Origin: Desulfobacca acetoxidans
GTDB lineage: Bacteria > Desulfobacterota > Desulfobaccia > Desulfobaccales > 0-14-0-80-60-11
Direction of reading: 5' to 3'
Assembly: GCA_020722205.1 (NCBI GenBank)
Contig: DYLF01000007.1
Span: 1 to 48,472, forward strand
Length of the DNA stretch: 48,472 nucleotides
How positions within the stretch are numbered: the stretch's first letter is position 1; the number at the start of each line of letters is the position of its first letter. The notes beneath the pieces are model-generated. The model made no database searches. It had not been told where the DNA came from and saw only the letters and a program-made list of their open reading frames with translations. Below are positions 1-48,472 of the stretch, piece by piece. The translations under genes and the position numbers were made by a program.

Positions 1-1
1 C

Positions 2-1357
2 AGGCGTCCCAGCGTGATGAAGAACATCCTAGTCCGCCACCGGGCCGCCCAGGTCGCCCGCCAGTTCCTGAATGAGCATGGCTTCATCGAAGTGGAAACC
101 CCCATTCTCACCCGCAGCACCCCGGAGGGGGCCCGGGACTATCTTGTAGCCAGCCGATTGCAAGCCGGTCACTTCTATGCCCTGCCCCAGTCGCCCCAGC
201 TCTTCAAACAACTGCTCATGATGGCGGGGCTGGGACGTTATTACCAGTTGTGCCGCTGTTTCCGGGATGAAGACCTGCGGGCCGACCGGCAGCCGGAATT
301 CACCCAGATCGACTTGGAGATGTCCTTTGTCACCGAAGAGGATATCTTCCGGGTGGTGGAGGGCCTGATCTGCTCTTTGTTCAGCCAGGTACGGGGAATT
401 GACTTGAACAGGCCCTTCCCCCGCCTCACCTACGAGGAGTGCTTGGCTCGTTTCGGTCTTGACCGTCCGGAAATCCGCTTCGGCATGGAACTCACCGACC
501 TCACCGATCTGATACCTGCAACGGAATTTCGTCAATTCCGGGAGGTAGTGGATCAGGGGGGCATGGTCAAGGGCCTGTGCGCCTCGGGACTGAACCGTTT
601 ATCCAGAAAGGAGTTGGACGACCTCATCGACCTGGCCGGGGTCTATGGGGCTCGGGGCTTGGCTTGGGTCAAGGTTCAGCTCCAGGGCTGGCAATCGCCT
701 CTGGCCAAATATTTTCCCGAGGGAGTGCAAACAACCATTAATAACCGGTTTCAGGCCCAAGAGGGTGATCTGCTTCTCTTTGTGGCCGATGCTCCAGAGG
801 TGGCCAACACGGCCTTGGGTCAGTTGCGCCTTCATCTGGCACAGAAAGAGGGGCTGATCCCTGCCGACACCTACAGTTTGGTGTGGGTCACCGATTTTCC
901 CCTGCTGGAGTACGATCTGGAGGCTGGACGATACACGGCTATGCACCACCCCTTCACCGCACCCAAAGAAGAAGATCTTCCTCTGCTGGCCAGCCAGCCG
1001 GATAAAGTACGGGCCCGGGCCTACGATCTGGTGTTGAACGGCACCGAAATCGGCGGCGGCAGCATCCGCAACCATCGCCGCGACATCCAGGAAAAAGTTT
1101 TTCAGGTTCTGAGCATCTCGCCCCGCCAAGCCGAAGAAAAATTCGGCTTCCTGCTGGAGGCATTGGAATACGGCGCTCCCCCCCACGGGGGGGTGGCTTT
1201 CGGCTTTGATCGGCTGGTGGCTATCTTGTGCGGGGTCCGCTCCATTAGGGAGGTCATCGCCTTTCCCAAGACCCAGAAAGGGGTCTGCCCACTGACCCGG
1301 GCCCCCGCCCGGGTTGAACCGGAACAACTCCTGGAGTTGTCCCTGAGGTTGGAATAA
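2..1357 (+). CDS. aspS: Aspartyl-tRNA synthetase, 3' part (5' end cut by the window)
   Basis: This enzyme charges tRNA-Asp with aspartate in the cytoplasm. The frame is open from base 2 (first visible residues RRPSVMKN), so the ATG at 14 is internal and the gene starts before the window. The N-terminal OB-fold anticodon-binding domain of the family is missing only because of this cut. About 450 residues of class II catalytic core are visible: motif 2 around CFRDEDLRADRQPEF near residue 85, a GAD-type insertion in the middle, and motif 3 GGVAFGFDRL near the C-terminus. A run of seven C, then AC, then seven G at 1178-1193 encodes the conserved PPHGG stretch and is a perfect local inverted repeat. 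The gene ends with TAA and is followed by a short hairpin. Confidence 0.95.
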   Translation, partial: RRPSVMKNILVRHRAAQVARQFLNEHGFIEVETPILTRSTPEGARDYLVASRLQAGHFYALPQSPQLFKQLLMMAGLGRYYQLCRCFRDEDLRADRQPEFTQIDLEMSFVTEEDIFRVVEGLICSLFSQVRGIDLNRPFPRLTYEECLARFGLDRPEIRFGMELTDLTDLIPATEFRQFREVVDQGGMVKGLCASGLNRLSRKELDDLIDLAGVYGARGLAWVKVQLQGWQSPLAKYFPEGVQTTINNRFQAQEGDLLLFVADAPEVANTALGQLRLHLAQKEGLIPADTYSLVWVTDFPLLEYDLEAGRYTAMHHPFTAPKEEDLPLLASQPDKVRARAYDLVLNGTEIGGGSIRNHRRDIQEKVFQVLSISPRQAEEKFGFLLEALEYGAPPHGGVAFGFDRLVAILCGVRSIREVIAFPKTQKGVCPLTRAPARVEPEQLLELSLRLE

Positions 1358-1360
1358 TCA

Positions 1361-1382
1361 AACCAGTGAGAGGTTACTGGTT
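1361..1382 (+). terminator. Hairpin after aspS, possible weak terminator
   Basis: The 7-bp arms AACCAGT (1361-1367) and ACTGGTT (1376-1382) flank an 8-base loop just after the aspS stop. No T-rich tail follows (next bases ATAAAC), so this may be an mRNA 3'-end stabiliser or processing structure, not a true intrinsic terminator. Confidence 0.3.
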
Positions 1383-1460
1383 ATAAACAATGATCTTTAG
1401 GAGATTCCCCTTGCCCAGTTCTTTTCAAAGAAGAGACTACAGAAACAGAATACGGGAAAA

Positions 1461-3308
1461 TTGAACATATGGTGCTTTATGTCACGGTGGAATCCTGAAC
1501 GGCGGTTATTGGATCATCAGCACACCCCCTTCTGGCGGTATAAGCTGGTGGAAGTAGATCAACCCAATCTGATGCGGGAAATCTTCCCTTACTCGGAGGT
1601 GGCCTGCATCGACTTTGATTACAAATTTGTCATGCCCCAACCTCCGGAGCAGATGCTGATCACCGACACCACATTCCGGGATGGCCAGCAGGCCCGGCCA
1701 CCCTATACGGTTCAGCAGATCGTGGATATTTTTGATATGCTGCACCGGCTTTCCGGCCCCCAAGGGGTTATCCGGCAAAGTGAATTCTTCCTCTACAGCG
1801 CTAAAGACAAGGAAGCGGTTCAGCGCTGCCGGGAGCGGGGATACCAATATCCAGAGATTACCGGCTGGATCAGGGCTAAGGCCGAAGATCTTAACCTGGT
1901 GAAGGAGATGGGTCTGCCAGAGACCGGAATCCTGACCTCCGTCTCTGATTATCATATCTTCCTGAAACTGGAATGGAATCGGCGCCGGGCGTTTGAAAAT
2001 TACCTCGCCATTGTTAAGGCTGCCTTGGATCTCGGAATAGTACCCCGCTGCCACTTTGAAGATATCACTCGCGCCGATATTTATGGCTTCTGCATCCCCT
2101 TTGCCATCGAACTCATGAAACTCCGGGAGGAAAGTGGCATCGACGTCAAAATCCGTCTGTGCGACACCATGGGCTACGGCGTGCCCTATCCCGGCGCCGC
2201 CCTGCCTCGCAGTGTCCCCCGGTTGGTGCGGGCCATGATCGAAGAAGCCGGGGTGCCTGGCCACCTCCTGGAGTGGCATGGACACAATGACTTCCACAAA
2301 GTCCTCGTCAACGGCGTAACCGCCTGGCTTTACGGGTGCAGCGCCGTAAATGGCACCCTGCTGGGCTTTGGGGAGCGTACCGGCAATTCGCCCATCGAAG
2401 GGCTCATCATAGAGTACATCTCCCTCCGGGGCCAAACCAACGGCATCGACACTACGGTGATTACCGATATCGCCGAATACTTTGAAAAAGAGTTGCATTA
2501 CCACATACCTCCCAATTATCCCTTTGTAGGGCAAAACTTCAACGCCACCAGCGCCGGCATCCATGCCGATGGGCTCTTGAAAAATGAAGAAATTTACAAC
2601 CCCTTTGACACCAGCCGCATCTTGAAGCGGCCGCCCACCATCTCCATTACCGACAAATCCGGCAAATCCGGCATCGTCCATTGGCTCAATACTCGCCTCA
2701 ACCTTACCGGCGGCAAAATGGTGGACAAAGATCATCCCGGGGTGGGAAAAATCAACAAGAGAATTAAGGAGATGTACGATGCCGGACGCTGCACCGCTAT
2801 CTCCCACGAAGAAATGGAGAGTCTGGCGCGTAAATATCTCCCGGAACTCTTCGTTTCTGAGTTCGACCGCCTGAAAGAGAAGGCCCACAAGCTGGCGGCC
2901 CACTTGGCCGAAGACCTGGCCGCCCGGGAGGAAATCCGCTCCATGGAGCCAGCCTCGCAAGAACCGGTCTTACAGCGGGTGTTGGACCTCAATCCTTTCA
3001 TCCAATTCATGTATGTGGTCAACTTGGAAGGCCGGAAAATCACTCGCAATATCACCCATGTGGTAGACCGTGCCAAATATGAAACCATGAACCCGAACGA
3101 AGACCTCTCTAATCGTCAGTGGTTTATCGAACCCGTCAAGACCGGCAAGGTGTACGTGTCCGACTTTTACACTTCCCGCTTCACCGGCGCCTTGTGCATT
3201 ACCGTGAGTGTGCCGGTGCGGGACGAGGCTGATGATATTCAGGGAGTCTTGGGCATGGACATCCGCTTCGAGGCTTTGGCCAAAATGGAGGCAGACGGAG
3301 AAATTTAA
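1461..3308 (+). CDS. Re-citrate synthase-like DRE-TIM enzyme fused to a C-terminal Cache-type sensor domain
   Basis: The first ~450 residues are a DRE-TIM metallolyase barrel of the isopropylmalate/homocitrate/Re-citrate synthase family. It has the catalytic motif DTTFRDGQQ at residues 69-77 and the metal-binding WHGHND near residue 272. The motif wording (IRQSEFFLYS, TGILTSVSDYHIF, LCDTMGYGVPYPG) resembles the Re-face citrate synthases of anaerobes more than leucine-pathway LeuA. After a charged helical linker (about 455-500), residues ~510-610 look like an extracytoplasmic-type Cache/PDC sensor domain (NRQWF, YVSDFY, CITVSVPV, GVLGMDI), yet no signal peptide or membrane segment is present. 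At 615 residues it is much longer than a LeuA-type catalytic unit. The start is TTG 1461 or, six codons later, ATG 1479; neither has a strong ribosome site. It lies 78 bases before the methylmalonyl-CoA mutase gene on the same strand. The barrel family is certain; citrate synthesis is inferred. Confidence 0.8.
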   Translation: MNIWCFMSRWNPERRLLDHQHTPFWRYKLVEVDQPNLMREIFPYSEVACIDFDYKFVMPQPPEQMLITDTTFRDGQQARPPYTVQQIVDIFDMLHRLSGPQGVIRQSEFFLYSAKDKEAVQRCRERGYQYPEITGWIRAKAEDLNLVKEMGLPETGILTSVSDYHIFLKLEWNRRRAFENYLAIVKAALDLGIVPRCHFEDITRADIYGFCIPFAIELMKLREESGIDVKIRLCDTMGYGVPYPGAALPRSVPRLVRAMIEEAGVPGHLLEWHGHNDFHKVLVNGVTAWLYGCSAVNGTLLGFGERTGNSPIEGLIIEYISLRGQTNGIDTTVITDIAEYFEKELHYHIPPNYPFVGQNFNATSAGIHADGLLKNEEIYNPFDTSRILKRPPTISITDKSGKSGIVHWLNTRLNLTGGKMVDKDHPGVGKINKRIKEMYDAGRCTAISHEEMESLARKYLPELFVSEFDRLKEKAHKLAAHLAEDLAAREEIRSMEPASQEPVLQRVLDLNPFIQFMYVVNLEGRKITRNITHVVDRAKYETMNPNEDLSNRQWFIEPVKTGKVYVSDFYTSRFTGALCITVSVPVRDEADDIQGVLGMDIRFEALAKMEADGEI

Positions 3309-3386
3309 CTGACCTGCATTGGCAGGTCCTGGAGGGATTGGCAGTCCTCTCCTTGGTAACTCACATCTCACAAGTGAGGCAAACTT

Positions 3387-5057
3387 ATGGACGATTGGGA
3401 AAAATTAAAAGAGTTAAAGGTCAAATATGACGCTCAGGTAGAAAAAGTGCTGAAAAAATTCCCGGAGCGCCGACCTGAGTTTGTCAACACCTCCGGCATC
3501 CCCATCCACCGGGTGTACACGCCTCTTCAAATGCAGGACTTTGACTACGCCGAAAAGCTGGGTATGCCAGGGCAGTATCCCTTCACCCGAGCGGTGCAGC
3601 CGACAGCCTACCGCGGCCGCTTCTGGACCATGCGCCAATATGCCGGCTTCGGCACCGCGGAGGAAACCAACAAGCGTTATCACTTCCTTTTGAAGTCCGG
3701 ACAGACCGGGCTATCGGTAGCCTTTGATCTGCCCACCCAGATCGGCTACGATTCCGACCACGAACTGGCCCGCGGGGAAGTGGGTAAAGTGGGCGTAGCC
3801 ATTGACTCCCTTTGGGATATGGAACGTCTCTTCGCCGGCATCCCGTTGGACCAGGTAAGCACCTCCATGACCATCAACTCCCCCTGCGCCGTTATTTTGG
3901 CCATGTACCTGGCAGTCGCCGAAAAGCAAGGCGTTCCCTTCAGCCAACTCCGGGGTACGGTGCAGAATGACATCCTAAAAGAATATCCGGCCCGAGGAAC
4001 TTACATCTTCGGACCCCGGCGATCCATGCGCCTCATTACCGACATCTTCGCCTACTGCACCAAAGAGGTGCCTCAGTGGAACACCATCAGCATCAGCGGC
4101 TACCACATCCGGGAGGCCGGCTCCACCGCAGTGCAGGAGGTGGCCTTCACCTTGGCCAATGGCATCGCTTACGTGGAGGCAGCCATCCAGGCGGGCCTGA
4201 AAGTGGACGAGTTCGCTCCCCGATTATCCTTCTTTTTTAATTCTCATAACGACTTTTTGGAGGAGGTGGCCAAATTTCGAGCCGCCCGCCGGCTGTGGGC
4301 CAAGATCATGAAAGAGCGCTTCGGGGCCCAGGACCCCCGCTCTCAGATGCTGCGCTTCCACACCCAAACGGCCGGCTGCACCCTGACCGCCCAGCAGCCC
4401 CTGAACAACATCATGCGGGTAGCCTTTCAGGCCATGGCCGCGGTTCTCGGCGGCACCCAGTCCCTGCATACCAACTCCTTCGACGAAGCCTTGGCTCTGC
4501 CCTCAGAGCAGGCCGTGCAAGTGGCTCTGCGCACCCAACAGGTCATTGCCTATGAAACCGCCGTCTGTGACACAGTTGACCCCTTGGCCGGCTCCTACTA
4601 TATCGAATACCTGACAGACCAGATAGAGGCCAGAGCCCAAGATTACATCGACCAGATCGACCGCCTGGGCGGTGCAGTGGCAGCCATCGAAAAAGGCTTC
4701 ATCCAAAAGGAAATCCAGGACAGCGCCTACCGCTACCAGAGGGAAATCGAAAAAGGCGACCGGATCATCGTGGGACTGAACAAATTCCAGGTGAAGGAGG
4801 AGGCCAAGCCCGCAGACTTGTTGAAAGTGGACCCGGCGGTGGGCGACCGGCAAGTGGCCAGACTAAAGGAACTCAAGGCTACCCGCGATAACTCTGCGGT
4901 GCAAACCGCCCTGGCGGAACTGAAAAGCGCTGCCGAAGGCGATCTCAACCTGATGCCGCCCATCCTCAAAGCGGTCAAATCCTTGGCCACTCTGGGGGAA
5001 ATCTGCGACACCCTGCGTGCCGTCTGGGGTGAATACGAAGCCACGGCATTTGTCTAA
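3387..5057 (+). CDS. Methylmalonyl-CoA mutase, large catalytic subunit
   Basis: This subunit interconverts (R)-methylmalonyl-CoA and succinyl-CoA with adenosylcobalamin, in propionate or succinate metabolism. At 556 residues it has the substrate-binding TIM barrel only; the B12-binding domain is a separate gene downstream, as in archaea and many anaerobes. Family signatures include [15 protein letters not shown] near residue 32, [18 protein letters not shown] near 87, [16 protein letters not shown] near 110, [11 protein letters not shown] near 233 and [15 protein letters not shown] near 328. The [16 protein letters not shown] segment near 360 is typical of the mutase. The start at 3387 fits the usual N-terminus. 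Late cobalamin genes at the other end of the window (47-48 kb) supply part of the cofactor pathway. Confidence 0.95.
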
Positions 5058-5119
5058 AGCCGTGAGCCGAAAATCTCATTGCTCAGTCAGCGGCTCCCGG
5101 CTGATAATAAGAGAGGCAG

Positions 5120-5136
5120 GGTGCGCCCGGCGCACC
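5120..5136 (+). other. GC-rich hairpin between the two mutase genes
   Basis: A perfect 7-bp stem, GGTGCGC and GCGCACC, closes on a CCG triloop in the 135-base spacer between the mutase subunits. No T-tract follows, so transcription probably continues. The structure could tune the relative expression of the two subunits. Confidence 0.4.
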
Positions 5137-5192
5137 ATTTCTGCCATGCAAGGAAAAGCTGAATCCTTGGTTTAGCAGTGAGGAGAGGTAAA

Positions 5193-5597
5193 ATGACCGA
5201 AGCCAAAAAAATTCGCGTGCTGGCCGCCAAACCGGGACTGGACGGTCATGACCGGGGTATCAAGGTGATTTGCGCCGCCCTCCGGGACGCCGGCATGGAA
5301 GTGGTCTATACCGGCTTGCGGCAGACCCCCGAGCAGATCGTGGCGGCTGCCGTGCAGGAGGACGTGGACGTCATCGCTATGAGTTGTCTGTCCGGGGCTC
5401 ACAGCTACCTTTTCCCCCGGGTCATGGAAATTCTCAAGGACAAGCAAATCGCCGATATCCTGGTGCTGGGCGGCGGCATCATACCCGATGAGGATCTCCC
5501 GGCCCTGAAGGCCAACGGCATCGCCGAAATTTTCCGACCCGGCACCGATACCAACGATATCGTCAAATTCATTCAAGACCACGTGCGAAGAAACTGA
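5193..5597 (+). CDS. Methylmalonyl-CoA mutase, cobalamin-binding small subunit
   Basis: A 134-residue Rossmann-like B12-binding domain. The base-off/His-on cobalamin motif is DGHDRG at residues 17-22, with His19 as the lower axial ligand. It is followed by the usual [17 protein letters not shown] and [10 protein letters not shown] segments. ATG 5193 is chosen over an in-frame GTG at 5178 because GGAGAGG (5182-5188) sits at the right spacing before the ATG and would fall inside the coding sequence otherwise. It must pair with the large subunit encoded at 3387-5057 to form an active mutase. The 135-base gap between the genes contains a GC-rich hairpin. Confidence 0.95.
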
Positions 5598-5608
5598 CAC
5601 TCATGAAA

Positions 5609-5677
5609 GGCAAGAGGCTCGGGACAATTGGCAAAATCGGCAAATTCCTTTGTAACCCACGCCCCTCCCCTCTTGCC
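5609..5677 (+). terminator. Possible terminator/attenuator after the mutase operon
   Basis: The 9-bp complementary arms GGCAAGAGG (5609-5617) and CCTCTTGCC (5669-5677) enclose about 50 bases and are followed by the T-rich GCTTATTATTT. The long loop is atypical for an intrinsic terminator, but the position between the mutase genes and the trehalose operon is sensible. No gene was found in this 147-base spacer. Confidence 0.35.
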
Positions 5678-5744
5678 GCTTATTATTTGCACATCGCCAC
5701 TAACCAAAAGCCTATAGCCTACAGCCTATACAGAAGGGTTCTAT

Positions 5745-6197
5745 ATGGAGGCCAGTATCCTGAGCCTCCTGGTCGACTTGGTGGTGCTCTGCCACTTGAC
5801 CTTTGTGGTGTTTGTCGTTCTGGGCGGCCTTCTTCTGCTGCGTTGGCCCCGCTTGGCTTGGCTGCACTTGCCGGCGGCGGGCTGGGGAGCCTGGGTGGAA
5901 ATCTCTGGTAGTGTCTGCCCCCTCACCCTTCTGGAAATCTGGCTGCGCCAGCTGACCGGCGCCAGCACCTACCAGAGCGACTTTACACATCGCTATCTCC
6001 TCCCCCTCCTCTATCCCGTCGGCCTCACCCGGCAACATCAAATCATCCTGGGACTGTTGGCGCTGGCCCTGAATCTGGGGATCTACACCTACCTGGGGCG
6101 CCGTCTTATAAAAAGGCTCCTTTTTCAACGCCTAGCGCCTCGTGTCCCCATATGTGGCCAACGCCTACCTGCCCACCCTGGCAAACGACTGGTTTAA
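5745..6197 (+). CDS. DUF2784-family small membrane protein
   Basis: A 150-residue inner-membrane protein. Hydrophobic segments lie at about residues 5-30, 35-55 and 98-118. The conserved family pattern is visible: an N-terminal LVDLVVLCHLTFV, then LRWPRLAWLHLPAA, the polar GAWVEISGSVCPLT, and HRYLLPLLYPVGLT. The function of DUF2784 proteins is not established. Here the gene lies immediately upstream of otsB (6-base gap) at the head of the trehalose operon, so it may be co-transcribed without taking part in trehalose synthesis. The C-terminal ~25 residues are basic and likely cytoplasmic. Confidence 0.75.
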   Translation: MEASILSLLVDLVVLCHLTFVVFVVLGGLLLLRWPRLAWLHLPAAGWGAWVEISGSVCPLTLLEIWLRQLTGASTYQSDFTHRYLLPLLYPVGLTRQHQIILGLLALALNLGIYTYLGRRLIKRLLFQRLAPRVPICGQRLPAHPGKRLV

Positions 6198-6203
6198 TGC
6201 TCC

Positions 6204-6995
6204 ATGACCGACATTTTCGCCTCCCTCAGATCTGCCATTCAGACCGCCCGGCGGGGACGGCCGCTGCTCCTTTTATTGGACTATGACGGCACCCTGGTGG
6301 AGATCGCTCCCCGCCCCGAGTTGGCCATACCTTCTCCGGAACTGCTGGCACTGTTGGCCCGCCTGGCGGCTCAGCCTTATCTCAAAGTGATGGTTGTCTC
6401 CGGGCGCCCCCTGGAGGACCTACAACAACTCCTCCCGCTTCCGGGCCTGGATTTCCTGGCCTCCCACGGCGGTGAAGCCTTCATTTCCGGACGGCTTCAC
6501 CCCTTGCCAGTAGCTGCCGCCTACCAGCAGGAACTTACCCGTTGGCGCCAACAGCTGCAGGAAAATCTGCTCCCCTTTCAGGGATGGTGGTTGGAAGACA
6601 AGCCTCTGGGGTTCGCCCTGCATTATCGACAGCTCCCCCCTGAGCAGAAATATGAATTCCTCAACGTACTGGCCAAATGGCAGGAACAGCCTCGACAGGC
6701 GGCAGGCCTTCAGCTACTGCCCGGGAAGAAGGTACTGGAAATACTGCCCCGGGGGGTCAGCAAAGGGGCGGCCATCCAGGAAATATTGCTCTTGCCTGGT
6801 TTTATTGAGTTATTTCCGATATACTTAGGTGATGATTTTACTGACGAAAGCGCCTTCCAGATCCTGGCCCATCGGGGGCTGACCATCAAAGTCGGCCCCC
6901 CCACTGACCAGACGGCGGCTTCCTACTTTCTTCCTGATCCCAATGCAGTCAGACATTTTTTGACCGGGCTGACCTTCCCCCTGGAGGAACTCTAA
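6204..6995 (+). CDS. otsB: Trehalose-6-phosphate phosphatase
   Basis: This enzyme dephosphorylates trehalose-6-phosphate to trehalose. It is a HAD-superfamily enzyme of 263 residues with the nucleophile motif DYDGT (Asp26 and Asp28), motif II MVVSGRPLEDL near residue 63, SHGGE near 87, the Lys-bearing KKVLEILPRGVSKG near 174, and the Mg-binding GDDFTDESAF near 208. It ends with TAA overlapping the next ATG by one base (TAATG), so translation of the DUF5752 gene is probably coupled. The partner synthase OtsA is three genes downstream. Confidence 0.93.
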   Translation: MTDIFASLRSAIQTARRGRPLLLLLDYDGTLVEIAPRPELAIPSPELLALLARLAAQPYLKVMVVSGRPLEDLQQLLPLPGLDFLASHGGEAFISGRLHPLPVAAAYQQELTRWRQQLQENLLPFQGWWLEDKPLGFALHYRQLPPEQKYEFLNVLAKWQEQPRQAAGLQLLPGKKVLEILPRGVSKGAAIQEILLLPGFIELFPIYLGDDFTDESAFQILAHRGLTIKVGPPTDQTAASYFLPDPNAVRHFLTGLTFPLEEL

Positions 6996-7687
6996 TGACT
7001 GAGATCCTGAACCAGATGGCAGCAAACCCCTTCTGGTTCCACGAGTGCTTCCTAATGTCCATGCCCTTGGGCAAGAAGGTGGTGAACCTGCGGGAACTGC
7101 TGGATAACCTGCGGGAGGTGGACGAATCCGTGCTATTCTATCACCTCATTCAATCCCGCTTGCTTCTGGACCAGCCAGCCGCGGAATACCCCAACGACTT
7201 TGCCCTCTGGGCCGCCCACGCCCTGCAGGACACCAGACTGGCCGAAAAGCTTAGCTCCTTTGATCCCTTTGAATATCAGACCCTCGGAGAAGTGCGCCAG
7301 GCGGTGGTGGACATCTTGGAGGAATACCTCTGGGACCTGCCTTTCGTGCCCTGGGCCCGCCCAGGCTTTGAGTTTCACTTCTGCCAAGCTTCGGTGGTGG
7401 TGATGCATTCTTTGATTTCCGCCCACAACTTGAAAGAATTCTGCAGCGCCCTCACCCGGGTAGGACTTGACTCCATCTATTACCATTTCTTTGAAGCACG
7501 CTGGCGCCTGGGCGAGTTGAAAAGCGACGATTTCTCTTTCTGGATCGAAACCAACTTCGACTTGCCGACATTGGTCGAAGATATCCGCAGCATCGACGTT
7601 TATTTTTACACCCTGAAAGAAGTGCGCGCTTCCCTTGTCGGCTTGATCCATCAGCACCTGGGAGAACTCTGTGATCACCCTGAATGA
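6995..7687 (+). CDS. DUF5752-family protein of the trehalose operon
   Basis: A soluble 230-residue protein, mostly helical, rich in aromatic and acidic residues (FWFHECFLMSMPLGKKV near the N-terminus, PFVPWARPGFEFHF near 113). It resembles DUF5752 proteins, which I recall as commonly located beside trehalose or sucrose-type glycosyltransferases. No catalytic motif is evident. It starts on the overlapping TAATG of otsB and overlaps the treT-like gene by 17 bases, so it is translationally embedded in the operon. A structural or regulatory partner of the adjacent glycosyltransferase is plausible but unproven. Confidence 0.7.
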   Translation: MTEILNQMAANPFWFHECFLMSMPLGKKVVNLRELLDNLREVDESVLFYHLIQSRLLLDQPAAEYPNDFALWAAHALQDTRLAEKLSSFDPFEYQTLGEVRQAVVDILEEYLWDLPFVPWARPGFEFHFCQASVVVMHSLISAHNLKEFCSALTRVGLDSIYYHFFEARWRLGELKSDDFSFWIETNFDLPTLVEDIRSIDVYFYTLKEVRASLVGLIHQHLGELCDHPE

Positions 7688-8894
7688 TTACACCCCCATC
7701 GTCGGGGAAGAAGTAGTGAGCCAGCTCTATCGTCTGGCCGAACGCCTTAAAGGCCGCCGCTTTGTCCATATCAACTCCACCGCCGTCGGCGGCGGCGTAG
7801 CGGAAATGCTTGCCCGAGCCATACCGCTCTTGAACCAGCTCGGCCTGGAGACCACCTGGGAGGTCATCATGGGTGACCCTTTTTTCTTCGAGGTTACCAA
7901 GGCCTTCCACAACGGCCTGCAAGGCTTCAGGGTGCAGCTGACCCCCAGCATGCTGGAGCATTACCGCCAAGTTAACCTGGAAAACGCCAAGCGATTTGCC
8001 TGGGAAGCGGATGTGGTGATGGTGCATGACCCCCAACCGGCTAGCTTGATTGAAGTATTGCGCCCCCAAGCCCGGCGCTGGGTCTGGCGCTGCCACGTAG
8101 ATGTCTCCCGCCCCCACCTGCCGGTGTGGCGTTTCCTGCGGAAAATCGTCAGACAATACGACGCCTCCGTCTTTTCCATGCCCCAGTTCGCCCAGAACCT
8201 CCCTCACCCCCAATACCTCATCCACCCCTCAATCGATCCTCTGAGCGAAAAAAACCGGGAGCTGACCGAGAAGGAAATCCAAACAGTCCTTTACCGCCTG
8301 GGGATTGAGAAAGACAAACCCCTGATCCTGCAAATATCTCGCTTTGACTCCTTCAAAAACCCTGTGGGAGTGATCCAGGCCTTTCGCCTGGTGCGCCGTC
8401 ATACTCCTTGCAAACTGGTGCTGGCCGGCGGTGAAGCCACCGACGATCCCGAAGGCCCTGCCATTCTGGCCCAGGTCCAGGAAGCGGCCCACGGCGACCC
8501 CGATATCCAGGTGCTGCTCCTCCCCCCGGATGCACACCACGAGGTTAACGCCCTGCAACGGGCCGCCGACCTCATCGTCCAAAAATCCACCCGTGAAGGC
8601 TTCGGCCTCACCGTCACCGAGGCCATGTGGAAGGGCAAACCGGTCATCGGCGGCGCCGTGGGCGGCATCGTCCTGCAACTCAGAGATTACCATACCGGCT
8701 TTCTGGTGCAGTCCCCTGAGGGCTGCGCCTTCCGCATCCGCTACTTGTTGCACCGCCCGCAACTGGCCCACCGCATGGGTCAGATGGCCCGGGAGTTTGT
8801 CCGCCTGCACTTTCTCATCACCCGCCATCTCCGGGACTATCTCACCCTGTTGATCTTACAGGCCAACCCCGATCGCCGTTTGGTCGAGTTCTAG
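7671..8894 (+). CDS. treT: GT4 glycosyltransferase, TreT-like trehalose synthase
   Basis: TreT makes trehalose in one step from an NDP-glucose and glucose. The 407-residue sequence has a GT-B fold. N-terminal domain: INSTAVGGGVAEML near residue 34, the HDPQPASL loop near 116, and WRCHVDVS near 139. C-terminal domain: LQISRFDSFKNP near 220 and the nucleotide-sugar motif STREGFGLTVTEAMWKGKP near 304. The combination matches TreT rather than generic GT4 enzymes. The start is GTG 7671, preceded by GGAGAA. It overlaps the DUF5752 gene by 17 bases and ends in TAG, 22 bases before otsA. Substrate assignment is by family resemblance and context. Confidence 0.8.
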   Translation: MITLNDYTPIVGEEVVSQLYRLAERLKGRRFVHINSTAVGGGVAEMLARAIPLLNQLGLETTWEVIMGDPFFFEVTKAFHNGLQGFRVQLTPSMLEHYRQVNLENAKRFAWEADVVMVHDPQPASLIEVLRPQARRWVWRCHVDVSRPHLPVWRFLRKIVRQYDASVFSMPQFAQNLPHPQYLIHPSIDPLSEKNRELTEKEIQTVLYRLGIEKDKPLILQISRFDSFKNPVGVIQAFRLVRRHTPCKLVLAGGEATDDPEGPAILAQVQEAAHGDPDIQVLLLPPDAHHEVNALQRAADLIVQKSTREGFGLTVTEAMWKGKPVIGGAVGGIVLQLRDYHTGFLVQSPEGCAFRIRYLLHRPQLAHRMGQMAREFVRLHFLITRHLRDYLTLLILQANPDRRLVEF

Positions 8895-8916
8895 CCAGTT
8901 CGAAAAGGAAGTCACC

Positions 8917-10398
<1,482 letters not shown>

Positions 10399-10462
10399 TT
10401 ACCGAAACATTGGTGCAGTTGTTGGCAGGGGGAAAATTTCTAACCGGCGGGGAAAAGAAAAA

Positions 10463-10996
10463 CTAGGTGGACTCCGCAGACTGCCTCGAAAACTTGCCAA
10501 GGTACTCCTGAAGCGCCTGCCGTCGCGGCAACGAAAGCACTGGACAGGCATCACTCACCGCCTTGCCCTCGCTCACCCGGACGGCAAACACCATGCAGGT
10601 CGGATACCCGCAGGCTCGACAATTGCTGCGGGGCAAAAGCTTCAGAATCTCCAGCACCCGGGGTTTCGGGGCCACCCGACAGCTGGGCGCAATCTTTCCC
10701 CGCTTCTCCCAGGTCTCATTGATCACCTCCACCAACCACCTTATGATCTCCTCCGCCTCTTCTTCATCCCGCAGGATATTGATGGCGATCTGCCGGGCAG
10801 AAATATTAATCAGTTTGGCCCGGTACTTGAGAATTAATGACGGCGGCTCCTGACAATACAAATCCCCTCTCAGGACAGTGTTTAAATAAGGAAGCAACTC
10901 TCCAATATCTTTGTCCAGATAGGCTACCCCCCGCAGGTGCTGGGCCTGCGGGTTGGGCGGCCGGCAAAACTCCCACCGATATCCCCTGATCAACAT
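10463..10996 (-). CDS. Small 4Fe-4S protein with an acetyl-CoA-decarbonylase-gamma-like cysteine motif
   Basis: A 177-residue soluble protein with no signal peptide. Near residue 127 it has the motif NCRACGYPTC followed by FAVRVSEGKAVSDACP, the C-x2-C-x4-C-x16-C pattern of the 4Fe-4S domain found at the N-terminus of corrinoid iron-sulfur (CODH/ACS gamma) subunits and in many anaerobe electron-transfer proteins. The first ~110 residues carry no motif I recognise. It follows the thioesterase gene by 19 bases and probably shares its transcript. It ends with TAG. Its role is unknown; a redox or cluster-carrier function is inferred from the motif only. Confidence 0.75.
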   Translation of the reverse strand: MLIRGYRWEFCRPPNPQAQHLRGVAYLDKDIGELLPYLNTVLRGDLYCQEPPSLILKYRAKLINISARQIAINILRDEEEAEEIIRWLVEVINETWEKRGKIAPSCRVAPKPRVLEILKLLPRSNCRACGYPTCMVFAVRVSEGKAVSDACPVLSLPRRQALQEYLGKFSRQSAEST

Positions 10997-11015
10997 GCCC
11001 GACCCAATTCCTTAA

Positions 11016-11453
11016 TCAACCCCTGCCCTCTCCACTCCCTGGCGCCTTGGCCGCCGCCTTCGCCCTGAACCGCGCCGCATCGATGACAAATCTCTCATGG
11101 CTGCCCTCGGAAATCACCTCCACTTCATCCTCCGCCCGCACCCCAAAGGTCAGCTTCCGCCCCTCCACCGACAAAAGCTCCACCCTGATGGTCACTCTAA
11201 GCCCCGGCGGCGTAGCCGCTATGTGGGACAGCCTAAACCCAATCCCCACCGTCTGCTCCGCCGGCCAGTCCAGATGCGGATTCACCGCCTGAATACAGGC
11301 CCATTCAATCAGCCCCACCATATACCCTGAGGCCAACACCTCCGGCATGGCTCGAAACTCCGGCGACTCCGGCAAAAGATGGGGCACCGTCCGCTGCACC
11401 GGCACCGAGTAGGTGAAGACCAAACCCAAACCTGGCTGCAGAGACTCCTTCAT
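11016..11453 (-). CDS. Hotdog-fold thioesterase, fluoroacetyl-CoA thioesterase-like
   Basis: A 145-residue single-domain hotdog protein. Signatures are LQPGLGLVFTYSV at the start, the VLASGYMVGLIEWAC helix near residue 40, the TVGIGFRLSHIAATPPG segment near 69 and the terminal SEGSHERFVID. These match the FlK-type acyl-CoA thioesterase family; the substrate cannot be read from the sequence. I start it at ATG 11453, not the in-frame ATG at 11468, because GGGAGG lies 7 bases before 11453. It is first in a two-gene unit with the Fe-S protein, and a very AT-rich segment upstream (about 11470-11555) should contain its promoter. Confidence 0.82.
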   Translation of the reverse strand: MKESLQPGLGLVFTYSVPVQRTVPHLLPESPEFRAMPEVLASGYMVGLIEWACIQAVNPHLDWPAEQTVGIGFRLSHIAATPPGLRVTIRVELLSVEGRKLTFGVRAEDEVEVISEGSHERFVIDAARFRAKAAAKAPGSGEGRG

Positions 11454-11889
11454 AACCAAACCTCCCATAAGCTTTTTTTAATTATGAAAGAAGTTTTAAT
11501 ATCTGTAAAACTCATAATTTTAATATTATTAATAAATTAATCTTATAATAAACAAGACAAAGGCGCAGGCTGCATAGGTTTTTACCGCGCGGGCCAAGGA
11601 CATAAGCTTATTGCAAGCTGCGCCGCCGCCAGAAGGAGGATAGTCCGGAAAAAATGAAACAAATCAGGAGAGTGATAATTGACCGAAAGGACCGCCGTCC
11701 CGGCTTACCGAGAGCGGTTGTTCGATATTTCTGGATTTCGACCCCAAAAGACTTATAGCCTTGTTGATATCTGATCAACAAGGCTCTTTAGGGCGCGAAA
11801 CATTTACTCTAACAGCTTGCCAAGACCAACTATTGGCTTGCTGCCGCAAAGGCAATTCCCAAGGAGTGGTGAGAGCATAATGGCCGATC
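11454..11889. other. 436-base intergenic gap: AT-rich promoter region plus inverted repeats
   Basis: Bases ~11470-11555 are strikingly AT-rich, the likely promoter of the minus-strand thioesterase gene. GGCGCAG (11562-11568) and CTGCGCC (11618-11624) form a 7-bp long-range inverted repeat with a further TGCA/TGCA pairing inside. A strong hairpin lies at 11757-11785. A 34-codon plus-strand reading frame (11654-11758) ends exactly at that hairpin, but its nearest GGAGG is about 15 bases from the ATG, so I do not call it a gene. Confidence 0.6.
11757..11785 (-). terminator. Strong hairpin, likely terminator of the glycan operon
   Basis: The perfect 12-bp stem AGCCTTGTTGAT / ATCAACAAGGCT has a 5-base loop. 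Read on the minus strand it lies ~105 bases after the TPR stop codon and is followed by ATAAGTCTTTT, a modest U-rich tail. On the plus strand the tail is CTTTAGGG, so termination of the minus-strand operon is the better reading. Confidence 0.55.
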
Positions 11890-12474
11890 TCAGTTATGCT
11901 GGATTTCGGCCTTCAGGGCCAGAGCCTGGGGATGTTCTGGCTCAAAGAGCAAGATTTTCCCCACCATCTCCAAGGCTTCCTCCACCTGGCCCAGCCTGTG
12001 TCTGACTTCCGCCAGGGCGTAAAGCACCTGGAAATCCAGAAGGTGACGCTCTACGTACTCTTGAAGGCAAGGTAAAACCATTTTCAGCTTCTCCAGGTCC
12101 TCGGCGGCCTCCACTAAACCGAGAAGGGTATCTTTATCCCCGTCATTTAATTCCAGGGCCCGTTGGAAGCACTCCCAAGCCGCCCCGCGGTTCCCCCGGG
12201 CCAGCATCACACCCCCCAAAACGCTCAGGGCCTCATCCGCCTCCGGCTTAAGCTCCAGGGCCCTTAACAGATACGACTCTGCCTTGTCCAGGTGCTCTCC
12301 CCGCACCGCCACCCTGGCCAAACTGATATAAGACCTCGGATTCATAGGTTGCAAATCCAAAGCCTCCGCCAAGTTGAGTTCCGCCGCCCACATATCCCCC
12401 AGGGCGGCATAACATTCCCCCAGCTCCAGACAAATCTCAAACAGCAGATGTTTCTTGCGATACGAGGCAGCCAA
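11890..12474 (-). CDS. Tetratricopeptide-repeat protein at the end of the pseudaminic acid operon
   Basis: A 194-residue protein made of five or so TPR units (for example LGECYAALGDMWAAELNLAEAL, written here in part, and repeats ending ALELKPEADEA and ALELNDGDKD). No signal peptide is visible. The start is TTG 12474: GGAGGT lies 7 bases upstream, whereas the nearby ATG follows the same GGAGGT by no spacer and belongs to the previous gene's frame. The gene overlaps the 3' end of the giant glycosyltransferase by 38 bases. Its repeats resemble the C-terminal TPR block of that enzyme, so it may act as an interaction partner. No enzymatic function is implied. Confidence 0.8.
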   Translation of the reverse strand: MAASYRKKHLLFEICLELGECYAALGDMWAAELNLAEALDLQPMNPRSYISLARVAVRGEHLDKAESYLLRALELKPEADEALSVLGGVMLARGNRGAAWECFQRALELNDGDKDTLLGLVEAAEDLEKLKMVLPCLQEYVERHLLDFQVLYALAEVRHRLGQVEEALEMVGKILLFEPEHPQALALKAEIQHN

Positions 12475-15400
12475 TGGTCATACCTCCTATTATCCCTTCT
12501 CCTCCTGAAAAACCCTGTGCCCTTCCTCCTCGCTCTGGGAGAGAGCTAAGGTGACGGCCATCCTGTCCGGAAGCCTCTGTAGCTTTTAAAATTGCCTTGG
12601 CCTTTTCCAGGTTCTCGACGGCCTCCTTAAGCTTCCCCAGCTTTTTCTGCAGGCGCCCCAGTTCATACGGATACCTCGGCTCCGGCGTGCAACCCACCAG
12701 AAATTGATACATCTGGGCCGCCTCAAAGTACTTGCCCATGGCCCGGTAGGTCTCCGCCAATTCAGCGGTTATCAGATACCGGCGGTTATCATAGGGGTTG
12801 ATGCGCAAGGCCTGACGGTAGCTGTCCACAGCCTGGGGAAAGAGCCCCTGCTTCCTTAAGGTGACCGCCTGTTGCCAAAGCAACGTCACCTGATGGTCCC
12901 GCATAATATAGAGCGGCTTCCCTTGCTCGTCATACTCTATCAGTTCCAAGGAAATCCCGTCTTCTTCATGATAAGTCAGCCAGTCGCTTTGCACCTGCTC
13001 CTGCCATCTGCTCTGAAAATAAAGGGAATTTTCCCTTTCCTTGGCGTGCCGGCCGGGAGTCTTGCTCTCCAAATGATAGACCACACATTCGGGAGTATAA
13101 AAAACCTTGTGCCCCAAGCTTCTCACCTGAAAACACAGATCCACATCTTCAAAACCGTTCTGATAGTGCTCATCAAACCCCCCGGCGGCGAAAAACACGG
13201 ACTTCCTGATCATCATGCAGGCCGCCGTCACCACCTGAAATTCCCGCCCCTTGTTGACTGCCGGATGGCTCTCATGGAAACCCCGATAGATATGGCCCAC
13301 CCGCTTATGGTCATCAAAGGCCACCCCCGCATGTTGAATGGTCTTGTCAGGGTAGAGCAATTTGGCCCCCACAATACCGATGCGCTCATCTTTCTCAAGT
13401 ACCTTGCTCAACCCCTGCAACCACCCGGAGGTTACAATGGTGTCATTATTCAGGAATATCAGATAATCCCCCCTTGCCGCCCGCGCCCCTTGGTTGCAGG
13501 CTTTGGCAAATCCCAGATTGCTGGTGTTGGCCACCAGCCGCACCCGCCTCTCTTTTTCCTCCCGGCGCAGGTAGTCGCTGGAACCGTCCGTGGAGCCGTT
13601 GTCCACCACGATGATCTCCACCCCGGTAAGCTCAGTGTTATTATAAATGCTTTCCAGACATTGGCGGTTCAAATCCAGATGGTTAAACACCGGGATGATG
13701 ATGGAGGTGGTGACTCCCTCTTCCCCTTTACCGATTTGTCCTATCGGTTCCAGTTTGCCCAAGGTTTCAAAGGATTGGCTGCTGCGGCCATCCAAGGACT
13801 CCTCGGGCCGGAACGCCGGGGTCCTCTCTTCCAGCACTTGGCGGTAGTACTCTTCGATATCCTGAGCATCCTCCACTATTGACTTGACCGGTTTGATGCC
13901 GGCCCGCCACTCCTCGATTATCTCCGGCTGCGCAATCACCATTTCCAACTTGGCGGCTAAATCTGCCGGGTCATTGGCGCGAAAAAGCAGCCCGTTACAG
14001 TTGTCCGTAATGATTTCCGGGATACCGGCCACCGCCGCGGCAATCACCGGCACTCCGCCGTGTAGGATCTCCCGAATCACAAAAGGGAAATTCTCCCCCC
14101 GGGATGGCACCACCGCCACATCCGTGCCGACCAGAATCCGGGGCAGATCAGCCGGACTGTAGCCGCCGTGGAAAATCACCCTTTCCCCCGCCCGGTTATT
14201 CGCTTTAACCTTGTCGAAATACCCCTGTTCGACAACGTTGCCGTACACATGCAGCTCAGCTTCCCTAGTGTTTATCTGATTAAAGGCCTCCACCAAGATA
14301 TCCAGGCCCTTGCGATAACAGATGGTTCCCAAATAGGAAAATCTTACCGGTGGCGGTCTGTGCCCCCCTCTTTCCAAGGCCTTGAAAAGATTGGCCCCTT
14401 GCGGCAGGTGCACCATCTTCTGATTGACGAACTGATATCGCTGGAAAAGCTCCATCTGAAACCGGGCCGGAAAGAAAAGCCGATCAAGGAGCTTAACCGC
14501 CCGGTGATTGGTGTAATAACGGTCTGCCAGGTAATAGAAGAATTGGGGTATCTGGTCTTCTGTTATCTCGGTTAAATATTTCATCATACAGTGGACGCAC
14601 TGGTCGATGGTTTCTGGGCCTTCGCACACCATACCGCCGGCTTTCACCAGATGAATCTGGTTGCATAACAGCCAGTAATCATTGGCCGTCATCACTACCG
14701 GAATCTGCATCTCCTTCAGGACTTCCAAAAAAGAGATGGTGAGTCCCATGAGATGTTGCACGTGCACCAGGTCCGGCCGATGCTTCTGCAAATATTGTCG
14801 GAGCACTGGTTTTAGGGCTTCGTTGCGGATGGCGGAATAAATATGCAGCGGCGCCACAAGTTGGGCCACTGCCAGACCCTCGAAATCCCCCTCTTTGATA
14901 ACAAATTCCGGCTCCCCCGGTCTTTTCTGCACCGGCCGGGGGTAGAGTACCCGCACCTGATGCCCTCTGGCCTGCATGGCCAGAGCCAGGTCCCGGGTAT
15001 AAATCTCCGTGCCGGCATAACTATGGGGCAAGAAATTGTGCGCTGCATATAGAAGTTTCAGATCGAATGTTCTGCTTCTCATTTCTGCTCCACGCTGGCC
15101 CCGCCCCCGACATTTAGAGGGTTGCCCGGCCAGCTCCACGATCAAAGACCTCACCCTCTCGCTGGCGCAACCATCATGCCCCTCGTTGATGTCCGGCAAG
15201 GCCTCCTGCTGCTGCCGCCGAACCTCTTCCCGGAGCCCGGCATCAGACAGCAGCTTGTCTAGCACCTCCGGTAGTTTTTCGTCCTCGGCGGCAATGATAA
15301 CCCCGTCTTCCCGGCCAAAGGTCCGAGCCTCTTCGGGAAACAGCGGCAGCGACACCACCGGGCGCTCTAAAATCATGGCCTCCGGGATGACCGATGATTG

Positions 15401-16417
15401 CCCGCTGACTACAATGACATCCGCCGCGCGTATGGCTTCCATTTTATGGGAACGGCAAAGGCGCACCTGCAGACCGTGGTGCTCCGCCAAATAATCCAAG
15501 TAAGCTTGATCCAGCAACGCAATCTGCTGCGGCGGTAGACTCAGGCGCCCCACTTCATTGGGATGAGGACGCACCAACAGTTGCACCCCGCCGCCCATAC
15601 ACCCCACCGCCCGCAGCACTGCCTCATGAATCGCCTGGTAGCGCCGGGCAATAGCCGAAAAGAAGGCCGACGAACCGTCCACATAACTGGTGGTTAACAT
15701 GACCACCGGCCGGTGTGGCTCCAGACCCATCCGGCGTCTGGCCTCCAGACGGTCAATCCGGCTTTCTGCCCGATAAAATTGGTCCCATAAAGGCGCTCCC
15801 GTAAGAAAAATGCGTTCCGCCTGGTTCCCCTGAGATACCAAAAAATTCCGGCTTCGACGCCCATAAGCCGCCAGATACCTGGCATACAGCGTATGCATCT
15901 CCCCCGCCACCCGTCCCCAGCTCGGGCCCAACATGCCGTGAGCCAACTGCAGCGTGGGAATCCCCGTCTCCTTTGCCGCCAGTACCAACGTTCGTTGCGA
16001 GGGGCTGTTGTCGCACCCCAATACTATCAAACGAGGACGGTGCCGGCGCCACAGCGCCTGCCAGGTCTCTATGACGCCGATCTCCATATGGAGTATCTGC
16101 ACCAGTTGATTAATAAAAGAATTACAGATATACCTCAGTAAATCTCCCCTCCGGCCGACAAAGGCCTGGCGCACCTCGGGGGCCAGAAAGGCTTGACCCA
16201 ACTCGGTGGCTAAGCGTTCCATCTCGCCTTTGGCCAACGCCGGGAAATCCTTTGGGGTATAAGACTCCCAGGAGATCAGATACATACCCTCCCGCCGACA
16301 TTCCTCCGCCAAAACCCCGCCGGTCATAATGGGGGTGAAGCCCTCTTCCACCACGGCCCGTATCAGAGGAAGATAATCCGGATTATGAACATCAAAAAAC
16401 AGCAGACAATCCCTCAC
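12437..16417 (-). CDS. 1326-residue triple-domain glycosyltransferase (GT-B/capsule-type + GT4 + GT2) with TPR tail
   Basis: A single uninterrupted frame encodes four blocks. (1) Residues 1-~435: a GT-B-like domain resembling capsule/CDP-glycerol-type transferases, with LQLAHGMLGPSW, LLVRPHPNEV and the VVSGQSSVIPEAMI loop. (2) ~446-880: a GT4 domain starting LLYAAHNFLPHSYAGTE, with YLGTICYRKGLDI and VVPSRGENFPFVIREIL. (3) ~905-1180: a rhamnosyltransferase-like GT2 domain with TTSIIIPVFNH, VVDNGSTDGS, FLNNDTIV and NGFEDVDLCFQV. (4) ~1190-1290: TPR-like repeats. I start at GTG 16417, whose GTGA overlaps the stop of the zinc-ribbon gene; an upstream in-frame ATG at 16480 would overlap that gene by 67 bases. 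An internal ATG at 15082 preceded by GGAG could give a separate GT4-GT2 protein. No membrane segment is visible, so action at the cytoplasmic face is likely. The acceptor is unknown. Confidence 0.85.
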   Translation of the reverse strand: MRDCLLFFDVHNPDYLPLIRAVVEEGFTPIMTGGVLAEECRREGMYLISWESYTPKDFPALAKGEMERLATELGQAFLAPEVRQAFVGRRGDLLRYICNSFINQLVQILHMEIGVIETWQALWRRHRPRLIVLGCDNSPSQRTLVLAAKETGIPTLQLAHGMLGPSWGRVAGEMHTLYARYLAAYGRRSRNFLVSQGNQAERIFLTGAPLWDQFYRAESRIDRLEARRRMGLEPHRPVVMLTTSYVDGSSAFFSAIARRYQAIHEAVLRAVGCMGGGVQLLVRPHPNEVGRLSLPPQQIALLDQAYLDYLAEHHGLQVRLCRSHKMEAIRAADVIVVSGQSSVIPEAMILERPVVSLPLFPEEARTFGREDGVIIAAEDEKLPEVLDKLLSDAGLREEVRRQQQEALPDINEGHDGCASERVRSLIVELAGQPSKCRGRGQRGAEMRSRTFDLKLLYAAHNFLPHSYAGTEIYTRDLALAMQARGHQVRVLYPRPVQKRPGEPEFVIKEGDFEGLAVAQLVAPLHIYSAIRNEALKPVLRQYLQKHRPDLVHVQHLMGLTISFLEVLKEMQIPVVMTANDYWLLCNQIHLVKAGGMVCEGPETIDQCVHCMMKYLTEITEDQIPQFFYYLADRYYTNHRAVKLLDRLFFPARFQMELFQRYQFVNQKMVHLPQGANLFKALERGGHRPPPVRFSYLGTICYRKGLDILVEAFNQINTREAELHVYGNVVEQGYFDKVKANNRAGERVIFHGGYSPADLPRILVGTDVAVVPSRGENFPFVIREILHGGVPVIAAAVAGIPEIITDNCNGLLFRANDPADLAAKLEMVIAQPEIIEEWRAGIKPVKSIVEDAQDIEEYYRQVLEERTPAFRPEESLDGRSSQSFETLGKLEPIGQIGKGEEGVTTSIIIPVFNHLDLNRQCLESIYNNTELTGVEIIVVDNGSTDGSSDYLRREEKERRVRLVANTSNLGFAKACNQGARAARGDYLIFLNNDTIVTSGWLQGLSKVLEKDERIGIVGAKLLYPDKTIQHAGVAFDDHKRVGHIYRGFHESHPAVNKGREFQVVTAACMMIRKSVFFAAGGFDEHYQNGFEDVDLCFQVRSLGHKVFYTPECVVYHLESKTPGRHAKERENSLYFQSRWQEQVQSDWLTYHEEDGISLELIEYDEQGKPLYIMRDHQVTLLWQQAVTLRKQGLFPQAVDSYRQALRINPYDNRRYLITAELAETYRAMGKYFEAAQMYQFLVGCTPEPRYPYELGRLQKKLGKLKEAVENLEKAKAILKATEASGQDGRHLSSLPERGGRAQGFSGGEGIIGGMTIGCLVSQETSAV
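12519..12557. repeat. Degenerate copy of a dispersed CTCTCCC/GGGAGAG repeat inside the glycosyltransferase tail
   Basis: The stretch around TGGGAGAGAGCTAAGGTG matches, with a few changes, TGGGAGAGGGTTAGGGG at 27553-27570. Repeats of this type (CCCTCTCCC...GGGAGAGGG) are scattered in many proteobacterial genomes. Here it encodes the low-complexity last ~35 residues of the giant glycosyltransferase. Confidence 0.4.
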
Positions 16418-16851
16418 GCTTCTTCCCCCCCATCTTTCAGTGTCTGGAGCAGTCCCTGAACGAAAAAGGCGGCCAGCCACCTTTCAGTCGGCTCCCCCAG
16501 ATTGATCCCCCGGTAGCTGAGTACCCGGGGCAACGGTTTCACCTGATGCCAATTCTCCGCCAGCCTAGCCGCTTCCTCTGTCAACCCCGCCATTTCCTGG
16601 TACGAATAGCTCGGGAAAAATCTTACCAACGCCTCCTCTAGGGTTTCCGGCAACACTTCCGACCTTACTCCGCATTGCGGGCAGACGTGACCTCCCACGG
16701 CAATGCCGGCCACCGTGGGCTGATACACTTCAAAGATTTTCCGGCAGCCGCGACAGCGCAGAGTTAAATAAAGCCCCCACACACTACCCCGCAACCCCAC
16801 CACCACCGCGGGCCGGGAGCTATTACTCGAAGCTAAAGGTTTATTAATCAT
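16414..16851 (-). CDS. Zinc-ribbon protein of unknown function in the pseudaminic acid locus
   Basis: I do not recognise this 145-residue protein. It contains two CxxC pairs, LRCRGCRKIF (near residue 32) and HVCPQCGVRSE (near 55), spaced like a zinc ribbon, followed by a helical, Glu/Leu-rich C-terminal half ending LKDGGEEA. No membrane segment or signal peptide is seen. It overlaps the methylase gene upstream by 8 bases and the giant glycosyltransferase downstream by 4 (GTGA), so it is part of the operon. A small accessory or metal-binding subunit for a neighbour is a guess. Confidence 0.7.
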   Translation of the reverse strand: MINKPLASSNSSRPAVVVGLRGSVWGLYLTLRCRGCRKIFEVYQPTVAGIAVGGHVCPQCGVRSEVLPETLEEALVRFFPSYSYQEMAGLTEEAARLAENWHQVKPLPRVLSYRGINLGEPTERWLAAFFVQGLLQTLKDGGEEA

Positions 16852-17662
16852 GATCTTCCTTACATTCCCTTTCCCTCATCCTTGGCCTCACCCCAGATTG
16901 TGGTCTGTGACTAAACCCCCACTGACCATCGGCCCAGTTGAGATGGTTAAAGTTAACTTCCCGATTCATTGGCGATAAACCACCATCTCCCTTTTCAAAC
17001 AACCACCAGTTCAGGTTGTCAAAAATCGGTAACTCCCGCTGCCAAAGAAAACCGTATGCTAACGGGCGCAGCCGTGGGTAACGGTCCAGATAAAAAGCCC
17101 CGAAATCCCGTTTATACAGGAGGCCCGACCGTCCTCGATAGGGGATTTCCTGAGGAGCATGGGAAAAATACTCCACACAAAGAATATACCTTCGGGACAC
17201 CCGGACAATTTCGTCTGTCGCCCGGCCCAGATCATTCGGAGCAATATGAATGAGCACCCCGGCGGTGAAAACCAGATCGACGCTGGCGGCAGGCAGGGGC
17301 AGCTCAAAAGCGGACACGTTCCAGACCTTTTCCACCTTAATCCGTGAATCCTTCCGGAGATGCTCAAAGGCTTTCCGGTTGGGTTCCACCGCCCACAGCT
17401 TCACCTCGGCGCCGAAAAGTTCCCGCAGAAACCAGAGGTTAAGTCCGATATTGCTCCCTACTTCCAGCACGCTGACAAATGAAATCCTCCCCAACATCCG
17501 CCGGAAGGCCTCTTTACCATACTCAAGCTTCCAATCAGCAAATTCATTGCGCGCCAGATACTCATCTCCGAAATCACTCGTCCAGGCGGCCAGCTGCGGG
17601 CTGGCGTGGAAAAATGGGTTGCCTTCCGAAGTGGCCGTGCCGGTAACCGACTCCTTCCCCAT
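16844..17662 (-). CDS. Pseudaminic acid biosynthesis-associated methylase
   Basis: A class I SAM-dependent methyltransferase of 272 residues. The SAM-binding motif I is VLEVGSNIGLNLWFL near residue 64, followed by an acidic VEPNRKAFEHL and the post-II region LVFTAGVLIHIAP near 130. The WTSDFGDEYLARNEF start is typical of the methylase family found in pseudaminic acid gene clusters (TIGR03587-like). The last ~55 residues are polar and not part of the core. The target (sugar O-methylation or another step) is not known. It lies 31 bases after the amidotransferase gene and overlaps the zinc-ribbon gene. Confidence 0.82.
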   Translation of the reverse strand: MGKESVTGTATSEGNPFFHASPQLAAWTSDFGDEYLARNEFADWKLEYGKEAFRRMLGRISFVSVLEVGSNIGLNLWFLRELFGAEVKLWAVEPNRKAFEHLRKDSRIKVEKVWNVSAFELPLPAASVDLVFTAGVLIHIAPNDLGRATDEIVRVSRRYILCVEYFSHAPQEIPYRGRSGLLYKRDFGAFYLDRYPRLRPLAYGFLWQRELPIFDNLNWWLFEKGDGGLSPMNREVNFNHLNWADGQWGFSHRPQSGVRPRMRERECKEDHD

Positions 17663-17693
17663 AAACCTTATCTCTCGTGCCCCTTATCTGAAC

Positions 17694-18998
17694 TTACAAC
17701 ACTATAAAATCCCGCTGCTCATTATGACTCTCAATCCTGAGCCACGGGTTTGTAAATGCCTGATTGTCAAACCGGCCATCTGAATAATAAAGGTGCCGGT
17801 TCCATTCGCTGAACGTCCGGTCCGCCACCTGAGGCACCCGGGCTGCCCCCACCCACGGGTCATAAATATGATTGGCCACCGTATCCTTTGCTACCCACGT
17901 CCCGTCAACCTTCTTCTCCCAGATATCCGGGTCCCGCATGGGTTCGATCCATTCATAAAACTCTTCCTCACTGAGACCCAGGAACTTCAGATAGGTGTCC
18001 AGGGTGCTGGGACGCACATGATCATATAATTTGACCATCTCCACCCCTTCTTCCCGGGTCATCCTGCCATGACGAATCTCCATACTGGCATCATCAGTGG
18101 CCCGGCCATAACCAAACTTCAGATACTTGAGGTAGTCATGGACATCATTGGCATGGTCGTCCGTCTTGCCATAAAGCAAAAAGCTGCGCTCCCGCCGCGC
18201 GGAAAATGGGGCGAAACCATAATTCTTAATAACGAAATCCGCTTGTTCTTTGGCATTCCAATACACAAAGTTACTCAGATAAATACCCCGCACTCCTAGT
18301 TCCTCAATCTCCTCATCGGACGGGTATTGATACGGCACCACCTCCCGCCAGGTGATCCCACTTTCCTCGTTTATCAGGTCTTCCGGTTCGAATCCCCGCA
18401 TGTCATGTTCCTGGCGGGTCCATTTCGTAAATTCCACCATGTCCTCCAGGGTTACCAGCCCCGTCAGTTCAGCAAAGCCATGCTCCCCCCAAACAATCAG
18501 GGGAATCCGGTACTTAACCGCCACCTGGAAGGGGAAGGTTCGGATGCCGGCATGGTAATGCCAGGTTAAATCTCCCACCTTCTTCAGCATATAGCGCGAA
18601 ATCTTGCGCACCGCTTCCGGACTGGCGGTAAAACGAATCAGGTCACACCCGAAACGACTCACCAGGTTGTTCAGATTGCGAATCCCCAACGGCGTATTGA
18701 AAGCATGATTGTAGGTCACTAACAAAGGATTCATGCCATAGACCACCTTGAGCAGGTATGTCTGATAATGGCTGTCTTTGCCGCCGCTCACCGGGATAAT
18801 GCAGTCGTACGGATTGCCCGCTTCCCAAGCCCGGCGGCGATGCTCCTCCAAAATCTCTCTCAGCAGCTTTTCCCGCTCGACCCAGTCGATCCTCTGTCTT
18901 GATTCATGATAGCGGCAACCGCTGCAAACCCCTTGCTCGTCGAAAATAATAGTGGGCTTGGCATTGGCCGGATAGAGGCAGCGAGCACAGTATTCCAT
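17694..18998 (-). CDS. pseA: N-acetyl sugar amidotransferase (PseA/WbpG family)
   Basis: This enzyme converts an acetamido group on a sugar to an acetamidino group using ammonia delivered by HisH/HisF-like partners. In Campylobacter the PseA homologue is needed for the acetamidino form of pseudaminic acid; in Pseudomonas WbpG acts on O-antigen sugars. The 434 residues show an N-terminal zinc-binding pair (CARC near residue 4, CSGC near 27), the PP-loop ATPase motif IIPVSGGKDSHYQTYLL near 70, and the conserved IVWGEHGFAEL and RRERSFLLYGKTDDHANDVH. The start is ATG 18998, preceded by AAGGAGAG at good spacing; an in-frame codon at 19022 lacks one. It sits directly after the hisF-like gene, completing the trio. 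Confidence 0.88.
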   Translation of the reverse strand: MEYCARCLYPANAKPTIIFDEQGVCSGCRYHESRQRIDWVEREKLLREILEEHRRRAWEAGNPYDCIIPVSGGKDSHYQTYLLKVVYGMNPLLVTYNHAFNTPLGIRNLNNLVSRFGCDLIRFTASPEAVRKISRYMLKKVGDLTWHYHAGIRTFPFQVAVKYRIPLIVWGEHGFAELTGLVTLEDMVEFTKWTRQEHDMRGFEPEDLINEESGITWREVVPYQYPSDEEIEELGVRGIYLSNFVYWNAKEQADFVIKNYGFAPFSARRERSFLLYGKTDDHANDVHDYLKYLKFGYGRATDDASMEIRHGRMTREEGVEMVKLYDHVRPSTLDTYLKFLGLSEEEFYEWIEPMRDPDIWEKKVDGTWVAKDTVANHIYDPWVGAARVPQVADRTFSEWNRHLYYSDGRFDNQAFTNPWLRIESHNEQRDFIVL

Positions 18999-19086
18999 AG
19001 CTTGCTCTCCTTGGGTTGGCAAAAGGTCTTCTTGCTTATATATTTAAGTCAGCTCCCTATTAATCTTTACCAAGCCTCTTCAGGCA

Positions 19087-19095
19087 CCCCCCCCC
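19087..19095. repeat. Nine-base C tract (G9 on the transcribed strand) between hisF-like and pseA
   Basis: A homopolymer of nine C lies in the 105-base spacer between the hisF-like stop and the pseA start. Poly-G tracts of this length are phase-variable in surface-glycan loci of some bacteria. This one is outside both genes, so it could alter spacing or mRNA structure but not the reading frames. Confidence 0.6.
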
Positions 19096-19103
19096 ACCTT
19101 TCC

Positions 19104-19916
19104 CTAAAACACCTTACTGCCCGCCCGGTCCTTAAATTTATGGTTGCCGGAGCTCACCTGTCGCACCTCAATGCCGGCCTCAGCTAAATAATTTTTGGCC
19201 TTCTTTGTACTATGCTCAGTGTAGTGAAAAATATTCGCCGCCGCCACAGCCTCGGCGCCACCCAAGAGTATGCCGTCCACCAGATGCTGCCAGCTAAATA
19301 CACCCCCCATGGCAATGACCGGAATGCTTACGGTCTCCACCACTCCCCGGAGCAGCCGCAGATCATAACCCTGGCGATATCCATCTCGGTCGATGCAGTT
19401 GAGAAATATCTCCCCGGCGCCCATCTCCTGCACCCGGCGGGCCCAAGCAAAGGGACACAGACCCGTGGGCTCCCGCCCCCGGTCAATATATACCTCATAG
19501 CCCTTACCCTGGTGATCCTTCACATCGATTGAAACCACCATGCATTGGCTGCCAAAAATCCCCGCTGCTTCCGGCAGGAGCTCCGGGTTTCTTACCACCG
19601 CCGTATTTAGACTCACCTTGTCGGCCCCCAAATGCAGCAAACGTCGGATTTCTGCCACCGAGTCAACCCATCCCCCGACAGTCAGCGGGACAAAACACTT
19701 GCCCGCCAGCTCCTCCAATACCTGATAAAACTTCTCCCGTTTCTTCATCCCTGGGCTGACATCCAGCACCACTATCTCGTCCGCCGCCCAGCGATCAAAA
19801 AAGTCCACTGCCGTGGCGCTCTTCCAATGGATGACGTTGGTATGCTTAAATCTGACACTCTGCACCACCAAACCATCGCGCAGCACCAAAACCGGAATCA
19901 GGCGTTTCTTGAGCAT
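19104..19916 (-). CDS. hisF2: HisF-like subunit of the sugar amidotransferase
   Basis: A (beta/alpha)8 barrel of ~270 residues resembling imidazole glycerol phosphate synthase cyclase subunit. In the usual HisF N-terminus (LDVKDG) an Asp is catalytic; here the segment reads IPVLVLRDGLVV, so that Asp is replaced by Val, while the second Asp (SIDVKD near residue 130) is kept. This is expected for the paralogues that serve PseA/WbpG as an ammonia channel, not for histidine synthesis. No other his genes are nearby. The start is ATG 19916, with GGGAG 6 bases upstream, in preference to ATG 19922. The 5' end overlaps the hisH-like gene by about 70 bases. It ends with TAG. Confidence 0.85.
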   Translation of the reverse strand: MLKKRLIPVLVLRDGLVVQSVRFKHTNVIHWKSATAVDFFDRWAADEIVVLDVSPGMKKREKFYQVLEELAGKCFVPLTVGGWVDSVAEIRRLLHLGADKVSLNTAVVRNPELLPEAAGIFGSQCMVVSIDVKDHQGKGYEVYIDRGREPTGLCPFAWARRVQEMGAGEIFLNCIDRDGYRQGYDLRLLRGVVETVSIPVIAMGGVFSWQHLVDGILLGGAEAVAAANIFHYTEHSTKKAKNYLAEAGIEVRQVSSGNHKFKDRAGSKVF

Positions 19917-20550
19917 AAGCATCTCCCTCGCCGGTCAACCTGATAAAATTACTCAAGAGCTTCAACCCGAACCATTGGCTCTTCTCCGGATGAAACTGCA
20001 CCCCGAAAATCTTGCCCCATTGCACCGCGGCCACTATCTCCGTCCCATGCCAACAATTGGCCGTCACCCTATCGGCAGCCTCAGGGGCTAACTTCACCTG
20101 AAAGCTGTGGACGAAATAAAACACCGGCGCTTCTCCCAGGCCGGAAAATAACGGGCAAGGTCTTACCACCTGCACATCATTCCACCCCATGTGGGGGACG
20201 CGAAACCGCGGGTCAGAGGGGAGGATAGGCTGCACCGTGCCAGGAAGCCAGCCCAACCCCTGATGACAGCCGTGTTCCAGGCTTTCCTGCACCAAAAACT
20301 GCAAACCTAAACAAATACCCAGGTAAGGCTTCCCCTTCTCCAATACCTCCTCGCCGAGGGGCCCGATCAGGTCCAAACTCCGAAGCTTGGCCATGCCAGC
20401 CCCAAAGGCCCCCACCCCCGGTAGCACAATGGCTCGGCTCCGAGCCAACTCGGCCCGGTCATGGGTCACCCGGGTGGGGCAGCCCAAGGCCTTGAAGGCA
20501 TTGACTACCGACAAGAGATTTCCGGCGCCGTAATCTATGATGGCGATCAT
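19846..20550 (-). CDS. hisH2: HisH-like glutamine amidotransferase subunit
   Basis: This class I glutamine amidotransferase (234 residues) hydrolyses glutamine and passes ammonia to the HisF-like partner for the PseA reaction. It shows IIDYGAGNLLSV at the N-terminus, the nucleophile elbow YLGICLGLQFL near residue 76 (Cys), PHMGWNDV near 122, and the His/Glu pair in GVQFHPEKSQ near 184. HisH proteins are about 200-210 residues; the extra ~25 C-terminal residues here lie in the region overlapping the hisF-like gene. The ATG overlaps the pseI stop by 4 bases. Confidence 0.88.
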   Translation of the reverse strand: MIAIIDYGAGNLLSVVNAFKALGCPTRVTHDRAELARSRAIVLPGVGAFGAGMAKLRSLDLIGPLGEEVLEKGKPYLGICLGLQFLVQESLEHGCHQGLGWLPGTVQPILPSDPRFRVPHMGWNDVQVVRPCPLFSGLGEAPVFYFVHSFQVKLAPEAADRVTANCWHGTEIVAAVQWGKIFGVQFHPEKSQWFGLKLLSNFIRLTGEGDAYAQETPDSGFGAARWFGGAECQI

Positions 20551-21590
20551 GCCTCCTCCACCAGGTCCCAGGACAAAGGGGTGCCCCGTTCGATGTCCAC
20601 CCGAGCCCGGCGTCCAAGAATCTGCGGCAGGTATTTGGGAGACAGGCCATGCCCCGGCCGGATGGAGCGGACATTGTCAACGGTAAAACTTTCGCCCGCC
20701 GCCACCTTCCGGCAGACAAACAGGGAACGGCGAAAAACCCGGCTGGCCCCTTCCGCCTCCTGGCACCCATATTGACAAACCCCCAGCGCCTTCTCGGTAG
20801 TGCGGATGGCCTCCACCATAGCCCTGAACTCGTGTGGCTCCAGAGAAAACGCACTGTCCGGCCCCGGCCGAGAGCGGGACAGGGTAAAATGCTTTTCCAC
20901 CACACAGGCCCCCAGAGCCACCGCAGCCACCGGCACCGTCCACCCCAGGGTGTGGTCCGACAACCCCACCGGCACTCCAAAGGTCTCGGCCATATGCGGG
21001 ATGGTCCGTAAATTCATGCTCTCCGCCGGGGCCGGATAGGCGCTGGTGCACTTTAACAGCGCCACCTCCACCGCCCCGCCCCGCCGGGCCGCCGCCACCG
21101 CCTCCTGAATCTCTTCATAGGTGGCCAAGCCGGTGGACATGATCAGAGGCTTGCCTTTGCCGGCCATATATTCAATCAAAGGCAGGTCCACCAGTTCAAA
21201 CGAAGCTACTTTAAAGGCCGGCACCCCCAGATCCGCCAGGAAATCGACGGCATTCCTATCGAAAGGGGTCGAGAAAAATATCAATCCTTGAGCCTCTGCG
21301 TGCTGCTGCAAGAGAAAATGCCAATCCCCCGGTAGGGATGCCTGTTCATAAAGGTGATAGAGGGTCATGCCGGACCATATGGTGTCTTGGATTACAAAGT
21401 AGTCGTTATCACAAGCCAAAGTTAGGGAATCGGCTGTGTAGGTTTGAACTTTGACGGCGTCAGCGCCGCATTCCCCTGCTTTCTGAATCAGTTGCAGAAC
21501 CGCCGCCAGATCCCGATGGTGATTGGCGGAAATCTCCGCCACGATGAAAACCGGATGTCCGGGGCCGATACTCCTTCCGGCAATTTGCAT
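20547..21590 (-). CDS. pseI: Pseudaminic acid synthase
   Basis: PseI condenses 2,4-diacetamido-2,4,6-trideoxy-L-altrose with phosphoenolpyruvate to give pseudaminic acid. The 347 residues have the NeuB/PseI TIM barrel (IVAEISANHHRDL near 15, FFSTPFDRNAVDFL near 104, KVASFELVDLPLIEYM near 126) and both metal-ligand histidines, in GLSDHTLGW near 207 and VVEKHFTLSRS near 231. A C-terminal SAF (antifreeze-like) domain begins near 288 (RRSLFVCRKVAAGE). The KVASFELVD wording is the pseudaminic rather than sialic type. It follows the pseG-pseH fusion by 42 bases and shares an ATGA overlap with the hisH-like gene. Confidence 0.93.
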   Translation of the reverse strand: MQIAGRSIGPGHPVFIVAEISANHHRDLAAVLQLIQKAGECGADAVKVQTYTADSLTLACDNDYFVIQDTIWSGMTLYHLYEQASLPGDWHFLLQQHAEAQGLIFFSTPFDRNAVDFLADLGVPAFKVASFELVDLPLIEYMAGKGKPLIMSTGLATYEEIQEAVAAARRGGAVEVALLKCTSAYPAPAESMNLRTIPHMAETFGVPVGLSDHTLGWTVPVAAVALGACVVEKHFTLSRSRPGPDSAFSLEPHEFRAMVEAIRTTEKALGVCQYGCQEAEGASRVFRRSLFVCRKVAAGESFTVDNVRSIRPGHGLSPKYLPQILGRRARVDIERGTPLSWDLVEEA

Positions 21591-21632
21591 GCCGCTGTCT
21601 TCCTCCTGGGACCACCTGAAAAACAGGTCAAT

Positions 21633-23177
21633 TCAACAGGAATATTTTAGAGACATCCGCACAACTTTAGTGACCACGCCGCCTCGTTTAACATAATTGA
21701 CTCCCTCTTCCAAGGTGAAACCAAATTTTTTATAGAAATTTATGGCAGTTATATTCTCTGCAAGGATATCACAGATAAAATATGTCAAGTTCAGAAAGTT
21801 AAAACCAAGATTCAAAAGGTTTTGCATTATTATCTTTCCTTTACCTTTTGAGACCGTGTAAATGCCAAGATGAGTTTTTCCGTTATAAATATCTATATGT
21901 TGAAAATTTCCGACTCCTATTGGCTTGTTATTTTCAAAAACAATCCAATAACTATTAAAATTGTCATATAATAACCTATTGATAAAACTATTGTGCTCTG
22001 CTTGAGAAATTATATGGTTAGTTAACATCCATTGTCTAATTTCAGGAGAATTGCGCCATTGCAAGACCATATATTTATCATCTTCGCTAAGATTTACAAA
22101 ATTCTTAAAAGTTATATTGCCAAAAAAGTAATCTTTTTTTAAGGATTCATTAAAATCAATCTTATGATTGATCTGCATTTCATGCACAACACGATATCCC
22201 CCACTACCGTCAACAAGGTTTTTGCACCTTGTGTGCAACTCTTCCCTTAGGTTTCGGTTCTCAAGCAACATGTTTAAAGCATCTCCGATCTGATTCGGCT
22301 GGACCTTATTCAAGTGGCCGACCGACAGGACATATCCGCCTTGGGTCAGATTGGATACCGGAAACTCTTGGTTATCGGCGATTATGCCGACCAGGGCCGG
22401 CACCCCCAGGAAACACAATTCCCACAAGGTAGAGCCCCCAGCAGTCACCGCAATATCCGCCCAAGCCATAACCTTTGCCATGTCCGGCACAGCTTCAAAA
22501 AATTCCAGGCGTTGGCGAAGGCTGGCGCCGGCCGTCAGCAAGCTGGCTCGGTGCGGATTCTGTGGCCCCACAACCACCTTGACTTGGAGGGGAATGTCAG
22601 ATCGATTCAGTGCCTTAATAACTTTCTGGGTAAGATTGTTAGGATCGGCTCCCCCAAGGGTAATAAGGAGCTTGGTGGCCACAGATGGCATCTCTCGAGG
22701 TTTTTGGCCATATTCCCGAAACTCCCGCCGCAGCAGGGCATAAGTCGGCCCCAGCAGAAACCTGCTCCCGGCTTCTCCTTGATAAGGCAGTTTCTCCGCC
22801 CCAAAATTCTGGTTCACCACCAAGTCGGCACAGTAACACGGCAGATGGGCATAGTCGTCCATCACCAGCAACTTGGCCCCCAACTTCTTAATCTCCCGCT
22901 GGTGAACAGAAGTAAAGTGATACCCGTCCAGCACCACCCAGTCCGGCTGTTCTTGCCCAATCACAGCCAGAGTCTTGTCGAAGCCATCCCGGGGCTGCAA
23001 CTGCCTAACCTGACAACCCTCCTTGACAAGCCGCTCCACCAGAGCTTTATGCCCCCCCGCCGTCAGGAAAAGCACCTCCCCCCCCTTCTCCTGCCACGCC
23101 TGGGCCAAGGCCAAACCGCGCATCACATGGCCGGTGCCTATAACTGTGTCGGCGTCAGCCCGGATGACCAGCTTCAT
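21633..23177 (-). CDS. pseGH: Fused PseG hydrolase - PseH acetyltransferase
   Basis: Residues 1-~330 are PseG, the GT-B-like hydrolase that removes UDP from UDP-2,4-diacetamido-2,4,6-trideoxy-L-altrose. It has the diagnostic IRADADTVIGTGHVMR start, VLDGYHF, VMDDYAH, ITLGGADPNN and AVTAGGSTLWELCFLGVP. Residues ~345-514 are a GNAT-type N-acetyltransferase matching PseH (VLQWRNSPEIRQWML, GIYTVSKGKGKIIMQNLL, ENITAINFYKKFGF), which acetylates the 4-amino group one step earlier. The start is ATG 23177, with GGAGGT upstream; the open frame extends further but is then only a shadow of pseF. The PseH half is very AT-rich: 86 G or C in bases 21841-22140 (29%), against 40 of 60 in 22501-22560. This indicates a mosaic, transferred 3' half. 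Confidence 0.9.
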   Translation of the reverse strand: MKLVIRADADTVIGTGHVMRGLALAQAWQEKGGEVLFLTAGGHKALVERLVKEGCQVRQLQPRDGFDKTLAVIGQEQPDWVVLDGYHFTSVHQREIKKLGAKLLVMDDYAHLPCYCADLVVNQNFGAEKLPYQGEAGSRFLLGPTYALLRREFREYGQKPREMPSVATKLLITLGGADPNNLTQKVIKALNRSDIPLQVKVVVGPQNPHRASLLTAGASLRQRLEFFEAVPDMAKVMAWADIAVTAGGSTLWELCFLGVPALVGIIADNQEFPVSNLTQGGYVLSVGHLNKVQPNQIGDALNMLLENRNLREELHTRCKNLVDGSGGYRVVHEMQINHKIDFNESLKKDYFFGNITFKNFVNLSEDDKYMVLQWRNSPEIRQWMLTNHIISQAEHNSFINRLLYDNFNSYWIVFENNKPIGVGNFQHIDIYNGKTHLGIYTVSKGKGKIIMQNLLNLGFNFLNLTYFICDILAENITAINFYKKFGFTLEEGVNYVKRGGVVTKVVRMSLKYSC

Positions 23178-23862
23178 GTGACCTCCGCCGCAGCAGAAAC
23201 TCCGCCCAGGCCAGATCCAGAGGACTGTCGATGTCCACCGACCATTCTTTCGAAACAAAATACGCTGCCACCCTGGAGCCGTAAAACTCCCGCTCCCTGA
23301 GAAACACCTTGGTCTTGCCGAAGATGAAAGACCCGTCATGTCGGTAGAGAGGAGCCAGTTGTTGCGCCCGCTGCATATACTGACCCCCGAAATACGGCTC
23401 CACAAACCCCCCTGGCGCCCATACCGCCCGCTGGGGCGGATGGGAATAGGGTACCAAACTCATGACGTAGTGAACCTCCGGGTCTTTGAGCATCTCATAC
23501 GCCCCCCGTAAATCCTCCACCCGCCGCAGGGGACTGGTAGGCAACAATACTGCAAACTCCTCAAACTCCTCCCCTTGCGCCCAAAAATGCTCCAGCACCT
23601 GGACGCATACCTCCTTCACCATGACCGAATCCCCCGCCAAGGCCAGCGGCCGCCGCAGCGCCACATGGGCCCCATACTCCTTCGCCACTGCCAGAATCTC
23701 CTCATCCTCCGAGGACACACAGACCAGTCCGAAGATGCCGCTGGCCAAAGCCGCTTCCACCGCATAACTCAACAGCGGTCTCCCCCCAAGCTTGGCAATA
23801 TTTTTCCGGCAGAAGCGCCGGGACCCGCCACGGGCCGGAATAATACACAAGGGCCCCCTCAT
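23155..23862 (-). CDS. pseF: Pseudaminic acid cytidylyltransferase
   Basis: PseF activates pseudaminic acid with CTP to CMP-pseudaminic acid, the donor for glycosyltransferases. The 235 residues are of the CMP-NeuAc synthetase family, with the nucleotide-binding IIPARGGSRRFCRKNI at the N-terminus, VSSEDEEILAVAKEYGA near 49, LLPTSPLRRVEDL near 105 and the C-terminal WSVDIDSPLDLAWAEF. It overlaps the preceding paralogue of pseI by 4 bases (ATGA) and the pseGH start by 23 bases, consistent with a single transcript. Confidence 0.9.
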   Translation of the reverse strand: MRGPLCIIPARGGSRRFCRKNIAKLGGRPLLSYAVEAALASGIFGLVCVSSEDEEILAVAKEYGAHVALRRPLALAGDSVMVKEVCVQVLEHFWAQGEEFEEFAVLLPTSPLRRVEDLRGAYEMLKDPEVHYVMSLVPYSHPPQRAVWAPGGFVEPYFGGQYMQRAQQLAPLYRHDGSFIFGKTKVFLREREFYGSRVAAYFVSKEWSVDIDSPLDLAWAEFLLRRRSHEAGHPG

Positions 23863-24905
23863 CTCACATCCTGCCAGCTAAGGGCTTCGTTGTATTTCAA
23901 GTCCCGGGTGGTGACTCGGCCGATGAAAGCCTCCAAAAATTCCGGGGATATACCCTCTTCCGGTCTCTTGGCAGCCAACATCCCCGGCGTCAGCATCGTC
24001 CCCCGGGGAATATCCTGGTCCGCTACCAGATGCCGAAACCAACGCCGCCGTTCCTTCAAATCCGCCGCGCTGGGTCGCAAACTCAAACTGCCCAAGGCCT
24101 TCTTCAGTCTCTGCATTCGGGCTACATAAGCACAAAATTCCTCAGGCTCCTTGGCTAGGAGATGATGGTGCCCCGGCAGGTTCCGACTCATGGTTAGGCG
24201 TTTCTCCAGCACCACCGCCCCCAGGGCCACCGCCATGATATCCAGGTCATCCTCCCGCCCCTCCGCCGAAAAACCCATGTGGACGTGAAATGTCTGCCGC
24301 AGATAAGGAATGCTCCGCAAATTGATCTCCGCCGGGTTCTTCGTATGACTGCAATGCAGAAGCACCAGATCACGGTTCCCCTCTTCCTCCAGCAGATGGA
24401 TGACCCGGGCCAGTTCAAACAAGGTGACCGGCCCTAAATCCATCAACAGGGGTTTCCCCGAAACCGCTACCTCCCGAAACAGCGGCAGATAATTATAGTC
24501 CCAGGAACTCAACTTTATGGCCTCACAGTTCAGAAAGCGGGCCAGCTCCAACCCCCCTGGTGAGTTGACCGTGGCAAACATGATAACCCCTTGTTCCCGG
24601 CAATAACCTTGCACCTCCTGCCATTGTTCCCGGCTGAATCTAAGCTTGTTTAACATCTCATACATGTTCTCCGTTACCCAGCCATGAACCGTTTGATAAC
24701 TGTAAGTAATCGAACGATCACTCATGATCTCATCCGGAAACCAGAAGATAAACTTGACCGCATCCGCTGCCGCTTCCTTAACCGCCGCAATTAACTCTTT
24801 GGTCAGGGATAAATCATAATTGCAGGTGACCCCGATCTCTGCAATGATGAACAAAGGGTGCTCTTCGCCGATCACTTTGCCGCCTATTTTTATTTCTCTG
24901 CACAT
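23859..24905 (-). CDS. Degenerate NeuB/PseI-family paralogue lacking metal ligands
   Basis: A 348-residue second member of the sialic-acid-synthase family, with the barrel and a C-terminal SAF-like domain (from about residue 288) both preserved. It aligns through the whole length of PseI (for example INLRSIPYLRQTF with MNLRTIPHMAETF). However, the histidine in PseI's GLSDHTLG falls in GFSAEGRE, and the one in VVEKHFTL is Arg in VLEKRLTM. These are the two Mn-binding histidines of the family. The AEISANHH and FSTPFD motifs are also changed (AEIGVTCN, ATVNSPG). It sits between pseC and pseF, overlapping both (16 and 4 bases). The frame is intact, so it is probably expressed. Either a non-catalytic partner or an enzyme with altered chemistry. 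Confidence 0.85.
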   Translation of the reverse strand: MCREIKIGGKVIGEEHPLFIIAEIGVTCNYDLSLTKELIAAVKEAAADAVKFIFWFPDEIMSDRSITYSYQTVHGWVTENMYEMLNKLRFSREQWQEVQGYCREQGVIMFATVNSPGGLELARFLNCEAIKLSSWDYNYLPLFREVAVSGKPLLMDLGPVTLFELARVIHLLEEEGNRDLVLLHCSHTKNPAEINLRSIPYLRQTFHVHMGFSAEGREDDLDIMAVALGAVVLEKRLTMSRNLPGHHHLLAKEPEEFCAYVARMQRLKKALGSLSLRPSAADLKERRRWFRHLVADQDIPRGTMLTPGMLAAKRPEEGISPEFLEAFIGRVTTRDLKYNEALSWQDVR

Positions 24906-26113
24906 ACTCTCATAGCTTCATCATGGGCGGTGAGGGAAACAAGGTACCTTTGCGCTGGCGCCAAACCAGGGTCCAGAATCTCCCTCACTATCATAATCAC
25001 CCGCTCCACCTCTGCCTCCGACATGGCCGGGTACAGAGGCAGAGTCAATAGACGCTCATAAGCCGCTTCGGCCAGAGGACACACACCACCCGGAATAGCG
25101 AAACGGCTTTGATAATAGGTGTGCCGATAGACCGGCAGATAATGAACGTTGACCCCCAAACCCGCAGCCCGCAAGTCTTGAAAAATTTCATCCCGTCCCC
25201 GCCCCCCTACCTCTAAGTTCAGCAAAATAACATATAGGTGATAAGCATGGCTGACTCCCTCCCTGACGCGGGGCCGGGACAAGGCGGGAAGCCCTTCAAA
25301 GGCCAAATCATAGCGGCGCGCCACTTCACGCCGGCGGGCCAGAAATTCCGGCAGCCGGCGCAGTTGGCTCATCCCCAAGGCGCACTGCAGGTCGCTCAGG
25401 CGGTAATTGTATCCCAACTCTACCATCTCATAGCGCCAGGTGCCCTCTCGAAACCGTTGGTGGTGATCGCTGTCCAGACCGTGATTGCGGAAGCGCCGCA
25501 TCCGGGCCGCCAGCTCCGGGTCATCGGTTACCACCATGCCCCCCTCACCGCTGGTAATGTGTTTCACCGGATGAAAACTGAAGACCGTCAGATCAGCCAA
25601 ACTGCCCACCCGTCGCCCATGATACTCTGCTCCCAGGGAATGACAGGCATCCGCTACCAAAAATATGCCGGCACGTCGCGCAATATCCCTTAAGGCATCA
25701 TAATCACAGGGTTGCCCGGCGTAATCCACCGCGATTACCGCCTTCGTGCGCGGGCTGATCTTCTTCTCCACCTCCTCAGGAGCAAGCAGCAAAGTCTCAG
25801 GATCAATGTCGGCAAATACCGGCCTCCCCCCCTGATACACCACCGCATTGGCCGTGGCCACAAAGGTCAGCGCCGGCACAATCACCTCATCTCCAGCCTT
25901 CACTCCGATGGCATCCATGGCGGCATGCAAGGCGGCAGTACCGCTGCTCACCGCTACTGCTGCCTGCACCCCTACATAAGCCGCCACTGCCTGCTCAAAC
26001 TCCACCACCTTGGGTCCCGTGGTCAGCCACTCGGAGTGCAACACCTCCACCGCGGCCGCCACGTCCTGCTCATCAACCCAGGGCCGCCCGTAAGGTATGA
26101 CTTTCTGCTTCAT
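24890..26113 (-). CDS. pseC: PseC-type sugar aminotransferase
   Basis: This PLP-dependent DegT/DnrJ/EryC1 aminotransferase (407 residues) adds the 4-amino group to the PseB product using glutamate. Motifs: IPYGRPWVDEQDV at the N-terminus, VAVSSGTAALHAAM near 54, VPALTFVATANAV near 80, DACHSLGAEY near 155, and FSFHPVKHITSGEGG near 179, where the Lys carries PLP. It overlaps pseB by 41 bases upstream and the PseI paralogue by 16 downstream. Its C-terminus extends ~20 residues past the usual end (REILDPG), into the overlap. Confidence 0.92.
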   Translation of the reverse strand: MKQKVIPYGRPWVDEQDVAAAVEVLHSEWLTTGPKVVEFEQAVAAYVGVQAAVAVSSGTAALHAAMDAIGVKAGDEVIVPALTFVATANAVVYQGGRPVFADIDPETLLLAPEEVEKKISPRTKAVIAVDYAGQPCDYDALRDIARRAGIFLVADACHSLGAEYHGRRVGSLADLTVFSFHPVKHITSGEGGMVVTDDPELAARMRRFRNHGLDSDHHQRFREGTWRYEMVELGYNYRLSDLQCALGMSQLRRLPEFLARRREVARRYDLAFEGLPALSRPRVREGVSHAYHLYVILLNLEVGGRGRDEIFQDLRAAGLGVNVHYLPVYRHTYYQSRFAIPGGVCPLAEAAYERLLTLPLYPAMSEAEVERVIMIVREILDPGLAPAQRYLVSLTAHDEAMRVCAEK

Positions 26114-27095
26114 CTAATCCCAAAAGACGACCCAGTTCCACCACGCTTAAACGCCATCTGTTTAGGTCGCTGCGATATTGAAAATCCTTGGCCACCGGCC
26201 GACAGCCCGGCAAATGGCCATTGTCCCACCAGCGCAGAAAAGGACCGGGCTGTACCACATAAAAATCCTCAAATTCCAAAGTCCGCCTGGCTTCATCCTC
26301 CGTCATCAGAGTCTCGTGCAGTTTCTCCCCTGGCCGGATGCCGGTGATTTCCACCCGGCAATCCGGCCCCACGGCCCGGGCCAAATCCATTACCCGGGCG
26401 CTGGGCAACCGCGGCACAAAAATTTCCCCCCCTCGCATAATCTCCAGGCAGCGACACACAAAACTCACCGCCTGCTCCAATGTCATCCAAAAACGCGTCA
26501 TCCTGGGGTCCGTTACCGACAACACGCCCCGTTGGCGCTGTTCCAAAAACAGGGGGATGACACTCCCCCGGCTGCCTAATACATTGCCGTATCGCACTAC
26601 ACTAAAACGGGTCTTCCTGGCGCCGGCATAAACCTCAGCCGCCAAAAAGAGCTTCTCCGCACACAGCTTGGTGGCCCCATACAGGTTGATCGGATTCACC
26701 GCCTTGTCCGTGCTCAAGGCAATGACCTTCTGCACCCCGCAATCAATGGCGGCGTCAATAATGTTGGCCGATCCCATGATGTTGGTCAGGATGACCTCTA
26801 AGGGATTGTACTCTGCTGTCGGCACCTGCTTGAGAGCAGCCGCGTGAATTACCACCTCTACCCCCTGCAAGGCCCGATATAATCTATTTTTGTCCCTGAC
26901 ATCGCCGATAAAATAGCGCAGGGGGGAATTATGGCGATCCCCTAAATTTTGCCGCATCTCCAACTGCTTGACCTCATCCCGGCTGAAGACGATGAGACGA
27001 CGGGGAAGGTGGCGATGCAGCACCGTCTCAATGAATTTTTTCCCGAAAGAACCGGTGCCGCCGGTGATTAAAATGCTTAAGTCTTTCCAGTCCAT
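26073..27095 (-). CDS. pseB: UDP-N-acetylglucosamine 4,6-dehydratase (inverting), first step of pseudaminic acid synthesis
   Basis: PseB converts UDP-GlcNAc to UDP-2-acetamido-2,6-dideoxy-L-arabino-hexos-4-ulose. It is a 340-residue short-chain dehydrogenase with the NADP-binding LITGGTGSFGKKF at residues 9-21, HAAALKQVPTAEYNP near 85 and LSTDKAVNPINLYGATK near 127. In this soluble dehydratase class the Tyr of the YxxxK triad lies in NLYGATK. The VLGSRGSVIPLF and MTRFWMTLEQAV segments are also typical. It is first in the 15-kb minus-strand operon, so the promoter should lie in the gap above 27095. Confidence 0.93.
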   Translation of the reverse strand: MDWKDLSILITGGTGSFGKKFIETVLHRHLPRRLIVFSRDEVKQLEMRQNLGDRHNSPLRYFIGDVRDKNRLYRALQGVEVVIHAAALKQVPTAEYNPLEVILTNIMGSANIIDAAIDCGVQKVIALSTDKAVNPINLYGATKLCAEKLFLAAEVYAGARKTRFSVVRYGNVLGSRGSVIPLFLEQRQRGVLSVTDPRMTRFWMTLEQAVSFVCRCLEIMRGGEIFVPRLPSARVMDLARAVGPDCRVEITGIRPGEKLHETLMTEDEARRTLEFEDFYVVQPGPFLRWWDNGHLPGCRPVAKDFQYRSDLNRWRLSVVELGRLLGLDEAESHTLRAALG

Positions 27096-27657
27096 AGATG
27101 ATCGACCTGCACTATCTGTGATTTTAGAATAAACCCCAACTGCCCCCCCTCGACGGGGAGACCATTAAACCATACCGGCGAAGGTTTGCCTTCTTACCTT
27201 GCAACAACCGGACCATTACCTAATACATTATTATTCTTGCAAATTATTAATCCTCCCACCAAGTCTGGGTCTTTTCCGCGGAAATTTTTGCCTGGCCGAG
27301 GCTCAAAATCTCTGACTGCCAGCGCCTCTCCTCGCCGACAGGGCAGGAGAAAAAATCGGACAGGCTAGGTTTATGTTTACCAAGCAAAAAATCACTCCGG
27401 ATTATTTCCTTGACTTAATGGCTAAAATGCCTTACTAACGCCAAGAAAAGGGGAAACCTGGCTTTTCCCCCTGTATCTACTGGGTGGTGGCCAGGAGAAA
27501 CGAGGTTACCCAGTTCCTACAATGGACTTTAGTAAGGCTGCCCACTCTCTCTTTGGGAGAGGGTTAGGGGAAGGGAACCTTGGGTCTATGGTGCGTTATT
27601 CAACTTCTGCTCTTTATTAAAAATCAGCCACTAGATAACTCGAAGAGGAATGGCCAC
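27096..27657. other. 562-base intergenic region between pseB and the outer-membrane gene (divergent promoters)
   Basis: This spacer separates divergently transcribed genes and must contain two promoters. On the plus strand, TTGACT (27410-27415) and TTACTA (27432-27437) with a 16-base spacer are a weak candidate, leaving a ~220-base leader before 27658. On the minus strand an AT-rich stretch near 27215-27250 could serve pseB, but no clean hexamer pair was found. A dispersed repeat copy lies at 27541-27575. A 60-codon frame at 27186-27368 has no credible ribosome site or family resemblance. Confidence 0.5.
27541..27575. repeat. Copy of a dispersed CTCTC/GGGAGAGG repeat
   Basis: The sequence around CTCTCTTTGGGAGAGGGT can form a small hairpin (CTCTC/GAGAG) followed by TTAGGGGAAGGG. 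It resembles a family of short extragenic repeats common in proteobacteria, and a degenerate partner is at 12519-12557. Confidence 0.45.
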
Positions 27658-28560
27658 ATGAAGAGATTGCTTATTTCGAGTCTGATGGTTTTTCTGCTCT
27701 TGTTGCCTTTCGCAGCCACTGGCACGGAACTCGGTTTGACCTCGTATCCCGACGGCATCGAAAACTTCTTTGCCGGCGCCTTCCCGCCTCCCGGGTTTTA
27801 TTTCCAGAATTACTGGCTATTTTATAAGGCCGACCAATTCCGGGGCGGCCCCCCCAATCCCAAGGCCTTTGTCTTCGTGGAAGCCCTGCGCTTCATCTAT
27901 TCCAGTAAAATCAACATCCTCGGCGCCAATTGGGGCACCCATCTGGTGGTGCCTTTGGTCTACACCGACCTTAGTTCCAGGGTCGGAAGAATGGTTATTG
28001 CCGACGATAACCGCTTCGGCTTCGGCAACATCGCTTTTGACCCTGTCATCCTGGCTTGGCATTTCGGGGATTTCCATGTCACTTCGGCCTTCGAAATCCA
28101 GTTCCCCGGCTCTTATAATCGTAATAATCCCGCCAGCCCCTCACGTAATTATTTTACCTTTGAACCCATCCTCGCCTTCGGCTGGCTGCCCAAGTGGGGG
28201 CTGGGAGTCAATGTCAAAATGATGTATGACTTCCCCACTCGCAACAATGACCCCCTGACCATCACTGGCGCCCGGAACTATTATCATTCCGGCCAGGCCT
28301 TCCATTTCGACTACTGCGTCGATTATGCCGTCCTCCCCCAGCTGCGTCTGGGCGTCGCCGGCTATTATTACACCCAGACTACCGGCGACTGCGCGGATGA
28401 CGTCAGGGTCGGCTTCCATGGCCGCGAATTCGCCGTCGGCCCCGCCATCAAATTTGACTACGGCCGCTTCAGTTTCTGCGTCATCAATCAGTTCGAACTG
28501 GCCGCCCTCAACCGTCCCGAAGGCGTGCGCAACTGGGTCAGAATCTGGTATGCCTTTTAA
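27658..28560 (+). CDS. Outer-membrane porin-like protein (MetA/SphA phenol-degradation transporter family)
   Basis: A predicted outer-membrane beta-barrel of 300 residues. The N-terminal signal peptide is clear (MKRLLISSLMVFLLLLPFAATG), so the start is ATG 27658, with AGAGGA 8 bases upstream; an in-frame codon at 27580 would put the signal peptide inside the protein. The mature part has alternating aromatic/hydrophobic strands, starts with YPDGIENFFAGAFPPPG and ends in the aromatic residue of WVRIWYAF, as barrels do. The GFGNIAFDPVILAW and FEIQFPGSYNR segments match the family named for phenol-degradation gene clusters. The transported substrate is unknown. It appears monocistronic. Confidence 0.8.
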   Translation: MKRLLISSLMVFLLLLPFAATGTELGLTSYPDGIENFFAGAFPPPGFYFQNYWLFYKADQFRGGPPNPKAFVFVEALRFIYSSKINILGANWGTHLVVPLVYTDLSSRVGRMVIADDNRFGFGNIAFDPVILAWHFGDFHVTSAFEIQFPGSYNRNNPASPSRNYFTFEPILAFGWLPKWGLGVNVKMMYDFPTRNNDPLTITGARNYYHSGQAFHFDYCVDYAVLPQLRLGVAGYYYTQTTGDCADDVRVGFHGREFAVGPAIKFDYGRFSFCVINQFELAALNRPEGVRNWVRIWYAF

Positions 28561-29104
28561 TCACCGCAACTTATATTAGCCTCTGATAAAACCTCTCTCT
28601 CAGACTCAACTTCGGTGGCACCGACTTGCCGGCCCGTGCAGGACTCGACTGCCTTAAATCTTCTCTGCTCTCCCCTTTCATACCTGACACACTCTTTCAC
28701 CGCTTTCCATCCACTGCCAGCCAAGTCATGACCGACTACCTATCTTGCAGCTGACTAATTATCCCCCATAAATTGTGACTCTTGTTTCATGTGTGTTAGC
28801 CCTTCCCCTCCTTTCCTGCCTCCGGCCACTGGTCCGGGAGAAAAAAGAGAGGAACCACCCACCATGCTATAAAGTCTGCCGCCCCAGGGAAGGTTCCCAA
28901 GGTGGTAACTGCCCCAAAGACTTATTTTCTTGACAATGCTGCCGGACAAGACCTAATCTGCGGATAAGATAAAGGGTTCATTTCTACAATTGGTCTAGCT
29001 AACGGGGGGGGTAATTGACAGGCTGTGGAAAAACCCTGCTTAAGGGAAAATGATGGGTTAGAAAGGACAATCTCCCCTCCCTGGGTGCAGACAAAGCCAC
29101 CTTT
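28561..29104. other. 544-base intergenic region between the outer-membrane gene and topA (convergent)
   Basis: Both flanking genes end here and no coding frame has support. On the plus strand TTGACA (28930-28935), an 18-base spacer and TAATCT (28954-28959) resemble a promoter with no gene downstream; an antisense or small RNA is possible. A G8 run lies near 29004-29011. Near the topA end, CTCCCTG and CAGGGAG arms (about 29073-29111) with inner GGTG/CACC pairing could form a minus-strand terminator-like hairpin but lack a U tract. Confidence 0.4.
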
Positions 29105-31459
29105 TCAGGGAGTCGGGGCTGGTTCATTGGCAGCCGCTTCCTGATAGCCGCAACCCTCTCGGGGGCAGACCCATTTCTTGCCCTTCTGCCGCAGCCACGG
29201 GAAGCCACACTGCGGGCAAGCCTTGGCCAGGAGGGGGTAGTTGAGGGTGTAGGAACAAGCGGGATAGCGGCTGCACCCGAAGAAAAAGCCCCGCCGGGAG
29301 CGCCGCTTGACCAGATGGCCGTCACAGTCGGTTTCCGGACAGGGGAGGTCCGTGTCGTTGGGCCCGTTCTCCCGGGGCACAATCCGTCCCTCTGAATCAC
29401 GGCTGAAATTCTGGGTGAACTTGCACTTGGGATAGCCGGCACAGCCAAGAAATTCCCCGCGCCCCCCCCGCCGCACCACCAGCTCTTTCTGGCATTGGGG
29501 ACAGCTCAGACCGGTTCCCGCAGCCTGAGGCCCGGCATCCTGCCCGACGCCGGAGGCTGCTGCCGCCCCGCTCCCGAGCTCGGAGGTTAACTCCGCAAGG
29601 ATGATGTTTCCCTGCGAATCCCGCCTGATATTCCGGGTAAAACTGCATTGCGGATAGCCCGCACACCCCACAAACTCACCGTTACGCCCCCAGCGTATAA
29701 CAAGTTCCCCCTGGCAGCGAGGGCAGGTCAACCCTGTAGGCAGGCTCTTGACCCGACGCATCCGGCTCCGGGCTTCCTCCAGGGCCTGCGAAAAAGGCCC
29801 ATAAAAACGGCGCATCACCTCCTGCCAGGGCACTTCCCCCTCAGCCACCCGGTCCAAATCCTCCTCCATATGGGCGGTAAATTTGGGATCCATGACCTCG
29901 GGAAAGTTTTCCACCAACAGATCGCTGACCACCAGCCCCAACTCCGTGGGGCGCAAATGCGTCTTGAGTTTCAGGATGTAGAGGCGGTCCTGCAGATTGC
30001 TCAGGATAGTGGCATAGGTGCTGGGGCGGCCGATGCCCTGCACCTCCAGCTCCTTGATCAGACTGGCCTCAGTGAACCGCGGGGGCGGTTTGGTAAAATG
30101 CCGCTGCGGGTCAAAATCCCTGAGCGTCAAAAGATCACCGACGGCAAGCAGCGGCAGCTTGGCCGCTTTCTCGCCGTTCCCCTCCTCTTCCTGAGTTTCC
30201 TGGTAAAGGCTCATAAAGCCCGGGAACTGCAACACGGCAGCACCGGCCCTGAAGAGATAGTCAGCCGCCTTAATGTCCACCGTCGTCTGGTGATAAATGG
30301 CCGCCGCCATCTGGGAAGCCACAAACCGCCGCCAGATCAGATCGTACAGGGCCAGCTCATCCTTCTTCAAATACCTTTTCAGATCCTCGGGCCGCCTTAA
30401 AACGCTGGTGGGCCGGATGGCCTCGTGAGCTTCCTGAGCTCCCCGGGGGCTCTTGTACTTGTGGGGTGTTTTGGGAAGATATTCCTGGCCGAAGGTCTCC
30501 CTGATGAAGCCCCGCACTGCCCCCAGAGCTTCTGCCGCCACCCGCGTGGAGTCCGTGCGCATATAGGTGATCAGTCCCACCGGCCCCTCCGGCCCCAGTT
30601 CAATCCCTTCATAAAGCCGCTGGGCCAGCCGCATGGTCCGGGACGGAGCCAGACGAAGTTTGCGGGAGGCTTCCATCTGTAAACTGCTGGTGATGAACGG
30701 CGGCAAAGGAACGCGCCGGCGGGGCTTCTGCTCCACCTTGGCCACCCGGAAGTCGGCCCCTTCTAAATCTTCGATCACCTTCTCCACTTCCCCGGCATCT
30801 GTCAGCTTGATCCTTTTCCCTTGGTGGCTAGCCAGCTCCGCCACAAACGCCGGCGGCTCCCGGCCTTCCAGGCAAGCCGCCAAAGACCAGTATTCTTCCG
30901 GCACAAAGGACAAAATGGCCCGCTCCCGATCGCACACCAGACGAAGGGCCACCGACTGCACCCGCCCGGCGCTCAGACCTCTTTTCACCTTGTCCCACAA
31001 TAAGGGGCTTATCTGGTAGCCCACCAGTCGATCCAGGATGCGCCGGGCCTGCTGGGAATCATAACGGGGCCGGTGCAGCTCCCCCGGCGCCGCCAACGCC
31101 GAGAAAATCGCCTCCTTGGTCAGTTCCATGAACAAAACCCGATGAAAACGGCGATCCTTCGACCCCAAGGCCTCAGCAATATGCCAGGCGATGGCCTCCC
31201 CTTCCCGGTCCGGGTCCGGTCCCAGATAGATATCCCTGATACCTGCGGCCGCCTTTTTCAGCTCCTCGATAACCTTGGCCTTCCCCAGGATGGTGACGTA
31301 CTGGGGGCGGAAATCATGCTCCAGGTCCACCCCCAACTCGTTCTTGGGCAAATCTTTGATATGCCCCTGACTCGCGCACACCTTGAACTCGGCACCCAAA
31401 TATTTTTGCAGGGTCTTGGCCTTGGTGGGTGATTCGACAATCAACAGTGACTTTGCCAT
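29105..31459 (-). CDS. topA: DNA topoisomerase I
   Basis: This type IA topoisomerase relaxes negative supercoils by cutting one strand. The 784 residues contain an N-terminal TOPRIM domain (SLLIVESPTKAKTLQKYLG and the acidic DPDREGEAIAWH near 80) and the active-site tyrosine at residue 299 in GLITYMRTDSTR. The GIGRPSTYA segment lies near 475. The C-terminus has three canonical zinc-finger modules (CPRCQGEL, CPQCQKEL, CPETDCDGHL) plus a fourth, shorter one (CPQCGFPW...CPREGC). Four modules are within the family's range. It follows dprA on the same strand by 128 bases, a common gene pairing. Confidence 0.97.
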   Translation of the reverse strand: MAKSLLIVESPTKAKTLQKYLGAEFKVCASQGHIKDLPKNELGVDLEHDFRPQYVTILGKAKVIEELKKAAAGIRDIYLGPDPDREGEAIAWHIAEALGSKDRRFHRVLFMELTKEAIFSALAAPGELHRPRYDSQQARRILDRLVGYQISPLLWDKVKRGLSAGRVQSVALRLVCDRERAILSFVPEEYWSLAACLEGREPPAFVAELASHQGKRIKLTDAGEVEKVIEDLEGADFRVAKVEQKPRRRVPLPPFITSSLQMEASRKLRLAPSRTMRLAQRLYEGIELGPEGPVGLITYMRTDSTRVAAEALGAVRGFIRETFGQEYLPKTPHKYKSPRGAQEAHEAIRPTSVLRRPEDLKRYLKKDELALYDLIWRRFVASQMAAAIYHQTTVDIKAADYLFRAGAAVLQFPGFMSLYQETQEEEGNGEKAAKLPLLAVGDLLTLRDFDPQRHFTKPPPRFTEASLIKELEVQGIGRPSTYATILSNLQDRLYILKLKTHLRPTELGLVVSDLLVENFPEVMDPKFTAHMEEDLDRVAEGEVPWQEVMRRFYGPFSQALEEARSRMRRVKSLPTGLTCPRCQGELVIRWGRNGEFVGCAGYPQCSFTRNIRRDSQGNIILAELTSELGSGAAAASGVGQDAGPQAAGTGLSCPQCQKELVVRRGGRGEFLGCAGYPKCKFTQNFSRDSEGRIVPRENGPNDTDLPCPETDCDGHLVKRRSRRGFFFGCSRYPACSYTLNYPLLAKACPQCGFPWLRQKGKKWVCPREGCGYQEAAANEPAPTP

Positions 31460-31587
31460 AGAAATAGTTTTCAGTTCTCGGTTTTCAGGAAAAGCGTTTA
31501 GGCCAAAGATGCCATTATCATAAAAACCCTCGCTTCAAAGATCGGCGGACGGCAGTTGATCGCTTCGGTTGGCTAAACCAAGGTATG

Positions 31588-32676
31588 TCAACCTTCCAGG
31601 ACATAACACTGGCCGGGCAACTCCCGGATCAACCCCTGCAGTTCCAGCATGGTGACCCGGCTCATGACTTCCGGGGCTGACAACCCGGAGGCTTGGACCA
31701 ACTCTTCCAACTGAACAGGTTCAGTCCCCAGGATGTCAAGTACCGGGTCATCCACTGTGAGTCGCGGGGAGGCGGGGGGAGCGCTTTTGGCGGAAGCTTG
31801 GAAGGTGGGGGAAATCTCTTCCAGGATATCCCGCACGTCGTGTACCAGCTTGGCGCCTTGCTGAATAAGGCGGTGAGCACCAGCACTGGTGGGGGAATTG
31901 ATGGGGCCGGGCACCGCCATGACTTCCCGGCCTTGCTCCAAGGCCCGGTCGGCAGTGATAAGAGCCCCGCTCTTAAGCGGCGCTTCCACCACCACCACCC
32001 CCCGGGACAGGCCGCTGATGAGGCGGTTGCGAATGGGAAAATTATGCGGCTCCGGCGGCGTCCCCAAGGGAAACTCGCTGATCAAAGCCCCCTGCTGGGG
32101 GATGCGGCGATAAAACTCCCGGTTTTCCGGGGGATAGACTACGTCCAAACCGCAGCCCAACACGGCCAGGGTGCGCCCCCCACCCTCCAGCGCCCCCTGG
32201 TGGGCCGCAATATCAATGCCCCGGGCCAAACCGCTCACCACTGTAACCTTCTGAGCTGTCAAATCCCGGGCCAGGCTGCGGCTTACCCTCATCCCATAAT
32301 GGCTGGCCTGGCGGGTGCCCACCAGCGCCACCGCCAAGTCATCTTCAGGTCGAAGATCACCTTGGACGAACAGAAAAGACGGTGGATACCCAATATTCTT
32401 CAAGCGCTCGGGGTAGCGCCCGTCATCTAAGGTGACAAGTTCTATACCCAGGTTCTGCAGGCGAAAAAGCTGAGCCTCCACCTGATCCCAATCCCGAAAG
32501 TTGACAATAGCCCTGACCACTGACGGAGATATGCCCTTGACGGCAGCGAGTTCTTTCTGTGAAGCTTCAAATACTGCCGCCGGACTGCCAAACTTAAGGA
32601 GCAGGCGTCGAAACAGCACCAGTCCCACCCCGGAAATACCTCGCAGAGCCAGCCACGGAAGCTTGTTCATCATCAT
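31588..32676 (-). CDS. dprA: DNA-processing protein DprA
   Basis: DprA binds incoming single-stranded DNA during natural transformation and loads RecA; it is also kept by bacteria not known to be competent. The 362 residues have an N-terminal helix-hairpin-helix-like part (FEASQKELAAVKGIS), the Rossmann core with FLFVQGDL, VALVGTRQASHYG near 114 and VSGLARGIDIAAHQGAL near 147, and GVVVVEAPLKSGALITA near 228. A C-terminal winged-helix (DprA_WH-like) segment begins near 306 (DPVLDILGTEPVQLEELV). The three leading Met codons leave the exact start uncertain by two residues. topA lies downstream. Confidence 0.94.
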   Translation of the reverse strand: MMMNKLPWLALRGISGVGLVLFRRLLLKFGSPAAVFEASQKELAAVKGISPSVVRAIVNFRDWDQVEAQLFRLQNLGIELVTLDDGRYPERLKNIGYPPSFLFVQGDLRPEDDLAVALVGTRQASHYGMRVSRSLARDLTAQKVTVVSGLARGIDIAAHQGALEGGGRTLAVLGCGLDVVYPPENREFYRRIPQQGALISEFPLGTPPEPHNFPIRNRLISGLSRGVVVVEAPLKSGALITADRALEQGREVMAVPGPINSPTSAGAHRLIQQGAKLVHDVRDILEEISPTFQASAKSAPPASPRLTVDDPVLDILGTEPVQLEELVQASGLSAPEVMSRVTMLELQGLIRELPGQCYVLEG

Positions 32677-32746
32677 CGTCTGAGTGAGCCTGAACCATCA
32701 GCGCAATCTTTCACTGCCTAAGACTCACTGCTTGACCTTTCCCTCC

Positions 32747-35029
32747 TTATTCCACTGAGATCTCATATCCTTCACTTAACTGCCTCTCAATGGCTTGCGC
32801 CCGGGGGATAAGTTCCTGGAGCCGTGCCAAACCGGCCCGACGCTCCTCCTCGGCCTGCCGGGTGGCGGCAGCCAACCCCGCCAGATCCGCCACCAGCGAA
32901 CCCAGATAGTTTTCCCAATCAATCTCCTGTTTCCTGGCATAATAATCTATTAAGGGGAAGAAATACCGGAATTTCAAACGCTCGCCATAGTCCAGCACCT
33001 GAAGCCTTGCCTGCTCCAGAAACCAAGTCTGCATGGCCGCCAAGGCCCGCTGCAACTCGCCCAGCACCTGAGCCCGGGGGTCGGTCACCGCCTTAACGCC
33101 CAGCCGGCCCTTGACATACCGCCAAGCTCGCTTGAAAACTTCCAGGCCGGAACGCACATAGGCTTCACCGGCCCAACGCCACCCCTGCTCCACTTGGAAG
33201 GTCATGACCGGCAGCTCCAGGTTCTGGGGGGGCGGCGGGAATTCCAGCGCAGGCGCCGCCAAAGAAGCCGCTAAGCCCAAGGCGGCAATCTCCCGATAAT
33301 ACAGGGTCAGGGCTTCCTGCAAGGCCAGGGATAATGGCGTGCAAATCTGGGCCAATTCCTGCCGCACTTGAGTTTCTTGGGCCCGAATGAATTCCAACAC
33401 CTGCCTGGTGAATTCGCCGGCCACAAACCGGCCCACCTCTTTCTGGAATTCCTGAAACATCTGATAGAGCAGCAGGCGAAAAGGCCTGGCGTTCTCTGGC
33501 GGCACCAACTCCCGCCAATCCGGTTCATATCCCCGGATAAACCCAGCGAGAGAGGACGCCAGCCCGCTCTGCAGGTCCAGCGCGCCGGTGATTTGCCCCT
33601 TCAACACCTGTTTAAGATGGTCACCGGCTCCCTTCAGGGTCTGTTTAATGCTGTGCCGGGTGGCCTCCAGGGGCTGGCGGCGCTCCCGCAACCGCTGGGC
33701 CAATTCCTGAAAAGCCGACTGATCCCGGCTAAGCAGGTCCTGTACCAAACCCAGTTGCTCCGCCAGTCCCTTGGCCACCATGCGCGCTTGGGCCAGGCTC
33801 CCCCCTGACAGTCGTTGGCTTCGCAGTTTCTGAATAGCGCCGGTGAAATCAGCCGAGAACCTCTGCGCTTCAGAGTCGCTGAACGCCAGCATGCCGCCCT
33901 TCCCAGCCCAGACCGACAGCAGGGCGCCCTCTGGGGTGTCCAACTTTTCCCCCCGCTCCTGACGCCGCTCAAAAAGCAACTTCAGGGCGGAGAAGGCATA
34001 AAGGGCTGCCCCCGATACCACCGCCGAAATTTCCTCCCCGCTCCTCTTGATTAGGCTGTTGATTTCCTCAAGATTACGATGTTCCGTCAGGTCCAAGTTG
34101 ATGATAAACCGGATATAAGGGGCCAACCCCAGGCGCTTGAGCTCGCCCAGGAAGTGAAAGTCCGCCTGTCTGAGTCCCACCCGGGAACTGACAAGATAGA
34201 GCACCAAGTCGCATCTTAACAGGTAGGTCAATACCTGAGCCAAGTGCTGCGGCATCGGCGAATCGCTCCCTTGACAGTCCCCCAGTTCCAGGCCGACCGG
34301 CAACCAGGGACTGGGTATCGTGAGAGAAACGTCCTTGAGGTAAACGGCAGTGGCCTGCCGGCTCACCAGCTCTTGATGGCTCGAAAGCGAGGGGCCGACC
34401 AGGGTATGGAGGCTCCCCTGGGATAGATAGTCGGCCACCAGGGGGTAGCCTTCCAGGTAGGCCTTGAGGAGAAGATAATCCTGGTTCAGACTGCCGCCGC
34501 GCCAGTAACCGGCAGTCTCCCCGTCCGCCAAAATCTGAGACAACAGCTCCCGGTCTGAATCATTTCTCAGGTCCAAGGGGGAAGCGCGCTCAACCAGCCT
34601 GTCGTTGGGCAACAAACCCAGGGATTGAGCCACCTCGCCGTGAATCTCCTCCCAGCCCTTAAACCTGAGGACGGCCTGCGGTTCCGACCCGGAAATTACC
34701 CGCGTCACCATGGCCGTCAGGATACCGGCTCCCCGCGCTAGCACGTCATGCCCCACTAAGGCGTTCACCAGGGTGCTTTTACCGGCTTTCACCGTACCCA
34801 CCACCGCCACCCGGAGACAATCTTCCCAGAGATGAGCCTGCACCTGTGAGAGTACCTTAAGCCAGTGTTGGGCCGGAGACTCCGCCTGTGGAAAGATCTG
34901 GCTCCAGGCCCATGCCATCTCCTTTAAATCATCGAGACAGCGGTTGACTTGTTGGGTGGTGGAATCAGCAGGCACACCAAGTTCCGTACTAGGCAGCAAC
35001 AAGCACTTACCCGGATTTCTTTGGGGCAA
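32747..35029 (-). CDS. Dynamin-like large GTPase
   Basis: A 760-residue protein whose N-terminal third is a dynamin-family GTPase domain: P-loop GTVKAGKST at residues 78-86, a switch-I Thr region (GAGILTAMVTRV), the G3 motif as DCQG near 254, and a G4-like INLDL near 313. The remaining two thirds are helical with long coiled-coil-like stretches (for example LRERRQPLEATRHSI). There is a hydrophobic patch near 595-615 (ALGLAASLAAPALEFP) that could contact membrane. Bacterial dynamin-like proteins remodel or fuse membranes, but the function of this one is unknown. The start is uncertain: TTG 35029 overlaps the yajC end by 23 bases, and later in-frame GTG or ATG codons are possible. Confidence 0.82.
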   Translation of the reverse strand: MPQRNPGKCLLLPSTELGVPADSTTQQVNRCLDDLKEMAWAWSQIFPQAESPAQHWLKVLSQVQAHLWEDCLRVAVVGTVKAGKSTLVNALVGHDVLARGAGILTAMVTRVISGSEPQAVLRFKGWEEIHGEVAQSLGLLPNDRLVERASPLDLRNDSDRELLSQILADGETAGYWRGGSLNQDYLLLKAYLEGYPLVADYLSQGSLHTLVGPSLSSHQELVSRQATAVYLKDVSLTIPSPWLPVGLELGDCQGSDSPMPQHLAQVLTYLLRCDLVLYLVSSRVGLRQADFHFLGELKRLGLAPYIRFIINLDLTEHRNLEEINSLIKRSGEEISAVVSGAALYAFSALKLLFERRQERGEKLDTPEGALLSVWAGKGGMLAFSDSEAQRFSADFTGAIQKLRSQRLSGGSLAQARMVAKGLAEQLGLVQDLLSRDQSAFQELAQRLRERRQPLEATRHSIKQTLKGAGDHLKQVLKGQITGALDLQSGLASSLAGFIRGYEPDWRELVPPENARPFRLLLYQMFQEFQKEVGRFVAGEFTRQVLEFIRAQETQVRQELAQICTPLSLALQEALTLYYREIAALGLAASLAAPALEFPPPPQNLELPVMTFQVEQGWRWAGEAYVRSGLEVFKRAWRYVKGRLGVKAVTDPRAQVLGELQRALAAMQTWFLEQARLQVLDYGERLKFRYFFPLIDYYARKQEIDWENYLGSLVADLAGLAAATRQAEEERRAGLARLQELIPRAQAIERQLSEGYEISVE

Positions 35030-35324
35030 AACCGGCTATGTAGCCGCGTCCCACCTCTACCCTGATCTTATCCGCAATTTCGAGGGTCAAAGTGTTATCG
35101 CCCAGCGCCGTGATTTCCCCGCACAGCCCCCCCGCGGTGATCACCCGATCACCCCGCTTCAGATTCTCCAGGAACTGCTTGTGCTCCTTCGCCTTGCGTT
35201 GTTGCGGGCGAATCAACAGGAAGTAAAAGATCCCGACCATGAGGACCATCGGCACTACAAAGGTCCACATGGCGCCGCCTGCTTCAGGTGCACCGGCACC
35301 GGCCGCGTAAGCCCAATTTACCAC
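35007..35324 (-). CDS. yajC: Preprotein translocase subunit YajC
   Basis: YajC is a small inner-membrane protein associated with SecDF and the Sec translocon. About 105 residues: one N-terminal membrane segment (MWTFVVPMVLMVGIFYFLLI), then the family hallmark RPQQRKAKEHKQFLENLKRGDRV and a small beta domain (ITAGGLCGEI). The start is GTG 35324, with GGAGGAGGAAGA immediately upstream; the longer in-frame TTG at 35342 would place that purine tract inside the gene. It follows tgt in the usual queA-tgt-yajC order, but secD and secF, its normal next neighbours, are absent and a dynamin-like gene takes their place. Confidence 0.93.
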   Translation of the reverse strand: MVNWAYAAGAGAPEAGGAMWTFVVPMVLMVGIFYFLLIRPQQRKAKEHKQFLENLKRGDRVITAGGLCGEITALGDNTLTLEIADKIRVEVGRGYIAGFAPKKSG

Positions 35325-35368
35325 GTGTTCTTCCTCCTCCAAAAAAGTTCAACGTCAACTAGGTGAGG

Positions 35369-36478
<1,110 letters not shown>

Positions 36479-36564
36479 CTAGTCTAAAGGTAAGATTAGT
36501 TCATTAGACAGAATTATTCACCAAAGAAGTCTGCGTCCCTTCCATTTGGCCACTCGCCTTGGGG

Positions 36565-37617
36565 TCAAATTATCAACATGGCGTCGCCGTAACTATAAAA
36601 ACGGTATTTTTGTTCAATGGCCGCTTGATAGGCCGCCAAGATCAACTCCCGCCCGGCAAAAGCGCTCACCAGCAGCAATAAGGTGGAGCGGGGCAGGTGA
36701 AAATTGGTGAGCAGACGATCCACCGTTTTGAACTGATAGCCCGGGTAGATATAGAGGTCGCACCAGCCATGGCTTGCGTTGAAACCTTGAGGTGAGGCGC
36801 AGTACTCCAGCACCCTGACCGTCGTAGTGCCCACCGCCACCAGGCGTTGGCCCCGGTCTTTGGCGTTATTGAGCCTGGCTGCGGTCTGACCTGACAACTC
36901 AAAATATTCCGGCTGCAGACGGTGTCTGGTAAAGTCGGCCAAGCGCACCGGCAGGAAGGTTCCGACTCCCACATGCAGGGTGATGGTGGCCACCTCCGTG
37001 CCGCGCCGAGCCAACTCCTCTAGTATCTCCTCCGTAAAGTGCAGCCCGGCGGTGGGACAGGCGATGGCTCCCGGACAGCGGGCGAACACCGTCTGATAGC
37101 GCTCCCAATCAACCTCCTCCGGTGGTCTCCTAAGATATGGCGGCAAAGGCACTTCTCCATAAATGTTGACGGCTTGGTGAACCGACTGAGATGAAGATTG
37201 AAACAACAAGGTGCTCCCCTGAGAGTCACAGGAGATGATGTCGGCCCATAAATCCGGGCCGAAAACCAACCTCTGGCCGACTCTGAGGCGATGCCCCCTG
37301 ATGAACGCCCTGACTTTGGCCTTTCTGGGGGAAGCCCCGTTATCCACTGCTTCCGGCAGGTGATGAAGCAGGACTTCCACTCTGCCGCCACTCTTCTTTA
37401 CCCCCCGCAGACGGGCCGGAAAGACCTGGGTGTTGTTGGCCACCAGGAGGTCGTCCTCGTCGAGCCAGCTAAACAGGTCCTGAAATTGGGCGTGACACCA
37501 TCGGCCCTTACCTCGATCCACTACCAAAAGCCGGGAATCCTGCCGGCGGGCCAATGGATAGCGGGCAATCAGTTCCGGCGGCAAGTGATAATCGTATTCG
37601 TCGATCCGGGTATTCAT
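36565..37617 (-). CDS. queA: S-adenosylmethionine:tRNA ribosyltransferase-isomerase
   Basis: QueA transfers and isomerises the ribosyl moiety of SAM onto preQ1-tRNA to give epoxyqueuosine. The 350-residue protein has the usual start YDYHLPPELIARYPL, then DLLVANNTQVFPARL near 54, PLPPYLRRP near 155, and the C-terminal ITLHVGVGTFLPVR near 222 and LLTNFHLPRSTLLLLVSAFAG near 300. It is the first gene of the queA-tgt-yajC group, divergent from lolA with a 121-base shared promoter gap. Confidence 0.97.
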   Translation of the reverse strand: MNTRIDEYDYHLPPELIARYPLARRQDSRLLVVDRGKGRWCHAQFQDLFSWLDEDDLLVANNTQVFPARLRGVKKSGGRVEVLLHHLPEAVDNGASPRKAKVRAFIRGHRLRVGQRLVFGPDLWADIISCDSQGSTLLFQSSSQSVHQAVNIYGEVPLPPYLRRPPEEVDWERYQTVFARCPGAIACPTAGLHFTEEILEELARRGTEVATITLHVGVGTFLPVRLADFTRHRLQPEYFELSGQTAARLNNAKDRGQRLVAVGTTTVRVLEYCASPQGFNASHGWCDLYIYPGYQFKTVDRLLTNFHLPRSTLLLLVSAFAGRELILAAYQAAIEQKYRFYSYGDAMLII

Positions 37618-37738
37618 AAACTAAAAAATATCTAAAATACAACCCCTCCGATATCCAGGCTGGTGCACCTGTCAGCGATAATAGTTATAATCAATAATTC
37701 TATAAGGCAACAGATTTCTCATCAGGAGAGCAATCCGG
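37618..37738. promoter_or_regulatory. Divergent promoter region queA / lolA
   Basis: This AT-rich 121-base spacer separates queA (-) from lolA (+). A TATAAT hexamer at 37686-37691 is a plausible -10 for lolA, but no good -35 lies at the usual distance. CAGGAGAG shortly before ATG 37739 is the lolA ribosome site. No clear hexamer pair was found for queA. Confidence 0.35.
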
Positions 37739-38419
37739 ATGAACCTTCTTTGCTTGTTGTTTCTGTCTGTTTGGCTGATTTGGCCTGGTAATCTGTGGGC
37801 CGGCCCGACTCCTCAGGAGGTCATGACCCGGGTGCAGGCCCAGTATGATCGCACCTCCGGGTTCAAAGCCCACTTTCGCCAAACCTCCCGCCTCCGGGCC
37901 GTCAACCAGGAGGACACGGCGGAGGGCTGGCTTTATTTCCAGAAGCCCTGCCGCATGCGCTGGCAATACGAGACCCCTCCCGAACAGCAGAAAGAAATAA
38001 TTACCGATGGCCGGGAGGTCTGGCTGTATAATCCTCAGGACAATGTGGCGATGGTGTACCCTCTGAACCAGGTTTTACGGTCAGACCTGGTCATGCGGTT
38101 CTTTTCCGGCATGGGAAAATTTCGCCAGGACTTTGAGATATCGTGGCGCCGCCCACCGGACCAGTCTTTGCACTTTATCATCGACCTGTATCCCAAAGTC
38201 AGCCGCCCAGAGGTGAAGCGTCTCACCCTGACCATTAACCCCCAAACCTATCTGGTGGAAAATTTGGAATTCAGCAATGCCCTGGGGGAAGAGACCAGAT
38301 TTACCTTCTCCCGCTTGAGTATGGATGCTCGGCACCCCGCGGGCTTCTTTACCTTCACTCCACCGCCGGGAGTGCGGGTCGTCAGGGAGCGAGCCCAAGG
38401 CAACAAGGTAACAAGATAA
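37739..38419 (+). CDS. lolA: Outer-membrane lipoprotein carrier LolA
   Basis: LolA is a periplasmic chaperone that carries lipoproteins from LolCDE to the outer membrane. The 226 residues include a cleavable signal peptide (hydrophobic residues 2-17, cleavage likely after NLWA at residue 21). The mature part has FKAHFRQTS near 41, the GWLYFQKPCRMRWQYETP signature near 62, ITDGREVWLYNPQ near 87 and VKRLTLTI near 160, all expected for the LolA half-barrel. It marks a diderm organism. nadA follows after 51 bases. Confidence 0.92.
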   Translation: MNLLCLLFLSVWLIWPGNLWAGPTPQEVMTRVQAQYDRTSGFKAHFRQTSRLRAVNQEDTAEGWLYFQKPCRMRWQYETPPEQQKEIITDGREVWLYNPQDNVAMVYPLNQVLRSDLVMRFFSGMGKFRQDFEISWRRPPDQSLHFIIDLYPKVSRPEVKRLTLTINPQTYLVENLEFSNALGEETRFTFSRLSMDARHPAGFFTFTPPPGVRVVRERAQGNKVTR

Positions 38420-38470
38420 ACCTATACATTACTTGGCATTGCTCCTATATGCCTAGACATTAGGTGTCAG

Positions 38471-39385
38471 ATGAGTCTTACCACTTTGCGGCAAGAAATC
38501 CGCCACTGGCTCCGGAAAAGACGGGCTATACTCTTGGCCCACAATTATCAGCCACCGGAGATTCAGGATCTGGCCGATTATTTGGGAGATTCCTTGGCCT
38601 TATCCATGATGGCGGCCAACACCCCGGCGGAAGTAATCGTCTTTTGCGGCGTCCATTTCATGGCGGAGACCGCCGCCATTCTCTGCCCGAACAAAACGGT
38701 GTTGCTGCCGCGGCTGGATGTGGGCTGCTACATGGCCGACACCATCACCCCCTCGCTCCTTCGGGAGCGCAAGGCCCAGCTTCCCGGGGTGCCGGTAGTC
38801 ACCTACGTCAACTCGAGCGCCGCAGTGAAAGCTGACAGCGACATCTGCTGCACCTCCGCCAATGCCATCAAGGTGGTCAACTCTTTGGACGCCCGGCGGG
38901 TGCTGATGGTGCCGGACCGCAATCTGGCTCTTTACACCGCCAGGCATACGGACAAAGAGGTGCTGAACTGGGAGGGTTGCTGCAACATTCACGACCGCCT
39001 CAGCGCCGCCGAAGTGCTGGCCTGTCGGCAGGCCCATCCCGAGGCCATCTTCCTCGCGCACCCGGAATGCCGCCCCGCAGTCCTGGACCTGGCGGACGTG
39101 ATTCGCAGCACCAGCGGCATGTTGGCCTATGTGCGACGGGCAAAGGCGACGGCATTCATCATCGGCACCGAAAGAGGCATCATCTACACTCTGCAAAAAG
39201 AAAATCCGACCAAGCAGTTCTACTCCCCTTCTCCGGGACTACTATGCCCAGACATGAAGCGCATCACCCTCCCGGATGTCCTAACGGCCCTGCAGGAAAA
39301 CCGTTATCAGATCACCATTGAAGAGGAGTGCCGGCAGCGCGCCCTGCGGGCGGTGGAGCGGATGTTGGCTGTGCCCCGGGACTGA
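38471..39385 (+). CDS. nadA: Quinolinate synthase
   Basis: NadA condenses iminoaspartate with dihydroxyacetone phosphate to quinolinate for NAD synthesis and carries an oxygen-sensitive 4Fe-4S cluster. The 304 residues show ILLAHNYQPPEIQDLADY near 20, three cluster cysteines in FCGVHFMAETA (near 58), the GCCNIHDRL region near 169 and LCPDMKRIT near 257, and the repeated family sequences VNSSAAVKA and AHPECRPAV. The start ATG 38471 has AGGTG just upstream. No nadB or nadC is in the window. Confidence 0.96.
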   Translation: MSLTTLRQEIRHWLRKRRAILLAHNYQPPEIQDLADYLGDSLALSMMAANTPAEVIVFCGVHFMAETAAILCPNKTVLLPRLDVGCYMADTITPSLLRERKAQLPGVPVVTYVNSSAAVKADSDICCTSANAIKVVNSLDARRVLMVPDRNLALYTARHTDKEVLNWEGCCNIHDRLSAAEVLACRQAHPEAIFLAHPECRPAVLDLADVIRSTSGMLAYVRRAKATAFIIGTERGIIYTLQKENPTKQFYSPSPGLLCPDMKRITLPDVLTALQENRYQITIEEECRQRALRAVERMLAVPRD

Positions 39386-39423
39386 TTCCCCTTCCTGCCC
39401 TTGCGTTCTTTAGGCTCCCAGGC

Positions 39424-39438
39424 CCCAGTTTCACTGGG
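39424..39438 (+). terminator. Hairpin after nadA, weak terminator candidate
   Basis: The 6-bp stem CCCAGT/ACTGGG with a TTC triloop lies ~40 bases after the nadA stop. It is followed by GAAAGAATAAT, without a T tract, so termination is uncertain. Confidence 0.3.
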
Positions 39439-39560
39439 AAAGAATAATCGCCAAATTAAAGGTAACTTCTTGTCTTGTCGATAAGTGTTATACCCTGGCA
39501 GAACCTGGCCTGCTTTTTGCTATTTTAATCTCTTAAAAAAAAGCAGACGAATAGTCTCGG

Positions 39561-39827
39561 GTGAAACGCATGGACGCCTCGGAAGCACTAAAAGTTATTC
39601 GGCACTCTCTGCACGACCTGGCTCAACCCTTGGCCGCGGTCACCGGGTTGGTTGACCTATTGCTCCTGGAACATCGCAACAATTGCAGTCAACCAGAAGA
39701 AATTCAGCTAATCAGTGACAAACTGGAAGAGGTGCTGGAAATTATTTCCCATATCCGGCAAACCGCTCGCGAAGCGGTGCCGGAGTTAAGTGAAGAGATA
39801 ATGCCGCCTGAGAGGCGGGTGAACTAA
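39561..39827 (+). CDS. Stand-alone histidine-kinase dimerisation/phosphoacceptor (H-box) protein
   Basis: A small 88-residue helical protein. Residues 15-30 (HSLHDLAQPLAAVTGL) match the H-box of histidine kinases, with His18 followed by Asp19 and a Pro four residues later. A second long helix follows (IQLISDKLEEVLEIISHIRQ), giving the two-helix DHp layout. No ATP-binding domain, sensor or membrane segment is present, and the next gene is on the other strand. It could be a phosphotransfer protein, a dimerisation partner of a full kinase, or a relic. The start is GTG 39561 or ATG 39570. Confidence 0.65.
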   Translation: MKRMDASEALKVIRHSLHDLAQPLAAVTGLVDLLLLEHRNNCSQPEEIQLISDKLEEVLEIISHIRQTAREAVPELSEEIMPPERRVN

Positions 39828-39847
39828 CCCTCGGGGGCTCAGCCCGC

Positions 39848-39902
39848 AACCACGTTGATCCTCAAGGGGAGCTGTGCTTTAAATAACCACGTTGATTCTC
39901 AA
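39848..39902. repeat. 18-bp direct repeat with 37-bp period at the 3' end of the PH-domain gene
   Basis: AACCACGTTGATCCTCAA (39848-39865) and AACCACGTTGATTCTCAA (39885-39902) differ at one base. One copy encodes part of the last residues of the PH-domain protein; the other lies across and beyond its stop codon. This looks like a local tandem duplication. Confidence 0.7.
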
Positions 39903-40314
39903 TTGCCGCCTTCACCTTCTTGGGATCAGCCACGCCGTACCACAACATCTCCTTTCCCCCCGACCGGTTTTGCAGGACCAAGTTGCCGACGTTGAGCAGG
40001 CTTTGAGTCAGGCCCCGTTTTACCTCAATCCTCCCCAGTTCCTGCCAGGCGATCTCCTGCCGGCTGGCCGGCCAGCGCCACACGTGGGCCACTCCCCGGG
40101 AGTCTGCCAGATACTCCTGTCCCCACAGCCAGTATGCCACCAAGATCAGAATAGGCACACCCAAAAGAATCCCCAGCCACTGCGGCAGCCCGGCTTCCGG
40201 GTTGATCAGGGGACCAAAAAAACATAGGAACAGCGCCACGTAATAAACGAAAAAAGCCCTGGGAGCAGGGCGCCAGCGCTGCACCTGATTGCCTTCCATG
40301 GTTGTCTGAGACAT
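39862..40314 (-). CDS. Membrane protein with a bacterial PH-like domain
   Basis: A 150-residue protein. Two hydrophobic helices at about residues 20-37 and 45-64 are followed by a beta-rich segment resembling the DUF304/bPH2 domain: LADSRGVAHVWRWPASRQEIAWQELGRIEVKRG (in part), then VLQNRSGGKEMLWYGVADPKKVKAAI. The pattern of start helices plus a C-terminal PH fold is common in small bacterial membrane proteins of unknown role. The start ATG 40314 has GGGGAG 9 bases upstream. The 3' end carries half of a short tandem duplication. Confidence 0.7.
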   Translation of the reverse strand: MSQTTMEGNQVQRWRPAPRAFFVYYVALFLCFFGPLINPEAGLPQWLGILLGVPILILVAYWLWGQEYLADSRGVAHVWRWPASRQEIAWQELGRIEVKRGLTQSLLNVGNLVLQNRSGGKEMLWYGVADPKKVKAAIENQRGYLKHSSP

Positions 40315-40480
40315 CGTAGCACTCCCCTGTTAAGATAAGGTTAGTCCAGTTGGGCCCAGAAAATCGGCCAAGACCGCCGCACATCCGCCCGATATGGTCT
40401 CTTCCCTCAAATCCAGATACCCACAGAGGGCGTTGGTGAAGAAAAGTAATCATATATTAAGATTCTACCTAATCATTTCT

Positions 40481-40559
40481 CATCCGGAAAGCCCCCTTTG
40501 CCGGGACTTAGGACTCGGCACGGCCTGCCGCTACCAGTGAGGACCGAGGTTTCCGGATG
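40481..40559. ncRNA. 79-base inverted-repeat element with alternative internal hairpins (candidate structured RNA or tiny mobile repeat)
   Basis: The perfect 10-bp ends CATCCGGAAA (40481-40490) and TTTCCGGATG (40550-40559) enclose a 59-base GC-rich interior. Inside, CGGCA (40516-40520) can pair with TGCCG on either side (40499-40503 or 40526-40530), giving two mutually exclusive hairpins. It lies upstream of trmJ (+) and of the PH-domain gene (-). No known riboswitch or tRNA consensus was recognised. It could equally be a small extragenic palindromic repeat. Confidence 0.35.
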
Positions 40560-40592
40560 GGCACCAATTAAAGTCCAATATGCCATGCGGTC

Positions 40593-40620
40593 TTGCTGAT
40601 GGACTGTTTTGTGGTACAGT
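40593..40620 (+). promoter_or_regulatory. Possible promoter of trmJ
   Basis: TTGCTG (40593-40598), a 16-base spacer and TACAGT (40615-40620) resemble -35/-10 boxes. Transcription would begin at or within a few bases of ATG 40628, so the mRNA would be nearly leaderless, in line with the lack of a good ribosome site. Confidence 0.3.
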
Positions 40621-40627
40621 AGGGTTG

Positions 40628-41425
40628 ATGACAAAGCAGGAGAACAGAGCCCCCCAACAGGTCGGGGTGCGGCTGGAACGGCTGGCCATTGTACTTAACC
40701 GTCCGCAGTTGCCGGAAAACATCGGCGCAGTGGCAAGAGCGGCCTGCAATACCGGCATCAAGCGCCTCATATTGGTCCAGCCGGAGAGTGTGGATTGGGA
40801 GCGCATGCGCATGATGTCCACCGGCGCAGCCGCCCATCTCCTAAAAAGTATGACCATCTACGATGACCTGGCCACGGCATTAGCGCCTTTTTCCTATGTG
40901 GTCGGCACCACCGCCCGATTGGGCGGCATCCGCAAGGAAGTTTTTACCCCGCGGGACATTGCCCAACGCCTCATTGAACTCTCCCCTCACAATGATATTG
41001 CCCTTCTCTTCGGCCCGGAAAACTGGGGACTGACCAACAAGGAATTGCCTCTCTGCCATGCTCTGGTGACGATCCCCACGGCTGACTGTTCCTCGCTGAA
41101 TCTGGCACAGGCAGTAATGGTCGTTGGATATGAGATTTTCGTCGCTTCTGCGACAAATCCCCGTTTCGAACCCCGTTGGGCCAACTCCCGGGAACTGGCA
41201 TCCATGTACGCCATGCTCCAGGAGACGTTGGTGAAGATCAATTTCATCAGTCATCAGAATCCGGAATATTGGATGTTGAAGGTGCGCCGCTTGTTCAACC
41301 GCCATGGGCTCAAGGCCCAGGAGACCCAGGTGATTAAAGGTATCTGCCGCCAGATCGACTGGTACGTCAAGAAAGAGCTGGCAACGGCCAGGATGGAAAA
41401 GGCTGGCAAGGCTGCCGGGGAGTGA
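40628..41425 (+). CDS. trmJ: TrmJ-like tRNA/rRNA 2'-O-methyltransferase (SPOUT)
   Basis: A 265-residue SPOUT-class RNA methyltransferase. It has LAIVLNRPQLPENIGAVARAA (in part) near residue 18, the knot motifs ALLFGPENWGLTNKEL near 120 and VTIPTADCSSLNLAQAV near 145, which match TrmJ (2'-O-methylation of tRNA position 32). The helical C-terminal tail is also TrmJ-like. ATG 40628 is chosen over an upstream in-frame ATG at 40580, because the latter lies before the candidate promoter and adds a non-conserved Cys-rich stretch. The gene ends 8 bases from the end of the convergent aldo/keto reductase remnant. Confidence 0.88.
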   Translation: MTKQENRAPQQVGVRLERLAIVLNRPQLPENIGAVARAACNTGIKRLILVQPESVDWERMRMMSTGAAAHLLKSMTIYDDLATALAPFSYVVGTTARLGGIRKEVFTPRDIAQRLIELSPHNDIALLFGPENWGLTNKELPLCHALVTIPTADCSSLNLAQAVMVVGYEIFVASATNPRFEPRWANSRELASMYAMLQETLVKINFISHQNPEYWMLKVRRLFNRHGLKAQETQVIKGICRQIDWYVKKELATARMEKAGKAAGE

Positions 41426-41433
41426 GCGGAAGT

Positions 41434-42261
41434 CTAAGGTTTGTAATACATCAGACCCCGGGCAAAGGGGGCCACAGCTTTTTCCAGTTGATGTTGGGCC
41501 TGAGGGGAGAGGGGCTGAAAATCCCGGGCTGCTGTCACCAGTTCCTGGACCTGGTTCACCGAATCCGCGCCGATCACCACCAGGTTCACCGGTTGGCTCA
41601 ACGCCTAGGCGATTATCTCTGCTAAAGGCGCTATCTGGAGTTGCGGTAGCAAGCCCCGGCATAAGACTTTCATGCCGATCACCCCCAAACCACGGGCGGC
41701 GGCCTCTTGGGCCAAGGGGAGGAAGCTGCGGAAGTGGGGTTCCGCCGGATTAACCGGCAACAATACGGTGTCAAACTCATCCAGCTCCAACGACCGGCGC
41801 AGGATGCCGGGATCGTGGTGACCGGTGATGCCCAGGAAGCGGGTCAATCCCTCCTCTTTGGCCCAGCGGCAAGCCGTCAGCGCTCCCTCCGGAGCGCTAA
41901 GGGCAGTCAGATCTTCCTCCGTTCTCACCTCATGAACCTGCCAGAGGTCCAGATGGTCGGTCTGCAAATTTTTCAGGCTGGCGGCCAAGTGAGCCTCGGC
42001 TGCCACTCGACTGCGGGCGTGGGACTTGCTGCTCAGGAAGATTTTATCGCGGTATCCTCTGAGGCCTGAACCCAGATAGGCTTCGCTGCCCGCCTAGGCC
42101 CGGGCTGACTCAAAATAGGTGACGCCGGCCGCCAGCGCGGCCTCTATGACCGCCTGGGCTTGGCGCTCCTGTCCGCGGCTGCGCAACGCCCCCTCACCGC
42201 CCAAACCCAAAAGCGTTACCTCCGCCCCGGTGCTTCCCAAAAGTCTCTTTTCTAAGGTCAA
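41434..42261 (-). pseudogene. Aldo/keto reductase interrupted by two in-frame TAG codons
   Basis: Read in one frame from TTG 42261, 275 codons encode a full-length aldo/keto reductase (LLGSTGAEVTLLGLGG start; SSKSHARS with the tetrad Lys; DLWQVHEV with the tetrad His; GITGHHDPGIL; VNLVVIGADSV; final TAG 41434). The frame is broken by TAG at codon 56 (42094-42096) and codon 219 (41605-41607), and by nothing else. Codon 56, in YFESARA-TAG-AGSEAYLG, is exactly the catalytic Tyr position; codon 219, in LAEIIA-TAG-ALSQP, is another position usually Tyr. Both have the same context, GCC TAG GCG. TAG is a normal stop elsewhere in the window, so a young pseudogene is most likely; amber readthrough or sequence error remain possible. 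Confidence 0.75.
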
Positions 42262-42286
42262 GACGCACCACTTTCTGTGGTCGAGC

Positions 42287-43351
42287 CTATTGCGGCGAGG
42301 CCTTTTCCAGGTTGAGGAATTCTCTCAGCAGCTCCTCTTGGTGGGGGGTCAGATTGGTGGGGGTGAGAAGCGACACCTGCACCACCAGATCACCACGCTT
42401 GTGGTTACGCAGATCAGGAACGCCCTCCCCCCGCAGGCGAAAGGTGGCGCCTGACTGCGTCCCCGGCGGTATGGTCAGCGTGGTTTGGCCGTTCATGGTG
42501 GGAACCTCAATTTCCGCTCCCAGGGCGGCAGCCACAAAGGACAACTCAGCCTGATAATAGAGGTCCTTGCCCTGCCGTTTGAACAGATGATGGGGGGCTA
42601 CTCTCACTTCAACGTAAAGGTCTCCGGCCGGACCACCGAAACGGCCGGGTTCGCCCTCTCCCCGCAGGCGCAAACGGGTGCCGTTATCCATGCCCGGCGG
42701 AATGCGTACCTGGACTCGGTCTCTCTTTCTGACGGTGCCGCCCCCGCCACAGGCTCGGCAAGGGGAAGAGATATAACTGCCCGTCCCCCGGCATCTGGGA
42801 CAGGTGGTGAAAACACGGAGGATGCCACGGCTCTGGCTGACTTGACCGCGGCCACCGCATTGGGGGCAGGCTTGCCGCTGGCTACCGGGTTCCATTCCCT
42901 GACCCTGACAATGGTCGCATACTTCCCGGCGCTCGACCTCGATCTCAGTCTCCAGACCCTTAACCACTTGTTCCAGGGTGAGGGTTATCTGATACCGCAG
43001 GTCTGCACCGGGTTGCGCCTGAGGAGCCTGGCTGTGACGCCGCCCTCCAAAGCCAAAAAATTCCTCAAAAATATCCCCGAAACTGCCGAAGATATCATCG
43101 AAACCGCTGAAACCGGCGCCAAGATCCAGGCCATTCAGGCCGGCATGACCATAAAGATCATACAATTGCCTTCGTTCCGCGTCGGAGAGAACCTGATAAG
43201 CTTCTGAAATCCTTTTAAATTGCTCCTCGGCGTTCTTGTTCCCAGGATTGCGATCGGGGTGATACTTCAGGGCCAACCGCCGGTAGGCGCTCTTGATTTC
43301 CTCCTGGGAGGCTTGGCGCGGCACTCCTAGAATTTCATAATAATCAAACAT
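42287..43351 (-). CDS. dnaJ: Chaperone protein DnaJ
   Basis: DnaJ is the Hsp40 co-chaperone that delivers clients to DnaK and stimulates its ATPase. The 354 residues show a J domain ([12 protein letters not shown], with HPD at 31-33), a Gly/Phe-rich linker ([13 protein letters not shown]), and the zinc-finger domain with four CxxCxGxG-type repeats ([32 protein letters not shown]). A C-terminal substrate-binding part follows ([15 protein letters not shown]). dnaK and grpE are not in the window. A TTGACA-16-TAACTA promoter lies upstream. It ends in TAG. Confidence 0.96.
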
Positions 43352-43409
43352 TGTCGCTAGACTATATCGGCAGAGTCAGGGCAAACTACACCTCCTGGTA
43401 TTGTTTAAA

Positions 43410-43437
43410 TAGTTATCACCCTTCAGCTCTTTGTCAA
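43410..43437 (-). promoter_or_regulatory. Probable sigma-70 promoter of dnaJ
   Basis: On the minus strand TTGACA (43437-43432), a 16-base spacer and TAACTA (43415-43410) precede dnaJ, whose ATG is at 43351. The leader would be about 50 bases. The -35 matches the consensus fully; the -10 matches at the key first two and last positions. An AGGAGG at 43391-43396 in the leader is too far from the start to serve dnaJ. Confidence 0.5.
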
Positions 43438-43495
43438 GATGATGGTGGTTGGCAATTAGGAGGAAAAAAGGCGCTGCGGAGGCAGGGAGTGGTGG

Positions 43496-43798
43496 TCAGG
43501 GAGAGGAGAGGAGCTCTTGCAGGCGAGCAGCCACCTCAGGGGAAAAATCTTGCACGGCCACCACTTTTTCCCGGCTGTGGGTTCCCAGGCGGAGATGCAA
43601 GGCGTTTGTTTTCAGCCCCAGGCGGCGCGCCAGAAATTTCAGCAGCTCTGCATTGGCCGCCCCTTTTTCCGGGGGGGCCGCCACCTTTATTTTCAAGCGC
43701 TCACCATGCAGGCCAGCCACCTCGGTGCGGGAAGCTCCCGGCACTACATGCAGGAGCAAGAGATAGCCCTGACAAGTCGGTTGGTAATAATTGGCCAT
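43496..43798 (-). CDS. yggU: DUF167/YggU-family protein
   Basis: A 100-residue single-domain protein of the conserved DUF167 family, function unknown. The signature is LLLHVVPGASRTEVAGLHGERLKIKVAAPPEKGAANAE (in part), then LLKFLARRLG and the HSREKVVAV strand. It follows yggT by 10 bases; yggT-yggU adjacency is common in proteobacteria and supports the call. The gene ends 144 bases before dnaJ. Confidence 0.9.
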   Translation of the reverse strand: MANYYQPTCQGYLLLLHVVPGASRTEVAGLHGERLKIKVAAPPEKGAANAELLKFLARRLGLKTNALHLRLGTHSREKVVAVQDFSPEVAARLQELLSSP

Positions 43799-43808
43799 GG
43801 GTCAATGC

Positions 43809-44108
43809 TCACTGAATCAGGCGGGCATAGTCCAGGATAGTCTGCACCAGGAAAATCTTCAGGAAGAGGATGGCGGCCAAGATGACCAGGGGGGTAAAGT
43901 CCATCCCCCCGAACATCAGAGGCAGCCGGCGGCGCACAGCCGACAACAGTGGTTCGGTAATGCTATAGAGAAAGCGCACGATAGGGTTGTACGGATCAGG
44001 ATTAACCCAGGACAGAATGGCCCGGGCGATTATGAGCCACATATAAATGTCCAGGGCCCAGCCCACTACCGTGGCCACGGCTTCGAGTAAATGTCTTAAA
44101 GCGATCAT
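43809..44108 (-). CDS. yggT: YggT-family membrane protein
   Basis: A 99-residue protein with two hydrophobic segments (about 10-30 and 66-88) separated by the conserved polar loop ARAILSWVNPDPYNPIVRFL and the ITEPLLSAVRRRLP motif. YggT proteins are small integral membrane proteins of uncertain function, in cyanobacteria and plastids linked to membrane organisation. ATG 44108 is preferred to the in-frame TTG at 44126, because the GGGGGG run between them is more plausibly leader. It lies between prfB and the DUF167 gene. Confidence 0.88.
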   Translation of the reverse strand: MIALRHLLEAVATVVGWALDIYMWLIIARAILSWVNPDPYNPIVRFLYSITEPLLSAVRRRLPLMFGGMDFTPLVILAAILFLKIFLVQTILDYARLIQ

Positions 44109-44189
44109 GGCCAAACGTCCCCCCAAGTCATAAAATTCATTAAATTTAAGGCCTGCCGGCAGGAGTTGTCAAGAGATAAGGGGAGCGGT

Positions 44190-45294
44190 TTATTGCCCTT
44201 TTAACAGATAAGCCTCAATAAATCCGTCCAGCTCACCAGCCAGCACCGCGTCCACGTTGCCCTCCTCGTATTTGGTGCGGTGGTCCTTGATGAGACGGTA
44301 AGGCTGGAGAGTGTAAGAGCGGATCTGGCTGCCCCAGGCAATGTCTTTCTGGGTCTCCTGGATTTCCTGTTTTTTGACGTTCCGTTTCTGACGTTCCAGG
44401 TCATAAAGTCGGGCCCGGAGGACTTTCATGGCCAATTCCCGGTTGCGGTGCTGGGATCTTTCGCTCTGGCAGGACACCACAATACCCGTGGGCAGATGCG
44501 TCAGGCGCACCGCGGAACTGGTCTTGTTGACGTGCTGGCCGCCGGGGCCGCTGGCCCGGAAGGTATCTATTCGCAGGTCTTTCTCATTGATGTCCACCAC
44601 AATGCGGTCATCCACTTCGGGGAGAATCTGGACGGCGGCAAACGAGGTGTGGCGGCGGCCGCTGGCATCAAAGGGTGAGATGCGCACCAGGCGGTGGATG
44701 CCGCTTTCACCCTTTAGGTGGCCATAAGCATAAGGCCCGCTGGCGGTGAAAGTGACGCTTTTGAGCCCAGCCTCATCACCCGGCAAGAGGTCCAACACTT
44801 GAACTTTATAGCCCTTCTGCTCGGCATAGCGCAGGTACATGCGCAATAACATTTCCGTCCAGTCTTGGGCTTCAGTGCCACCGGCGCCGGCGTGAATGGT
44901 GACGATGGCGTTTTTCTGATCATCCTCCCCCATCATGAGGAGTTGGAGTTGCCACTCTCTCAGGGCTTTTTCCAGGCCTTTTAGATTTCGGGTGACTTCC
45001 TGGAGAGCCTCCTGTTCGTTCTCCTCCTGGGCCAGTTCCAGGAGCACTGCCAAGTCCTCGATCTCATTGTCATATTTCTGCCAGGCTTCTATAGTCTGCA
45101 GCAACTGGCGGCGCTCCTTTTGGCAGGCGGCGGCCCGGGCCGCATCTTCCCAGAAATCCACAGCCCCCATCATTTCGTCCAACTGCTGAATACGCCTCTG
45201 TTTATCCTCCAGTTCAAAGATAACCTCTGAGGGCTATCAACCGCTCGCGAAAATCATTGAGCTTGTTTTTGACTTCAGAAACGTCCTCTATCAT
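44190..45294 (-). CDS. prfB: Peptide chain release factor 2, with programmed +1 frameshift
   Basis: RF2 recognises UAA and UGA stops. Translation begins at ATG 45294 with 26 codons, then meets an in-frame TGA at 45216-45214. A +1 shift that skips one base continues with GAA CTG GAG GAT into the long frame and gives a 367-residue protein, the normal RF2 length. The codons before the shift, AGA GGT TAT CTT TGA, match the classical bacterial site. Downstream are the RF2 specificity motif region HRLVRISPFDASGRRHTSFA and the peptidyl-hydrolysis motif GPGGQHVNKTSSAVR. Without the shift only a 26-residue peptide would be made, so RF2 autoregulates its own synthesis. Confidence 0.96.
45214..45228 (-). 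promoter_or_regulatory. prfB programmed frameshift site
   Basis: On the minus strand the codons are AGA GGT TAT CTT TGA. CTT TGA is the slippery CUU plus the UGA stop, and AGAGG upstream acts as the internal Shine-Dalgarno-like stimulator (AGGGGG in E. coli). Low RF2 lengthens the pause at UGA and favours the +1 shift. Confidence 0.92.
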
Positions 45295-45477
45295 AAGAAA
45301 TCCTCAATCTTACTTGATTCGGCAAAAGTAAAAGCCACCAGGCAACCAGGCCTTACCCTTAGCCCCTGCCCTGTTTAACCAGTTTAATAAGTTTTTATGG
45401 TGAAAGTCCGCGTTCCCAGGAACTCGCCCACGGCAAGCCGTGCCTTTAAGATCGGGGCCAGTTTTTGCGGACAATGT

Positions 45478-46770
45478 TTAATTATATTTTTTCCCCAGAA
45501 ATTTATCAAGGTATCCTGCACAGATGGTGAAAGCCACCGGCTCATAAGGGGTTCGGAAGCGGATGGCCCCCCAAAATATCAAGGTCACGGTCAGCGGCAC
45601 CAAAAAGCTGAGCAGCAGGACGACAAGGTCAGGAAACGCCGGTTGGCTGCGGATTAGGACACAAGATATCAGGAGCACCCCGAAGCTCAGATACAACAGA
45701 AAATAAGGGGTGACCAGGATCAGGTTCAGCCGCTCACAATTGAATTCTTTGCCCCAAGCCCGGAAACTGGGCTTAAAGGTTCTATGAAGTTTGTTTATTT
45801 CCAGGAACAAAAACTGCGGCCAAGTCAGGGTCTGAATTATCCGCCAGCCACGCTGCCAGAGATAGCGGTCGAAGTCGATTTCGCTCAGGGCGGCGGTTTT
45901 TTTAAGCTCTGCGGCGGAAGCGTAGGCCCCGAAGGCATACCAGGAGCCGGGATGGTGGGCCAGGGTCTTTTCGTTTTGTCCGCCGGCAAAGGTGAAGCCT
46001 CCTAGGCTGGAGAGGCCGGGAAATTTCAGGACGGCATAATTTCTACCTACCCAGGGGGCGATGACCGCGCCCGCGCAGATTAGATAGACCAGGACCAACC
46101 TGCCGCCCGGCCGCCAGGAGCGGCGGAAATGATACCAGAGATAAACCAGATACAAGGGAATAAGGAGGACGGCCTCAGGTCTGGTAAGGGCGGCCAGGCC
46201 CGCCAGAATACCGCTGCCACTGGCATACCATTGGTTTGGAGATTTTATCAGGCAGGTCAAAGAAACCAGGAAATAAATCAGCAAAACCGAGAGCAGAGCT
46301 TCGGCCTGCAGCCATAGGAACCAGTTAAAGGTGTGGGGACTGAATCCGGCCAGGGCCATGGCGATCAGCCCCGCCCTTGGTGACCAGTATAGCCTGCCCA
46401 GGAAATAGCACCCCAAGGCGGCAATGGCAGTGAGGAGACAGTTTATCCACAGGACCCAGGCGGCATTGGCGGTGAAGACTAATACAGGCGCCAGCAGCAA
46501 GGGATAAAGAGGAACCCGGCCGGCTGTGGGTTGGCGGCCGTTTAGGGTAAAGACGCCTTGGCGGCTCAGATGATGAGCCAGGGTGACATAGTCATATTCA
46601 TCGTCAAACAGGGCGAGGTGATAAAAACCGCCGGCCGGCGTCTTTCTTCCCGTTAGTCTCGTTTCCCTTTGGGGGAGCTGCACAAAAAAGACATAGAGCA
46701 GGTGAACGGCGAAAATAATAATGAACAGGTGGACGAGAATGACTTTATGATGTGATGAGGTAACCACCAT
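45478..46770 (-). CDS. GT39/PMT-type membrane glycosyltransferase
   Basis: A 430-residue polytopic inner-membrane protein with about 10-11 hydrophobic segments. The first periplasmic loop has the acidic pair LFDDEYDYVTLAHHL near residue 53, the catalytic site of GT-C enzymes using polyprenyl-phosphate sugars (ArnT/PMT type). Downstream are AGFSPHTFNWFLWLQAEALLS and ALTRPEAVLLIPLYL, common to this family. The donor and acceptor are not known. It sits between cobS and prfB, with which it has no functional link, and 40 bases after cobS. Confidence 0.82.
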   Translation of the reverse strand: MVVTSSHHKVILVHLFIIIFAVHLLYVFFVQLPQRETRLTGRKTPAGGFYHLALFDDEYDYVTLAHHLSRQGVFTLNGRQPTAGRVPLYPLLLAPVLVFTANAAWVLWINCLLTAIAALGCYFLGRLYWSPRAGLIAMALAGFSPHTFNWFLWLQAEALLSVLLIYFLVSLTCLIKSPNQWYASGSGILAGLAALTRPEAVLLIPLYLVYLWYHFRRSWRPGGRLVLVYLICAGAVIAPWVGRNYAVLKFPGLSSLGGFTFAGGQNEKTLAHHPGSWYAFGAYASAAELKKTAALSEIDFDRYLWQRGWRIIQTLTWPQFLFLEINKLHRTFKPSFRAWGKEFNCERLNLILVTPYFLLYLSFGVLLISCVLIRSQPAFPDLVVLLLSFLVPLTVTLIFWGAIRFRTPYEPVAFTICAGYLDKFLGKKYN

Positions 46771-46810
46771 GAACTCTGATGACCCCGCAAAATTGCTTTT
46801 TTCGCAACCA

Positions 46811-47551
46811 TCAAAGCTGGGCCGCTAATAAAGCCAGGACCAGGACTTCCAGTAGTTCGTTGACGGCTCCCAGGGTGTCGCCGGTGACCCCCCCCACTTG
46901 GCGTCGGAAGTAGCGGCTGGCAAGCCAGGTGACCACGGCGCTGACTCCGATAATTGGTAAGGCCTTGAGGCCGGCCGCGGCGGTGGCCAGCAGCAGGGTG
47001 CTCACTGTGGCCCCCAGAATGGTGCTGCCCCCAGCACCGCTGGTCATGGCCTGGCCCAAGCCGCCTTCGGGGCGGGCATAGGGGGAGAAGTAGGCCAAAA
47101 GCACCATCCCCCAGCGGCTGACGATGGGATAAAGGAGAAAGCCGCGGCTGAGGCCTTTATTTGCCAAGCCCAGGAACAGGGTATATTTCAGGAGGAGCAC
47201 CAGAACCAGGCTCATGGCCCCAAAGGCCCCCAGGCGGGAATCCTTCATGATGCGGCGGCGGGCTTCCGGGGTCTGTCCCCCGGCCAGCCCGTCGGCGGTG
47301 TCCGCCAGGCCGTCCAGGTGCAGCCCTCGGGTGATGACCACCGACAGCCCCAAAAGTAGGGCGGCGGCCACCAGGGTTGGGAAGACGATCGTCAAGCCCA
47401 GCCAGGAGCCCCAGAAGAGCAGTCCCAAAAGAGCCCCCACCCAAGGGAACCAGAACAGGGAACGGGCCAGCTCGGGGCCGGCAGCTAGAGGCAGGCGGGG
47501 CCAAGGCAGGATGGTGAGAAAGGTGAGAGCCAGGGGCAGGGTGCATTTCAT
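46811..47551 (-). CDS. cobS: Adenosylcobinamide-GDP ribazoletransferase
   Basis: CobS joins adenosylcobinamide-GDP and alpha-ribazole to give adenosylcobalamin at the inner membrane. The 246 residues are mostly membrane helices and carry the family motifs FLTILPWP near 12, the acidic [17 protein letters not shown] near 77, [14 protein letters not shown] near 101, and [16 protein letters not shown] near 219. The ATG overlaps the cobT stop by 4 bases, so the two are translationally coupled. The product is the cofactor of the methylmalonyl-CoA mutase at the other end of the window. Confidence 0.95.
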
Positions 47552-48472
47552 TTGGGCTTGGCGGCGACGCCGGCTTCGGCAAAGGTGGCCATTTCCTTAT
47601 AAATGCGCCAACCGGCTTCCAGGAGGCCAAAGCCGAGGGCGGCGCCGGTGCCTTCCCCCAGGCGCAGTTGCAGGTTGAGCAGGGGTTTCAGGCCGAGATG
47701 ATCGAGCATCAGCTGGTGGCCTGGTTCCACGGAGCGATGGGCGGCGATGAGATAATCCTGGGTTGCCGGAGCCAGGTGCACGGCCACTAGGGCGCCGGCG
47801 GTGGCGATGAAGCCATCCAGTAAAAGTGGTCGCCGAGCCGCGGCTGCTCCCAGGATGAGACCGGCGATGCCGGCGATTTCCAGCCCCCCCACTGCGGCTA
47901 AAGCCTCTAGGGGCTCCTGAGGGGAGGGGCAGTGCCTAGATAGGGCCCGATTGATCACGGCTACCTTGTGGCGCAAGGTAGCTTCAGTGATGCCGGTTCC
48001 CCGGCCGGTGACCGCCCCGACCGGTTTGCCCGTAAAGACCGCGGCTAGCGCCGCGGCTGGGGTGGTGTTGCCGATGCCCATGTCTCCGGCCGCCAAGGCG
48101 TCAACTCCGGCCGCCACGGCTTCCCGGGCCCGGTCAATCCCCACCCACAAGGCCTGTAGAGCCTCCGCCCGAGTCAGGGCCGGCTCCTGGGCCATGTTCC
48201 GGGAACCATAGGCCACTTTCTTGATAATGAGACCCGGCACAGAGCTGAAATCATAATTGACCCCGATGTCCACCACCTCCACCTGGGCGCCCATCTGGCG
48301 GGCCAGGACGTTGATGCCGGCGCCGCCTTGCAAGAAATTATAAACCATCTGAAAGGTGACCTCAGGAGGATAAGCACTTATGCCTTCGGCCACAACGCCA
48401 TGGTCGGCGGCGAAAACCACCACCCGCTTGTGGGCCAGCGGCGGGAACAATTCCTCTCGGATGGCCACGTAG
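47548..48472 (-). CDS. cobT: Nicotinate-nucleotide--dimethylbenzimidazole phosphoribosyltransferase (5' end cut)
   Basis: CobT activates the lower-loop base of cobalamin to alpha-ribazole phosphate. The frame is open through the window edge; the GTG at 48468 is probably internal, because the usual ~45 N-terminal residues are missing. Visible: [19 protein letters not shown] near the start, [41 protein letters not shown], and the C-terminal [13 protein letters not shown] containing the catalytic Glu. It is followed directly by cobS. Confidence 0.94.

Follow-up and report, generated by a model that had tools for sequence, protein, structure and literature searches.

The open reading frame at positions 1461-3308 on the forward strand of the window, the whole 48,472-nucleotide stretch of Desulfobacca acetoxidans DNA that was analysed, very probably encodes a citrate synthase of the rare Re type that is most likely the sole citrate-making enzyme of the cell; its tail carries a Cache sensor domain, through which an intracellular amino acid or a similar small molecule probably switches its activity. 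The interpretation that we favor, at a probability of roughly 60%, is that this protein is a Re-citrate synthase and the only citrate synthase of the organism, feeding 2-oxoglutarate and glutamate, that it works in the cytosol, and that ligand binding by the Cache domain alters its activity in a form of amino-acid feedback. Specifically, acetyl-CoA and oxaloacetate would be converted to citrate, which would pass through aconitase and isocitrate dehydrogenase (IDH) to 2-oxoglutarate and on to glutamate, with the activity of the first enzyme altered through a domain unrelated to that of LeuA. The effector would be an amino acid acting as a feedback inhibitor, either glutamate, the leading guess since 2-oxoglutarate and glutamate are the end products of the pathway, or an amino acid derived from glutamate. 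LeuA is regulated by leucine and homocitrate synthase by lysine, and inhibition as the direction of regulation is a guess by analogy. A sequence-only reading of this DNA had proposed an intracellular allosteric sensor of a carboxylate or amino acid; conservation and domain geometry support such a sensor well, while the effector and the regulation, that is ligand binding, the ligand class, feedback inhibition and the contacts between barrel and Cache, are features that we infer.

The reading frame codes for 615 residues if translation begins at TTG 1461, or 609 if it begins at ATG 1479. The ATG is the likelier start since similarity to many of its relatives begins at residue 6-7, which places the probable gene at 1479-3308 (+). 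Pfam assigns residues 66-339 (1656-2477, +) to the HMGL-like family (PF00682, E=5e-28, over cut-off), a DRE-TIM metallolyase catalytic barrel, and when the entire protein was modelled with AlphaFold (pLDDT 89), the fold matches were homocitrate and isopropylmalate synthases. The DTTxRDG and HxHND motifs of Re-citrate synthases are both present. For example, the active-site and metal motif DTTFRDGQ lies at residues 69-76 (1665-1688, +), where FRDGQ is invariant and DTT nearly invariant among 76 sequences, and the metal-binding motif HGHND at residues 273-277 (2277-2291, +) is invariant in the same 76. Hydropathy gave no membrane anchor in this protein, in line with the sequence-only reading; the highest 19-residue window scores only 1.1 and is located within the barrel.

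The tail is a single Cache/PDC domain at residues 502-607 (2964-3281, +), joined to the barrel subdomains by a linker at residues 461-501 (2841-2963, +) that is helical in the models. Two Pfam models exceed their cut-offs here, MCP-like_PDC_1 (PF22673, E=2.7e-15, residues 502-607, 57 bits against a cut-off of 27) and dCache_1 (PF02743, E=1.2e-13, 51.6 bits against 45), and both were also matched by all 35 diverse family members scanned. Among solved structures, a search with the single sequence found the KinD sensor (4jgo, E=1.4e-6), and a search with the family profile found Tlp3 (3.5e-11), KinD (4.4e-10) and PctA (1.5e-6). A fold search with the tail modelled on its own (pLDDT 88.5, pTM 0.84) ranked KinD first (E=3.3e-10, TM 0.65) and also matched Tlp3, DctB, PctC, CtaA, Mlp24 and YkuI. 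With profile scores over cut-off and a Cache fold, the domain belongs to the Cache superfamily, and the two Pfam models, the fold match and the 35 matching members rule out a chance match. Pfam reports no ordinary LeuA regulatory domain in this protein. The sequence-only reading of a barrel with a C-terminal Cache domain, to be abandoned if the tail had no Cache/PDC match or proved to be the LeuA domain, is thus confirmed by Pfam, solved-structure and fold searches; neither refuting outcome occurred. Its estimate that the Cache makes up the last ~100 residues was also correct, and its proposed search interval of 480-615 slightly generous, because the core spans residues ~498-608 and residues ~460-497 form the helical linker.

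Evidence regarding the ligand comes from a putative pocket motif, R552-x-W554-F555 ... Y570-x-S572 ... D600 (3114-3260, +), identified by conservation and by alignment with PctA. Trp554, Ser572, Leu578 and Asp600 occur in all 93 Cache-bearing sequences, Phe555 in 92, Arg552 in 84, and Tyr or Phe at position 570 in 91; the lowest-entropy positions of the Cache include these pocket residues even though overall conservation is lower in this domain than in the barrel. In PctA the corresponding residues are R126 (R552), W128 (W554), Y129 (F555), Y144 (Y570) and D173 (D600). The published amino-acid motif is [YFWL]xxx[RK]xW[YFW](13-17)[YFW](27-34)D, of which the first tyrosine, the Arg and the Trp touch the ligand carboxyl group and the second tyrosine and the Asp touch the amino group (PMC11237719). 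The window protein has the R-x-W-[YFW]...[YFW]...D core at the published spacings, as do 83 of 93 relatives, versus 0.07% of shuffled sequences. The first aromatic or Leu of the motif, 4-5 residues ahead of the Arg, is absent from the window protein, which has E547/D548 there; 12 of the 93 relatives have the aromatic at the five-residue spacing, none has it at the four-residue spacing, and 81 lack it at the published spacing. Because of this missing residue we do not claim strict dCache_1AA membership. Nine of the 93 sequences have the pocket Arg replaced by H, K, S, C or T (L071, L072, L080, L081, L082, L109, L110, L111 and L118); these still retain the Trp, Ser and Asp, and they may bind a different ligand.

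The same pocket must be weighed against the possibility that the Cache of this Re-citrate synthase senses a 2-oxoacid or carboxylate such as pyruvate, acetate, 2-oxoglutarate or citrate, for example in activation by pyruvate. The top structural match, KinD, was solved with pyruvate, its R131 aligns with R552, the YTSR-TG stretch of the window protein is similar to YSSRITG of KinD, and the window protein lacks the leading aromatic of the amino-acid motif. However, Asp600 is present in 93 of 93 sequences and corresponds to D173 of PctA, whereas KinD has Ala at this position, and the matching Asp touches the amino group of the ligand in dCache_1AA domains that bind amino acids (PMC11237719). We consider carboxylate sensing unlikely. 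Overall, the pocket has the look of one for amino acids, altered at its carboxylate end, and not of a simple carboxylate pocket, and the earlier choice of carboxylate or amino acid is narrowed accordingly: an amino acid is favored because the invariant Asp600 is the residue that contacts the amino group in dCache_1AA and the pyruvate sensor KinD lacks it.

The identity of the enzyme was addressed through its own genome and through comparison across genomes. The genome, which is 99.97% complete, contains no Si-citrate synthase (PF00285); aconitase and NADP-isocitrate dehydrogenase are both present over cut-off, each away from the window gene. When 148 Desulfobacterota genomes were compared, 11 had both the family enzyme and Si-citrate synthase, 64 the family enzyme only, 67 Si-citrate synthase only and 6 neither, so that Si-citrate synthase is missing in 64 of 75 carriers and present in 67 of 73 non-carriers. 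The Fisher p of 5e-23 for this near-exclusion is overstated because related genomes are not independent and kinship was not corrected for. Against the favored reading, nine genomes hold the family enzyme together with a full-length Si-citrate synthase. Aconitase, IDH, MDH or fumarase is found nearby at 24 of 92 Cache-bearing loci and 5 of 18 Cache-less loci; for example, the row at locus L069 reads enzyme, MDH, aconitase, IDH and fumarase, aconitase and IDH adjoin the relatives in Syntrophorhabdus and Desulfovibrio, MDH with fumarase is close to those at L041 and L084, and IDH to those at L048 and L085.

These observations bear on whether the enzyme could instead be an isopropylmalate, citramalate or homocitrate synthase, as these families provide its best NCBIfam matches. 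All such scores are, however, far under the curated cut-offs (e.g. 143.7 versus 484.75 bits). The homocitrate synthase NifV and LysS equivalogs reach 138.6 of 462.9 and 102.4 of 413.55 bits, and assignment to 2-isopropylmalate synthase LeuA fails on a score below the family cut-off as well as on the lack of the LeuA regulatory domain. Moreover, two further DRE-TIM genes are present in the genome, one of them sharing a contig with a leuC-like gene, Si-citrate synthase is absent, the genome comparison shows mutual exclusion of the two enzymes, and certain relatives adjoin aconitase or IDH, so we regard one of these other synthases as very improbable. The sub-cut-off NCBIfam scores, the absent Si-citrate synthase, the near-exclusion and the aconitase and IDH neighbors together make Re-citrate synthase the clear reading. 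The resemblance of the barrel to Re-citrate synthase that had been noticed in the sequence is thus supported by the DRE-TIM barrel, its motifs and the missing Si-citrate synthase, and we infer the Re stereochemistry.

The fusion of barrel and Cache is old and widespread. When a single genome was scanned for each species, at least 594 stretches were returned, at least 592 of them encoding a relative. Among the best 80 of these at least 592 relatives, which come from Desulfobacterota, Nitrospirota, Omnitrophota, Spirochaetota, Elusimicrobiota, Lentisphaerota, Fibrobacterota and others, nearly all matches extend into the Cache domain, with L052 and L074 ending at contig ends. An isolated or assembly-made fusion is ruled out, as it is present in the genome of the window and at more than 90 other loci. 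Within Desulfobacterota the gene is found in 75 of 148 genomes; 72 of the matches reach the Cache, two end naturally at residue ~464 and one is stopped by a contig end. In the Spirochaetota group 22 of 120 genomes carry it, roughly half of the copies being without the Cache, and two genomes (G162 and G185) each contain one Cache-bearing and one Cache-less copy. A search for further DRE-TIM-Cache fusions, which the sequence-only reading had suggested, yielded many relatives in several phyla; that the fusion is the usual architecture in most carriers over several phyla had not been foreseen.

Cache-less relatives of 433-480 residues occur at L084, L085, L092-L103, L105, L112, L113 and L116, and some of these adjoin MDH, fumarase, aconitase or IDH. 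Their existence indicates that the Cache is a dispensable add-on without which catalysis proceeds, and this dispensability in similar gene settings fits a regulatory module. Separately, relatives on two Deinococcus plasmids (NZ_CP097152.1 and NZ_CP031163.1), annotated as pyruvate carboxyltransferase, are 39-41% identical to the window protein with a match that ends at query residue 452. In all 93 Cache-bearing rows the distance from P461 at the barrel end to W554 of the Cache is 91-96 residues, and among Cache-bearing relatives the identities of barrel and Cache correlate (r=0.76). A barrel tree, built by a quick method and with long branches present, requires five changes in Cache presence, of which supported branches force only one; the Cache is present in all 68 rows of one clade (starred in the tree). 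The fixed linker length and the coevolution with the barrel would equally suit a Cache that is a ligand-free structural or oligomerisation module, similar to sensor domains with empty pockets. Such a module would not call for the strong conservation of the pocket residues relative to most of the domain, and the Cache-less relatives stand alone, and we therefore think this doubtful, rather more so than carboxylate sensing.

Concerning the gene neighborhood, the gene lies between an upstream aspartyl-tRNA synthetase gene that is cut by the window edge (14-1357, +; PF00152 and GAD) and downstream genes for the large chain of methylmalonyl-CoA mutase (3387-5057, +; PF01642, E=2e-235) and its separate B12-binding chain (5178-5597, +; PF02310, E=9e-26). 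Across 85 loci compared (L004-L089), the gene has aspS close by in 36 cases and hisS in 25, which links citrate synthase with tRNA synthetase genes; the mutase large chain is close to it in 4 of 85. Elsewhere in the window, four consecutive genes at 6204-10398 code for a trehalose-phosphatase, a DUF5752 protein, a TreT-like trehalose synthase and a family-20 glycosyltransferase, so that two trehalose routes adjoin, and a conserved unknown protein overlaps the start of the TreT gene. The protein encoded at 12437-16480 is 1347 residues long and combines TPR repeats with two glycosyltransferase domains.

Many strict anaerobes enter glutamate synthesis through Re-citrate synthase, of which CKL_0973 and SYN_02536 are biochemically proven examples. 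The enzymes of Syntrophus aciditrophicus and Clostridium kluyveri likewise have an HMGL-like barrel resembling isopropylmalate and homocitrate synthases and occur where Si-citrate synthase is missing. Kim et al. (2013) reportedly purified SYN_02536 of S. aciditrophicus with a subunit of about 73 kDa, and the Syntrophaceae relatives including the Cache have computed masses of 71.2-71.4 kDa, so that a subunit of about 70 kDa is shared; judged by this agreement in size, the characterised S. aciditrophicus enzyme probably carries the Cache. The C. kluyveri enzyme has about 450 residues, and judged by this length it would be a Cache-less form. Re-citrate synthases fall into at least two distant groups according to a paper on Heliomicrobium, the main text of which contains neither the word 'Cache' nor the word 'domain' (PMC12016533).

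Several known systems share parts of this architecture. LeuA, CimA and homocitrate synthase have the superfamily and the barrel in common with the window protein and offer a parallel in regulation by a pathway product, but LeuA has its own C-terminal regulatory domain where the window protein has a Cache fold and scores far below the family cut-offs. The dCache_1AA sensors (PctA, PctC, Tlp3 and Mlp24) share the Cache fold and the R-x-W-[FY]...[YF]...D pocket, but these are extracytoplasmic receptors with tandem Cache domains, whereas the window protein is a cytosolic enzyme with a single Cache, no transmembrane segment and no first aromatic. KinD, a sporulation kinase whose sensor is the closest solved structure both by fold and by single sequence, is also extracytoplasmic and tandem and lacks an Asp600 equivalent; its R131 is the residue mutated in KinD entries. 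The EAL protein YkuI is a precedent for a soluble protein that carries a Cache/PAS-like domain C-terminally; it is a weak match to the window Cache and a signalling protein, unlike the central metabolic enzyme described here.

The open-licence papers in PubMed Central contain no description that we found of a Cache fused to a citrate-synthase-type barrel. No such paper mentions Cache domains together with isopropylmalate synthase, those that mention them together with citrate synthase look unrelated by their titles and abstracts, cytoplasmic Cache returned unrelated matches only, and nothing was found on the control of Re-citrate synthase. Thus, the enzyme class is known, and the conserved Cache domain on it is so far undescribed and probably regulatory.

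Cache domains are usually treated as extracytoplasmic sensors. We see an even chance that an amino-acid Cache pocket, otherwise almost only extracellular, has long been used in several phyla as an intracellular allosteric feedback domain of Re-citrate synthase that can be lost without loss of catalysis. A built-in sensor would let the control of Re-citrate synthase be studied in one protein, and the natural pairs of Cache-bearing and Cache-less enzymes, even inside one genome as in G162 and G185, are ready-made controls. If true, Cache domains would also act as intracellular allosteric modules of metabolic enzymes.

Follow-up and report, generated by a model that had tools for sequence, protein, structure and literature searches.

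An aldo/keto reductase gene with two in-frame amber codons in Desulfobacca acetoxidans is most probably a young pseudogene

An aldo/keto reductase (AKR) gene of D. acetoxidans that is interrupted by two in-frame amber codons is interpreted here as a young pseudogene and an ordinary case of its kind, with a probability of roughly 0.9. The gene is located in the window, i.e., the whole analyzed stretch of 48,472 nucleotides. According to the proposed course of events, a dispensable, single-copy AKR gene would have lost its ribosome-binding site and its ATG start codon and would have acquired two amber codons. A full-length enzyme would not be expected, since initiation would be weak and the first amber codon would stop the chain after 55 residues; the second one would stop any internal restart after residue 218. 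The lesions and the state of the gene in relatives are directly visible in the sequences, and we infer the recent origin of the lesions, their order and the absence of the protein. The features considered are as follows.

40580–41425, plus strand: TrmJ-like RNA methyltransferase gene (named from its sequence by eye), serving as rate control; based on tblastn, it adjoins the AKR gene in several relatives
41434–42261, minus strand: probable AKR pseudogene of 275 codons plus terminal TAG, identified by its PF00248 match and ortholog identity
41434–41436, minus strand: terminal stop of the gene, also TAG; orthologs finish at the same residues, MYYKP
41605–41607, minus strand: in-frame TAG at codon 219, a Tyr/Phe position (among 29 aligned relatives, 25 have Tyr and 4 have Phe)
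42094–42096, minus strand: in-frame TAG at codon 56, the conserved (catalytic) Tyr position (all 27 aligned relatives have TAC or TAT)
42259–42261, minus strand: TTG in place of the ortholog start codon (all 23 orthologs have ATG at the corresponding position)
42265–42278, minus strand: place of the lost Shine-Dalgarno (SD) sequence (GGAG, AGGA, GAGG or AAGG core in 22 of 23 orthologs, none in the window copy)
42287–43351, minus strand: DnaJ J-domain gene (by eye), TAG-terminated, upstream neighbor of the AKR gene

Reading Frame and Internal Stops

Translation of the minus-strand frame from 42261 to 41437 confirmed the original prediction of TAG at codons 56 and 219 in an otherwise open frame, as well as the identical context GCC TAG GCG of both stops. 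Neither frameshifts nor deletions were found over the 275 codons, and the coding bias of the frame is intact; both observations count against a pseudogene. The read-through protein matches the Pfam family PF00248 (Aldo_ket_red) with an E-value of 3e-23 and 82.7 bits (cut-off 24), and the profile of the family matches solved AKR structures, e.g., 9yeb_A and 1ynp_A, which places the protein in the AKR superfamily. Identity to intact orthologs of the same family or order ranges from 61 to 72%.

Residues at the two stop positions were compared across 29 relative loci, of which 27 could be aligned at codon 56 and all at codon 219. A family Tyr had been predicted for both positions; this applies without exception to codon 56, where the column is also invariant in a 23-sequence alignment, but only in part to codon 219, where some relatives carry Phe. 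The catalytic tetrad of AKR enzymes consists of an acid, Tyr, Lys and His. The catalytic Tyr is that of the D/E-x-A-x-x-Y segment, and codon 56 corresponds to it. E51, K79 and H110 are present in the window copy, and the tetrad is incomplete due to the TAG at the place of Tyr.

Loss of the Initiation Signals

The start site was compared with those of 23 orthologs from the same family or order, including two wrecked copies. In the window copy both the ATG and the SD core are missing, and the description of the gene as disturbed by TAG codons only therefore does not hold. Moreover, the 21 in-frame codons upstream include no ATG, GTG or TTG that could serve as an alternative start. Together with the two TAG codons, the TTG replacing ATG and the lost SD sequence amount to more than one independent disabling lesion. 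Two points of the start region nevertheless count against a pseudogene. TTG is able to start translation in bacteria, and the single ortholog that likewise lacks an SD core (L011) is an intact gene.

The lost initiation signals also bear on the quite unlikely explanation that the real gene is intact and that the TAG codons were written by assembly or consensus error. The genome is a metagenome-assembled genome in 180 contigs, and both stops share one context, as such an error would suggest; however, the error would need to account for the lost ATG and SD sequence too. Furthermore, the genome contains 14 other instances of GCCTAYGCG, which shows that this context is not generally miscalled. The sequence GCCTAGGCG occurs at 9 places in the genome (10 rows), 7 of them outside the AKR gene, and at these 7 no in-frame amber was seen in an evident coding frame, the frame at one of them (L006) being uncertain. 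Systematic base-calling error at GCCTAGGCG, which had been suggested originally, was consequently rejected as a general effect, and a systematic miscall of the 9-mer is considered unlikely; a local consensus error retains a small probability.

State of the Gene in Related Genomes

A close ortholog is present in 18 of the 21 genomes of the same family, two of the 18 running off a contig end. The three genomes without an ortholog are 73–93% complete, and some of these absences may represent gaps. Among the seven genomes of the same order outside the family, four carry an intact ortholog, two carry wrecks and one, consisting of a single contig, has none. Both wrecks belong to the sister family and are independent deletions of the same reductase: in G023 (L034), AKR codons ~34–134 are deleted and two stops occur in the remainder, and in G028 (L200), ~38 N-terminal codons are fused to C-terminal codons with a frameshift. 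A second AKR copy was not found in the D. acetoxidans genome, i.e., the gene is single-copy.

Since the ortholog is absent or wrecked in several relatives, the AKR gene is regarded as dispensable and as repeatedly lost. A very recent pseudogene, one of the options originally listed, is thus supported by the loss of the initiation signals and by recurrent ortholog loss and wrecks in sister genomes, and the small number of missense changes fits a recent event.

Neighboring Genes and Selection

The TrmJ-like neighbor was used for comparison of substitution patterns; the DnaJ J-domain gene was not found next to the AKR gene within the short flanks available for the relatives. dN/dS was unsuited for this purpose because the closest AKR ortholog, at ~72% identity, is too distant. 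Of the positions that are invariant in the other genomes compared, the window lineage has changed 16 of 137 in the AKR gene, compared with 11 of 122 in its TrmJ-like neighbor (Fisher p = 0.54). Regarding changed, otherwise invariant AKR columns, the window copy shows the highest value (6 of 107), with at most three in any of 20 others. An interpretation of this value as relaxed selection was set aside, since the long branch of the window lineage is equally visible in the TrmJ-like neighbor. Judged by amino-acid conservation, the AKR gene is hence not clearly more relaxed than this neighbor, and this counts against a pseudogene. The similar rate of change in both genes suggests that the AKR gene was under constraint until recently and then received a handful of hits.

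The same conservation pattern favors an extremely improbable alternative, namely that low-level natural readthrough occurs and the TAG codons down-regulate a still useful AKR gene. Two serial ambers combined with the lost start codon and SD sequence would, however, leave almost no product, and AKR orthologs are often lost. Belinky et al. (2021; PMC7918605) report that in-frame stops occur widely in bacteria, persist only briefly and are enriched in mobile elements, and down-regulating readthrough is proposed there for many of them.

Chance of Two Tyr to TAG Changes in One 9-mer

That both stops are Tyr to TAG changes counts against a pseudogene and remains a mild oddity of the window copy. Assuming equal rates for all one-step nonsense changes, the chance of this outcome is ~0.5%; it decreases to 0.2% when transitions are favored fourfold, both values being post hoc and derived from a simple model. 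Given two Ala-Tyr-Ala sites, the chance of the same flanking Ala codons is ~16% as calculated from Ala codon counts, and the shared 9-mer therefore adds little. Both stop sites form the palindrome GCCTAGGC, at which orthologs differ by nearby bases. A mutational hotspot by template switching at GCCTAGGC was considered only and not adopted, since common Ala codons around TAG create this palindrome anyway.

Amber Suppression as an Unlikely Alternative

A suppressor tRNA that inserts Tyr, or some other residue, at TAG would yield the full-length enzyme. This option of the original prediction is very unlikely, even though both AKR TAGs are located at Tyr positions. No CUA anticodon was present among the 41 tRNA matches to RF00005 in the genome, of which ARAGORN named 39; of the other two, visual inspection identified one as tRNA-Glu, and the last is an incomplete copy of tRNA-Arg. 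A pattern scan for CUA-type tRNAs returned 7 places, none of which is a CUA tRNA as judged by ARAGORN, tRNA identity or fold. Since expected tRNAs (e.g., Ile-GAU and Ala-UGC) are missing from the list, the tRNA set is incomplete, and the assembly may lack some tRNA genes. PylS exceeded the curated cut-off in none of 59 genomes, including that of D. acetoxidans, with one genome of the control set above the cut-off, and a pyrrolysine reading was rejected on this basis. Furthermore, release factor RF1 is present (prfA, 543 bits, cut-off 423), and TAG terminates 105 of 525 sampled long open reading frames (ORFs) in addition to the AKR gene itself. In the window, 5 of the 37 main ORFs end with TAG, in agreement with the earlier count of at least five other genes. 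The search for a suppressor tRNA or pyl genes, proposed together with the prediction, accordingly returned neither a CUA tRNA nor a PylS above the cut-off, and TAG functions as a normal terminator. The features of an amber-recoded genome, a CUA tRNA combined with avoidance of TAG or loss of RF1, were not observed. The lost initiation signals likewise count against suppression.

Three individual tRNA matches were discarded as suppressor candidates: the match at C106:1–72 is the tRNA-Glu(UUC) recognized by eye, a match on contig C16 resembles an isolated T-arm and folds no better than shuffled sequences, and the weak match on contig C93 duplicates the 3' end of tRNA-Arg(UCU) exactly over 50 bases. 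The latter stretch (~5321–5370) has a matching counterpart at C6:6667–6694, and the two may be attachment sites left by an integrated element.

In-Frame Stops across the Genome

In-frame stops were surveyed in a sample that includes the window and totals 1,006,144 bases, or 38% of the genome, with 561 long coding-like ORFs. The coding-bias scan yielded 104 candidates (37 + 28 + 39), 24 of them TAG. Pfam tests were applied to 24 of the 104 candidates, and the remainder was only inspected visually for a downstream start. The AKR gene accounts for two of the TAG candidates, and 14 of the remaining 22 were among those tested with Pfam. In two of these 14, an IS4-type transposase and an IS66 transposase remnant, a single domain extends across the TAG.

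Two IS4-type copies at contig ends (L206:57–590 on C10 and L241 at the end of C44) share a TAG at a conserved Tyr, and a third copy (L242, start of C153) has TAC at that position. This result favors amber suppression and is mildly against the pseudogene reading of the AKR gene. In the IS66 remnant (L232:3793–4338 on C39, minus strand), by contrast, the in-frame TAG corresponds to Thr in two cyanobacterial relatives, which argues against suppression by Tyr. The mixed residues and the mobile-element setting fit ordinary nonsense decay. It is also highly improbable that a suppressor absent from the assembly, or near-cognate UAG reading by the single tRNA-Tyr, provides low levels of both the AKR and the IS4-type transposase.

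Further interrupted frames were observed beside these TAG cases. A glycosyltransferase frame (L193:7353–8465 on C149) contains an in-frame TGA at 7824 between its N- and C-terminal domains and is probably another nonsense pseudogene. A DsrE-like gene (L231:3244–3555 on C32) has an in-frame TGA at 3442–3444, presumably at the expected Cys place of a CxxC-like motif, and a single Pfam domain extends across it; selA is present in the genome, and the gene is likely a selenoprotein gene. In the window, a prfB-like release factor 2 (RF2) gene (45294–44190, minus strand), identified by the prfA search and Pfam, starts with a short ATG frame that stops in CTT TGA (45216–45214), after which the RF2 frame continues in +1. 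This arrangement is taken to be the classic programmed frameshift.

Significance and Comparison with Known Systems

As a pseudogene, the AKR case is of little importance in itself. It illustrates that an otherwise intact frame with ambers at Tyr positions may mimic recoding until its start site is compared with those of orthologs. In addition, it shows that different lesions are repeatedly removing, throughout the order, a gene that most of the family carries.

Pyrrolysine or tyrosine amber suppression is characterized by an in-frame TAG in a conserved gene, and this property is shared by the window AKR. The genome differs from such systems in that neither PylS above the cut-off nor a CUA tRNA was detected and TAG is a common terminator; in comparison with pyrrolysine suppression, the AKR TAGs are moreover located at Tyr rather than pyrrolysine positions. 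With the in-frame stops for which readthrough is proposed (PMC7918605), the AKR gene shares isolated stops and a preserved amino-acid pattern. In contrast to those, its stops were found in no second species, and its start signals are also lost. The closest correspondence is to young bacterial nonsense pseudogenes, with which the AKR gene shares in-frame stops, an otherwise intact frame, lost start signals and an ortholog that is wrecked or absent in relatives; it deviates from them mildly in that TAG has replaced Tyr at each of the two internal stops, within one and the same 9-mer.
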